Assembly: GCA_019775845.1 (NCBI GenBank)
Contig: JADQAV010000017.1
Location: 310,001-374,000 of the forward strand
From: Myrmaecium sp. VS I D KN 1
Lineage: Eukaryota; Ascomycota; Dothideomycetes; Valsariales; Valsariaceae
Reading direction: 5' to 3'
Length of the DNA stretch: 64,000 bases
Part shown: positions 1-64,000 of the stretch, one piece after another
How the letters are laid out: the number at the start of each line of letters is the position of its first letter
Position numbering within the stretch: the stretch's first letter is position 1
Made by a program: the position numbers and the translations under genes
Notes under the pieces: generated by a model
What the model was told of the DNA's origin: nothing
Database searches by the model: none
What the model saw: the letters and a program-made list of their open reading frames with translations, nothing else

Positions 1-614
1 CATCCACCCGCGCACACACACGCCACCCCACCACCACCCGGTCAGAACCTCTACAGCAGCGAGAGAAAGCGCGCAAGCAAAAAAAAAAACCTTTCCGCAC
101 CGACCGCGTGCCAGCGAGACGAAGGTACCTCCGCGCCCATCATCCAAAACACCACCGTTCCGACCGGCTTTCCATCCAACCGACCGCATTTTCCATCGCG
201 GGAGCACCTGGACCATTCCCCGAGCGCTTTGGCGGCATCGCAACCCGTCGAAAAGCGAGCCAAAATCCCGTCGTGGTCGTCGTTGTGGTCGAATCGCACA
301 CAGAACACGTTGCCACATCCCTCCTCCGCTCCGCTCTCTCTCTCTCGCTCTCTCCCCCTTCTAACTCTTTCCACCCACTCGCCGCCCAAAGGTTTCCCGC
401 ATGGTGTCGTGCTGACGACCACGCCCAGCGTTCTCGCATCTACGCCGCAACATCAGAACGACGCTCGGGCCACGCGCACCCCATCAAACTTTCCTTTGCC
501 CGGTCCGTTCCCCCCCCCCAAGCCAACCAACCAACCAAGGCCTGGTGGATGCGAGTTTGCTTGCTTGCTGGCCCCGGTGTCGCCCCAGGCGTGCAGCTCT
601 CCCCCCCCCTTTGG
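1..614 (+). promoter_or_regulatory. EPL1 upstream region
   Basis: No supported gene lies here. The stretch is rich in C and CT tracts (CT-repeat near 337-360, poly-C near 510-518 and 601-609), which is common in filamentous-fungal promoters and 5' leaders. Several overlapping ORFs exist on both strands but are low-complexity and unlike any protein family. The start of the EPL1 transcript cannot be placed from sequence alone. Confidence 0.4.
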
Positions 615-622
615 ATGAGTGA

Positions 623-662
<40 letters not shown>

Positions 663-701
663 CAGCACGACGCAGAAGACAGCAGCAGCAGAACATCATG
701 A
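615..701 (+). CDS. Polyalanine upstream ORF overlapping the EPL1 start
   Basis: An ATG at 615 opens a 28-codon frame: Met-Ser-Glu, 13 alanines, then QHDAEDSSSRTS. Its TGA stop (699-701) overlaps the EPL1 ATG (698-700) in an ATGA arrangement. The polyalanine is encoded by a GCA repeat, so uORF length could vary between strains. If the leader begins upstream of 615, ribosomes reading this frame would stop exactly on the EPL1 start, a geometry that allows termination-reinitiation. Whether it is translated is unknown; it could simply be a triplet repeat in a leader. Confidence 0.4.
624..659 (+). repeat. (GCA)12 microsatellite
   Basis: Twelve perfect GCA units followed by GCG, immediately upstream of EPL1 and inside the short upstream ORF. 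In that frame it encodes alanine. Confidence 0.9.
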
Positions 702-2774
702 CGCAGCGACTCGCCGGCCAGCGGTTCAGGCAGCGCAAGCTGTCCACCAAGCAGAACCTCGCTGTGCTGCGTGAGAGCGACATCGACCAGCTGCCCGACG
801 ACGACGCCGCCCGGCACATCCCCAAGATCGAGACGGGCGTCGAGAAGGGCGAGGAAATCGTGAGTCACACCCTCCCCTTTCCTTCACCCCTTTGCGCCAC
901 CACAGCCACATCGACTTCAGCCACACTGCTTCATCCCAACCATGATCTTCGCACGTGATATCAAAATAACAGCACGATCGTGCTGTCTGCAATCGCTCAC
1001 CTGCACCTTCCGTCTTTGCGACCTGTTGAGATCTTCCCCAATTGACTGACCGAAACTTCTTCAGGAACACCATCTGCAAGCCGTCATCTCCGCTACTCAA
1101 GCAGGTGCCAAAAATGCATCTCTTTACATCCCTACACCACCCGTGCAAACAAGCCACCTGAACTATGAGCGTCTCTACCCCAAACGGTTCCAGCAACCGG
1201 CCACCTACATTCGCTTCTCGTCCACGGTGGAAGACTGCACTGGTAACCCCTACTGCATGACCGCCGAAGACGCCGCTTGGCTGAAGAAGCTGAACGAGAA
1301 GCGAAAGAGTAGTCGGAAGTCTCCTGAGCAAGCCGTGGAGATCTGCTCCGAAGATGCCTTTGAGAATGCCATGTCCTTCTTTGAGGCGACCGCCGCGACC
1401 AAGCAGCCATTTGCCGCAGTAGACAACGCGCCCGTGCTCCCGTACGAGGAGATGCAAGCGGCCTTCGACGAGACGATTGAGCCGGACGCTAGGGTCTTTG
1501 CGCCTCAAATTTATGAGTATTGGAAGACGAAGCGCATGGCCAATAACAACCGTCCGCTGATGCCCAGTCTGAAGTTCGAGACGAACCTTGAGACCGATGA
1601 CGCGGATCCGTACGTTTGCTTCCGGCGTCGCGAGGTTCGACAAATCAGGAAGACTCGCGGCCGCGATGCGCAAGTGTCGGAACGGCTGAAGAAGCTTCGC
1701 AGAGAGCTCGAGGAAGCCAGACGCCTGATGCAAGCCGTGAAGAATAGAGAACATCTGGTGCGGGATCAGCTCCAGTTAGATCGGACCATCTTCGAGCAAA
1801 GAGTAGCCCTCAAGGAGGTGAAGAGGAATATTGGCCTCAAATCATCCGAGGATGATGTGCTGCTCCTCAACCAGAAGGTAAACAACTCGTCCCGCTCGCT
1901 GAATCGTGCCAGTGCTGATCTGGCCCAGACGGAGGCGAAACCGAAGCCAAAGGCTGAGACGGCGGCTGTACAACGAGGCATCCCAGGTATGGGACCGAAG
2001 CAACAGCTGACTCGTCCAGACGGCCGTTCCATCTTGGAGTCAGACCTTGAGCTGTTATCCGAGAAGCAGGCGAAGCGTGACGAAGAGATTCAGCGTTTCA
2101 TCGAGGAGAACCTTGAGAAGCACAAGGCCTGGAATCGTGGGTGGCAGGATATCACCTGGCGTCCCATCACGCCTCCACTGGAACAGCAACAAAAGTCCAC
2201 CTTCCGTGCCGCTAGAGCAGAGTTCCTGCCGACACCGCCTGCGTCGGAAGCCTCGGATAACTCGGGCCAAGACAAGGACAAGGAGAAGCAAGGCGCAGAG
2301 GACGCGGAGATGGATGCGGTGGCCCATCGCACTCGGTCCAGAGATCCTGCCCCAATCGTACCGCGCGTGCGTTATGCATCACCGCCTCCTGATCAGCGAC
2401 TTCCCAAATTCCGCCGGCGAACGGCGAGAGGGGGACGTCTGATGATCGACCGTAAAGGGCCGCTTCCGGGCGGACCCAGCTTTGATCCTATGGCCATCGA
2501 TCAACGAGTACTGGACCGGTACAAGTTCGATCGGGATAGTAGTGATGATGACGAGTTGTACGAAGTAGACGTGTACGATAACCTGCACATGAAGTACCGC
2601 ATCCTGCTCGAACGAAGCGGGAGTCAACAGTCCCAAGCAGCTGCGGCAGCAGCCGCTGCCCAGGCCCAAGGACGGCGAGCGGCCCTCGAGGCCGGCAACG
2701 GTTCAGCTGGAAATGGCCAGAATCGAACCGGTGCTCTCGGAAACCAGCTCCTGCCTCCTCCTGCTGTTGGCTGA
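698..2774 (+). CDS. EPL1: Enhancer of polycomb-like protein, NuA4 subunit
   Basis: Exons 698-859 and 1065-2774 encode 623 aa. The intron (860-1064) has a GTGAGT donor, a CTGAC-type branch site near 1046 and a CTTCTTCAG acceptor, and joins in phase 0. EPL1 is the scaffold of the NuA4 histone H4/H2A acetyltransferase and binds Esa1, Yng2 and Eaf6 through its EPcA region. The N-terminal basic segment (RFRQRKLS) and the conserved block from LNYERLYP through YCMTAEDAAWL at residues about 80-125 are typical of the family. A coiled coil follows (about 265-330), then the GWQDITWRPITPP region. The C-terminal tail contains an Ala/Gln run. The length is normal for ascomycetes. The start is the first ATG of the conserved frame. 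Confidence 0.9.
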
Positions 2775-3407
2775 ATTTTCCAGCAAAGCCTCGGGTGCTT
2801 CACATTTTTTTTCTCTCCCCTTTTGAGATGATGGCACGATCATGTTGCGTTGCTGATTTTCAATTCTTTCGCATTTCTTTCTTTCCTTCTTTTTCTTCGA
2901 TACCACCATTCAGAGAAATTGGGACTTTTTCTTGGATCCTCTCGTTCCTATTTATCCTGAGAGGAGTAAAAAGGAGAGCCCGATTTCCGGCGGATCAGAG
3001 GCGGCGGTTCTCGCCGCGTCTTTCCAATTCGACCGACAGCAGAAAGAAAGAAAGAAAGGGATGCGACGAACAGTATTCCTTTTTCTTGCGTTTGCTCGAC
3101 ATGTACAACAGCTTTTATTCTTGTATTGGGCGAGAGCGGAGTTCTTGGTGGACGGTGGGTGGGCGGCGCATGAGGAACAGCGGCATCCGGTGTTGGCGAG
3201 AGCGGGCGTGTACCAGGATTGTGAGGGGGGACCGACCCCATGTAACATATTGCTCCCGTTTTCGGCGACGTCTTTCGGTTTTTTTAGTTGAGCTTCAGCG
3301 CTGATGCGTCAAAGAAAACGAATCGACCGGATTTGGCTCGAAGAGCCTAGTCGCCACTTGTTTTTTCTCCCGTCTGTGCCGCAGCTCGTGTGACCGAGCT
3401 GTCAAGC
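2775..3407. other. Convergent intergenic region EPL1/RKM4
   Basis: 3' flanks of two convergent genes. It is T-rich just after the EPL1 stop. Frames in this stretch are low-complexity and I see no gene. Confidence 0.6.
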
Positions 3408-4973
3408 TCAAGCTCTCCGCGCTCTTTTCCCTCCCTCGTCACTTCCGGACTCAGCCTGCCTCTTGGCTGCCCCGTTCATCTTGCGCTCCACCTCCTTCAG
3501 GGCAGCATGCATGTCCCTCAAGATCTCTTTCTCGCCAAGACGCACCTCGACTGCCATTTTTCTCCGCCTAGTTTTCTGGTCAAGGTTTGGGCTTTGAGCG
3601 ATCTCCGCCAACACCTTTTCATCCTCTTCGATGCCGGTGGGGTACTGCTTCCCTCTCTCTTCGATCGCTCGCACCAGCACCGCGGCGGCGGCGGGGGAGA
3701 TCTCCTTGACCTTGGGGAGCTTGTCCTTCTTCTTCAGCCGGTCGAACTCGTCGCGAGGCGCGGCCAGCGTGGCGAGCAGCACGAGCAACTCCATCGACAC
3801 GGCTTCCAGCAGATCTTCGCCGGGGACGGGGCGGGAGAGGTCGTAACCCGAGTCCACCACTCCGTGCTCGTCCAGGTACTCGAGTCTCCGCTCTAACTCC
3901 TTCCCATTTTGGACGCCGGCGGCGCGCAGCACCATGTCGTGGGGGATCTCGACGACGTCGTACTGGGCGTAGTTGTTCGTCATGTACCCGTACCGGCGCA
4001 GGAGGTCCGAGCGCGGGAGCGGCCCGTAGTCGTTGAAAATCTCTGCACCGGCCGGGATGGGGGCGATGGACTTCATGACGAGGGCGTCGCCTTCGTAGAA
4101 GAGGCGGGCGTTGTTCCGGTCCGCGTCCGCGTTGAGCATGTCGGCCATCGGGACCATCCCCTTCGGCGCGGCCTTTTGTCGGCCAAACTCGTCGTGCTCC
4201 TCCTCCCACGCGCCGGAGGCGTCGTTGTCCTCCTCCTCGTTCTCCGAGTCGGAGTCGCCGCCGGACTCGATGTCGAAGGCGTAGGCCATGATCAGGGTGC
4301 CCATCCGATGTGCCAGAGCCAAGAGGCGAGGTTCGCTGAGGTCAGGAGAAATGCCGGCCGGGACGAAGATGTCTTGGTGGGCAAGAATGGCGCCGACGAC
4401 GTTCTCCATGAGTGCGGCGTCGGCGTCGGACTTGCCGATCTTCTGCACGACGGCGCTGGCTTGGAGTTCCGCGAGTTCGGAGTCGTCCCAGAACATGAGG
4501 GTGTCCAAGGAGGCGGTGTCGGGCCAGACGCGGATGTAGCTGGAGAAAGGGGATGGGACGCCGGCCTCGGTACGGAAGTACTCGTACAGCATGACGAGAA
4601 TCAGCGCATGCCAGGGGTTGATTTCGCGGAGCTTGAGACGCTCGGCGTGCTCTTGGTACAGAGCGGAGTTTTCGACGGTCAGGATGAGGTGGCGGGGGAT
4701 GGTGAAGAGAGTCTCGTCCGCGGATATGTCTTGCTTGGCCACTGAAGACTCGATTAGCTGAGACCAGTCGACAACGATACGGAGAAGAGTTTTCCAGGCG
4801 TTCACATCTGCTGGTTGCAGGCGTGGAGGGTCTTTCAGGGACTGCTCACCTACTCCCCGTCCGGCATCTCGATGCCTCAAATCCTCGACGGCGATTTTCT
4901 TGTTGAGAGTGCCGCCGCCGGACAAGAACCAGTCCACGAGGTCTCTGGACCTCTGCTCGAAGGAGACGTCCAT
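3408..4973 (-). CDS. RKM4: SET-domain ribosomal lysine methyltransferase (RKM4/SETD6 type)
   Basis: Exons 4850-4973 and 3408-4741 (complement) encode 485 aa, close to yeast Rkm4 and human SETD6. The predicted activity is S-adenosylmethionine-dependent methylation of a lysine, on ribosomal protein L42 in yeast. The SET fold is split by an insert, as in the Rubisco-LSMT subfamily: DLRHRDAGRGV at the N-terminus, then the catalytic NDYGPLPRSDLLRRYGY block near residue 280, then a helical LSMT-type substrate-binding domain and a basic C-terminus. The intron 4742-4849 is 108 nt, a multiple of three, and contains no stop, so retention would insert 36 residues. Splicing restores the expected GRGV-VAKQDI junction, so I prefer the spliced form. 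Substrate assignment is inferred from family. Confidence 0.8.
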   Translation of the reverse strand: MDVSFEQRSRDLVDWFLSGGGTLNKKIAVEDLRHRDAGRGVGEQSLKDPPRLQPADVNAWKTLLRIVVDWSQLIESSVAKQDISADETLFTIPRHLILTVENSALYQEHAERLKLREINPWHALILVMLYEYFRTEAGVPSPFSSYIRVWPDTASLDTLMFWDDSELAELQASAVVQKIGKSDADAALMENVVGAILAHQDIFVPAGISPDLSEPRLLALAHRMGTLIMAYAFDIESGGDSDSENEEEDNDASGAWEEEHDEFGRQKAAPKGMVPMADMLNADADRNNARLFYEGDALVMKSIAPIPAGAEIFNDYGPLPRSDLLRRYGYMTNNYAQYDVVEIPHDMVLRAAGVQNGKELERRLEYLDEHGVVDSGYDLSRPVPGEDLLEAVSMELLVLLATLAAPRDEFDRLKKKDKLPKVKEISPAAAAVLVRAIEERGKQYPTGIEEDEKVLAEIAQSPNLDQKTRRRKMAVEVRLGEKEILRDMHAALKEVERKMNGAAKRQAESGSDEGGKRARRA

Positions 4974-5326
4974 GGCAAACAGCGAAAGGCAAAGTATAAG
5001 GAGCGTAGGGGCGGGATATGCAGAACGAGTGTCAGTGTCCCTGCAATATCGGCTCTGTCAATGGTGGACCCCCAGGGCATTTAGCGGGCGCGTCGCTCGC
5101 GGGAAAACTGTTTTCCCGGGGGGTTCTTCACCACCGTTTTTCAGCCTTCCCGCCGCTCCACTCCACTTGCTTATCTTATCGGCCAGCCGCGGGACGAGAT
5201 TCTTGTCCCGCCCGGGCTACCCGCAAACATCATCCCGGACTGTCATCGAAAGTGCCGCCGTTGGTTCCCTTGTGACATTGTGAAAAATACCCCGTTCTCG
5301 CCGACCTCCAATACCATTTGTCCGAC
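4974..5326. promoter_or_regulatory. Divergent promoter RKM4/KAE1
   Basis: A 353-bp interval between two head-to-head start codons must hold both promoters. I see no clear TATA box. Confidence 0.5.
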
Positions 5327-6453
5327 ATGATCGCGATCGGCCTCGAAGGCAGCGCCAACAAGCTCGGTGTGGGAATAATCCAGCACACCTCGCCGACGAA
5401 GGAGCCTAAAGTCCTTGCCAACCTCCGGCATACCTATAATGCCCCGCCGGGAGAAGGGTTCCTACCGAAAGAAACTGCTTTACATCACAGATCATATGTG
5501 GTTCGACTTGTGAAGCAGGCGATGCTACAGGCGGGCGTGACAGTGGACGATGTGGATTGCATTTGCTACACCAAGGGTCCTGGCATGGGCGCTCCTTTGA
5601 CCAGCGTCGCTATTGCAGCTCGGACACTTGCGCTGTTATGGGGGAAGGAGCTGGTTGGGGTGAATCACTGTGTTGGCCGTAAGTCCACATCTGCGCCTCA
5701 TATGGAGTGCGAGAAAGAGAGGACGGGGTGCTGAGAATGATCGCAGATATTGAGATGGGTCGCGCCATTACGGGTGCCATGAACCCTGTGGTCCTCTATG
5801 TTTCCGGCGGAAACACTCAAGTCATCGCCTATTCCTCTCGACGCTACCGCATCTTTGGCGAAGCCCTTGACATTGCGGTTGGTAACTGCCTCGACCGATT
5901 CGCGCGAACGCTTCGCATACCGAATGATCCGGCGCCGGGTTACAACATCGAGCAGTTGGCGAAGAAGGGGAAGCATCTGGTGGATATACCATACGCGGTG
6001 AAGGGCATGGACGCCAGCTTCTCCGGCATTCTGGCGAGCGCCGATATCCTCGCAGCGCAAATCGACGAGAGTTTACCGGAGGACAAAAGATTGAAAGCTG
6101 AAGACGGCGAGCTGATCACGAAGGAAGACCTCTGCTTCAGCCTGCAAGAGACGGTATTCGCAATGCTAGTCGAGATCACGGAACGCGCGATGGCACATGT
6201 GGGGAGCCAGCAAGTGCTGGTGGTAGGTGGTGTGGGCTGCAACGAGCGGTTGCAGGAGATGATGGGACTCATGGCAAGAGACAGGGGCGGAAGCGTATAC
6301 GCCACGGACGAGCGGTTCTGCATCGACAACGGGATCATGATCGCTCATGCGGGTCTTTTGGCGTATGAGACTGGCTTTACGACACCGCTGGAGGAATCCA
6401 CTTGCACCCAGCGGTTCAGGACGGACGAGGTGTTCGTCGCGTGGCGAGATTAA
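5327..6453 (+). CDS. KAE1: KEOPS subunit, tRNA t6A threonylcarbamoyltransferase
   Basis: Exons 5327-5678 and 5747-6453 encode 352 aa. The intron (68 nt, GTAAGT..GCAG) splits a His codon. KAE1/OSGEP transfers the threonylcarbamoyl group to A37 of ANN-decoding tRNAs within the KEOPS complex in cytosol and nucleus. The ASKHA fold is evident from the N-terminal [12 protein letters not shown], the metal-binding HxxxH (NHCVGH, residues 114 and 118, the second restored by splicing), the SGGNTQV phosphate loop, and the C-terminal [12 protein letters not shown] with the ligand Asp. ATG 5327 is chosen because the family begins with this [11 protein letters not shown] strand. The length and the absence of a mitochondrial presequence fit KAE1 rather than QRI7. 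Confidence 0.93.
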
Positions 6454-7367
6454 TGGGATATATTGGTAACTAACAGAAGAAAACGACGCGACGAATCTCA
6501 TATCAAAGCTGTTGAATATCCACCTTTCTTGAGTTCTACGGTTCTCGAACCATTGTCTCTGGGACCCTCACAAACAAGGACGCTGGCCTCCAGGCGAATA
6601 CGAGGAAGAGCAGGAAGAACGGGTAAAGCTTGACGAAACCGGTATTTATATGTCCTGGGATACTGGCCACAGCATACATTTACTCAGACCATTTGGGGTC
6701 CGTTATGCATCAGATGATCCAGAAATCATCTTGTACCCTAGAAGGGGGATCCGATCAGTTCCATGACTGTCGAGTATCTCAATTAGGAATCAGTCTGTTC
6801 GGCTCCTGAGACCAGTCCGCTTCTTCGAACATATATCTCGTGCCAAGCTACGATCAATATGGAAAGCCATCCGGAGTGGCAGCCTTTTGACAGGACGGGT
6901 ACATTTCTCTGTGAGCCATCTGATATACACCAAAGGTCGTAACCTTGTCCGTCCAAGTGTTCATGGAATCTCACAGGGAGCACCAGCGCGCTGCTACGGA
7001 GACCAGGATCGAAAGGCGTGCACAGCCGGTTCTGTGTGAGCCCAAACCAATCACCCATACACCGGGACTCGGAATCAACCCTTCGAAGAGTGAAGCTTGG
7101 TTTCACCGGCTACTACCGAGACTGTGGCAAGTGGAGGTGCAACTCCGGCAAGTTGCATCGGGTTACCTCCTTGCTACTGAGGAGTGTATCGACTACATTG
7201 CAATCACACGTCTTTTGTGTTGCTCGATGGTATACTTGATTTCGGAAGGTCTCTAAAGTTCGGTGTATATACAACAAGACCCCAAGATCCGAGCCTTTTC
7301 ATTCACGTCTCCACTCCATCTCCTATAGCTCGATTTGCCCAAGCCTTTATTTACTGTGTCGAGCATC
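6454..7367. other. Intergenic region, no gene seen
   Basis: About 0.9 kb between KAE1 and the Cys-rich membrane protein gene. Short frames exist on both strands but resemble nothing known. It presumably holds the KAE1 3' UTR and the promoter of the next gene. Confidence 0.5.
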
Positions 7368-8492
7368 ATGAAGTCTCCAGTACCAATCATTACTCTATTC
7401 TCTGCTGCCTCTTCAATCGTCTCTTGTGATATCTTCCAAACCGGCCTAACTGACATTGCGGACGATTACTGCGTGTTCGGAAGCAACGCGCCAGCGGATT
7501 GCAGTACGCCAAACAGCTCCCTATGCCCTTCATTCATCCTCTAACCAAGTTATACAGGTTTCCTGGACCCCGCAGCGGAGGGATGCTATTACCAAGAAGC
7601 TCTCAGTCGTACATACTGCTGCCACAAGCAGAACAATCGCTAGTACGTCCCGCAAACATCCACGTACATGGACTTTCACAACTCACGAGATCTTCAACTC
7701 AACTAGTCATTGCACGGCCGTACCAGTACCATGCGGCGGCAGCGATCTCCAAACCACCTGTGAAGGTAGGCGAGATTCCCTCTATCAATCCAACCCAGAA
7801 GCTACTGTACTCACATCCACGCCCACCCTAAGGCTTCTGTTGCGCCGCAAGCGAGGACTGCGTGCGCGACAAGAAAGCCTGCTCCATCTCCGTGAGCCCG
7901 CCCCCGTCCGCCAACCACAGCGGCTTCGAGCAGATCCAGATGCCCCGCGCGCTTCCCGCACCCCGCTTGCTCACCCGGGACGACGACAACGACGATGTAG
8001 CCGACGAAACCTCGTACCTCCCGCTCATGATCGGCGGCATCATCGCCCTCGGCGTCCTCGCTGTCGCCAGCGTCCCCGTCATCATCTGCTGGGCCGCGCG
8101 CGTCCGCAGGTACGGCGGCGTCGCACCGTCCGCCCGGCCGTACGCACCTTCCGTCTTCGACGAGAAGGGGAGGTACGTCTATACGCTCTATCCACCTCCG
8201 CCTCCGCCGTCGCCGCCGCCGCTGCTGCCTGAGTACGCGGGTGATCTAGAGACAGCCGGCTACGGAGCCAAGGCGGAGCTGCTGCTGACGAGTAAGTTGT
8301 TTCTGTCCTTTTCCCCCCTTTGCCGTCCAGCAACTGCGTTAAGGCGTGTTGGACGTAAGTGCGCTGCAGGTTGCTAATTATGCCATCACTGTCGTGAAGT
8401 TCCCCGGTGACGGGATCTTTGAGGTCAGCACCAGCGTGCAGCCGAAGGATTGGGACCGTGAACGGACGGCGCAGTCGGCGGTCTTATCGTAG
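7368..8492 (+). CDS. Cys-rich single-pass membrane protein, unrecognised
   Basis: I infer five exons, 7368-7503, 7558-7642, 7707-7765, 7833-8291 and 8344-8492, giving 295 aa with all junctions in frame. Residues 1-20 form a signal peptide (hydrophobic ITLFSAASSIVSC). The ectodomain (about 20-145) is rich in cysteine, including GCYY, YCCHK, VPCGG, TTCEGFCC, EDC and KACS. A single transmembrane helix follows (LMIGGIIALGVLAVASVPVIIC), then a basic stop-transfer and a cytoplasmic tail with a proline run. The topology recalls fungal surface sensors or receptors, but I recognise no family. The last junction is the least certain: the 52-nt intron 8292-8343 has a weak acceptor, and other acceptors give earlier stops. 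Confidence 0.65.
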
Positions 8493-8808
8493 GGATGGGG
8501 AGGAGGCTCTTTGCACCCGGTTTGCTTGGATTACCTTACGTTCTTTTCATTCGCGGAGCTGGATGCGGATGGTAGTATAGGACAGGGAATGAGGGAGGAA
8601 AGACAGTCCTTTCATGGAAGAAGAGAACTGCTCGTGAAGAAAATCGTTTCCAGTCATGTTGAAATCTGTGCTTACACTCATATAACTCCGATATCACATG
8701 CAGCTCGTAATTTTCGCTCTCCTCTGGTGACGATCTATCCAAACGTCGCCACCACAACATGACCACCCAGGGGTATTGTATCCTCTCCCATATCTATTTG
8801 TCCTCCCC
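8493..8808. other. Convergent 3' flanks
   Basis: A 316-bp gap between the stop codons of the membrane-protein gene and HIS3. I see no gene. Confidence 0.6.
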
Positions 8809-9559
8809 CTAATACAAAACGCCCTTGGTGCTCGGCTCCTCGCCCTCGCGACCCTTGACCCGGGTGGTAGCCTGGCGAATGGCGACGGCGAGCGCCTTGA
8901 ACGCGCTCTCGGCGCGGTGGTGGTCGTTCTCGCCGCGGAGGCAGTCGACGTGGAGGGTGACGGCGGCGCCCTGGGCGAAGCTCTGGAGGCAGTGGGGGAT
9001 CATCTCGCAGCTTAGGTCGCCGATCTTTTCCCGGCGGAGGCCGAGGTTGATGACGGAGTAGGGCCGGTTGGAGAGGTCGATGACGGCCCGGGAGAGGGCC
9101 TCGTCGAGCGGGCAGTAGGCGGACCCGAACCGGGCCAGGCCCGTGGTCCCGCCGAGGGCTTGCTTGAACGCTTGCCCCAGCGCGATGCAGGTGTCTTCGG
9201 CGGTGTGGTGGTCATCGACTGCGCGGTCGCCGGTTAGTCATGGTTCTTTCGAGGCGCAAACCTCTGCTGCCCATTCAGCGGAGGTGATGAGACGTACTGT
9301 GGAGGTCGCCGCGGCACCGGAGCTTCAGGGACCAGCCTGCGTGCTTTGCGAGGGCATGGAGCATGTGGTCGAGGAAGCCGATGCCGGAGTCAATGTCGAT
9401 TTGCTGGCTCTTGGAGAGCTGGGCGGCGTGGCTCTTGCCGTCGTCGGCTTTGCCCAGCTTGCTGTCGAGCAGCTCGCCACCGTCAAGGTTCAGCGAGAGC
9501 TGAATTTTGGTCTCATTGGTGTCGCGGACGAGCGAAGCGCTGCGTATTCTGTCTGCCAT
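8809..9559 (-). CDS. HIS3: Imidazoleglycerol-phosphate dehydratase
   Basis: Exons 9298-9559 and 8809-9218 (complement) encode 223 aa, the usual length of the monofunctional fungal enzyme (yeast 220). It converts imidazole glycerol phosphate to imidazole acetol phosphate, step six of histidine synthesis, in the cytosol. The two Mn-binding motifs are visible: [15 protein letters not shown] in exon 1 and, after the intron, DDHHTAED; a repeat of the pattern, [13 protein letters not shown], lies near the C-terminus. The 79-nt intron (GTACGT..GCGCAG) falls between GDLH and IDDHH and restores the motif exactly. An open frame extends upstream of the chosen ATG but is not conserved in type. The gene is divergent from RPC19. 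Confidence 0.95.
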
Positions 9560-9824
9560 GGCTGTGCGACGGGTGGTGTTGGTGGGGGACCGGGAAAAAG
9601 AACTGATGTCAAAGAAATCTATGTTGGGCGGCAATAATTCGACTTTGACGTCGTCTGGTTGGTTCGCGGCGAATCGGAGGTTTGTTTCGGCAGGGGAGGG
9701 GTCGATAAGATAAGAGCGGAACGGGTCTTGGCTGGGAAATTTCGGAGAGCGAGGCGAAACCTCCAAGTTCCGCGGCCGTGACAACCCTTCGTGCGATCAG
9801 GGAAAGAACAGAAACGCCGTCACC
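9560..9824. promoter_or_regulatory. Divergent promoter HIS3/RPC19 with CRE-like site
   Basis: Only 265 bp separate the two start codons. A CRE-like TGACGTC lies at 9646-9652, about 90 bp from the HIS3 ATG. bZIP factors of the ATF/CREB and Gcn4/Cpc1 classes bind related sequences, and histidine genes are classic cross-pathway targets, but no perfect TGACTCA is visible. The assignment of a factor is inference. Confidence 0.45.
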
Positions 9825-10396
9825 ATGTCTGCGCAGCCCGAGGACCAGGAGATGCGCGATGCCACCCCTAACGGTGCCGAGGTGGAGGCGCCTGGTGTGG
9901 AGGAGACTGCGGAGGACAGCGAACCCTCGCGCATCCGAGTGGTAAGCTGGAGGGAATGAGTCCGTACAATGCGCATAGAGACACTGACATCTTGGACTCA
10001 GCTGCCCGGATCGACTGATACCGCCGCGTCCTTCGAGTTCGAGAAGGAAGACCATACGCTTGGCAATGCCTTGAGATACATCATCATGAAGAAGTACGGC
10101 GTTTTCTTATCGCAGGATGCGCTCGCAAATGCTAACTAAACCCAAGCCCGGATGTCGAATTCTGCGGTTACTCCATTCCTCATCCCTCCGAGGCCAAGAT
10201 GAACCTCCGCATCCAGACTTACGGTAGCCACTCCCGGGCACAGCGATTGCTGCATACACCCGCTAATGGCCTTACAGATGAGGTGAACGTCTACGATGTC
10301 TTGGAGAAGGGATTGAACGACCTCATGGACCTCTGCGATGTCGTAACAGAGAAGTTCATCGTCGCGCGGGACGAGTTCAATGCGCAGCGCTCGTAA
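9825..10396 (+). CDS. RPC19: RNA polymerases I and III subunit AC19
   Basis: Four exons, 9825-9941, 10002-10093, 10147-10223 and 10278-10396, encode 134 aa (yeast Rpc19 142). This subunit pairs with Rpc40 as the alpha-like assembly platform shared by Pol I and Pol III. The Rpb11/RpoA dimerisation fold is clear: FEFEKEDHTLGNALRYIIMK, then NPDVEFCGYSIPHPSE, then a C-terminal amphipathic helix. The acidic N-terminal tail is typical of AC19. Each junction was set by restoring these motifs (for example ATG-AAG-AA|C-CCG-GAT). Introns are 53-60 nt. Confidence 0.93.
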
Positions 10397-10553
10397 ACGG
10401 GAACGAAGAAGATACCACGATCAGATGCATTTTACCGGCGTTCGTCCCTGAGAGGATTCTGCTTGTTATATTGTTGCGGGTTGGCGTAAGGAAAGGAAAG
10501 GGAATCTTAGGTACAAAAGCTCCGAGATCGCAAAGGAAAAAGAGCGCAAGAGA

Positions 10554-11195
10554 TCAGTTACGTCCCTATCCGCATGGTCAGCATTTCCCTACGTTGTCCG
10601 CATGCGCACGCTCTCCAACATACCTCGAGGAAACCGCTGATGAAGTTGCGCGGAAGCTTGCTTCTGGGATCCTCCTCCGCGCGGAAGTACTTGAGAACGT
10701 GCGACAGTTGCTTCCAGTAGTTGAGAGTTTCCTGGTGGTATCCTACGTTAGCCTGGTTCGTACAAGCGATTCCCATCCCATGAATCCATTCTCTGCAACT
10801 CCACCAGGAGCGCAACCATATCCATACCTGAAACTCAGCATGGGACTGGAAGATCAGAACGTCCACTGCGTTCAACTGCTTCACGTATCTGTGTCTTTCG
10901 AACTCCTGGCGGACCTTGGTCCGGATCGATGCCACGGGAATGTTCAGACCGTACATCGACTGGATTTCGGGGGCCTGTGAGCAGGACACAGATTAGAATT
11001 TATCATCCTCTTTGCAGTCCCATAAAAGGTGTATAACAACGCACAGCGCGAAGCCACTCTCGGTAGGTTCTGAGCACTCGGCTTTTAGCATCGGCCCAGT
11101 TGGCCGCTGGAAGCAGGTCAGCAAGCTTCCCAGAATTGGTGGGGTTTGCACTCACAGGACCGCGTCCTCTGGGCGAGAAAGGTAGGGTTGATCAT
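10554..11195 (-). CDS. NDUFA6: Complex I LYR-motif subunit NDUFA6 (NUO 14.8 kDa type)
   Basis: Five exons on the complement, 11156-11195, 11045-11106, 10828-10974, 10624-10731 and 10554-10565, encode 122 aa. It is an accessory subunit of mitochondrial NADH:ubiquinone oxidoreductase that binds acyl-carrier protein through its LYR motif. Visible marks are the LYR-type element RVLRTYREWLR, the body APEIQSMYGLN...IRTKVRQEFERHRYV, and FQETLNYWKQLSHVLKYFR. The last exon is only 12 nt and encodes Gly-Arg-Asn-stop, the conserved FLEGRN ending. I chose the ATG giving MINPTFLAQRTR, as in other fungi; an in-frame ATG exists further upstream. Introns are 49-96 nt. The gene is divergent from BUD31. Confidence 0.9.
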
Positions 11196-11498
11196 CTTGG
11201 ACGGGCGCTCACTTATTGCGGGGAATCTGGGGGCTGCGGATGCCTTGATGTCGGACGGGGTTGGAGATGCTTGGCGCGCCACACGTGATCCTGTCATGCC
11301 TGTCATCGCCTGGACCTGAGCTTTCCTCCGCTGCAACTTTCTCGAACCTCCGGCCCGACGGCGAACGCTGATATCCGATCGACCTCCCGTTCTACACAAC
11401 CAAAGCCCGCGACTCCCTTTCCGACCTTGTGTGAATCGCATCGCCTACGCAAAGTTATCCTTCAGCCACACGTACATACCTGATTCATAGCCGCAATC
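11196..11498. promoter_or_regulatory. Divergent promoter NDUFA6/BUD31
   Basis: A 303-bp interval between opposing start codons. I see no obvious TATA box. Confidence 0.45.
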
Positions 11499-12134
11499 AT
11501 GCCCGCCATCCGTGGCCACGCTTCGCGCAACAAGAAGCCTCCGCCAGACGGCTTCGAGGACATCGAGGACGTGCTGCTTGAGTTCGAGAACAAGATGAAG
11601 GACGCGACGAACGCGTCGCACGAAGGCAAGAAGAAGTATGAGACACTGTGGCCGGTGTTCCAGATCACGCATCAACGTATGTAACTTTTTTTCGCATTGG
11701 CATCCTCGCACGTCAAAGGTGAAAATCCGTTCGCTGACACATTACTTCCTTCAGGATCACGCTATATCTACGAGCTATACTACGAGAAGGAAGCCATCGA
11801 CAAGAAGCTGTACGAGTGGTTGCTCAAGAACAAGTACGCCGACGCGAACCTGATCGCCAAGTGGAAGAAGCAAGGGTACGAGAAGGTATGTGCGCTTCAC
11901 GAGAGGCTCTCCTCCCTTGAGCCGCCTTCGAGTTCCTCCCCTAGCCAGAAACGCGTGACTCGTGCTGACATAATCTCTCTTTCCACCTAGCTCTGCTGCC
12001 TCCGCTGCGTTCAGACCAAGGAGACGAACTTTAACAGCACCTGCATCTGCCGCGTACCCAAGGATCAACTCAAGGAGAACCAAACGATCGAGTGCGTCAA
12101 CTGCGGCTGCCGCGGTTGCGCGTCCAGTGACTGA
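11499..12134 (+). CDS. BUD31: Pre-mRNA splicing factor BUD31 (G10 family)
   Basis: Exons 11499-11676, 11755-11885 and 11991-12134 encode 150 aa (human 144, yeast 157). BUD31 is a small zinc-binding component of the activated spliceosome and NineTeen-related complex, in the nucleus. The G10 family body is seen as [19 protein letters not shown], then [23 protein letters not shown]. The C-terminal cysteine cluster ([25 protein letters not shown]) forms the zinc sites. Introns of 78 and 105 nt use GTATGT donors; splicing restores R-SRYIY and YEK-LCC. Confidence 0.95.
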
Positions 12135-13957
12135 AGAGTCAATCCCGGATCCGCTTATTTCGGACACGTGACGATAGAAAGATGAACAAAGAAAGTTGGA
12201 TAGCAGAGCTGCGTAAGGTGTGGTTCCGGCCCTGTTGGCGGCTTATTTTGCAGCAGGTGGAGCGCGTGACGATGCGAAGGAATGATACCACGGCCTCTTG
12301 CCTGAAGAGGGAGGCGGAGGGTCAACGACGCAGCGAGAAAAGACGACGCGCTCCTCGAAGCGAGGAACCTTTCCTACCAGACCGTTGATGGCCAAGCACA
12401 CGTCCGTGGAAGACTCACAGGGTCTCCGCTGTCTGCTTCCGGCGGACTCAAGACGATGCTCGCCTTTCCTCCTACACATCTCATCCTCAAGACGTACGTA
12501 CGCCGATTCGGTCGATCAGAGCATTCGGTCCGCGACCCATCTTTCTCTGTATCGCTTCGCCCCCAACCTCCGCCGGCCCAGGCCATCTTTCGAATCTGGA
12601 GCGGAGGGAAGAGAAAGCGAGATCGAGAGAACGGGGCGGTTCTTTCCATCTGCTTGAGCTGAACGGAGGAACCCAGTGTTTATGCAGAGAAACCTCGTCG
12701 ATATGGCATTTGTATGGATACTGTAGACAGACATGCATGATATGATATGATACGATTTTGGTTCACTTTGTTTTCACGATTCAAGAAAAGAGATAGATAC
12801 GGAGATACATACATGTGTATCGATGTCCCCACCAACGCTGAAGTCAAAGAAGCCGCGCATACGTGTCGTGCCATGGAAATGCTCGATGGACACAAATCCG
12901 GCTCGAGGTGTGCGGTACTGCCTACGCGGGAGGGAACGGTGAGGTGAGGACGGCGATCAACGGCAAGAGAGGCGGGAAGGTAGGTCAGGTAGGAAGGTGT
13001 AGGTACCTAGGAAGGAAGGAAGGTAGGGGGGACGGTAAGTGTAGTCCAACGTTCTTTCCAAATGTGATGGACGAACGGAGTCGAGAGAAAAAGGCAGGCA
13101 GGAAAGCAAGAAGGCAAGAAAGCAAAGCAGACCTAGTGATACAACAACACAGGCTATGCAAGGCAAGAGAGAAAAAAGTTAGTTAAACGCTACATAAGAT
13201 TCTATCTCGCTCCAAATCAAAATCCTATCCCCCCAACCCCACCGATCCCAATGCTGCCCTCCCCTCTTCCCATAGCCCGCCGCCCCAAATGTGCGCCGGG
13301 TGGTTTTCCCAAGTCCGCCAGATCCGTCCTGCTATCAGAAGCTATGGAGAAAAAAGAGAAAAGAGAGCAAAGTGAGAGAGAAGAAAGGAAACGAGAAAGA
13401 AAAAGAAAGCCTCCCAAAAAGCCCTGACGGTGCGAGAAAGACAGGCCGGGCAGACGGCCTCCGCAAGAGACAAAAGAAAAAGAAAAAAGGAACGATGAAA
13501 GAAAGAAAAAAACGCCGATCGAAAAAAAGCATCCAGCGGATGTCCCGCTCCATGTGCGACTCTGTGCGGTGCGGTGGTGTGCTGCCATGCCTCCCAAAGC
13601 AAAGAGATCCTCCCAAAAGACAATTCTCCGTCAAAAACACAGAATATAAGATGCTCCACAAGTTGTGAGGGAAAACAAATGAAAGAAAGCACACTGCATC
13701 GCCCAAAAAGGCCAATGGCTTGCCTCTCCCAATTTCACCAAAAATCAAATTCAAACAATTCCCATAACCCCAAGAGTTTCTCCTCGAAAACTAATACGCC
13801 GGGTGATCAAAGGTTGCAGTCCCAGAATCGCGCGGATTATGATTTCGTGGGTATCGTTTCCTTCCCGTCGCGTTTGTCGTAACACATTCATAACAGTACA
13901 AGAGAAGAGGATGAAAGGGTGATGGAACATCCTGTGTTCCAGGTTCATCCCCCCCCA
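12135..13957. other. Intergenic region with long purine tract
   Basis: About 1.8 kb without a supported gene, lying between the convergent BUD31 and forkhead genes. The + strand is strongly purine-rich over roughly 13340-13530 (GAAA and GAGAG runs), so a forkhead 3' UTR would be pyrimidine-rich there. GGAAGGAAGG and TAGGTA-type simple repeats lie around 12975-13030. ORFs here are low-complexity. Confidence 0.5.
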
Positions 13958-16117
13958 TCAGAAAAGAGAAGTCGTGCTGCGGCCCATGGGAGGCCGAGCG
14001 TGCCGCATGGGGGAACCGTGGGAGATGGCGGCCGCGCCGATCTTCTCGAATCCCTGGAGCATGTCGAAGCCTGCCTCCTCCGATTCGTCGCTGGGCAGGT
14101 TGATGCCGAAGAACTCGTCGGTGTGAGGATTGAAGGAGACCGACTTCGAGGGCGCGTGCACCTTGCTGGGAGACCTCGTCTTGAGCGGAGACTCCAACGA
14201 GGTGAATTTCATGAAGGGGGACTTCAAGGCAGGCGCCGGAGGCAAAGCACGCGCGTTGGTCTTCATGCCGGTAATGTCGGCGAGGATGCTGGCGGTGGTG
14301 TTAGCCCGTTCAAGACCGGGACGCTTCGCAGAACGTTTCTCGGGCGATCCGCACGCCACCGGGGAACCGCTGAAAACATCAAAGAACTCGTGGAATCGCT
14401 GCTCGTGAAGGTTGAAGTTCTCGTCATCCGGAAGAGCACACGCGGGGCTCCATGGCCACGGGGATCCAGCGAAGCTGCTGTCCATGACGGCAAGCGACTT
14501 GTCTGGAGACCCTCCCATGATCTCCTTCATCCTGTCACGATGATTTCGGAGACTCGTGTTTGGAGAGACGGACATTGGAGGTCGGGCCGGGCGTTTGAAG
14601 ACGACCGCAGGCGTGAGAGGAGTTTCCATGCTGGTGTTGTATGAACGGTAGGGCGAGGACGAAGGGCAAATGGGCGCGGGCGGCTTCATCATGGGCCTGT
14701 TCTTCGTCGGAGACTCGTAAGAAGAGCCGCGAATGCGGGCAATTTCCTCTTCTGCGCGTCCTCGCTTCATGGACGGACGCTCAACATCTGCTTCTGAGGT
14801 GAGGAGAGTGCCCAATGGTTGGCGCTTGACCGCAGAGGATTCGATGGACGAATAGTAACCGCTGTCGCCGAGGGGTACGGGAGCAAACTCTCGTCTCTTG
14901 CCGCCTGAGCGACTGGTCGAGGGGAACCGTGGACCGCGAGGCGGGGTGTCTTCATGCAACGCATGGCGCGAGAGAGGTTGCGGCGGCGATGAACGAATAT
15001 CGACGGGAGGAGGAGAGGAACGGATGTTGCGTGGGCGAGGCGGCATGTTCTCGGCGTTATGACCGTCGTGCAGATCAGGGTCCGAGCAAGGGATTGTCGC
15101 GTCTGACGATAGTTCGGCGTCGTCTGGGAACTTGCTGGTATCGATGCTCTTGAGAGACTTGCCGTGGTGAGTAGCGCTTCCGCCGGATGGTGCCGTGGAG
15201 GGTCTCGCATCACTAGTGGGGGCTTGCATGAGTGTGTCCGAGTTGGTTGCGCGCCTTGGTTTTTCCTGCAGGAACGTGTATTCCATGCCAGGTTCGATAG
15301 CCCAGTAGTGACCTTTTCCAGGATCATCCTTCGGCCTATCGATCTTGATGAAGGCCTTGTTCAAGCTGAGGTTGTGTCGGATGCTGTTCTGCCATCCACT
15401 CTCAGCCACGGCATACCAGCGGTAGGTGTCGGATATCCACTTGTAGATCTGCGCGAGGGTCAGGCGGCGGTTCGGTGACCGGAGAATGGCCATGGCGATG
15501 AGTTTAGCATAGGAATGGCTCGGCTTGGCGCCGTCGTCTTCGATCGCGGGCATCTCGTGAGGTTCGGGCAACGGTATCTTTTCGGTAGCATGGACCTTCT
15601 GCTTTTTGTTCGACCTGTCCCTCAACGGCGTGGCATCCGACAGCGCCCGCTTGAGCGTTTGCTTGTTGGCACAACCCGAGCTGGCATACTGAGGCAGATC
15701 TCCACCGGAGGGGATATTCTCCTTGTCAAAGGTACTAGACGAATCGAAGATGGTAAACGAGTCGACCTTCTTCGAAAGGGTATGCGCCCGTCGGGGAGTC
15801 GCTTGCGGCCTCTTCATCGGAGACTCTGCCGCAGAGGCACTCTGCGAGGGCGGCGGGAAGGAGACGGCGTGGAGGTTGGACTTGGTGAGAGCGCTCGGCG
15901 GTGAGCTGGAGTGGTGGATGTTCTTGGACGGAGAAGGGACGATCGAGGAGAGTTTGGGAGGGTTGAGGAGGGTGTGAGGATCGGTGGAGACCTTGTCCAA
16001 GGGGTTGAGGGCATGTAACAGTCTCTCCTCTACCCCGGAGACGTGGGAGCCGTCGAAAAAATCGACGGGGTCCTGGAACACTAGAGGCGCCGCCCGATGG
16101 GTGGTGACCATATTCAC
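13958..16117 (-). CDS. Forkhead transcription factor (Sep1/Hcm1-like)
   Basis: A single exon of 719 aa. The winged-helix forkhead domain spans about residues 197-285: KPSHSYAKLIAMAIL, LTLAQIYKWISDTYRWY, then the DNA-recognition helix WQNSIRHNLSLN at 241-252 and GKGHYWAIEPG. No FHA domain precedes it, so it resembles fission-yeast Sep1 and yeast Hcm1 rather than Fkh1/Fkh2, although orthology is inference. The remainder is long, low-complexity and rich in Ser-Pro, with many potential CDK sites, which fits a cell-cycle regulator. A basic NKKQKV stretch near 169 could be a nuclear signal. The ATG at 16117 is the first in frame. The gene ends nearest the RIP block: its 5' side is 1.3 kb from it. 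Confidence 0.88.
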   Translation of the reverse strand: MNMVTTHRAAPLVFQDPVDFFDGSHVSGVEERLLHALNPLDKVSTDPHTLLNPPKLSSIVPSPSKNIHHSSSPPSALTKSNLHAVSFPPPSQSASAAESPMKRPQATPRRAHTLSKKVDSFTIFDSSSTFDKENIPSGGDLPQYASSGCANKQTLKRALSDATPLRDRSNKKQKVHATEKIPLPEPHEMPAIEDDGAKPSHSYAKLIAMAILRSPNRRLTLAQIYKWISDTYRWYAVAESGWQNSIRHNLSLNKAFIKIDRPKDDPGKGHYWAIEPGMEYTFLQEKPRRATNSDTLMQAPTSDARPSTAPSGGSATHHGKSLKSIDTSKFPDDAELSSDATIPCSDPDLHDGHNAENMPPRPRNIRSSPPPVDIRSSPPQPLSRHALHEDTPPRGPRFPSTSRSGGKRREFAPVPLGDSGYYSSIESSAVKRQPLGTLLTSEADVERPSMKRGRAEEEIARIRGSSYESPTKNRPMMKPPAPICPSSSPYRSYNTSMETPLTPAVVFKRPARPPMSVSPNTSLRNHRDRMKEIMGGSPDKSLAVMDSSFAGSPWPWSPACALPDDENFNLHEQRFHEFFDVFSGSPVACGSPEKRSAKRPGLERANTTASILADITGMKTNARALPPAPALKSPFMKFTSLESPLKTRSPSKVHAPSKSVSFNPHTDEFFGINLPSDESEEAGFDMLQGFEKIGAAAISHGSPMRHARPPMGRSTTSLF

Positions 16118-17440
16118 TCCTGACCGGATCGAGGGTCAGAAAGGCCTGGACGGGTTGAAAACGGTATTGCTGGCGGAAAGGACGCGTCTATCGCGTCGAA
16201 TTGGGTGGTCGAGGGGGAGTGGAAATAAGTGAAAATGGGTGGTGCGTCGGTACAGCCGGGTCTGGGTGCGGATAAGGCGAGGACTGGCGTCCGAACAGGC
16301 ATGTGGTGGAAGCGGAACGGTGGGTCTGGGAAGGTCGGCGAGTGCAGCAGAGGCTATTGAACTAAAGCATGAGAAGGTGAGGGCGTGGAGAAGGTAAAGC
16401 CTTGATACCCACAAGGTTGTCTAGACTTCCGGATTCGTTTCGTTCGCGCGGAGGCGGGCGCCAACGGGCTCCCTGGGCTTGGCGTGGAATGAGGTTCACC
16501 TCTACCTATTCGAGGGGTGCTCAGTGGTCCCTGGAGTACCGGCCACGAGCGGTGACCGCGGTCTGGTAGGATGATGAATGGTCGCGCAGGAGGTGCAGTA
16601 GTCCTGTGAACGGTCCCAGGTCCAGTAAGTACAGTAGGTACCAGTTCCGCACCGTGTTTCGATGATGTTACGGATACGGTGAAGGTAGGAGTAGGTCGTC
16701 GGTAGGTACAAGTAGGTGGGGATGTATGTAGGTAATAGCAGCAGTAGTAGTACCTAGTCGTAGTCAGGTAGTAGGTAGATTACTGCTAGTAATCGCCAAG
16801 GCGCTCTGAGGTCAACGGATCGTTCGATAGGACCGCAATCGTGTAGCGGGAGCAGTAGTGGTAGTAGGCGGTCAGATAGGATATCTCAATAGTAGAGAGG
16901 ACGGACGGGAAGCGCGACGATCGCACGCACACTCGCACTCAACAGACGGACAATGCGGGCAAAATGCAAACACAAACAACACGAGGTGGAGAGGGGGGGG
17001 AGGGGTGGTTTTCTTTCGAATTGGGCGGGAATGCTGAGGAGAAGTAAGTAGTGGTGAGTGAACAAAGCGGGCGGGCAGGTAAGCTGAAGATCCGATCGGG
17101 GAAGCAGGAGAGAGGATGAGAGGATGAGAGGATGGCTGCCTTGCTGAGAAGTGGGGTTTCCCTCGGCCTGCTTTGGGCCTTGCCGGGGGCTACTTTTGGG
17201 GGCACTTCCTCTAACTTGCGGCTTTCTGTTTCCTCACGATTGAGCGGCGATGCGTTGTCAGCCGGCTAGACAAGGGGGAGGACAGGGGCCCGAGGGGGGC
17301 GCCAGGGGGGGGGATGGGGGGCTTGCAAGGGACCTCCCTGCCCCGTCCGCTGGCCATCGCAAGCAATCGGGCCAATGATGTCAGGCAAGGGGCTGACGAC
17401 CTTAGCGTCTGAGGGGTGCTTCTAGAGCGGTGATTGTCTG
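16118..17440. promoter_or_regulatory. Forkhead gene upstream region
   Basis: About 1.3 kb between the forkhead ATG and the AT-rich block. It contains many TAGGTA/GTAG-type low-complexity stretches (about 16680-16790) and a G-rich segment just before the block (17260-17330). I see no gene. It presumably carries the forkhead promoter and 5' leader. Confidence 0.5.
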
Positions 17441-20205
17441 GTAAAGATTATCTTAGTATTATAAAACAGTAAAGTTAAAGATTACTATCCGTTATATATA
17501 TAGTAGAGATATATTACTAAGGATTTTTCTAACTATTAATTCACCGATATAGTTATTATAATAAGCGTTATAATTTCCGTAGTTATATATTATAGTTAAT
17601 AAATAGAACAGCGCGGCTTTATAGTAATAATATATATTTATAATTTTAAATAGCAGTTATAATTATATATAGTTAATCTACTATAGATCGTTATTATTAT
17701 AAGCTTATCTTATAGTAGTATTTTTCTTTAGTTAATAAAGCGGTAGCGAGGATTATAAATTAATTTTATACTAGTAGTAGTAGCTTTTAGTAGTTATATA
17801 AGTATTAATTATTACTATAACTACTTTTTATAGTAGTAGTTATTTAGAGTTAAGTAATAATTAGTAGACGGTTAGAAAAGTATATAGTTAATATAGTATA
17901 GTTAATATAGTATAGTTAATATTAATTAGGTATTAAAATTACTAGAAGCGGCTAGAACTTAAACTAGCTTCTATTTATCTTCTACTTCTAACCTCTCGCC
18001 TTATTACTACTACTACTACTATTATTATAACGTCTCTACTTCCCCCCCCCTCCCTTTCCTCTAACTAAGGCTCTTACTCTGTATTATATTATATATACTA
18101 TACTATATATTAAGTTATTATTTTATATATTATACTATATTCTATCTTATTCTTTTATTTCTCTACTTTTAATCTCCTTTATAGCTATACCTTAGAGCTA
18201 AGCTACTACTACTCCTACTATTATCTTACTTATTACTTCTACGCTTATAGATACCTTAAATAATAAAGCCTCGGCTATATATATTATAACTTTTTATTTT
18301 AGGATTAAAGGCTTACCTTATATTCTAAGCTACGCGTACTTATTATAACCTTACTAAGTATTATTCCTAACTATAAACCTATTACTACTAAAAGCGTACC
18401 TTTAATCCCGAGCTCTATCTACTTATAGAGGATAAGGTATAGGCTAATAATACTAAATAGTATATATTATACTAGGATATTTACTAGGAGGTATTTTAAT
18501 ATATATCTCGCTACTATATATAGGATATAATTAAGAAAGTTTATAGAGAGATTAAGGCTGAATTAACAGAGGCTATATTTACTAGGACTTAAATTATAAA
18601 TAGGATTAAAAGCTATAAGTATTCTACTCTTAAAGCTATAGAAGTATATTATCTATATTTACTTTATATATTCTATATTTACTTTATATATTCTATATTT
18701 ACTAATATTCTATAGCAGGCCTATTTTTAAGAGCTTATAATATATACTAGCTAGCTAAAAGATCCCGCTATTTCTTATTTTATATTAGCTTTATATTTTA
18801 AATTATAATTCTTACCGGATAACTTTCTAAATTATTAGACGTTTATATAAGGTTATTTTATAGTTAATAGGTGCTCTACTCTTAGGAAATATTTTATAAA
18901 AAGTAAGTTTAAGAAAGCCTTTAGAATTAATATTACTAATTCTTATAAGTATATATACGGAGCTTTTATATAAGATAAAGATATATATACTTACTATTAA
19001 TATAAGTAGAGAGAAGAAGAAGGATACTAATACCTATAAGGTATTACTTAACTTTTATATATAATAGTTACTTATAAGGCCTTTTCAGAGGTTTCGCGAG
19101 CTGAATTTAAGGAAGGTTTTAAGAGGCTTCCTTATTAAAGGAAGTAGAAGAAGGTTATTAATAAGAGTAGTCTTATAAGAATATCCCTCTATTAATCTCC
19201 CCCCTCCGCTTCTTCTAAACCTCCTTATACTGCCGGTTAACTTTCCCTTTCTTCTTATTATCCCCTAGTATAGTATTTTACTACTATATACTCTATCTCT
19301 TATATATCCTCGTCGCTTTATTTACCTATATAATATAGGATCTAAGGAATTTACTTATAGTCTTATACTATAGTTATATAAGCTATATATTTACCTTCTT
19401 CTTATATTCTAGATCTACGTCCTTCGCCTTAATAATAATATATATAATACCTACTCCGGCAGATTAGAAGTAACTTATAGTACTAATATATAGATAATAG
19501 TAGAAAGTAAGTAGGAGTAAAGAGCTAGTATCTACAAGCTATATTAAAAGATAAAAACGTAGAGTAGTACTATAATAGTATTAGATTTAATACTTAGATA
19601 GAGCTTCTAAAAAGTATATCTTTATCTTATTTCTTTAATATTAATACTCCTAATATATATTATAGAAACTTTAGAGTTTATATTTATATATTTAATAATA
19701 CTATTTATAGGAGTAGTAGTAAAGGATTCCTCCCTCTTTAGGGGTCCGTAAATTAGCGCCGCGGTAGTAGAACGTACCTTTATATTTTAATTACTAATAA
19801 TATAATTATTTATACTCTACTTCTCTAACTCTTTATATATTATATTAATACTACTACTCTATCTACTAGCTTTATATTATAGCGCCTCGTTATATAAAGA
19901 AGCCTAGAAAGAGTAATTTTATTATTAAGTAGATTCTTAAGCTGCCGCTACTTCTACCTCTACTATTATAATTATAGTTATAGTTATAACTACTTAATTA
20001 GTATAAACCTACTAAACGCTAGGATAATAAAGCTTTATAGTTATATAAATAGCCTCGTATAGATATAACTAATAGTAGCTCTTATAATAGTAATAATAGC
20101 GGTAATAAGGAATTTAGTTTAAGTATAAACCTTAGTAATATTAAGAGAATAATTACTATATTATCCTACTTCTATTATCTTAAAATACTAATATAATATT
20201 AAGTA

Positions 20206-20248
20206 GTTACCGCTAATAAGCTTTCCTAAAATAAGCTTTAACGGTAAC
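20206..20248. repeat. Imperfect inverted repeat in the RIP block
   Basis: GTTACCG...AAGCTT on the left and AAGCTT...CGGTAAC on the right form arms of about 16-18 bp around a short loop. It may be a remnant of an element end or a chance hairpin; GC-containing arms are unusual in this block. Confidence 0.5.
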
Positions 20249-20401
20249 TCTTAGAATTTAATACTACTAATAAAATACTTAATATAATATAAAATCTATT
20301 ACTTAAGGAGCTAGCTAATCTCTCGGAATATTAGGAGCTATTTATAGGTAATAGTATCTTTACTACTTCCTTTAATAATCTAGATAATAATAATTTTAAT
20401 T

Positions 20402-20497
<96 letters not shown>
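20402..20497 (+). repeat. (CTA)32 microsatellite
   Basis: About 32 uninterrupted CTA units inside the RIP block. The unit contains no CpA or TpG, so RIP cannot alter it by its main reaction. Confidence 0.95.
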
Positions 20498-23400
20498 TAA
20501 ATATTAGTACTATTACTTTATCGGCTATACTTTCTATACCTCTACTCTTTACTAATACTTTATTTCTATTTATATTTATACTAACGGGCGATATACTAAT
20601 ACTGATACTACGTTATACTTCTATAGTTAATATTAATAAATCTACCCCTCTACTATTAAATAGAAGCCTTACTCCTATCTTTAATTTTAAGCTTACTATA
20701 GGTGTCTAAGTATAGATTATTAGTATTTCTTAGCTTTAATTTACTAGTCTTTACTAGATCTCTATTAATTAGAACTCTATTTATTACTAACGGACTTCCT
20801 AAATATACTAGATATACTTAAATATTATATAAAAGCTTAAATCTATTTCCTCGAGCTATATAAGTAGTATATCCCTCTTAAGCCCTCGAAAATACTATTT
20901 ACTAAACTCGGTAAAAAAAGAAGAAGTATATTTAAGGCTTATAATTTACTAAATAAGGACCTTTACTTCTATAACCTAGTTACCTTATTTACTCGCTTCT
21001 TATTATTTAATAATATTAGGGGTAAGATATATACGGGCCTTAGTATATTTATTAACTACCCCTCTAACTTCTAAGAATTAAACTCTTAGATATTATCTAT
21101 CTGTATTATATTAGGCGAGTTTATATATTATACTTAAATAGACTTAGTAGCTTCCCGGAATTTAATATTTCTATCTAATATTATATAGTTTTCCTACTTA
21201 TAAAAGGACTATAAATATCGGATTATCTAGTATATTAGTTATATCCTTAAAGTTAGCTATAACTATTACTTTATAAGGAAATATAGCAGCGAGGTAAAAT
21301 CCGTTACTATAAAAGCCTAGCGGATTAAATATATAACTACTTTAGTAATAACTACCTATATTATTACTCCCCTGCACGAAGGTAAGCTATTATATTAGAA
21401 GATAATATCTCTTATATCTAGGAGTTTATATTAGCTAAATATAAGCTTACTATCTTATTTATTTATATATATAGGAGTTCGGTCTATCGATTTAATTACT
21501 ACTAATAAAAGTAGGACTAGCTTAGTTATATAGAATTATTAGTACTAGTAGTATTTAGCTATTATAATAGTTATTACTAATATAAGGAGAGTTAGAAATT
21601 TAAGAGTTTATATAACCGGCTTTTATATCTAGATTTTTAAAGTAATAAGCTCTTAATCCGACTATCTCTATCCCCCTTCTTACTTATACGGATAGTTTTA
21701 GTCTATATAGGAATATATACTAATTATTAATAGGGGTATATCTTATACTCGCGTACTTTACTTATAAAGAATATAATAGGAGAACTAATATCCTACCGCT
21801 AACTCTTAGACTATATAGAAGTAACTTTAGTAATATACTTAAGGTATTAACGTTACTAATATAATAACTTAATTACGGTATAGTAGTAGAAATTAATAGT
21901 ATACTAATATTCCTCTATATCTTTATATATATCTTTATTAGGGATATAGCTTAGCTTAATAAAATATCCGTTATTATAAGTATATAGGCTAACTATAGTT
22001 ATTAATTCTATAAGGTTCTAGTATAAGCTCGTAGTAATCTAGCCTTTAATTATATTAGTTATACGCAGTACTACTACGAGTTTAAATAGTAATAATAATA
22101 CTTAGAGAGTTTAAAAATAAAAGCTATAAGGGAAAGATATAAGTACTTACTAAGTAACTTCTTATAAGTTTAACTACTATTTTTCTTCTTACTAAATATA
22201 CTACTAAAGGCCTTTCTAGTAAGAAATTAGTATTAGTATTTCTTACCTATACTCTAAATAGTATTCTTACTCGCCCTACTAATAGTACTTACTTTAAATA
22301 TAATAAAATAATAAAGCTACTTTATAAGCTTCTTCTTAATAGTATTCTTACTTCCTTAGCTTAGATTATATATACTATTATTCTTAAATACTTCTTATTT
22401 CTACTAGGCTAAGTATACTTATAGTTACTAATCTATTACTTAAAGAGCTATTAGTCCTAATAATACACGCGCTAGTTTATTATTATTTTATATCTTCTTT
22501 ATATATAGCTCTAGGAAAAGTATATTAAGTTATACTTTAAGTAAGCGCTATAATATATCTCTTCTAACTATCTCTAAGTATCTAGAGCGATAGTTACTAA
22601 TATTATAATTATTATATTTACTACTATAGCGAAATCTAATATATTATATATATTAAACTATTTAGAGCTCGGGGATAAGCGTATATTTACTATAAAGGTT
22701 CGGCTAGCTAGGAATATATTCTAATAGCTATATAAATATATAGTATTATTAATAAAATTAAACCCTCGCTCGCGCTCTATAATATTAATACTTATATAAT
22801 AAGTTACTACCGGCCCTTTAGGATCTAGAAACTAAATACCGCAGCCGTTAATAAAGCTACTAATTAAAACTAATACTAAAGCTACGTAGTATTATAGCGA
22901 TAAAGCTTATCTAAATATTTATACTAGTATATACTACTAGATAATTATTAATAAGTATAGACTAGTAGGGAATATTAATATACTAGTTAGAGAGTTTTAA
23001 TATAAGTAAGTTATTACTCCTAATTTCTATAGTTAACTAATAAGCTAGTAGAGAGTTTAAGCAGGAGATTTATTATATAAATTATATAAATCCTAAGAGG
23101 GATTTACTATAAAGATATAATTTCTAGCTAATTATATATCTAATTCTTATAAACGCCTTCCTTTAATTAGATCCGGAACTTTTATAATAATTCTATAATA
23201 TCTTCTAATTATCCTCTTAATTTTTTTACTTATCTACTCCCTTAATCCGAGTAACTTCTTAATAATTAAGATAATAAGAGTAATAAGTTTATTATTTTAG
23301 AAGCTAACCCTAGCTATACTCGCCCTATAGTTATATTAAAAATCTAAGGATGTTACTATAGAGATATTTTAAAACTCCCTATTCGGCTATTATAAATACT

Positions 23401-24325
23401 ACTACTATTCGCTTATATACTATAATAGGCCTACCGGATAAACTATAAGTATAATATCTTTACTCTGGGGAAGGATCTTATTTATTAATAGAAGAAGCTA
23501 GCTTATAATATAGGTAAGCGTTACTTAATATTTAAGCTAGGTAATTTTATTACCTACCGGAACAGGTCTATCTGTTATATTAACTATATCTTTATATATA
23601 AAGTAGTAACTAATTTTCTTCGCCTTTTTATTATCCTATCTTTATTATACGTAATACTAGATATAAATCTAGTATTAGTACTTCTAATCTATAAGCTAGC
23701 TATAAGTATAGAAACTATAAGTCTTCCTATACTTAGTAAGGGTAAGAGGAAACTCTATATAATACTAATTATATATAAGAGATAAGGGATAGGCGGTAGT
23801 ATAAGTATAAGTAATATAGTAGTAGATATAAAGGCTAGGGATAAGGTACTATTAGAAAACTAAAATATCTAGTTTATATAACTAATAAAAGAGCGGGAGA
23901 GTAAGAGTAATAGAAATCTAGCTTCTATTATAAGTATAATTAGGAGCTAATAAAATAAATAAATTATTATAGTAAATATAACTATATATAGAAGTAATAT
24001 AAATAGTATAAAGTAAGTAAGAGTTATATACTTATTATTAGTATACTAATATAAAACTATTAATCTTAGTTAACTATCTATAAACCGTTCGCTAACCGCT
24101 TAGAAACTAGCTTCTAACTAAATAATATAGTAAATTTAGCGCTTACTAAAGACTATACTATTAGTAATAATAAACTTTATAGTTATATATAATTACTATA
24201 AATCTATTATTTACTAATAAAGTAGAAAACTATATATCTTTACTAACTCCCTAATATTAGTTAATAAAATAAAACGGAACCTCGTTTCTTACGCTTTATT
24301 AACGATCTATCTACAGTGACAAACA

Positions 24326-24347
24326 CCCCCCCCCCCCCCCCCCCCCC
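24326..24347 (+). repeat. Poly-C tract of 22 bases
   Basis: A run of 22 C at the right edge of the RIP block, about 35 bp beyond the last clearly AT-rich sequence. The exact length may be affected by sequencing error. Confidence 0.85.
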
Positions 24348-27300
24348 AGGCGCTAAGGGAGGGGCGACGAGGGGGACGACGGGACTACCTCTAACCGTGG
24401 ACGCGTAGCAGAACCAGCATCGTGACCACCACCACCTCTCTTCTCTCCTCTCCCCTTGAGGACCTCGAAGCTTCAGGTTTTCCCAGTTTCCTTCATCCAT
24501 TCTATCATCCAACCATCCTGATCTATCCATTCATCCATCGATTCATTCATCTCATCCTCTCGCCATCGTGCGCCTGTGCCTGTATCTGTATCTGTAGGTA
24601 CCTGTACCTGTACCTGTTTCTGCTACCGGTTCTTGCCATTGCCCATCCAAGTTACACACCCGCCCGCTGCTGCTTCTCGAGTTCCTCAGCATTCCTGCAG
24701 GGGAGGGGAGAGGGGAGGGCCGGCCGCCAACCCCTCCATACCAGATGCATACCAGTTTGACGTTTCGTCTCCAATGACAACCCCCAATTCGCCTACGGAT
24801 ACATCCTACTAGTACTCGACCACCGTCGCTCACTGCTTTGACTGGCCATTTGGGCGATGAACTTGACAGCACGAGCGGTTCCCCTCATCCCGTTAAATGC
24901 TTCAGAAAACGCCTTGGCGACCTCCGCAGCTCCTCCACGAGGGGAGAACGACAGGTTGACGGGTAGCCTCCATCAGTTCCACCTCCGTACATAGTCCTCT
25001 TTTACATGAAAGAACCTCTCCAAATCGGGACGGGATGGTCGTTCTCCCAAACGCCGGCTCGTGGTCGATGATCGATTCGATCGAGCGCGTCGCGGGGTTT
25101 CATGTCGTCCTCCCAGCTTCCTTACCGCGACGTTCCCCTCTCCCCCCTTGCCCGAACTCTCATGACATCCAGCCCATCGGCTTCCGCAAACGGTTATCCC
25201 ACAGCTTAAACCCCTCCCCTCCCCTTCCCTTCCCCTCCCCTCCCTTGGTCCCCTTCGTACCCTTCGTACCCTTCTTTTACCCTTCCAGACGGTGGTGGAG
25301 GGGGTCCGGCGGTGCCCTGACCCCAAACTCGACCTTAAAATTCCATCGCTCAAGGGGGGGGGGCAATGCTAATACCTTAGCATCTGCCTGCGCCTCGACT
25401 GCGTCGCGGATGATTTGCAATTCCTTACTTGGACGGCTCCTGCTCCGGGCGATAGAGTTGGCACTAAATCGTCCCGAGGCAGAGTTCCGTGGGGGAGTCG
25501 CATGCCCGCACAATTGCCGAGTAGTGTAAAGGTAGGTAGGTCGTCGTAGTCGACATCATCAACCCGCCGCCGCCTCTGCTAGCAGAGCCGGCTGTGGGCG
25601 CCGTTATGTCCATCACCCGACGCTAAAACAAGGCACCATCCACCCACCAGTGCCACCCCACCCACACCGGCCGGCCGCGAAACTGCCGCGCTCATCAGCT
25701 TTTTCCCAAGGTTTTCCCGCCCCGAGTCCTGCCTGCTTTCTGAATGAATCGCGTCAGATGGAAACGAGCCGAGCGGTTCACATTATCAGAGGATAGGTTA
25801 TGCGCTTGCCCTTCGCCATTATCGCGCGCTTTCAACCGTCGTCTGCTCGCTCTCCTAACTTCCCCTTCCCCTCCGCTTGCGGGAGAGTGGGATGAATTGC
25901 GATCGTCGGCGTCGCCCTCTTTTCTTTTCCACGGCACCGTTCTCCTTTCCTTTCCGAGGAACGACGCGGTGGACGGGAAGGACTGACTGACTGGCTGGTG
26001 GGCATTGCGGACGGGATGCGTTAGACACGCTTGTCGTCGGAGGCTGCACGCATCCCCCGCCTGCATTCATCATCATCATCATCATCATCGAGAAAAGACA
26101 GGAGGGCCGTGTGTTCGCTCTGTCGCGATCGTGAGAGAGCGAGTCTCCGCCTCCAGCCTTTTTTTTTCTCTCTCTCGACGGTTCCTCCTCTCTTTTTATC
26201 AGGTTTCAGGACACGTGTTGTTTATGTTTATTCCACAGACAGAGAGGCGATCCAGGGAAGAAACCCTGAATCACGAAAGTCGCGCAAATCTTTCGCCCGA
26301 TCCCGTGAGTAGGAGAAAGGGACCTTGGAGAAACCTTGAAACTTGGGAGCTGAAGCAGGAAAACCCCCGGTCAAAGGGTGTGTGTGTGTGCCCCGCTGGG
26401 AAGAATCCCAGGTGGGTGGTCACGCCCAAAAAGCTGCCCTCCCATCCCCGTCCCGTCCAGAGAATACGGAAAAAAAAGGCGGCCGAGATGGGATCGCCCG
26501 ATCCGACGGCAGATGGATAGAAAGATCGTGGGCTCTTCCCGTCCACCTCCGCCCGCTCCGTCTCGTCTTGCCCGAGGAAAAGTTCTTTCTTTCCTCCTTA
26601 TCAATTTTATCCGAGGCAAGGGGATCATCCCGTGCCATATCGATATGGTTTTCACAACTCGAGTCCTGTAACTTTTACCGATCGCTGTTTCAGCATTGAG
26701 ATGCCTACTCGCTTCTATGAAGACTAAGAATAGCCTTCACTACCTCCTGTCCTTTTTCGCGTTGGGGCCGTCTCTTCGCTCACCTGCAGGTATGGCGCAC
26801 TCGCATGAACCGAGCACCGGCGATTGCGTCACGATCGACCTGGTGGCTTTTTGCGTTAAGTGCGGTCAATTCACACTGCTGCTCATCACGCTGCGCTGAG
26901 GACGAGTACAGAACTGAAAATCTCCTCGGAAGTGCGTAAAATGATTACTGTCCGTTTCGGCAACCTTTAAGCTGGAGGCCCTTCCCGCAACGGGTAATTC
27001 ATCGACGGCATCGGATTTATTCCCGCCATCTTCCACCCCAGGGCACGCCCAGGGGTTCAAGGCTACTGTATCCGAGTCCGCAGCACGTTGCGAGCGAGCG
27101 AGCGATTACGATATCCTCCCGCATCTCACAATCTCCAGTAGATAGTCCCGCTCGTGCTCCGACAGCTTGAAAGATGGGACTCCCGCTGGAAAGGAAAGCT
27201 GATGCAGTGCTATGCCAGGTACCCGACGTCATTCTGCAGCGGATCTCCCCTCGGCCTCGGTCAGCGGCGGGGTATCCAACCTAGCCACATAACCGAAACC

Positions 27301-29582
27301 ACCCCGAGCCGTGGGTGGTTTTTTTTGTGGATTTGCACTCACTCCTCTGTGCCTCCTCCACGTGAGACGGTGGGTGCAAGCCACAGTCATCCTCTCCTTC
27401 CTTCCTTCCTTCCGCCTCGGGGGCGGCTGAGGAGAGAGAGGATGGCAAAAGGGCAAGGGGGCGCAGGCTCTTCTCGCCATACTAGAGATTCCTTGAGCTT
27501 GGGGATGCGTTCCTGCATTTGTGGCATAAGTCAATTTACTCCTGGCTATTTTATCTCAAAAGCGGGAAGGAGGGTTGCGAACTTTCCATCTTGAGACGCT
27601 GGAGCGGGAACTTCCACGTCCGCAGGCGGCTCTGCGATGTCCTTGTAAGCTCTGTCTATGTGTAGGTCCGTACGAGCTGCGAATATCTGAGAGACGATCG
27701 TGTGCTCTGGAAACCATTTGGTCAAGAGTAGTATCAGGAGCGTGCTGTAACACGCTCAGTATAAAGTCAGCTCCGATGGGTCTTTAACTCCTTTCGTTTG
27801 TCGCTCTTGCGAGTCTATTATATGTACTTCTTGAATGGAATCACTACAAATGCGTTTATCTGCCTTCATCGATTCTATCACCGTCATCAATCCCTCCTCT
27901 GCGCTCCTGTCCTCCTCCTTTTTCTTTTTCTTTTTCTTTTTCTTTTCTTCATCATCATAGCAAACCTGTTACCTACCTGCTGTGCTTCACAGGCCATCTC
28001 TTCCCATACTTCTTACCTGTTCGACCGCCTCCGCCGCAGCAGCAGCAAGAAAGACGCCGTTCGAAAGTCGATCGGACTACGGCAGCTATACCATGCGTTC
28101 GAGCACCTTCCAACGCTTCCACTGCCAAACGTACAGCAATGGAAGACCGATCGATGCGCAGCAAGGCAGACCGAGCTCCCGCGAGCCAAGGCGTAATATC
28201 TGGCGGTGTTCTCCGTGATCATATTCGCCTCGACATGGCAGAGCATGGCTTGGCGTCCACAGACCGCCACTGTGCCCCGAATCCTCCCCACGTCTGGAAC
28301 CCCACAGCATTCAACGGTTGCGCGTCTTGGAGCAAGCAGCAGCAGCAGCAACAATAGCAGCAATCGCTGGCGTGAGCTTGCCCCTCTCCCCCCAGAGCGT
28401 TGACGGCCTCACTTTGATTGACAACTGGCGGAGTGGAGAGTGGGCCTGTCATTGGGGTTGGGGTGCAAGGCGACTACATTCGAGTGCTCGAGCGGTTTTC
28501 CGATATTTCTTTCGGATTTTCCTTCTAGAACTAGCAATGCGACGTGTGCACGTAGCATACACGCCTTTCGGACAATTAGCCAGCTGTTGGGGAAAGTACG
28601 GGATCTCTGTCTTTCTTCGTCATTATTCTTCTCTCGTTCTCATCTGGCGGTGAAGGAACCCCCACCACCCCCTCCCCCCTCCTCCCCACCGGCCCAGCCC
28701 GTTACAGAGTAGGAAAGAGAAAGAGCATCGAAGAGACCGAGCTCTTTTCTCTCGTTCTTCTTCCCTTGATTCTGAGCGTTGTGCGTGCGTACGTGCGCGC
28801 GCGCGTCGTTTTTCACCACCGCCTCTTTTTTCTGTCGATAGAGATAGAGGTGAGAGTGGCCCGCTTCATCTGATGGATCTTCGTCGGTATACGGGGAGCT
28901 CTCCTTTGGTCTCCTTTCTGGGTATGGATCAGTGGGTGGATGGTTAAGTCGTGATGTTCGGCCCAGGTGATAAGTAGTTACGGTGAGATGAAGGCTTTCA
29001 TAAATGTAGTATGTACCTGGATATCTCAGAGCCTCCGCCACGACCTATCTCGTACGGTGCCTGATGTGAAATGTACTCTGCTCTCACACCCTGCCCTCTT
29101 TCTCTCTCTTCCCGGAAAGGGAGGTCTTCTTCCCCCGTGTTGTCTTTCGACCAACCAAGATGATGGTCGATGGCATCACTTACTCATCGTTAGGTCAGCA
29201 TGGCTGACTGCCCGATGCGACATCTCATAGGCTGTCTTTAACCTCTATGTATGTATAGTCTTGATTATGTGCAGGAGAAGGAGCGCAGTCTTCGGCGCTT
29301 GATTCCACCATCACTTTCGGCTGGTCCTGTCGGATGGATATCTTTGCTAGGATGAGTGAGAGGCTGACTTATTCTCGAGAGAAGAGAGGTGAGAAGGCTG
29401 TCAGCCAGTCGGGCTAACGTTAGCGACGGCCGCGATTGCATCATCCCGACTTCCCCGATGAAGAAATCCGCCCAAAGGGTCTGAGGTCGTCTGCCCAAAC
29501 ATTTCCCAGCCCATCCACCAACTTACCAGCTTCCATATTTCTTTTGCTCACTCTCCCCTCCTCTCCTAATCCCCCCCCCGAT
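24348..29582. other. Gene-poor flank with simple repeats
   Basis: More than 5 kb of normal-GC, non-RIPped DNA in which I can support no gene. All frames on both strands are short, low-complexity and rich in Pro/Ser/Arg. It contains CCCCT/CCCTT runs (25207-25245), a CAT repeat (about 26067-26089), a TTTTTC repeat (about 27917-27946), a CAG repeat (about 28333-28350) and GCGC near 28796. CA and TG steps are frequent, so the RIP signature ends at the block edge. Undetected short-exon genes or noncoding RNA cannot be excluded. Confidence 0.5.
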
Positions 29583-30313
29583 ATGCCACTACGCCCATCA
29601 ATCCGCCCGCAATCGCTTTCTCTGCGCAGCTTCCTCCCCCTCCATTCGATCCCGCGCAGGAACTTCCACGTCTCCATCGCTGCCAGGATGCGCGCCTACT
29701 GGTATGACAACAAGCCGGTACGTCCAGCGACTTCTGCGCCGGCCCCTCCTGCTCCGCCGAGCTTTCTCGGACCCCTCCATCCACCGTAGTACTGACTCGT
29801 CATTCCAACCAACACCAGGGCGATCAACGCGAACCGCACGACTCCGGCCGGGACGTCTCGCCCGACTACCTCGAGAAGCTCGGGATCATCTACCACCACT
29901 ACCCGACCGTGGACGGGGTGAACGCGCTGGCGGCTGCGCGGTCCTACAAGAACCGGGACGAGGTGACGATCGCGCCGGCGACGCTGGGGGACGCGTACGA
30001 GGAGAAGGTGCGGTCCTTCTTCCGCGAGCACCTGCACGAGGACGAGGAGATCCGCTACATCGTCGACGGGGCCGGCTACTTCGACGTCCGGTCCGAGGGG
30101 GACGACTGGGTCCGCATCCGCCTCGAGCGCAACGACCTCATCATCATGCCGCCCGGCATCTACCACCGCTTCACCACCGACGAGCGCAACTACACCAAGG
30201 CCATGCGCCTGTTCAAGGAGGACCCCAAGTGGACCCCGCTCAACCGCGGCGAGGAGACCGATCGGAATCTGTTTCGGCAGGAGTATGTGAAGACGTATCT
30301 GGCGCCGGCTTGA
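29583..30313 (+). CDS. ADI1: Acireductone dioxygenase, with possible mitochondrial presequence
   Basis: Exons 29583-29717 and 29819-30313 encode 209 aa, or 174 aa if translation starts at the in-frame ATG 29688. The enzyme acts in methionine salvage: with Fe2+ it makes the keto-acid precursor of methionine plus formate. The cupin metal ligands are visible: HLHEDEE supplies two His and a Glu, and GIYHRF the third His (residues 116, 118, 122 and 161 of the long form). The usual N-terminus is MRAYWYDN, which begins at 29688. The 35 residues before it are Arg/Ser/Leu-rich with no acidic residue, like a mitochondrial targeting peptide ([11 protein letters not shown]). Both starts may be used. The 101-nt intron splits [12 protein letters not shown]. 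Confidence 0.93.
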
Positions 30314-30681
30314 TGACTGTAGGGTAGTAGTAGTGATGAGAGGGGGCCTTCGTCTTTTTCTTCATTGGATATACTTGGGTAGGAAGGTGAGGAATGCAAA
30401 ATTTGGTCTGGGTGAGCACAGAGGCGATCATCCTGGAGGTTCGTATTGTTTTTCTCATTCTATTTTTGGGAGTGTCGGAACTTTACTTTTGTATCATTGG
30501 CTTGACGATTCTATGTCATCATTCTGCTTCATATTCACGCTTCCAGAGTTCTCTCTGGTCTCTCCCTCTCTGATTTCCATGTCCTTCTTGTCCATCGTCC
30601 TTCTCAGCTTCGTGGTAACATACTCGTCTCTTACTCGGCCACTTTTCTTTCTCTTCTCCTGATGAACGTTTCTCGATCCAA
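30314..30681. other. Convergent 3' flanks
   Basis: A 368-bp T-rich gap between the stops of ADI1 and the 486-aa hypothetical gene. No gene seen. Confidence 0.6.
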
Positions 30682-32256
30682 TCATTTTCGGTATACCACC
30701 GTCTTTGCTCCACCATAAGTCTTGTGCATCTTGAACCTTGGGACCATAATGGCACCTTCGTCCTCCTCGTCGCTCCTCTTCCTTTTAACCCCGCCGCGTA
30801 CGCTCATCGTCGGCCGCTGCGGTGGCGCGTACACGTTCTTGTCATGCTCAACCCTGATCACTGTCCCACTTGCCTGGAGCACCGTCCGCTTGACGACCAT
30901 GAGCAGTTCCAGCCGGACCAGCTCCACGACGGTCTCCCGTCCGGCGGCGACCCGCTCCCCGAGCCGGCGCATCTCCCGGATGATGAGGTCGAAGTGGCCC
31001 TGCGGCTGAGGTAGTTTCTGCACCAGCCCAGCCTGGATCAGCGAAACGGCCAACGGGATCCCACCCTGGATCTCTGCGTCCCGGAAGCCGACGAGGGGGA
31101 AACGACCGCGCTTCCGGAGCGGATAGACGGTGGCGCGAAGCGCCTCCGTGATGGGCCCTTCGAGCCGCTTCCCTTCATACACTGGTTACGGGAGATTGTG
31201 TTAGCCAAGTAGAAAAGGGCTATGACGATGGGACGACGCTACAGAGGAAGAAGACGAAAGGAAAGAACGGAAAAGGGAAAGAGAAGAAAACTTACACTGC
31301 CTCACGCCGTCCGACCCACCCCAGACTTCCAACGTCTTCGCCTTGCCCTCCGTCACCGGCTCGTACCAATACACGGTCATGAGGCCAGTGACCGCATCTC
31401 GGTCGGTCGCATCGCTTCCGCACTCCACCTCGGCGGCAGCGACAGCGGCGCGGACGGCCTCGGCGCGCTCGGCCTCGTCGTCGTAGTACATCCGCTGGTC
31501 GAGGGCACGGTCGCGCCGCAGCTGGGCGTGGTACTCCCACCGGTGCCGCTGCTGGCGGGCGAGGTCCTCCGCCGGCGTCGCGAAGGGGTTGGCGACCTCG
31601 TAGAGCGGGGGGAAGGCCAGGAAGCCGGTGTCCTCCTCGTCGTCCAGACCGACTCCAGCACCGCAGAGGTCCTGCTCCGCGAGGTGGGCGGCGAACCGAT
31701 CGGGTTTGGGATGGACGTGTGCCTGCACCTGCACGTGTGGTGGCATGGAGGTGCGGCTCGGCGCTGGCGCTGGCGACGGGGACGGGGTCTGCGCCCGCGA
31801 AGGCAGGTGCAGGAAGGAAATGTATGCGATACGGTGCTTGGGTAGGCGGACCGCAGAGCCGGTGACGTTGTCGGGGTCGGTGTCGTCGTCGTCGTCGTCG
31901 TTGTTGGCGGCGGGAGCGACTCCGCTTTGGAGGACCTCGGTCAACGAGGTCCGGACGGTCGCTTGGACGGACCGGTCGTCGATGCCGGCCGGGACGCGCA
32001 GGAAGGCCACGACGAGGTTGTTGGTGGTGGTGCTGCTGCCGTTACCGCCATTGCCGCCGTTCTTGTCATTGTTCTTGTCCTTGTCCTTGTCGGCCGATGG
32101 CGACGCCGACGCCGAGAGACAACTTGTTGGTGGCGACGCCGGGAGGTCGCCTGTTGCTGCTGCTGCTGTGGCGGTGGTGGTCTTGTTGGCCTCGTCACCG
32201 GCCGAGGCGTGACCTTGCGGTGGGGAGGAGGGAGGCGGGGAGGAAGGAGAGGCCAT
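30682..32256 (-). CDS. Conserved-looking hypothetical protein, 486 aa
   Basis: Exons 31296-32256 and 30682-31181 (complement); the 114-nt intron (GTAAGT..CCAG) is phase 1. I do not recognise the family. The N-terminal third is low-complexity (Ser/Pro, Thr/Ala, Asp/Lys, Asn/Gly and a D6 run). The rest is better ordered: FLRVPAGIDDRSVQATV, then RHRWEYHAQLRRDRALDQRMYYDDEAERAEAV (helical), then YWYEPVTEGKAKTLEVWGG and a C-terminal helical region GHFDLIIREMRRLGERVAAG. A VKRKRS stretch close to the C-terminus could be a nuclear signal. ATG 32256 was chosen because upstream in-frame sequence is a Leu/Cys-coding minisatellite. Confidence 0.6.
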
Positions 32257-33855
32257 TGTTGCGAGGGGGGAGGGTCTCTGCGTGGTTGGGGGTGTTGGTG
32301 GTGGTGATGGTGGTGATGGCGATGGTGATGTTGGTTTGAAGGAAAGAGGAAGGGAGAAGACGTGGTGAGTGAGATTTATATATTGGATGACGAAGAAGAC
32401 GAAGCAGTTCAAGCAGCTCAAGCAATCCAGGCAGTTCAAGCAATCCAGGCAGTTCAAGCAATCCAGGCAGTTCAGGCAGTCCAAGCAGACCAGGCAGACC
32501 AATGAAGCAGTCCAAGCAGACGAAGAAGAGCAAGAGAAGAAGAGCGATCAAGCATCAAAGGTCAGTCAGCTCACCTTCTCCCCTTCCTTTCGACTCCTCT
32601 TTCTTCCTTTCTCAGACCGGATGATATCGTTTGACATACTTCACTTCTTTCTTCTTGGGGGAAAAGGCCTTGATATGCGGTTTTCACTCGTCACTTCGTT
32701 CATCGACAGACGTATATAGAGGTGCATGATCTCCGTTCCATGTCGGTCCAGGTCGTTTTATCAACTACGAAAGCAGGATTCAGAGGGTGAGCGTCTCCCC
32801 TTCATCTAATGGTTTGCTTCTTGAGCCCTGTGTGTGTGCTGTGTGTGAGGTATAAGGTTTGCTTGGGTGTGCTTTCTCTGACTTGGTTGATCTGCTACGT
32901 GCTCTTCTTCCGCTATATGGTATTATATGTTCATGAATGTCTACTGTAGATATAGGAGGATCAGCGGCCTGAACGGTATATGCCAGGTTCGAGGCCTTGA
33001 TTGTAACACCCCCTGCGTTCTTTTTCTGCCTGAAGGCCTTTTCGTATCGCTGCTGATGTCGCTGTGGTCCCTAATGTGAATTGAGGGCGGTCCGCGTTGG
33101 CTATTGGAAATGGGCACCTGGGTTTGTCGCTTGGAAAAAAGCAGAGTGATAGGTTGACGATAATAGCTACGATGACATTAATTATGGTGAGAAGAGAGGA
33201 TGGAGAGGGATAGTTTGATCTACAGTAGATGGTAGCTTTTGTACTGTGAATCTTCTCACTATATTCTTTCTTCTACTTTTCTTTCAGTATTATCTTGATT
33301 TCAGATCGGGAAAGAAGAAGAAAAGAAAAAAGGAAAAGGTATCTAATTTACACGTCCAGATTAGATATATTCCCTAAGGAAGGTCAAATAGAAACCCAAT
33401 TGGAGACTCAAGAAAAGAGAGGGCAAAAAACAGAGATTCGTATGTAACGTGTATGGATCTGTATATTGGAGTAAGAATGGGCAAATTGGTATACAAGAAC
33501 GAGAAGACCTCGGACAACACACTCGCCCGTCTTATCCACGGATATCCGTCGCTTCAGGAAAGGCTCCTATTACTACTGGATGGAAAGGAAGAGGAGTCAG
33601 TGAACGGGTTTCGTCGAGTCATCCGGGTACGGACGGAGGTACAGATTGATAAGACTTTGGAGACGCAAGGCTGGGGAAAGCGTCGGGAACGGCTCGCTAA
33701 ACCGGAAGAAGCATGTCCATGCGAGACCGACGTCCTTCCCCTCCTCCTTCCGACGTCCCCGCCCGCCCTCTGATAGGACGAACGCGCGGGGGGTCGCGGG
33801 ACGTCTCCGCGTTACTAGACGGTTTAGTAGAACATAATACCGATACCATTATGGG
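32257..33855. other. Intergenic region between hypothetical gene and amine oxidase
   Basis: About 1.6 kb with no supported gene, holding both promoters of a divergent pair. It includes an 18-bp minisatellite at 32402-32520 and a 106-codon frame at 33453-33773 that lacks any recognisable feature. Confidence 0.5.
32402..32520. repeat. 18-bp imperfect tandem repeat
   Basis: Units of the type AGCAATCCAGGCAGTTCA, repeated about three times almost perfectly and decaying to GCAGNCCA half-units on either side. Read on the minus strand it encodes Leu-Asn-Cys-Leu-Asp-Cys units, but this lies upstream of the best start codon. It may be part of the 5' leader of the 486-aa protein gene. Confidence 0.8.
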
Positions 33856-33868
33856 TATAAATATATAT
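33856..33868 (+). promoter_or_regulatory. TATA box of the amine oxidase gene
   Basis: TATAAATATATAT lies 68-80 bp before the ATG at 33936, in otherwise GC-rich sequence. The position suits a strongly inducible gene, as expected for an enzyme of nitrogen-source use. Confidence 0.6.
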
Positions 33869-33935
33869 CATCCGCGAGCTCCCCTTCAATGACTTCCTTC
33901 CTCCGACAAACCAACCAATTCACATCCCCTCCGCC

Positions 33936-36060
33936 ATGGCCTCCCCTCCGCACCCGTTCAGCAATCTCTCACCCAGCGAGATCACCATCGCCCGAGATGT
34001 CATCCTCGCCGCCCACCCCAACGTGGTCATCGACTTCCGGGAGATCTACTTGCGGGAGCCGGACAAGGAGGACATGAAGAAATTCCTGGAGCTGGAGCAC
34101 GCTGGCCGGCTCACCCCCTCGACGCCCCGGCCCCCACGCCTGGCCAAGTGCCAGTACGACGTGGTGGGCGCCAACCGGATCCCGGAGTACCACGAGGCCT
34201 TCGTCGACGTCGTGCGGCGGCAGCGGGTCAAGCACGAGGTGATCGGCAAGGAGCACCAGGCCTCGCTGACGCTGTGGGAGTTCGAGCACCTGCTGGAGGC
34301 CTGCAAGCGGTCCGCGCTGTTCCAGGAGGCGGTCGCCGCGCTGAACCTGCCGGCCGGCTTCGAGCTCGTCGTCGAGCCGTGGCCGTACGGCGGCTTGGAC
34401 GACGCGGAGGAGAACCGGCGGTACTTCCAGGGCTTGTGCTTCGCCCAGGACACCCGCACCGGCAACCCGGACGCCAACTACTACGCCTACCCCCTCCCGC
34501 TCATCCCCATCATGGACGCCCACACCAGGGAGATCATCCGGGTGGACAAGCTGGCCACGGGCGGGACGGGCGACGGGCTCGATGCCCAGACCCACGGCCC
34601 CAACGTCCTCGAGCACTGCCGGCCGGCTGAGTACGTGCCGGAACTGCTGCCGAACGGGACGAGGAAGGACCTCAAGCCGCTGAATGTCGTTCAGCCGGAG
34701 GGGCCTTCCTTCACCATTACGGATGAGTCGCTGGTCGAGTGGCAGAAGTGGCGGTTCCGGGTGTCGTTCAACCCGCGCGAGGGCGCCGTCATCCACGACG
34801 TCCATTATGATGGTCGAAGCATCTTGTACCGGCTAAGCATCAGTGAGATGGTAAGTCAGAGACAGAACCTCCTCCTCCTCCTCCTGTCCATCGTCGTCCC
34901 CAGGAAAACGCATGGCTGACATATCATTCCAGACCGTACCCTACGCCGACGCCCGCGCCCCCTTCCACCGCAAGCAAGCCTTCGACTTCGGCGACGGCGG
35001 GGCGGGCAACTGCGCCAACAACCTCTCACTCGGGTGCGACTGCCTGGGGGTGATCAAGTACTTCGACGGCGCGGTGGTGAGCTCGGCGGGCGAGCCGACG
35101 GTGACGCCAAACGTGATCTGCCTGCACGAGCAGGACAACGGGATCGGGTGGAAGCACCAGTCCTGGCGGACGGGCCGGGCGGTGGTGTCGCGGCTGCGCG
35201 AGCTGGTCGTGCAGTTCATCATCACGCTGGCCAACTACGAGTACGTGTTCGCGTACAAGTTCAACCAGGCGGGCGACGTCACGCTCGAGGTCCGCGCGAC
35301 CGGCATCGTCTCCGTCGTCAACATCGACCCGGGCAAGACGAGCCCGTACGGGAACGTGGTCAACCCGGGCACCCTCGCCCAGAACCACCAGCACATCTTC
35401 TGCGCCCGCCTCGACCCGGCCGTCGATGGCCACGACAACACCGTCGTCCTCGAGGAGTCCCACCCCGTCCCCATGAACTCGGTCACCAACCCGCGCGGCA
35501 ACTTCTACGAGGTCCGCCAGACCGTCCTCGACCGCAGCGTCGGCCTCGACGCCGCCCCCTTCCACAACCGCGTCGTCAAGGTGCAGAACGAAGCCGTCCG
35601 CAACCCCATCAGCCAGCGACCGGTAGCCTACCAGTTCGCGCCGCCGCCCACGCAGCTCCTCCTCGCCGACCCGGCCAGCATCCAGAGCCGACGGGCCCGG
35701 TTCGCCCGGCACCACGTCTGGCTGACCCGGTACCGGGACGACGAGCTCCACGCCGGCGGCCGCTTCACGATGCAGAGCCGGGCCGAGGTCGGCGGCGTGG
35801 CCGACGCGGCCGCCCGCGCCGACCCCGTCCGCGCCGCCGACTGCGTCCTCTGGGCCGTCTTCGGCCTCACCCACAACCCCCGCGTCGAGGACTGGCCCGT
35901 CATGCCCGCCGACGCCTTCACCCTCGCCTTCCGGCCCGCCGACTTCTTCACCCAGAACCCGGCCCTCGACGTCCCCACCGTCCGGAACGAGAGTAGCGTG
36001 CTCGCGCCCTCGTCGTCGTCGGTGTGCTGTGCGTCTGGGGCGGATCGGAGTAAGCTGTAA
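33936..36060 (+). CDS. Peroxisomal copper amine oxidase
   Basis: Exons 33936-34850 and 34933-36060 encode 680 aa. It oxidises primary amines to aldehydes with release of ammonia and hydrogen peroxide, using Cu(II) and a topaquinone made from its own Tyr. The topaquinone site is ANYEY (Tyr 407). Copper ligands are NHQHIF (His 457 and 459) and LTHNPRVEDWP (His 619). The catalytic base is Asp 341 in LGCDC. The protein ends in SKL, a textbook PTS1 peroxisomal signal. N2/N3 domains precede the catalytic beta-sandwich, and the length is normal. The gate position that is Tyr in Hansenula AO appears to be Gly here (GGAGN), a variant I recall in other fungal enzymes. Codon use is extremely GC-rich. 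A TATA box lies 70-80 bp upstream. Confidence 0.94.
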
Positions 36061-36810
36061 GTAAGTGAGGAAGTGAGGGAGGCTCGTCTAGCATCCGTGG
36101 AGATAGAGACTTGTGATAGTGTGGTTTTTGCTTTGTGAAGTCCCTTGACTGGTACGGCGCCCGGTTCGTACGTAAATGATGACTTCAGATACCCCTAACA
36201 GGGAGAAAGAGAATAATGATAGAGGGGGAGGAGAGGGGAGGACGGACTTCGATCGATGAAAAAGAGATAGACATGCCTTACAATAGATACAAGGCAATCC
36301 AATACGATCCATTATCACGCACCAACCAACTGCTTGAAGAAGTGAACGGACGAGAACGAGAGGAGCACACAGAGGGGGACATGAAAAAGGATAAAGGAAA
36401 AAAAGGAAAGGAAATGGATGGTATATCGACATACATACTTACAACGCAATATAATACATGCATGTCGCTGCGAAAACGAAATGAGCAACCAAGTTGCCCG
36501 ACGCCAAAAGGGAACACGCTTTCTCCTGGGTGGATCCTCCTCATAATCCTCCGGCCCCTCCTCATGCGCGAAGACGGGGTGATTTCTTGCGGCCTTTCTC
36601 TGTTTTGGTCCCCATCACCCATCACGATAGAGGCGGGAGTAGCATAGCTTTCCGATCGACATGTTTCGCGAGGACGTAGCCTCCACCCGTTTTCCCCTCC
36701 TCCCCGATCGACTCATCCTGAGCCAGATCCTCATCTTTCTCGTATTGTACTTGTAGTAGTAGAAAGAAGAGGGCGAAGAAAAAGGAACTGTATACACCGC
36801 GCGTCACTCT
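36061..36810. other. Convergent intergenic region
   Basis: 750 bp between the stops of the amine oxidase and CWC2. It is purine-rich on the + strand near 36200-36260 and 36350-36420. No gene seen. Confidence 0.55.
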
Positions 36811-38140
36811 TCAATCGCTCTCGTCATCGCTTCCGTACGCCACCAGCGGGCCCTGCGGCTTCTCCGCCTTCTTGACCGTCGTGAACATGATACCGGCCGG
36901 AGGCGTCCAGCCAGCCAGAATACCGCCTTCTTCCTTCTTCGGCGGAGATTCCTCTTGTTGATGTTGTTGTGGTTGTTGTTCCAGCAGTCCCTGTGCTTCT
37001 TGCCCTGCCGGGCCTTCGATCATCAGTCTCTCCTCCGGCCCCTCCAGCTGCGCCGCCTGCCCGCCGCCCTCCAGCTGCCGCGCCTTCTCCCGCGCGTACC
37101 ACACCTCGTCCGGCGCCTGGTAGCCCTCCAGCCCGAAGCTCCCTTCCACCTTCCGCCGCTTGCTCTGCTCCGGGTCCCGGCCTTCAATTTCCGCAACGAA
37201 CTCCGCCGGCAGCGCGCGCCGGATTGCCTCGGCCGCCTGCTCCTCCAACCGGTGCGCCTCCCGCTTCTGCGCCTGCGGATTCGGATCGACCGTCGCCCAC
37301 CGCACGTTGAGCACCTCGTTGTTGTCCAGCGACTGATGCGCCATCGCCTCCTTCGCAAACTGGCTGTTGGCCTCATTGGTATACGTGACGAAAGCCACCC
37401 CGCGCGCCGTCAGCACCCGGATCCGCTCTATCTGGCCCCACTCCTGGAAGTGCCGCGCGACCACCTCCTCGATGTCGTCCGTCACGTGGATGCGGCCGAC
37501 GTACAGCGTCCGGTTCTGCCGCATGAAGCTGCCCACGCCGCCCATGTCGTCCCGGTAGTCGCTGAACTTGTCCCGGCCGAAGCAGTCCACGTTCGGGTTG
37601 AAGAGGTCGTGCACCGTCGGCAGCCGGTGCAGGTACTGGCACTCCCGCCCGTGCGGGCAAAGCCCCCGCGCGAAGAAGAGGCAGAAGTAGGACCCCGGCA
37701 CCGAGTCCGCGCGCGTGTACCCGGAGTCCCGCGCGATGTTGCAGCGCGACGGCGCCGCGTGCTTCGACAGAAACTTGTCTTCCCGATCGCCGCCGGACCA
37801 CTTGTTGTACCAGATGTTGAAGATCTAGGGGGACGCAGTCAGCCGGAGGCGTTCGTGACCGAATTACTTGTAAATGGGAAAAGAGGATGGCTCTTACCGT
37901 CCCTGTTTGTGGCGGCGGCTCTGTCTTGAACGTCGCAGGATCCACTTGCGCTCGCGCTGGTCGCCTCTTCTTCTTCACGATCTTCTTCACCACCTTCTTC
38001 TTTGCGCCGTCCGTTGTCGTGAGCGCCGTTTCTGTTGTTTCGGCCGGCAGCTCTTGCTCTACGGGGTCTTGGGAGGGGACAATGACAGGGGGCGCAGAGG
38101 CGCCACTGTCTTCGGAAGGGCGGGTATCGACTTCGGCCAT
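36811..38140 (-). CDS. CWC2: Pre-mRNA splicing factor CWC2 (RBM22-like)
   Basis: Exons 37898-38140 and 36811-37824 (complement) encode 418 aa. Cwc2 belongs to the Prp19-related complex and contacts U6 snRNA and the catalytic core of the spliceosome. After a basic linker (KKKVVKKIVKKKRR) comes the Torus domain with a CCCH zinc finger, IFNIWYNKWSGGD, CNIARDSGYT and CLFFARGLCPHGRECQYLH. An RRM follows, with RNP2 LYVGRIHV and RNP1 GVAFVTYT (about residues 212-290). The C-terminus is Gln/Glu-rich and ends in an acidic tail. The 73-nt intron lies just before IFNIWYNKW. The ATG begins MAEVDTRPSED, as is common for this family. Confidence 0.93.
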
Positions 38141-39037
38141 GCTGGGTGTGGGATCGATCCTCGCCGGAGCTATGGTGCTGATGTATGGAGGTTGTGATTA
38201 TCGATATAGGGCAAGGTACGATACCAGCCACTTTCTGGCAGGCAACGGAGGTATATTGATCCGGCCGTAATATTTCCATGCTGCCAGGTATCGATACAAG
38301 CTTACTCAGCGTCTTCAAAATGTGCTTCACATCTTTATGCAGCAAGCTCCGAAGCATAAAAGTTATCAGCGAGATTCACAATTACCACCATCAAACCACG
38401 CAGCTGCCAGGCCGAAGATGAAGCGATAAAAGTGCCGAAAGTAGTAGGCTATTGATTTTTTGGCCTTCTCTGTCAGGCATCATATAAAAAAAAGACGCAA
38501 TTACAAAAAAACTAATGGAGCTGAATGACCACCGCCTAGCAAAACAATCCAGAACGGCTCTTAAAAAGACAGAGCCGTGCCGCTGAAAGACCCTTTCCCT
38601 AGTAATTTTGGCTGGGGTCCCTAAAAGAAATCGTATACCTTCAAATATGAGAAAGAACAAAACGTAGAATCCGCCGTGTTTGCGGCAACCTCAATTATAT
38701 CAAGACAAGAAAACGCCAGTCGTCAAGGTGCTTTTATCGAGCCGGTTATTTTGTACTTTCTTCCCATCGTAAATAGGCAGCGCTGCCGTTGCACGCCAGC
38801 ATCGTCCGGCTGCGCACGCACCCTTTGTCTATAAGTTGTTGATGATTTTGTCAAAACAAGGATCCTAACACCGAGGGAAAAGGTTAAATATTGTATCGAT
38901 CACCGGAGCGGTCGGGAAAAGTTTGAACAGAGAAGCGAATGGATCGGTGCGGGAGGTTTCAAAGGAGTGTGGTGGTAGGTTCGTGTAGCCCGGTCGTCAA
39001 GATGGGGCTACGGTTTCGTGAAGGAGGGCAAAGCGCT
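38141..39037. other. Intergenic region, CWC2 promoter side
   Basis: About 0.9 kb, moderately AT-rich at 38390-38900. I see no gene. It holds the CWC2 promoter and the 3' flank of the MIPC synthase gene. Confidence 0.5.
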
Positions 39038-40193
39038 CTACACCTGGTGACGCTCGAGCAGTTCGTAATCCTTTTGACCGGCTCGATTCCAGGGGTACAT
39101 AAGGCGGAATCGGGAACGGTTCTTCTGGTGGCGTGCAGAGGAGAACGCACGGCCGTAGACCCAGTACAAGGTGAAGATTAGACTGAATCCCAGAGCGAAC
39201 CCGAGGACGGTCAAGAAGACCCAGTGTTCGGCCATCTGTAGAAAGAATGGTTAATCGCATGTTTTACTGGAGTTGCTGGTGTGTGTGGAGACATACCCAA
39301 AGGATCAACCTCACGTCCTTCTGGTGCCAGCTGTTGCCCAGGTGGTGCGTGAAAAAGCTCCAAGGATGGTTGTTGTACTCGTCAGGGAACAAGATGCGCA
39401 CTTGTTCCATACCCTCGCGCTGAACAGCGTTGTAGTGGCGCCAGATGATGCTGAGGAAAAGAGGCCCGGTGGAAGACATGACGGTGATGTACGGAAGGAT
39501 CCAGTTGCCATTGTAGTCCGGAAGCGAGTCAATTGCGCGAAGGAAGAATGGATGACGAGGCACGGCGCCCATAGCATCGTTGGAAATGCCAGTGGGCTTG
39601 GTACGGCGCAGCCATGCTGGGTAAGCCAAGAGAGGATCCAAGCTACGGTTACAGCCCTGGGAATGGTCAGCAACGAGTTCAGCGTCGAGGAAGCACCGCG
39701 ACTTACGTCGTCCAAGTCAATGTAAATCCCGCCGAAGTGGTGAAGCACGAAGTACCGAATTGAATCGGCACGCTGGATCGGGAATGGGTAGCCGTCGAAA
39801 GTCTCCAAGAACCACGGATACTCGGCTGCGATAAATTCCCTCGCCTTCTTGTCGGTCCAGAGCTAGACTTGGCGTTAGCCAGCAATGTGGCTTCCGTGGC
39901 GCGGTTTTACTCACCTTGTACTCGTAATCCGGGTGCAGGTCTATGCAGCTCTGCTGCGGACCTCGCCAATGCGCGGGGATGCTCTCGTTGATGTAAGTCT
40001 GGTGAATGATCTTGGGGATCAACTGAGGCCTGTCATTGATGGTGCTTGAGTTTGGAGCTGGCAGCTCGGCGCGGGAAATTGCGTCGGCAGACCCATCGAC
40101 GAAGAGAAGGGTCAACAGTGTCCACACGCTGTGCACCAGGAACAGGATGACAGTGATGTTGAGGACCAAGAAAATCAGGACGCTCTTCCTCAT
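39038..40193 (-). CDS. SUR1: Mannosyl inositol-phosphoceramide synthase catalytic subunit (GT32)
   Basis: Four exons on the complement, 39915-40193, 39707-39862, 39297-39656 and 39038-39235, encode 330 aa. The SUR1/CSH1 family transfers mannose from GDP-mannose to inositol-phosphoceramide in the Golgi, with CSG2 as partner. An N-terminal signal anchor (VLIFLVLNITVILFLVHSVW) precedes the GT32 domain: IPKIIHQTYINESIP, the substrate region RADSIRYFVLHHFGGIY, and the DxD motif IDLDDG (Asp 142 and 144). A second hydrophobic helix lies at the C-terminus (FLTVLGFALGFSLIFTLYW), so both ends are membrane-associated, as in the family. Introns of 50-61 nt are all phase 0. Substrate choice rests on family resemblance. 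Confidence 0.88.
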
Positions 40194-42470
40194 CGTGAAT
40201 GACGTTCGATCTCTCCCGAGGCGCGGACGAGCCTGTGACGGTAGTTGTGCAGGCGAGCGCAGGTATGGAGGAGGCCCGGCCGGTGGAGTCCCGGACGTGT
40301 GTGGGATAGGGGTCGTGGGAGCTCTGGGGGTGAGGTGTGGCCTGGAGGACGGTCGGGCGATCTGAGGGGGAGGAGAGATGAAGAGAAGACGAAAAGTGCG
40401 GCGAGAAGCAGAAAGGTAAAACCCGGACGGGGAAGCAGGAAATGACTTATTAGGGAGCTTAAAGGGAGCGACTGTCCTTCGGTGGGCTTGGTCTGGATAA
40501 AAGGAGCGTGGAGGAAATGATGGGGCTTGGCAGGGAGAAGAAGGAGAGCTAAAAGAGACTCCCACAAGTAGGGGAACTTTAGCGGGGGGGAGGGAAATAA
40601 GGGAAGAAAACGGTGGGACGCGCAACACCCAACAGCCCCCGACCACAGCCCCGTTCGTTCAGCCACCGCCCACAGGATGAACCCCCCCGGTCCCCGCCAA
40701 TCGCATCCCGAGCGTACGGGCTGGTGCAGGCTGGTACAGGCGAGCCCAGCCAAAAGTCGCTCCGCGTTCCTGAACGCTTCCAGATTTCCTTCATCATCCC
40801 TACCTCGGCATTCGTCTCTGACTTGAATTCCCTCACATACTATCCGTACAACCAGAACCTCCCGTCTTTTCCACTGATCTGCCACCAGCATCATCCATCG
40901 TAGGGAGGCGTTTGTTCACCAGACTCCCAAGCTTTTCTCTTTTTCCGACCCAATGGCAAATGGCGGAATTGACAATACCAGACACAGAACCTAGGAAATC
41001 TTACCGAGCACTGCCACCAATCTTGCATGTGCCCTAACGCACGTGTAGCGAGCCAACCTGCCTTCGTCAGGATTTCCCTCTCCGTTCTATATTCCATTAT
41101 CCTTTCATTCGAGTGATTTGTATGGTCAATAGTGATGACCAAACATCAAATACGACTGATACAACGACTCAACGGCTTGTTTTACGTACAGACTGTACCA
41201 GCTCGTACCATACCGAAGGCAAGGTATGACCTCATCCGTCGCCCGCCGTTGCTGCGGTAGCATGCACGTATATATATGCAGGGTACGTCCGAGGGGCAGG
41301 GAGTGGAGAGAATGAGGGGAGCAACAAGCAAAGTGACAGATCCTCACAACGGCGCTTCGTTCTATTAGTTCACGCTGTCAAAAACCACCTCCAATCGAAC
41401 GACGATGATAGTGAGAGATGGAAGGAGGAGGCGCACATCCAACACCAGAGGTGAGACAACATGAAAAATAGAAAAAGTGTCAGATTCACCACCAACACCA
41501 CTCCCGAAAAATCAAAAATAAAGAAAGGCAACATCCAACAACATGCATACATACTTAGCATAGCATAGCCTTGGGATAAGTTATGTTTTGGTAGGATGCC
41601 CCAGAAAAGAATAAAAAAAAGAGAAAAACCCCACTACAGATTCCTTCCCTTCCTTCCGGTCTTCCTGCCTGCCTCAAACGAGTGCACACTGCGAGAGGAA
41701 CGAAAGGACACTAAGGATGGAAAAAGCAGAATCCTCCAACCGAACGGACCCTGCACCAACCCGTGATAAAGACCCTAAAAGAAGAAAAATTCGGAAGAAA
41801 AATCCGGAAAAGGATCTGAAACCACGGGCATGTGAATGGTTTAACTCAGGAAGATTTGTCCGTATCATGTCTCCTGTTCCCTCCTCCCCCGTATTCGTTT
41901 ACTCCGCCCGCTCACTGGCTGGCTGACCGGGAGTGCGTGTCGGATGGGAGGAGCCGCGGGTCGCGCGGGGCGGGCGGCGGGCGGCGGACGGCGGGCCTTT
42001 AACACCAACCACCTTCACCGTGCACCATCACCATCACCAGCCCTCTGTGAACAGTATGGACTTGTATTGTATGGTATGGCGGAGTGTCCAGGTATTAGCT
42101 CGCATCCTTCACACTTCCTCCCAGAAACCAGAGAGAAGAAAAACGAAACGGAGAAATGTGAACCACACATCCTTTCATAATGTCTGACGTTGTTTTATTT
42201 TTTCACTCCATATCAAAGAAAAAAAGAGGAAATTACTACCGGCCCAGTCGCCCGCCAGATGCGAAACCATTCACTTTCTCCAAGGAAAGATGAACAAAGC
42301 CAGCATTTCCACCCAACCCGCCAAACCCTCCGATATCGTTTCCCTATCTACAATCCATTCCACCATGTGATATCATGACAATAGCCCTTTCCCCCAACGC
42401 ACACACATAATGCACATCCGCCTTGCCCCTCCTAATTCGCGCCCTAAAACCGATGCAGCACCTAGCTCGT
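40194..42470. other. Intergenic region, no gene seen
   Basis: About 2.3 kb holding the MIPC synthase promoter and the ADE13 3' flank. Frames in 40190-40900 read through CT-rich leader sequence. 41370-42400 is A-rich with GAAAA runs. Nothing resembles a protein domain or a tRNA. Confidence 0.5.
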
Positions 42471-44109
42471 TTACACATTGACCTCATCCGTCGACTTGCC
42501 AGACAGCGCGGCACGGTACTTCTCGAGCGCTGGGTCGATCTCCTCATGCGCGAACTTCAACACCTGCTGCGGGGCGCGGCCGGTGAAGCTCTGGGGGTCG
42601 AGCAGGTGGGGGATCTGCTCCCAGACGGGCTTGAAGAACTCGTGCTTCATCATCCGCTCGATCAGGTCGTTCGGCTTGCCTTCGCCCTTGACGACCGCGC
42701 CCGCCTGGTTGGAGAGCACGCGGATCTCCTCGTGCGCCTCTTGGCGGGAGGCGCCCTTCTCCACGAGAGCCATGAGGATGTTCTCACTAGAGCAGCGTTA
42801 GCTACAGTGTGCTGATAAACTGGCATGGGACGGACGAGCACTTACGCGGCCATGAAGGGAAGTTCGTCCATCAACCGTTTCCTGACGACCGCGGGGTATA
42901 CAACCATCGCGGAGGTGATGTTGACCAGGAGGATTGCACACGCATCAGCGCAGAGGTAAGCCTCAGGGATGGTGATACGTCTGTTGGCGCTGTCATCGAG
43001 GGAGCGCTCAAGCCACTGCACACCGTAGGTGTCCATGGCATCCGCCAGTCTGTTCTTCAACGCACGACCAAGACTGCACAGACGCTCGCTGCGCATGGGG
43101 TTTCTCTTGAAGGGCATGGCAGAGCTGCCGATCTGGTCCTTCTCGAAAGGCTCCTCCAGCTCCTTGAAAGCGGACAGATGCCTGATGTCACCTCCTATTC
43201 TCTCACAGGTGGTGCCGAAGCCAGCGAGCGCAGCGATAACGTCCACATCAACCTTACGGCTGTATGTTTGGCTGGTGATGGTAAAGGCAGACTTGAACCC
43301 GGCCTTCTCGGTAACGAGCTCATCGAGGCGCTCGACCTTGCTGTGATCGCCCTGGAAGATGGCAAGGAACGAGGCCTGGGAACCAGTCGTACCCTTCACG
43401 CCGCGGAAACGAAGGTCGGCGCGAGCGCGCTCGAGATTGCGAAGATCCATGAGGAGGTCCTGGATCCAGAGACATGCGCGCTTTCCCACCTGCAATCCTT
43501 GTCAGCCCCTACCCCTTCGAGTTTAAAGGATTGCCGAACGTACAGTAGTTGGGATGGCAGCCTGGCCATGGGTGTATGCAAGGCAGGGCATATCCTTGTA
43601 CTCGACCGCGAAAGCCCTGAGCTGTTGGATGACGCGGGCAAGCTTGGGAAGCAGAAGATCCAAACCCTCCCTCATGTTGATCAAGTCGGCGCCGTCAGTG
43701 ACATAGCAGCTGGTTGCGCCCCAGTGAATGATACCGGCGGCAGCAGGAGCTCTAATACCGAAAGCATGCACACATGCCATGACGTCGTGTCTAGTAGTCC
43801 AATATCAATGCATGCCCATCATAGGCGCGAGCCTGAAGGAGCGCTTCAGGTAAAATATGTGCCGCCTGACCTTCTACGCTTCTCCTCCTCAGAGATGACT
43901 CTGAACTCATCGTCTTGGACGTTCACGTTGGCACGCATCTGCGCGATGGCTTCGTCCGAGATGTCCAGCCCGAGCTCCTTCTGCGACTCAGCGAGCCAGA
44001 GCCAGAGCTGCCTCCATGTCGTGTAGCGAGTGCGGAGGGAGAACAGCTTCTGCATCTGCGGGCTGGAGTACCTCCCCGTGAGAGGGGTAACGTAGACGTC
44101 GTTCGACAT
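42471..44109 (-). CDS. ADE13: Adenylosuccinate lyase
   Basis: Four exons on the complement, 43871-44109, 43544-43790, 42846-43489 and 42471-42786, encode 481 aa (yeast Ade13 482). It catalyses two eliminations in purine synthesis, SAICAR to AICAR and adenylosuccinate to AMP, as a cytosolic homotetramer. Three fumarase-superfamily regions are present: [14 protein letters not shown], the catalytic-His region [12 protein letters not shown], and the signature loop [11 protein letters not shown]. The C-terminal helical domain ends STDEVNV. Each intron (54-80 nt) was placed by restoring these motifs: RRR-HDVMAC, IPTT-VGKRAC and FMA-AENILM. The first donor, GTCAGG, is weaker than the rest. Confidence 0.94.
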
Positions 44110-45343
44110 GGTTGCGGCGGAAGAGACGGCCGGTCAGGTGGTAGGTTCCAGGAGCGGATTGGAGGGCCAGGGAGTGTCGAGCGAGCCCACTTGCAGCGGG
44201 AGAGGAGAGCGCTGCGAAGAATTGCTGAGCCGTGGAAGTTTTCCCAAATTTCCCCGTTGACCACACACGAAATCCTGATTAGATTTTCCCCAGCCCGCAC
44301 TGCTTGCCGCACCACAGCCCCGCGATCGGCCGCCTGATCGGAGGTTCGGTCCGACGTTTTACCCCCATCAATTGTCTGTAATTTTCCCGATACACGCAGT
44401 GTCTCAACGAATCAGAGGCCTTAGATACATGATCCACAGTTGATCATAGCCCTGTAACCTGGGGTAGGGGAAGCAGATTCGTAGCAGGCTATCTCACGGA
44501 ATTTGTGCTGGAAGCTCACACATGCACACATTCCGATCACAGTGTGCTATCCTTAGTAGCTGCTTCACACCGCCTGCGTTGGGGCAATGCACCTCCGGCC
44601 GGTCAAGCGGGCGGTGGCGAGCCTCGCTGTACGGCGTATAAACCTGCAGTGGTTCAGGATGTGAACATGTAGATGTATCTTGAGAGTATTTCTCGCCTCA
44701 CAGCATTAGCAGCACCAGCACAGGCGTCGCTAGGCCTAAGACAGTCTCATTCGGACCATTGGAATCAACCAATCTTCAATTAAAAAGGCTCCAAGATATC
44801 CAACAAAGAAGTGAAAGAGAAAAGCAAGGCCGAAGGCGAAGGAAGATATTGGGGAATTGGAAAAGGACGAAAGACTCCCCGCTAATCTGTTTCAGATAGA
44901 GCATCCTGCTGCTCTACGACGCACGCATCTATTACAGAGATGAAGGGCGAGTAAGGAAAGATGAAATCTAAAAGAGGATGTGTACGTGGCGGAAGAGAGT
45001 CGTCCACGGTTCCTCGTTCTTCCTAAAGCATGGACATCTCGTAATCTTCCAGTCACTCTGTCGTTACCCAATTTTTACCGTCCATCCCAGTACTAAGCAA
45101 GCCTGCACCCAAGATAAATCAAGGTGGTGTTGCATCGTCGTACTATCGTACACTTCATTGCTTGTTTGCTTTGCTTGCGTGCATGAAGCGACCAGTTGTA
45201 CATCCTTTAGCCGTCCAGTCGGCGTTCGCCGCCCGGTTGCGGTCAAGGAGCACCAAACCTGTGGCCCGCACGGAGAACCGGATCCAGTAACGATGATCGT
45301 AACCCTTGTCAAGGTCGTCCAGAGTTGTTTCAGCCTGCTCTCG
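44110..45343. other. Intergenic region, no gene seen
   Basis: About 1.2 kb between the ADE13 start and the SNF1-beta stop. It holds the ADE13 promoter. The larger frames here (such as 44978-45475) overlap the terminal exons of the beta-subunit gene and are shadows. Confidence 0.5.
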
Positions 45344-47176
45344 TCACTCTCCTGTGTCGCTCGTTGGTTTGTACATGATGGTCGTAAGAAACTAATTGCT
45401 TTTAGGCCCATTGTCCGATCGTGTGCCAGTCGCGGTGAAGACATACCTTGTTCTTGTACCTCGTGGTTGCGCTAGTAGCCAGGACGTTGTTCTTGATACT
45501 GCTCGTCGCGAGATGGTTGATGATGGTATGATTGGGCATGACCAACACGCTAGCATCATCTTTCATCGGGGTAGCGCTGTTGAGAATGCTTCTGCTGAGA
45601 GTGGTTGGAAGGCTGGGGGGTGGCGGGAGGATGTTGATTGCTGCATTCGCGCGGTTGAATCTTGAAGAATCCTCGGGCGCGTCCAAATCAGCAAAATAAC
45701 GAGGTATCTCTTGGTGATAGCGTTTGGGTGGTTTCTGTACGACGGGTGCCGGCTTGGTGGCTTCGGCTGGAGCTTCAGGCACGGTAGGGAGAGACGGCGG
45801 GGCATGTCTTATGTCGGGCGTCGGCGTTATGGTCAGTGGAGGCCGACCTCCCTCGGGTACCTGAGCACGGGGGGACGATTTCTGCTCCGGCGGCATTTCT
45901 GGCTCGGGTGCGGGCAGTTCAGGTTGCGGGAGGTCATCGGGTGACACTTCGGTGTAGTTGACCAAGATGTTGCCGAAGTCCACGGCGGTGGGAAGGTACT
46001 TCGAGAGGGTCATCTCACCATCCACGAGAAACTTGAGGTGATGGGTGCCTGGAAAGAGCGGAATGATAGCAGAGAAGGCATCTTTATGCTTGCTGGGGCC
46101 ACTAAATCGCGCGAGTGGTTAGCATGCCGTGCAACTGGCTTGCAATGAAGACGGCGTTCGAAGAGCGATTGCAAAATGACTGCCATGCGTATGTGGAATA
46201 TTGATGCGCGTGCAGGCAAAGATGGGCGGATAAGTGCATGAACTGGACCGGGCGTTGATGTCGAGGCTAACACAAGCGCCCTCCATGTAGACAACAGCAA
46301 CAACCACGCAAGAAACAGCGAGAAGACGTACTCTTTATGCAGCCTGAACTTCCTATCCCAGCCAGCAAAGGTCCCTGTGACATATACTTTCTCACCACCT
46401 TCTCTCCATTCGATCAGGGTCGGCACAGCCGGACGGCCGCCGCCATCCACATTGTAGCCCTCCTCACTCACGTCATCGTCATCCACGGTCGTTTGACTTA
46501 GCACGGAGCCTTTCCTAGGCAGTATACTGTCCGCATCGAGCGGATCTATAGGCGACGAATACGAGAGATCGGCAGGTGTGATGATTGGCGAACCGGGCGT
46601 ATGTACTTCTTCCTCGATGGGCAGCGGAAGGCGAGGAGGACGAGCGAACTGCGACGCTGCTAGCGAATATTGCTCTTGAGAACCGGCCGCGGCGCCTATT
46701 GGTAGCGAAGAGTCTTTTCCGTGCGAGTCGGGTATCGAGGAGGCGGGAACATCGACAGGCTGCGTGACGGGGGAAGCGGGCTCCGTCGCTGGACCGGGAG
46801 GGATGGACTCCGCAACTGGAGACGGGCGGGACTGATGGGACCCCATATGCTCCCGAGTTGTGATGGGAAAGCCGTGAAGGTCCTGAGCCCGCGGGCCTGT
46901 TGTAGGGAAGCCCTGGGGCGGAGTGACGACGCTGGGCGAGGTGATAGCTCTGCCGCGAGAGGATGGTCGGATGGAGCGGGTCGAGGTGGGGTGAGCAGTC
47001 GCGCTCTCGAGGCTCGCAGAGGGAGGAGCGGCTGTGGCCTTCACGTTCGACAACGCCTGGATGCTTTCTCGACGGCGCACGTCTCGGCGAGCCTGGCTGG
47101 AGGAGCCATGTGGTGCGGCAGAGGCGGGTGACTGAGGAGTGCTGTTGGGCGCCGACCGGGAGGGGTTGTTCCCCAT
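45344..47176 (-). CDS. GAL83: SNF1/AMPK complex beta subunit
   Basis: Exons 46332-47176, 45447-46101 and 45344-45391 (complement) encode 515 aa. The beta subunit scaffolds the Snf1 kinase and gamma subunits and sets their location in glucose derepression. It starts MGNNPSR, a good N-myristoylation sequence. A long Ser/Pro-rich region follows, then the glycogen-binding CBM48 module (LIEWREGGEKVYVTGTFAGWDRKF to HHLKFLVDGE), whose middle is split by an unusually long 230-nt intron. The C-terminal ASC domain has RYHQEIPRYF, LPTTLSRSILN, and VLVMPNHTIINHLATSSIKNNVLA. The last exon has 15 codons plus stop and supplies the conserved TTIMYKPT end. Yeast has three paralogues, so the symbol is approximate. 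Confidence 0.9.
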
Positions 47177-47627
47177 GGCCGCGGAAGTCAGCGAGCGGAC
47201 AGGGCGATGGTGAGGGAGAGCAGGCGGTTGGGCTCGTGCCCGTGTCCCATATGCTTCGAGGGGCGGATGCTTCGAGGGAGAGTCAAGGTAAGGTGGTTTT
47301 GGCGGGGGACAAGACAGCTCAAGGCCGATGATATTAAGTTGAGAGGTACCTACCAGTAGTCGCTCCGGGCTAGTAGTAGGGCTGGCTGCAACGGGCCAAC
47401 TGCTTCAGCCTGTCACCAACGACGTATGTACCTTATGTACAGTACATCCTGCTGGACTCACAAACTTCCAATATTCACGTCTTCAAGGCAACATACACTC
47501 GTGGCTACATAGCTGCGCCATTCGTTCGCAGCGCCCCTTCTGTGCGCCTCTCCCATCCCAGGTGTTTGTTCATCGCCAGAGCCACCGAAGCGTTCCCGGG
47601 CATGCGCTGGACAACCCCTCGTCCGTC
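47177..47627. promoter_or_regulatory. Divergent promoter SNF1-beta / small membrane protein
   Basis: A 451-bp interval between opposing starts, with several GTACCT/TACATG-type steps near 47340-47450. No TATA box is obvious. Confidence 0.4.
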
Positions 47628-48225
47628 ATGAACGCCTATATTGCCATCGGCGTCTTCGTACTCTACATCCTCGCGTGGCCTTTCATTAAGCTCCTACAGC
47701 TCGCCCGCTGGTTGGTATCGCCATTTCTGGGGGCATTGCAGTTCCTGTGCCTGCCATTGACCTACCTCGTCTCCTTGATTTTCGATATCCTCCGCTTGCC
47801 TGTCAACGCAGGTATCCCGGAGAAGCTCGAGGTACGCCGTAAACTGAGGTTTCGGACCGCTGTCACGTGGCAGGCTCAGATCCGAGTCATGCACCTCTGC
47901 GCTCGACGCTGACGATCTATCATAGACCTTATACATATATCTGGGCATAGGTGGTGTTATCGGCATTGTCACCGGCGCCGTGCTCTTTGTGGCCTTCAGC
48001 TTCTTCTCCGCCCATATCCCCTCCAAGCCTACCGTTCAGGCTGGAAAGCACCCTCAAGCAAGAACGGTGGCATCTTATCGAGCTGCGAGACGCCGGCAAA
48101 AGCAAACAAGCCTCGGCCCAAGACAGTATACGCCGACTCTTCACCGGAAAGGTGATCGTAGTCCATTTCAGCCAGGGCTTCTCTCTCAAACCATACTGGA
48201 AGAGGAGGATGATTCCGAATTCTGA
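47628..48225 (+). CDS. Small two-helix membrane protein, unrecognised
   Basis: Exons 47628-47831 and 47926-48225 encode 167 aa, with a 94-nt phase-0 intron (GTACGC..CATAG). A first hydrophobic stretch at residues 2-55 (IAIGVFVLYILAWPFIKLL, then FLCLPLTYLVSLIFDIL) reads as one or two membrane segments. A glycine-rich helix follows just after the splice junction (LGIGGVIGIVTGAVLFVAF). The C-terminal 75 residues are hydrophilic and basic (RRRQKQ) and end with an acidic LEEEDDSEF. No family is recognised. Continuity of a membrane helix directly after the intron supports the model. An upstream in-frame ATG would add 22 residues. Confidence 0.65.
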
Positions 48226-49197
48226 TGCCGACCGTTCTACAGATTGAACCAATCACAGTGCCTGAAGACGAGCGACAACTGTTCAGCTACCTCTAAAAGA
48301 CCATGCGTTTTGTTCTGGTCTAGCAGGGAACCAAGCAATGCTTAGGAGGCCGCACTTCCATATGTATAGCCACATAGCAAGCTAGTCTATAGCTGGTTGC
48401 TTCACCGTCGTACTGTCGTAATACTGTTTCATATCGGAAGAAACGTTGTACAGACAGCGTGATCCTGCTCTACATTCTCTCCATAGCCGACGGTTAGCGT
48501 ACGCCATGCATTTACTGACGGCATGCTTGTGATCATCGTCTGTACCAATCAGCATCCGTACTGGCGGCATCTCTTATCATATCAGAAGATGTGCTTGAAG
48601 TAATGCTTAAGTTCGGCTGAGCCAGTGGACTGTATTGAGCATCGGCATGTGGAAAATGGATAGGTGGTATAGGAGCGCTTTCGAGGAGTGACACGCTGCC
48701 GCATCTATAAGGCCGACTTGTGCCGATTCCCTAAATATGGCAATCTGCTGAAAAAGTAATACCGCAAGCAGCTATGCATACTGGAGTAGTGACGTGCAAG
48801 CGTTAGGCTTTACAGGTTTCGCGAGCAGGAGATCGCGCGAGGGAACAGTATTTCCTTTCCTTGATTGGAAGGCTCGTTGATTATTTTTGTTGACTCCGTA
48901 CATAAGTCCATGTTGGAACCTGTAGTTATAATGGTACATCTCGTATGGCAGGGTCAGAACGGATGACGGTGGAACACGGTGCGACATGGAATCTGACGGG
49001 CTTCAACCTGTTCTCCAGTGAGTGGACCTCGGAGTGTCATGGACTCGGGAAGCGGGCCCGCCGACATGCTCGGTCCGTAAATGTTAATCCGGCCGAAGAG
49101 CTACGCGTGCGCTAAGATGACACGGATCTCCCATAAAAAGCTCCACCACAACCCTCCACTCCCGCGTCTTCTCTTTTCTTCTGCTCCAGCAGCCAAA
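48226..49197. other. Intergenic region, no gene seen
   Basis: About 1 kb. Only short frames are present. It holds the Derlin promoter and the 3' flank of the preceding gene. Confidence 0.5.
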
Positions 49198-50396
49198 ATG
49201 GATGTGTTTTGGACTCTCCCGCCGGTCTCACGGTAAGACTGACCATCTCTCCCGCGACTTCGGGCGCGGTCGGTTCTGATGGGTCATCTTCTGATGCGGG
49301 TTGCAGAACAATCACAGCGGCAACCGTTGTGTTTTCGGCGCTGGGTCATGCAGGGATCATTGATCTCGTGCCTCTCGTGTTTATTCCAGAGCTTGTTCTT
49401 CAGATCCCTCCACAGCTCTGGAGGGTATTCACATCTTTCTTGATCACCGGACCTGGCTTCTCCATTATCCTGGATCCTTATTTGCTCTACAACTACGGAA
49501 GCAATCTGGAAAAGAACTCCCAAAGATTCTCTCGTCCGGGAGATTTCTTTACCTATGTGGCCTTCGTAAGCCTCTTCATCGTGGTAGGTCTCTGGCTTCG
49601 AGTCTGAAGCTCATGTTCTCAACCGTATCATTCTCTGCGAACCTCGAATTATCTGCCCGCCCAGTTATCCTAGCTGAAGCGGTTCCTGGAATCGAGGGAG
49701 ATTACCCTTGCACTTCGCGCAGCTCCGTCATTCGCAAACAATCCTTAGGACTGTGTCGCGGTGTGAGCATGGTGGGTGTGTCGCTCGCAAGCCATATGGA
49801 TCTCGATTCCCTATGGTTGATGTGGCCCCCTACATAACTTCGTACATATGAATCTTGTCATAGATCGGCCGTTGGATTCCTGTGGCATGTTGCTAACTCG
49901 CTGGCAACAGGGCACCAGTGGAATCATCTTGGGCGGATTTGTGTTCTTGCCCGCTCTCACTCTAGCTTTTGCCTACACGTTCGCCCAAGAAAACCCCAGT
50001 CAGCAAGTCAGCATCTTCATCCTGACGTTCCCGGCCAAATTTCTTCCGCTTGCTATGCTGTTCATGACCTTCGTTATGGGAGGTCCCGGACCTACGAAAC
50101 AACAAGCAACTGGTCTGCTTGCCGCGCATGCTTACGACTTTTTGACGCGTATCTGGCCGGAACTCGGAGGTGGGAGGAGATGGATCAAGACTCCAGCAAT
50201 TGTGGCACAGTGGTTTGGAGCGAATAATCCAGCGCCAGTGCAGAGGACTGCTGGAACAGCTTTCCCTGCCCGCACTCCGCCCTCACAGCAGCCGTCGCAG
50301 CCGAACAGAGCGTGGACGTCCGGATTCGGGAGGCCTGGCGGTGGCAGCGGTAACTGGAACAATTTTGGTTCTGGTAGGCGTCTGGGCGGCGACTGA
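49198..50396 (+). CDS. DFM1: Derlin-family ERAD protein
   Basis: Exons 49198-49232, 49307-49583 and 49911-50396 encode 265 aa. Derlins are rhomboid-like pseudoproteases of the ER membrane that help retrotranslocate misfolded proteins with Cdc48. The N-terminus MDVFWTLPPVSRT matches the family start. Family marks are PPQLWRVFTSFLI (the WR motif), LYNYGSNLE, RPGDFFTYVAF, and the membrane segments GIILGGFVFLPALTLAFAYTF and FPAKFLPLAMLFMTFVMGG. The luminal/cytosolic tail is Gln/Pro/Gly-rich. The second intron is long (327 nt). Its boundaries give a segment (FVSLFIV-GTSGIILGGFVF) equal in length to what I recall of relatives, so no exon seems missing. The first exon is only 35 nt. Confidence 0.88.
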
Positions 50397-51204
50397 AACA
50401 GCATGATGCAACCGCGTTCTCGTTGCTTTGTCGCGAATGGTATCACAAGCTCAGAAACTACAGTAGTTTCCTAGGTACCTCAATGTAGGAGTTGATTTGA
50501 GGCAGAGTTGGCTTTCCCATTTGTTCCACCCGTTCTCTTAGGTGCAGACGTGCCTCCTTATAGCATACCTGAGTCAAGACGGTATATCAAGAGATGACCG
50601 GAAGCCTCTCACTCCTTTCTCCCGTTCCTATATGGCATTCTGCCTGATGAGATGCAACTGTATGCATCCAAGGTCGTGTGAGGTTTCAAGTTCACGTGTT
50701 CAGGAAGGTGGGGACCGTTTATCTTTCCGAACGTTGCTGCGTTGTTCGCATACTGCGCCCAACCGGGCGACCTCAGGGCTTGCCCGTATGTTGCACCCTA
50801 TATAAAGCCCCATGGGAAACCCAACCTGTAGATGTAGTCGCTGTAAGTAATTCATTTATCCGGGCAGAAAGGCGCTATTTCCATCCGTTGTGCTTTCAGA
50901 ATTACCCCGTGTGGAGGTTCCCCAGCCTTGCGGGCTGAGGAATGAAGGCGATTGGTCGAAGGTTCTCGAAGCTTCCCTCGAGAGGTGACGTCTTGGGCGA
51001 CTCGAGCGGTGCCGGCGGACAGCGGGAGTGTGGGGTGAGCACCTTCGATGACCATCGCCTTACGGCAATCCCGCAACAACCTTCACGTACCTTCCACCAG
51101 ACAACTCACTACATATACCATCTTCCTCTCTGCTACACGAATCCCGGCTCACATACCCATTTACATACATACATCGCCAACGTTGATAAATTTCCCTCAC
51201 AACG
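50397..51204. other. Intergenic region, no gene seen
   Basis: About 0.8 kb between the Derlin and the J-protein gene. It holds the latter's promoter and CT/CA-rich leader. No clear heat-shock element array was recognised. Confidence 0.5.
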
Positions 51205-52565
51205 ATGGTCAAGGAGACCAAGCTATACGATCAACTGGGTAGGTCGAGCCCTCTCCACCCTTAAGTCCTCCGCTCCACATGCTGACAGCCCAAAGGCATC
51301 CAGCCCTCAGCAACACAGGATGAAATCAAGAAAGCATACCGAAAGGCCGCCCTGAAGTACCACCCTGACAAGAACAAGGACAACCCGTCGGCGGTCGAGA
51401 AGTTCAAGGGTAAGCAGCAGCCTGATTCCCCACTCTGTCGCTTGTGCAGCCGAGCCGCCGGAAGCCGTTGACGAGCATCCCGCACCATGATGGATACGTT
51501 GCTAACGTCTTCATGCAGAGGTATCACAAGCTTATGAGATCCTATCCGATCCCGAGAAACGCAAAGTCTATGACCAGTTCGGTCTTGAGTTCCTCCTCCG
51601 TGGAGGCGCGCCCCCACCAGAAGGTGCAGCAGGTGGAGGAGCTGGCCCTGGTGGCATGCCATTTGAGGGCTTCAACTTCAGTGGCATGCCCGGCGGCGGC
51701 GGAGGCGGAGGCACTCGCACATTCCACTTCAGCACCGGTGGTGGCGGTGGAGGCGGTGGCTTCCACTTCTCCAACCCGGATAGCATATTCGCCGAGTTCT
51801 TCCGAAGCCAAGGAGGTGGCGGCATGGGAGGTGACGACGAAGACATGTTCGGCGGATTCGGCGGCATGCCCGGCGGCTTCGGAGGTAGTGCGAGGCCCAA
51901 GGCTACCAGGAGTGCGGGTGCCGGTGCGAACGGGACGAGATTCGAAGGCGCGAGGAGGCAGCCCACACCGGAAGTCACGGTCGTGGAGAAGCAGCTGCCA
52001 GTCTCGCTTGAGGATCTTTACACCGGCACAACGAAGAAGATGAAGATCAAGCGCAAGACGTACGATCAGTTGACGGGAAAGCAGAGTATGCAAGATAGGA
52101 TATTGGAGGTTCCTATCAAGAAGGGTCTGAAAGCAGGAAGCAAGATCAAGTTCTCGGATGTGGGAGACCAAGTGGAAGGCGGAACACAGGACCTCCACTT
52201 CATCATTCAAGAGGTAATGATTAAACCCAATACTCCAATCGTCACTCAACTCGGTACTAACATCCTAATAGAAGGACCATCCTCTCTTCAGTCGTGAAGG
52301 CGACGACGTCAGACACAACGTCGAGATTGACCTCAAGGAAGCCCTTACCGGATGGTCTCGCACTGTGCAGACCATCGACGGCAAGTCCATCAAGGTCAGC
52401 CACTCTGGCCCTACACCTCCCACATGGGAAGAACGGTACCCGAACCTGGGCATGCCCAAGAGCAAGAAGCCCACGGAGCGCGGTGACTTCATCGTCGGCG
52501 TCAAGATCAAGTTTCCCACTACCTTGACGGCACAGCAGAAGGAGGCACTCAAAAACATCCTCTAA
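51205..52565 (+). CDS. SIS1: Class B J-protein (SIS1-type Hsp40)
   Basis: Exons 51205-51238, 51296-51409, 51519-52213 and 52272-52565 encode 378 aa. It is a co-chaperone that stimulates Hsp70 ATPase and delivers substrates, in cytosol and nucleus. The J domain (residues about 5-70) carries the HPD tripeptide (KYHPDKN). A long Gly/Phe-rich region follows (about 80-185), with no zinc-finger domain, hence class B. Two C-terminal beta domains come next ([23 protein letters not shown] and [21 protein letters not shown]), then a short dimerisation tail. Splicing was fixed by LYDQLG-IQPSA, KFKE-VSQAYE and IIQE-KDHPLF. The first exon is only 34 nt. Confidence 0.94.
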
Positions 52566-53196
52566 ACCAACACACGAGCGGCCTATCCTTTCCGAAGCGC
52601 AAGTTAGCGGACCTTAGGCTGCATCGCTCATCCTCCCGCCTCCTTTTGATCTTTTCCAAGCGCCAGTCAACTGTTGGAAAACCTGGCGCCCGACTCTTTC
52701 TTCCATCCTTAGTCTTTTCTTTAGCCAGGGTGATTACTTGACCGGATTGTTCGGAGCACGACGGAGTTCGATTCAGGAGTTTTGTGTTGAAGGCGAGACC
52801 CCCTTTCGAGTGTAATGTTTCGCGCTCGGAGGACGGGGGGCGGATATTGAAGTTGTTCGTTGTGCTCGAGCGCAAGGCAGGAAAGTAGTTTCCTCGTGCG
52901 TGGGGTTCGCGGTCATATTTCTCCACTATTTTCTTTATTTATCTATTTTCTTTTCCTTCACTTCCCTTTCCACTACATTTCACGAGCCTTTACGACTGCT
53001 TGGGGGGTTTGAAGCGCGATCTGAGGTAGTTACGGGTTTTTGGACGCCTTTCATATCCATTTCCTTGTCAATAGAGAGAAAACAAATATCATCTCTTCCG
53101 AAACCCAGCCTTCCTTTACTTGATTGGCTTTGACGTGACCAAAGTACGATACTTGACGTGGTACAACCCACAACCCCCAGGGATATTTCAAACAGA
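52566..53196. other. Convergent 3' flanks
   Basis: About 0.6 kb between the SIS1-type gene and the pseudokinase gene stop. T-rich tracts near 52920-52980. No gene seen. Confidence 0.55.
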
Positions 53197-55006
53197 TCAG
53201 AGGCAATTCGCCGCCCTCTCCAACACGTCTACCACCTGCAGTCGGAACGCCTGCTGCAGCTTCAGGTCCTCCTTCGTGTCCCCACCGCTGACGCCGAAGG
53301 CCCCGCCCAGACACCGCTCCACGACCTCGCGGTAGCGCTCGCCCATCTTGTCGCCGAGGCGGTGCTGGGCCTGCTTCAGGAACTGCTTCCGGATGACCCA
53401 GGGGTCGCGGGCGTTGCGGAAGTGGCTGCGCTCGAGCGTGATGGCGCGCTGCCAGAGGCCGATCTCGAGCAGGACGACGCCGAGGGCGTAGATGTCGTGG
53501 GTCTTATTGAAGAGCTTGCCCGGCTGGCCCTGCCGCTCCGGGTGCCGGTAGACGTCCCGGGCGAGGCAGACGTCCGGGTGACCGGCGGAGAAGTCGATCT
53601 CGGGCCGGGAGAAGTCGAAGCCGAGCAGACAGGGCCGGGAGAAGGGGATGCGGGGTGTGCTGGAGGTTGCGGTGGAGCCAGGGTCGGGGCCGTGGCCGAC
53701 GGCGGGAGAGGCGCGCTGTTGCTGAGGGAAGAAGAGTATATTCTCACTGCGGAAGGATTCATGGACCTAGCAAGCGAAATCAGCTGGTGGGCGCGGGATA
53801 TTGATCGAGACTGCCGCCTCACCCATTTGACCATTTGTAGCTGCGAGATGCACCTCGCGAGCGCGAGCGCAAGCTTGAATCTCTCACCGAGTGTCGGCTT
53901 TATGTCTTTCGCATCCAGAAGTCTGTACAGACTGAAAGGTTGCGGCGTAGCACCTTCCGGTAGGTCAAAGATGAAAGCTAAACAGTTTCGCGAAGGGTTG
54001 TATTTCCATCCGATGCAGCGAGGGATACAGAACACCTGTTCCTTGGGCTGCTGTAACAGCCTCGCTAGGTCGTTGACACGGACCCGGGTTCGGGGATCGA
54101 TTTCATCTGATCCTTGAACCTGCGCTTCAAGATGATGGTTTTCTTGCAAGTACACCTTGCCCTCATGCTTCACCAACGCAAAGCGGTCCTCTACTGGGCT
54201 CGCTCGCCGAAGTGCTTCCAGCCAGGTCAGCTCCAACAACTCAAACGACGAATTGCTGCTCAGCGCATCGCTGGCTGTTAACTTTAGTGTGGCGTCGACA
54301 TCAAACCCCAGCGCTTTCGAGCTTTCATCATTCTGAAGACGCCGAAGATGTTGGTGGTTGAGGCCGAAGCTGGACGCAAGGCACCAGAGTTTGATGTTCT
54401 CATGTATCCGGCTGTTCAAGTCAGTAAAATCCCTTAGGATCTCTTCAGTGCGCTTCTTGTCCTGCAGACTCCACCGAAGCAAGTTAAAAGAACTCCGGGG
54501 GAAAGATCGCCACGGTGAGGGTACCCTAGGTGGCGGATACTCTTTCAGCGAAAGATCTGACATCGACCCAATGGAAGCTGTGGGGGAAAGCAATTGGGGA
54601 AACTGCTCCTGGGGAGCATATCGCCTGACAAGCAGATCATGGCCCTCTCGCAATGTGTGCACCAAACGCTCAAGGAAAACCCTAATCTGATCTTGAACAT
54701 CTTCGTCGAAATTCTCAAATAGGGTCAAGCTTCCATATATAGGTGAAGGCTCAAAGAGAACATGCCGAAGCTGTCGGGTGCGATTGTTTTCATCTTTGAT
54801 TTTGTCATGCAAGGATGAAGAATCCTGTCAAGTCAGGTTAGGGCGCTTCTTCCATTTGGTCCAGTAGCATCAAAGCCGAGTGGTAATCCCCTCACTTCAC
54901 TGAATGATTTCGCATCTGATATCAACTGAGCGGTCCGCTCTCCAAGTTTGAGCAGCTGGTCCACAATGGCTATCGTCAAACCACAGATGCTCGTTGGGTC
55001 GATCAT
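53197..55006 (-). CDS. Helical-bundle plus pseudokinase protein (MLKL-like architecture)
   Basis: Exons 54896-55006, 53823-54824 and 53197-53766 (complement) encode 560 aa. The first ~110 residues (IDPTSICGLTIAIVDQLLKLGE...) look all-helical and resemble the HeLo-like or STAND-type N-terminal domains of fungal incompatibility proteins; the exact family is uncertain. Residues about 250-555 follow a protein-kinase plan but lack catalytic residues. The catalytic loop reads HESFRSEN in place of HRDxKxxN (373-380), the DFG region reads LLGFDFSRPE (419-428), and VYLQ stands where the ATP-lysine strand should be. An APE-like YRHPE and the helix-F motif DIYALGVVLLE remain. This is therefore a pseudokinase. 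The third exon has no ATG and is easily missed; without splicing the frame runs on into unrelated sequence. It is head-to-head with the kinase-ankyrin gene. Confidence 0.75.
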
Positions 55007-55437
55007 AGCGTCCGGCCCCCAATTTGCAGAGCGTGCTTGACAGGGATGTAACAATCGGAGGGGATGAGCACAATCTCGAGTAGATTTATGGTCAGTACTT
55101 TGGTGATCTGGCCCTTGAGTCTACACTTGTATATATTCGATGAGAACAGATGGGAATTAGAGGGCAGAACGGAAGAGGATAAATAGAAGGACTGACGGGG
55201 AGAAGGCCAACGGTGCCCAATAGAGGGAAATCTGACATGCAGCAGGGAGGGGCTACAGCGGCTCAGCTGAACAGGCAGCCACAGATGCAGCATTGGTTAG
55301 TTACTGGCATCGCTCTGAAAAGCCACTAGCCCAGGTTGCGTCGGACCACTCCAGCTCAGCTGAAGGGGCCAAGATTGTCCAGTACATCTCCAGAAGATGT
55401 CCAGAGAGGCCTTGATCAAGAGAGGGAGCGGTTGCCA
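55007..55437. promoter_or_regulatory. Divergent promoter of the pseudokinase / kinase-ankyrin pair
   Basis: A 431-bp interval between opposing ATGs, the only space for both promoters. A TATATAT element lies near 55131-55138. Shared control of the two genes is likely but not shown. Confidence 0.5.
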
Positions 55438-58400
55438 ATGGCGTCGCTGGAGGGCATCTCCTTCGACGTGAGTATACACTCCGGTCTGACTTTACCTACG
55501 GCTCCATTGACTCGGTCCAGATTGCATCGAAGAACGTGTCCCGGACGATCTTGTCGAGCGTAGGGGGATTCTCTCAGCCTGCGCGTCGACAGATCCGTTC
55601 CCTCCAGGATCTCCTTGCGACGATCCAGCGATTCGATCTCGAGCTCTTTGAAGCAGCCGCTCTGTTTGATGAGAAGTTCGTCGGCGAGGGCGTGTCCTAC
55701 CGAGTGTCCTCGTGCAAGCACAAACTGTCAGGACGGGTGGTGGCAGTGAAGCGAGTCAAGCTGCCCTCGATCTCGGCAGATGCGGGCGCCTTCGAGAGGC
55801 AGATTGCAACGGTGTTGCGAGATGTCGAGGTGAGGAAATGGGGATGGACCCCTTGACGGGAAGAAGAAGAAGCTCGCTAACCACTGCTGCCTCTTAGGTC
55901 ATGTCCGCCCTGCGCGGACAACGAAGCATCCTCAACATCTTCGGCTACGGATGGAATGTGCAGGCAGGAAGCATCATCCCGTTCCTCGTCACCGAATTCG
56001 CGGCTGAAGGAACGCTCCGTCAATTTCTCAAGCACAACCAAGTCCCCGCTCGCGAAAAGTTGCTCCTCTGTCGAGATATCGCGGAGGGGCTCCACTCCCT
56101 GCATGTCTGCGGCATAGCCCATGGCGACCTCAAGCTTGACAACATACTGATCACGCCGTCGCTCGGACAGAATGCCGGACCTGGCGTGCAGCAGGATTCA
56201 GATGATGCAAATGCTCGCTCCCTTGGTGTAGCAGCTTGCATCTCGGACTTTGGCCATTCTCTTCACCTCTACGACAGAGAAGATGATACTGCAGGCAATC
56301 AACGCTATGGCGGCACTCTTGCCTACAATGCTCCGGAGATCTCTAGATCCAAGCACGGCGGCTCCAAAAGCGTGGAGCTGAATTTCAGGAAGTGTGACGT
56401 CTGGAGCTTGGGGCTGGTCTTCTGGGAACTATTTGCGGACGGTCATTCCTATCATCATAGTCCCAAAGTCCAAGAGAAAGTCTCACTCAGCCAGCAACGC
56501 ACGCGATCCAGCTCAGTCACACTGACTAATAATGGCACCCAAAGCTCTACGTCAACATTGGTCGATGATATTGCTCTTGCAGCGCCTGTTTTGGCAGATG
56601 CCGCGTGCGAGGAAGTCAAAGCAAAGCTCGGAGATCAACTTGTTCCAATCGAAATCCATGAACTCCAAGGAATGCTTCGCATGGCATTGGAACCGGAGCC
56701 AGAGACTCGCGTGGCCGATATACCTCGACTCTCCTATCTCTTTCGCAAATCGGCGGGGACGTCAGCCGGAGCGCAATCCTCAGGCTTCGGGCGTTCATCA
56801 TGGAGCTTTGAGATATTCTGGAATGCACACAGACTTCCATACCAGGTCAAACACCAGATTCTTGAAGACTGCAAAAGGATAGCAACTGAGCCAGGCCAGT
56901 CATTTGCTTCATCTCGGGCAGCTTTCCAGGCCTCCCTGGCGTATTCAACTGGATTCGGTGCGAAAGTTGATCAAAGTGCTGCTCTCCACTGGCTCTCTGT
57001 GAGTGCACAAAAAGGGTTTGAACATGCTCAATACCTCATACCTGTTTGGGAAGCGGCATTTCGGGGTCCTGGAACTGAAAGCGGGGATCTGTCATACTGG
57101 AGCTGTCTGAAATCCCTGATACAGAGGAGGGTCACCGAAGGAGCATTTGCCCAGAGGTATCTCAAAGTTGAGGATGATGGCACGAAGCACCTTGACATGC
57201 TTCCTAACGACGTCGACATCGATCTTGGTGACGAAAGCTCAGTCACCTTTGCTTGCAAGCTAGGGAATCTTGAAATGTTAGAATGGTTGCTGAATCGAAA
57301 GGCAGATCCTGCATCAAGCGACAGTGATGATTGTAATGGGCTCCATTGGCTCGCCATGTTTCCAGACCTCGACGTACCTGTCGCCCTTTGCCTTCTGATT
57401 GGGGACACTGATCCTGGGCCTTGGGTCAAAAGCGAAGCATCTTCAGTCGAACGGAACATTAATCCGCAATTACCTGTTCGCATATATGGCACGCCACTGA
57501 ATTTCGCTGTAGCGCTTGGTTCTCCAGCCGCCGTTTCTGCACTATTACTCAAAGGATCGAATCCTCTCCAAGGCGTTGGTTCTGAGACAGAGCAGGAAAG
57601 TTTCCGAGGCTCTGCAGCGCATACTGCCTCTAAGCTTCACATGGACGACTATCTCAAAGTTTGCTTGTCATTTATTCGAGGCGATTCTACGCGACCGGTG
57701 AACTTTCCATACACGTCAATAAGTAAACGCGAGCTGCTCGATGCTGTTGATTTCATTTCACGATCATTCTCTGATGCCCTTCCCATGGAAAGGGCTCTGT
57801 TACATGGGCATAACGCTCCTGGAGCCGCGCGACGTACTTTGAAGGTGTTGGACGGATTTTGTAGGACAAATGGTACCAAGTGGCCTGTTTGGCAGACCCT
57901 CGAACCTGCTGTAACCAAGGGAGATATCGACCTGATCCAAATGATCATCGAATATAATGCTGAGCTGCATCCGCCGGCCCTGACAGTCCAAGATGCAAAT
58001 AGGATGATCTTGGGATGCACCCAAGCAGCCTGCTCAGGGAGTTTCGAACTCGACACTTCTCTGCAATTGATTCAACTCGCTCTCATGGCAGGAGCTGCTG
58101 CTAGTATCAACGGTACCTATACTTCCGGAAGAGGTCGTAGGCCTATTAACATCGCAATAGAGCATCATCGAGCAGAAATCCTTGACTGGTTCATTGGTGA
58201 GAGGGCTGATCTCAATGCCGTCGACGACGGCGGAAATGCTCCTTTGCACCATATGGTGACAAGTGGTTTCGGCACATCCTACGGCTTAAACACTCTCCTA
58301 AAGATGGGTGCTTCCACTACTGTGCTGAACGATGACCAAATGAGTCCCATTCATCTAGCGATCAATGAGAGGAATATGGAGCATGTCAAAGTTCTTATGG

Positions 58401-60561
58401 ACCACAGTTCGGAGGTTGTTGCTCCGTTGGACACCTTTTCTCTCCTCATGCATGCTACAAGACTTCGCGTGTTTCAAGCGGTGTCCATCATCCTCGGCTC
58501 AATGCGGCAGAATCATATCAAGCCCCCCAACGGCTTTCGAGACATCATCATACATGCTGTATTGGACGATTTCACGGAGCTGGTTACCACCCTCTTGGAA
58601 TTTGACTCTAGTTTCGATCTCTATCCACTTCTTACCAACGCTGTCAGCCATGGGTCGTTCGATTGTCTCAATGCCATTCTCCGGTTCAAGGGAAACTGGC
58701 GACAGCAGCACATCCACCTTTATGCCCTCCTTGCCCAAGCATCGGAAGGTGGTAATGCTGACATGGTAAAACTACTGCTTGATTGTGGGGCGAACCCCTC
58801 TATTTGGGATCACCGTGGCATGTCCAGCCTACATATTGCTGTCCAACATGGCCATGTCGAAGTTGTCGCAGCATTGGTAAAAAATGGAGCGGCTATAGAT
58901 GTCCTTAGCAACGAAAGCGAGACGCCTCTGGTTGTGGCCATTACCAGCCAGATTCAACCATCCAAAAGACTATCCATCATTCATCACTTGCTCAACGCTG
59001 GCGCGAATCCTAATATTGCGAACTCAGACTGCCAGCCTGCGCTTTGGTATGCTGTCTTTCGATTGAATGAAGTGGAGGGCTTGGAGGTTATGAAGCTTCT
59101 CTACGAACATGGCGCATTGCTGAACGCGCCCTTCCCAAGGCCGTTGCTGCATCTAGCAATCAGACACAACAAGATGGCAGCGGCAACGTATCTTATGGAC
59201 TTGGGAATCTCTGTTGGCACCACTGACGAGGATGGGTTTACTGCTCTGCATGAGTGCGCCTTGGCACTGTCTCCAGGCACAAAAGCCCTTGTCAACGAGG
59301 AGAGCTTGTTTGCTGAACGTTTGCTCAGATCGGGCGTCCCCGCACATGCAACTGATAAGAAAGGCATTACTGCGCTTGAGCTTGCCTCCATGGCGGACAA
59401 TGGCCCCGTCTGCCTCACTCTTCTTGCGTATTTCAAGGAGAGAGGCAAACCCAGTCCTGACCATTCGTTGCATAACCTCAAACCTTTGGACAGTAATATT
59501 GTGAAAAGCTCATGGTATCAAGCAACTCGGAACAGATGCTTGACCAGCATTTGCGCTTTCCTTGAACAGAATCTCCAATACGATACACGGGTGTTAAGGG
59601 ACGATTCTGTTGATAGAGACGTTTTGGAATATGCTGTCGTCACGGACCTACGAAATGTTCTCATAAAATTTATGGGCAGTTCAAGAGCCCCGGAGATCAG
59701 CAAGGCTTTAATTGATGACCACTTAAAGGAGCTGTGGACGGCGATATGTTCAGCACTCGTTATAGATGGAGCTGCCAGTTACCTTACGGCCTCTTTCCGG
59801 TCACGATTCTTACCACGCCTGCACCGTTTCAGACTCAGCGGCGGTTACGTTCCGCTGTTAACTCAAGAGGAGTTGCGCGAGAAAGGCTTTCTGGAAATGC
59901 AGCAGGAACAGGGGTTGATTGAGACGCTTGTCGATCTGGAAGAGTTTTATGAAGTAATCTACGGCAAGGAAGTCGTCGACTTCTTACTCGGAAACCACGA
60001 ATCCGAGGACCTACCAGAGGCGACGGGCGCTGACCCATTTGTGTTACATAACGATACACTCGGAATCTTCGGCGAGTTATATGAACCGGTTATGGACGAC
60101 CCGTCATATACCCTGGGTGAAGAAGGCGCACGACTAGCTGATAATCACCAGTATTGGGAAGATGCAGAAGCCGCACAACGGGACGCCGAGCCCAAGAAGC
60201 AAGGACGCAGCCTGATGGCCGTTCTCAAGGGGAAGCAGAAGATTGGACTTCGAGGCGGCAAGCTAAAATGGATCGTCTATGAAGACGCCACACCTATAGA
60301 GCTTCGTAATGAATCTGGCCTCGTCCAAGTGGTGAGCGTCGATCCTGGGGACCATACTGTTGGTGATCTTCAACTTGAGCACAACATGTCGCTTCTCGGG
60401 ACTTTTGGGGCGAAGGAAATCGCGTGGTAAGGCTCTGGAGGTGTATACATAATCCATTACGAGCATGGCTAACACCATCTTCCAGGGGAAGCTTGAGGAC
60501 GCCGTTCCGAGACCAGGATAACCCGTACGCTGCGAGACGACGGGGAATGTACGCTCGATAG
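55438..60561 (+). CDS. Protein kinase with Sel1-like and ankyrin repeats
   Basis: Exons 55438-55467, 55521-55829, 55898-60426 and 60486-60561 encode 1647 aa. The kinase domain (about residues 55-395) looks active: Gly-loop VGEGVSYRV (from 64), VAVK Lys 87, catalytic loop HGDLKLDN (Asp 190), DFG at 230-232, and APE at 258-260. A Sel1-like segment follows (AYSTGFGAKVDQSAALHWLSVSAQKG). Ankyrin repeats then extend over about residues 560-1310, for example GMSSLHIAVQHGHVEVVAALVKNGAAID and DGFTALHECAL. The C-terminal ~330 residues have no domain I know. The last intron restores an ORF that would otherwise end at 60430 and adds 25 residues (ending RRRGMYAR). The kinase-ankyrin order recalls animal RIPK4 and ANKK1. 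It is divergent from the pseudokinase gene. Confidence 0.82.
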
Positions 60562-61289
60562 CACGGCGTCTATACAGCCGCTGCCGTACTCCTGCGTCCG
60601 AGCAATATAGCGAATATGCCTTCTGTTGCTGCAGCGAGCTCCTTCTGCACGTCGCTTATCTAACGGTGGAGTCTTCTGCTGATGTAGAACCACAATCTAC
60701 AGTCCGAGCCGGTGGATTGAGTCAGGATATGTGTCCTGCTTTTTTTGTCACGATTATCAATTCCGTACCCGTTTGTATATTCTTTCCAAATGCCACTCCC
60801 TTTCTCAATTAGTTCTGTTTGAGGCACGTTCTAAAGAAGGGCGGAATAAGCGGCGAGTTTTAGATAGAAAGTTCCATTTCGGATATCTGATCTAACGCTC
60901 TCAGTACCCAGTGATACTACCGGGCAACAACATCCTCGAAGAGGGCACAACAATGCAGCCAGAAACACGCTCAGTCCATTTATCTATTCGAGCGATCAGC
61001 GGGAAAGATGACGGGACAACGAAAATCTTTTTTTCTGCCAGGAATGGAAAGCAAATAATTTCTGTACACCAATATAACGCCAATTTCCATGATTGATCCA
61101 ATACACACATACACTCACCCGCGGACGCCGGAGCGAAGGAAGAAAGATATAGAACCACCATGGGGGAGAGCAAAACGGCAGCCAACTCCCCGCAGGCTTT
61201 CGCCAGAATATCGTACTACGATCAGGCGGAAGATATCAACGATCAACCACTACCTACCCAATGATCCTCAGGAGGCAGGGCATGGGTGT
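60562..61289. other. Convergent 3' flanks
   Basis: About 0.73 kb between the kinase-ankyrin and CBF5 stops. Frames are short and unconserved. No gene seen. Confidence 0.55.
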
Positions 61290-62874
61290 TTAGTCGCTGT
61301 CGCTGTCGTCCTTCTTGGACTTGCGGCGCTCCTTCTTTTCCTTCTTTTCCTTCTTCTTCTTCTTGCGCTCGGCCTTCTCCTCCTCAGTCTCTCCGTCACG
61401 CTTGCGCTTCTTGGGCTCATTCTCAGGGGCGCCAGCGGCGGCCGGAGGGGCAACATCCTCAGTGGGCGCAGGAGGAATGGCAGGAGCGGCAAGAACGTCG
61501 GACCTCTCGGTCTTCTCAACCGGAGGGGGAGCAGCAGCAGCGGCACCGTCGAGCGGAGCGTTGAAGTCCTTGTAGGAGGCGTTCCAGTTGGCGGGAGTGT
61601 TCTCGTTGGGGCGGCCATATTTCTGCAATGATTGTTAGCTTTATAAAAACGGTTTCGCGGTGCAGGGGGAACGTACGTCGAGCTTGCCATCAGCCTTGAG
61701 CTTCTTCTTCTCGGAAGCAACGGGGCCGAGACCCCACCTCTTGGGGTAGAGGTCACGCTCCATAATACAACGCTTCACCTTGGCAACAACACCGTGATCG
61801 CAGGTGGTCATCTCAACAGCGGACATCTGAGCAATACCGATGGCGATAGCCTCACCCTTCGTGGTCATGAGGACAACTTCCTCATGAACCTCAATACCAG
61901 CCTCGTAACGGAGCAGACCAGGAATCATGAGCTTGGCGCCATAGCAAATAGCGTTGACAGAGCTGTCCTTGACGACGATTCTCTTGTAGGAAGTGAGCAG
62001 AGTCTCAAGAGGCTTGATGACCTTGCGGAGATAAGACTCATCGCGCCTGTTGTCGTAAAGCCACTGAGCGTCGAGGACATCGTGGAGAGTAACCATGCCA
62101 TCCTGCTCGTCCATGGCACCACTCCTAACACGGCGAAGCTCCTGCATATGAGCGCCGACACCAAGAAGAAGTCCAAGATGGACACAAAGAGTACGAATGT
62201 AGGTACCGGCCTCGCAGCTCACCCAGAAGACGCCCAATTGCCTCTCGTTGTCGAACTCGTAGGGTTTGCTCTCGTGGATGGTACGGATACGAAGCTGACG
62301 CTTGACAGCGGAGATAAGAGGAGGACGCTGGAAGAGGGCACCGGTGAGTGTCTCGAGAGCGCGAGCGAACTGAGCCTCGCCGCCAGGGAGCTTGTCGTGG
62401 AGCCTGATAACACAGACGTACTCCTTTCCGGCACCTTGTTGAGACTTGACGAGACGGGTGGCGCGATCAATGCAGACGATCAAACAGCCAGTAACCTTGG
62501 GGTCAAGGGTACCACTGTGACCGGTCTTCTCAGCACGGAGGATGCGCTTGATCCATGCGACGACTTCGTGGGAGGAAGGGTTTGCGGGCTTGTCAAGGTT
62601 GATAACGCCGGAGCTGATGTAGGACTTCAAGTCGCGTCTATGTGGTGCACATCCCATAGGAATGGGAGTGTAATGGGCAGTTCGAACAAGCACTGACAAC
62701 TGGTGTCAGCGTGATTGATGCCCATGAAGGTGAGGGAAGATAATCAAAGATTTGCCTACATTTGCTGTAATTCTTCAGGAGCAGCGGCCAGTCGCTGGTA
62801 TCTGTCTCAGGCTTGTGAGCCTCAGGCTTGATGGTGTAATCAACATCCTGGGCTTGGGTAGATACGAGCGCCAT
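61290..62874 (-). CDS. CBF5: H/ACA snoRNP pseudouridine synthase (dyskerin)
   Basis: Exons 62760-62874, 61677-62692 and 61290-61622 (complement) encode 487 aa. Cbf5 is the catalytic subunit of H/ACA RNPs, which pseudouridylate rRNA and snRNA in the nucleolus. The TruB-type catalytic motif is [13 protein letters not shown] with Asp 102, preceded by [17 protein letters not shown]. The PUA domain lies near residues 270-350 ([22 protein letters not shown]). The C-terminus is the typical Lys/Glu-rich nucleolar tail ([12 protein letters not shown]) ending DDSDSD. Introns of 67 and 54 nt restore [14 protein letters not shown] and [13 protein letters not shown]. Codon use is strongly biased, as for a highly expressed gene. 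Confidence 0.96.
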
Positions 62875-63293
62875 CTTGAAAGCTCGGATATCCTGGTGGG
62901 TTAGTATTGATGGTGGACGTTGTCGTCTGGAGGGAAAAACGGACGTTGAGCTTCCGGCAGTACTTTTTTCTTTCCGGCGCATCGGCATAAACGTTCTTCC
63001 TTTCCGCGCTGAACGCATTTTCATACGCCACAGGGCAGCCGAAGAACCAAGCTTGCAGCCTGAGGCATACACATTAGTGTATGTCCAAAGGGATATTTGT
63101 GACCGGATTCTTAAGGATAGATTAGGATTACCTAAACCTCTACATCTATATCCTGGCTATATCAGAAATAAAAAGGCCCTTCAAATACTATACAATGATT
63201 CACCAATAACTGGCGCGGATCCCGCGATGCCGCTCGTTCATGCTGTCACGTCCGATCACTTTCTTCCATGTACCTATCCGTACTCCGGTCAAC
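62875..63293. other. CBF5 promoter region
   Basis: 419 bp between the CBF5 ATG and the stop of the hydrolase gene, which is on the same strand. It is AT-rich at 63080-63200. No gene seen. Confidence 0.45.
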
Positions 63294-64000
63294 TTATACA
63301 GCGGCATGATGGAGAGGTAGGTCCGCCCCGAGGAGCACATCCGCTTCATCCAACCTCACAATTTCATCCACGTACCCCTTCACCTTCTCGGCGACCGCTC
63401 TGCTCTGGCTCAGATCCGTACAGAAGCCATGTTGCCATCCTTCAACTTCGTCCACCTCCATCAGTGGCTTCCAATGCTCGTCCACCGAGTTCCTCCTCTT
63501 CCCTCTCTTTTCAATAAGCTTCTCACGCGTCTCTTCGGCAACCCAGTGGTCTTGCTTGGCAAATAAAAAGCAGATCCTGGCGCGAGGATGTGGTAAAGCT
63601 GTCTGGTGAGCCGCACCCCATATCTCTTCGTCCCAGCGATCGTGAGTCAAGTGTGCCATCTCATCACGCGCCATGTATCTGGAGGAATCAGCTACAGCCG
63701 CAAAAGTAAGGCGAAAGTACGATTCACACTCACAAGGCCTGGTATACTCCGTACCGAGATTTCAAGAAAGCGGCTGTAGTGCTCGCAGCATGTGACGGGA
63801 AGCCCAGAATACAGTGAATAATGTTAGTCAAGAGGGTCACAGGAAAGAGGAAGGTTAAGAGATGGGAGAGGAGGGCCGCCACGAGTGGAAGATGTGGAAT
63901 GATCCTTAGGAGCCGCTGCAAGGTCGAGGCCAATTAGCAAAAATCCAAGAAGAGGGTTTCGAATGTGAATTTAGACCGGATGGACGGGGTATTGTTGACT
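63294..64000 (-). CDS. Lipid droplet-associated hydrolase (LDAH type), partial
   Basis: Only the 3' part is in the window. Exons 63734-63915 and 63294-63678 (complement) give 188 codons plus stop; upstream exons lie beyond 64000. It is an alpha/beta-hydrolase. The catalytic Asp is probably in FLFAKQDHWV and the catalytic His in EGWQHGFC; the nucleophile Ser lies in the missing part. A hydrophobic stretch (IIPHLPLVAALLSHLLTFLFPVTLL) fits the membrane-inserting element of lipid-droplet hydrolases. The 55-nt intron restores QALYMARDEM. The family name is inferred from this layout. Confidence 0.7.

What the first reader, a model, noticed from the sequence alone, without database searches (positions are those of the whole stretch)
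53197..60561. Head-to-head helical-bundle pseudokinase and ankyrin kinase: a possible fungal necroptosis-like module
Seen: two divergent genes 431 bp apart. One encodes an N-terminal helical region plus a kinase fold with degraded catalytic motifs. The other encodes a kinase with all catalytic motifs, a Sel1-like segment and a long ankyrin array. Known: in animals the kinase RIPK3 activates MLKL, a four-helix bundle plus pseudokinase that permeabilises membranes, and RIPK4/ANKK1 are kinase-ankyrin proteins; fungal HeLo/HELL bundles act as membrane-killing effectors and are often encoded beside their sensors. Inference: ankyrins sense, the kinase signals, the pseudokinase protein executes cell death or incompatibility.
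Basis: partly seen in the sequence, partly recalled or inferred. Interest (0 to 1): 0.85.

Follow-up and report, generated by a model that had tools for sequence, protein, structure and literature searches.

The report
Fungal MLKL-like protein beside ankyrin kinase
A fungal genome carries, head to head, a gene for a dead-kinase protein with a probable membrane-attacking front end and a gene for a live kinase with ankyrin repeats; each gene type is familiar, and whether the two work together as a cell-death switch is plausible but untested.

Summary
Gene A (minus strand, 3 exons, 560 aa) ends in Pfam DUF7580 (50.5 bits, cut-off 27), a kinase fold whose HRD reads HES, so very probably a pseudokinase. 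Its first ~215 residues match HeLo best, in near-register but below cut-off (16.8 against 23.2 bits); 0 of 9 shuffles match HeLo. Gene B (plus strand, 4 exons, 1647 aa) is a kinase with its main catalytic motifs (HGD for HRD) plus many ankyrin repeats; its Sel1 match is below cut-off. The start codons are 431 bp apart. AlphaFold without relatives gives a helical N-terminus at low confidence and no fold match: inconclusive. HELL-plus-pseudokinase proteins and two-gene death clusters are in print (PMC12881547, passages); I saw no HeLo-pseudokinase paired with a kinase-ankyrin gene in the listings of seven searches, some of them cut short. Apart from this one, no fungal genome was available to me, so conservation of the pair, the decisive test, could not be run. 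The necroptosis-like reading rests on architecture and adjacency only; chance neighbours are almost as likely.

The parts
53197..55006 (-). Gene A: HeLo-like N-terminus plus DUF7580 pseudokinase, 560 aa; exons 54896-55006, 53823-54824, 53197-53766
   Evidence: Gene model; Pfam
54291..55006 (-). Probable HeLo four-helix-bundle region of A (residues 1-215, intron 54825-54895 inside)
   Evidence: HeLo 16.8 bits, E 0.0064, residues 145-179 on profile 141-175; helical AlphaFold model of residues 38-222, pLDDT 56
53212..53900 (-). DUF7580 match of A (residues 346-556, intron 53767-53822 inside); pseudokinase C-lobe with HES for HRD, SEN, GFDFSR, HDIYALG
55007..55437 (.). 431-bp stretch between the two start codons, shared divergent upstream region
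55438..60561 (+). Gene B: protein kinase, weak Sel1 segment, ankyrin array, 1647 aa; exons 55438-55467, 55521-55829, 55898-60426, 60486-60561
   Evidence: Gene model; Pfam
55671..56527 (+). Kinase domain of B (residues 61-323, intron 55830-55897 inside): GEGVSYRV, VAVK, E113, HGDLKLDN, DFG, APE
   Evidence: Pkinase 93.9 bits; motif positions
56918..57016 (+). Sel1-like segment of B (residues 454-486), below Pfam cut-off
   Evidence: 16.5 bits against 30.7
58730..59266 (+). Best-scoring part of the ankyrin array of B (the array is longer)
   Evidence: Ank_2, 7 stretches, best residues 1058-1154; genome search places C7:368730-369020 and 369078-369266

Best explanation
Gene A encodes a fungal HeLo-pseudokinase protein built like MLKL: a latent N-terminal helical bundle whose first helix can attack membranes, held or released by a C-terminal dead-kinase domain. 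Gene B encodes a live protein kinase with a long ankyrin array and is the best candidate for A's upstream sensor-activator: a ligand or partner bound by the ankyrins would license the kinase, which phosphorylates or binds the pseudokinase of A and frees its bundle to permeabilise the cell's own membrane. Shown here: gene structures, DUF7580, loss of the catalytic Asp, B's kinase motifs and ankyrins, adjacency. Inferred: bundle function, autoinhibition, cell death, and any action of B on A.
For: DUF7580 above cut-off in A; Pkinase and ankyrins far above cut-off in B. Residues 1-215 of A: HeLo is the better of two Pfam matches and near-collinear with the profile; 0 of 9 shuffles match HeLo. The only other DUF7580 place that the genome search found (C49) belongs to a frame that also has a sub-threshold, near-collinear HeLo match at its N-terminus (43-103 on 38-94, 18.9 bits). 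Predicted helical N-terminus, then strands and a helix as in a kinase N-lobe, at pLDDT only 40. Residues 5-22 are among the most hydrophobic 17-residue stretches of A. In print: some HELL domains sit in kinase/pseudokinase proteins as in MLKL, and fungal necroptosis-like pathways are often two- or three-gene clusters (PMC12881547 passages). Crossing all 142 kinase places with all 37 Ank_2 places of this genome, B is the only same-strand pair closer than 10 kb, so its architecture looks unique here.
Against: HeLo never passes Pfam's cut-off; Foldseek of the model gave 36 matches with E up to 10, none at 0.001 or better, none titled MLKL or HET-s; phmmer of residues 1-201 against the PDB gave none. 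No shared motif between the N-termini of A and B. Kinases are common here (142 matched places, about 94 after merging within 3 kb), and a kinase gene stands head to head with an ankyrin frame elsewhere in this genome (C5), so such neighbours arise without being a module. The fungal HELL system described in the passage I read (HELLP) is switched by an amyloid motif, not by a kinase (PMC5485727).
Confidence: 0.42

Rival explanations
1. Chance neighbours: A is a member of the fungal HeLo-DUF7580 family answering to another trigger, and B is an independent kinase-ankyrin regulator; the 431-bp gap only reflects a compact genome.
For: Flanks are housekeeping genes at similar spacing: a DnaJ gene whose last frame ends at 52565 (631 bp from A) and Cbf5/dyskerin frames from 61290 (728 bp from B) (frames, families; assigning the end frames to those genes is my reading). 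A kinase/ankyrin neighbour pair occurs elsewhere (C5). The second DUF7580 gene (C49) has no ankyrin neighbour: no Ank_2 place lies on that contig.
Against: B's kinase-ankyrin make-up looks unique in this genome, and it abuts one of only two DUF7580 places found; a kinase place also lies about 4.4 kb from the C49 DUF7580 frame (C49:14279-14539), though one such hit is no more than chance could give; effector-sensor adjacency is said to be frequent in fungal systems.
Confidence: 0.38
2. A is a non-killing signalling or scaffold pseudokinase whose N-terminal helices serve dimerisation or membrane docking, possibly as the substrate adaptor of B.
For: HeLo match below cut-off, low-confidence model without fold match; Pfam calls DUF7580 a domain of unknown function.
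Against: Near-collinear HeLo matches in both DUF7580 proteins found in the genome.
Confidence: 0.15
3. Guard and decoy: A's dead kinase domain is bait for microbial effectors that target kinases, and B (or another protein) reads its modification.
For: Kinase domains at the C-terminus of nine Sordariales NLRs are proposed integrated decoys (PMC12258605 passages).
Against: No effector, NLR or allelic evidence was found or looked for at this locus beyond the domain scans.
Confidence: 0.05

Closest known systems
MLKL (animal necroptosis executioner) with RIPK3
   Same: Order of parts in A: helical bundle then pseudokinase; a live kinase as candidate activator.
   Different: The live kinase is an ankyrin protein; no RHIM was recognised, though no RHIM profile was run; no match of A to MLKL in the PDB by sequence; no interaction shown.
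Fungal HeLo/HELL proteins with kinase/pseudokinase domain; Pfam DUF7580 (PF24476)
   Same: A fits: DUF7580 above cut-off and a probable HeLo N-terminus.
   Different: HeLo part is divergent and sub-threshold; neighbour is a kinase-ankyrin gene.
HET-S/NWD2 and HELLP-type two-gene systems
   Same: Membrane effector encoded beside a putative repeat-bearing sensor (PMC10197012 passages).
   Different: B is no NLR by Pfam and shares no motif with A; the signal would be phosphorylation or binding, not amyloid templating.
RIPK4/ANKK1 (kinase-ankyrin proteins; recalled)
   Same: Kinase followed by ankyrin repeats in B.
   Different: B's kinase matches many PDB kinases about equally, RIPK1 among them; no evidence of descent from the RIPK family.

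Membership tests
DUF7580 (PF24476) fungal pseudokinase family | Profile match above Pfam cut-off | tested here: met
   50.5 bits against 27
HeLo domain (PF14479) | Profile match above Pfam cut-off | tested here: not met
   13.6 bits whole protein, 16.8 bits for residues 1-215, cut-off 23.2
HeLo / MLKL 4HB fold | Four-helix bundle with N-terminal helix | tested here: inconclusive
   Helical model without helix 1, pLDDT 56; no significant Foldseek match
MLKL-like pseudokinase effector | Kinase fold lacking the catalytic Asp | tested here: met
   HES at 373-375 in place of HRD (motif alignment is my reading)
MLKL-like pseudokinase effector | Membrane permeabilisation and cell death on activation | not testable with these tools
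   Needs experiment
Active protein kinase (gene B) | Gly loop, Lys, Glu, HxD Asp, DFG, APE present | tested here: met
   Positions 65, 87, 113, 190, 230, 258 from the motif offsets; Pkinase 93.9 bits
Necroptosis-like two-gene module | Effector and sensor genes adjacent across species | not testable with these tools
   The tools give no relatives for this genome (note)
Amyloid-coupled NLR/HELL system (HET-S/NWD2, HELLP) | Shared amyloid motif between effector and sensor | tested here: not met
   By local alignment only, no amyloid profile: N-termini no better than shuffles (89 of 200), whole A against B 72 of 200; the two kinase parts alone do better (44 against 33.7, 5 of 200), as kinase folds would

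The most novel reading that the evidence does not exclude
A fungal kinase-to-pseudokinase death switch: an ankyrin-sensing kinase directly phosphorylates a HeLo-pseudokinase executioner, a counterpart of RIPK3-MLKL without NLR or amyloid motif, in a genome with few recognisable NLR domains.
Probability: 0.2. Interest if true: 0.85.

Novelty: new member of a known kind. Interest (0 to 1): 0.42.

Why it matters
MLKL homologues exist in animals and plants, and fungi have proteins of the same layout; their control is, as far as I could find, not described. If B proved to activate A, the kinase-pseudokinase logic of necroptosis would extend to fungi beside the known amyloid route, and the question whether that logic is ancestral would become testable with two genes. 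As it stands the pair is a reasonable candidate, not evidence of such a pathway.

Tried and rejected
Relatives for an alignment: viral contigs scanned with A (17 pattern stretches, none confirmed) and with B's kinase (3 stretches, none); the prokaryote collection genome contigs was not scanned. PDB by sequence: A, 7 weak hits with E 0.054 or worse; residues 1-201 of A, none up to E 10. Structure of residues 38-222 and of the whole of exon 2, both without relatives: pLDDT 56 and 40; Foldseek of the first was uninformative, the second was not searched. Alignment of A's exon 2 with the C49 relative: 26% identity with long gaps, too poor to guide folding.

Repertoire of this genome, frame by frame and all lower bounds: HeLo 0 places (nothing rang in the controls either, so this shows no absence), PF17111, now named PigL_N and called HeLo-like in PMC9815663, 1, HET 7, NACHT 1 above cut-off of 2, NB-ARC 1, DUF7580 2, Ank_2 37. 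The NACHT search missed at least one: the AAA_16/kinase protein on C5 scores 29.2 bits for NACHT, cut-off 26.7. Considered and rejected: HGD in B as a sign of inactivity (the catalytic Asp is kept); the 327-aa plus-strand frame at 53134-54117 as a gene (it lies opposite A's exons 2 and 3, exon 3 having GC3 0.895). Promoter, tRNA and RNA-family scans were not run, being beside the question.

Literature: seven searches. 'DUF7580' is in no held paper. Listings were cut (20 of 151; 20 of 23; 20 of 24). In what was listed I saw no paper on a HeLo-pseudokinase gene paired with a kinase-ankyrin gene, but I judged by titles, abstract starts and passages only. Read: passages of PMC12881547 and its section 18, passages of PMC10197012, PMC9815663, PMC12258605, PMC5485727, PMC8778642 (among early-diverging fungi, MLKL-family homologues only in Glomeromycotina, with Sel1 repeats); of the rest listings only.

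Full report
What is there. Two divergent genes were modelled from GT..AG splice sites chosen by eye. Gene A: minus strand, exons 55006-54896, 54824-53823, 53766-53197, 560 aa. Gene B: plus strand, exons 55438-55467, 55521-55829, 55898-60426, 60486-60561, 1647 aa. The start codons are 431 bp apart. On the left lies a DnaJ gene and on the right Cbf5/dyskerin, 631 and 728 bp away by the frames, so the pair sits among housekeeping genes at spacings not unlike its own.

Gene A. Pfam gives DUF7580 at residues 346-556 with 50.5 bits, cut-off 27. The catalytic loop reads HESFRSEN at 373-380, so the HRD aspartate is a serine, while GFDFSR at 420 keeps a DF (positions; alignment mine). That makes A very probably a pseudokinase. 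The N-terminus alone (1-215) matches HeLo best: 16.8 bits, E 0.0064, residues 145-179 on profile positions 141-175; the cut-off is 23.2. Nine shuffles of that stretch gave no HeLo match and one match of any family at E up to 1. The other DUF7580 place found in this genome (C49, 29% identity over the shared part) lies in a frame that also has a weak near-collinear HeLo match, 43-103 on 38-94, E 0.0014. Two separate sub-threshold matches in near-register make a divergent HeLo domain likely, not proven. AlphaFold on residues 38-222, without relatives and without the first helix (a separate exon), gives long helices at pLDDT 56; with all of exon 2, helices followed by strands at pLDDT 40. The structure test is therefore inconclusive.

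Gene B. Pkinase at 61-323 (93.9 bits), Ank_2 in 7 stretches (143.5 bits), Sel1 at 454-486 below cut-off (16.5 against 30.7). The main catalytic motifs are kept: GEGVSYRV, VAVK, E113, HGD, DFG, APE. Against the PDB its kinase part matches 632 distinct sequences, of which the best 60 were shown: first phosphorylase kinase gamma, then PINK1, MNK2 and RIPK1; nothing singles out the RIPK family. No close relative of B is in this genome (9 matched places, 3 of them B itself, the rest E 9.9e-5 or weaker).

Do they belong together? For: effector and sensor genes often lie side by side in fungal death systems, and a 2025 review notes HELL domains in kinase/pseudokinase proteins reminiscent of MLKL (PMC12881547 passages). 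Crossing all 142 kinase places with all 37 Ank_2 places, B is the only same-strand combination closer than 10 kb, and it abuts one of two DUF7580 places. Against: kinases are frequent, about 94 loci after merging within 3 kb; on C5 an AAA/kinase gene stands head to head with an ankyrin frame; A and B share no N-terminal motif; the second DUF7580 gene has no ankyrin gene on its contig, though a kinase place lies about 4.4 kb away, which I take as chance. The test that would decide, conservation of the pair in other fungi, could not be made: the tools give no relatives of this genome.

Most likely working. I take A to be an MLKL-like latent membrane effector and B its most likely, unproven, activator. 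The fungal HELL system HELLP uses an amyloid motif rather than phosphorylation (PMC5485727 passage), so a kinase-driven version would be a real addition. The NLR set looks small: NACHT 1 place above cut-off of 2, NB-ARC 1, both lower bounds, since at least one further NACHT match above cut-off turned up on C5. That makes a sensor that is not an NLR worth following up.

Verdict. Gene A is a new member of a known but, as far as I found, functionally uncharacterised kind; the pairing is a hypothesis. Interest 0.42.

Noticed in passing
53197-53766 (minus strand): Third exon of A has GC3 0.895 against about 0.57 in exons 1 and 2; sharp change within one gene, cause unknown.
   Followed up: no
L025:899-5074 (C49), minus strand: Second DUF7580 gene: 1391-aa frame with a weak HeLo match in front, HRH in place of HRD (my reading), and a long extra C-terminal part.
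   Followed up: partly
L029:3501-6305 (C11): The only PigL_N (PF17111) frame found in the genome is followed on the same strand by a frame with a borderline ankyrin match (22.7 bits at a cut-off of 22.7); possibly one HELL-ankyrin gene.
   Followed up: partly
L028:687-8517 (C5): AAA_16/NACHT/kinase protein (1356-aa frame) head to head with an ankyrin frame followed by a DIL-domain frame.
   Followed up: partly
34855-36057: Copper amine oxidase frame (422 bits) in the same window; also EPL1 at 1050-2771, SET/Rubisco-LSMT at 3408-5057, Forkhead at 13958-16135.
   Followed up: no
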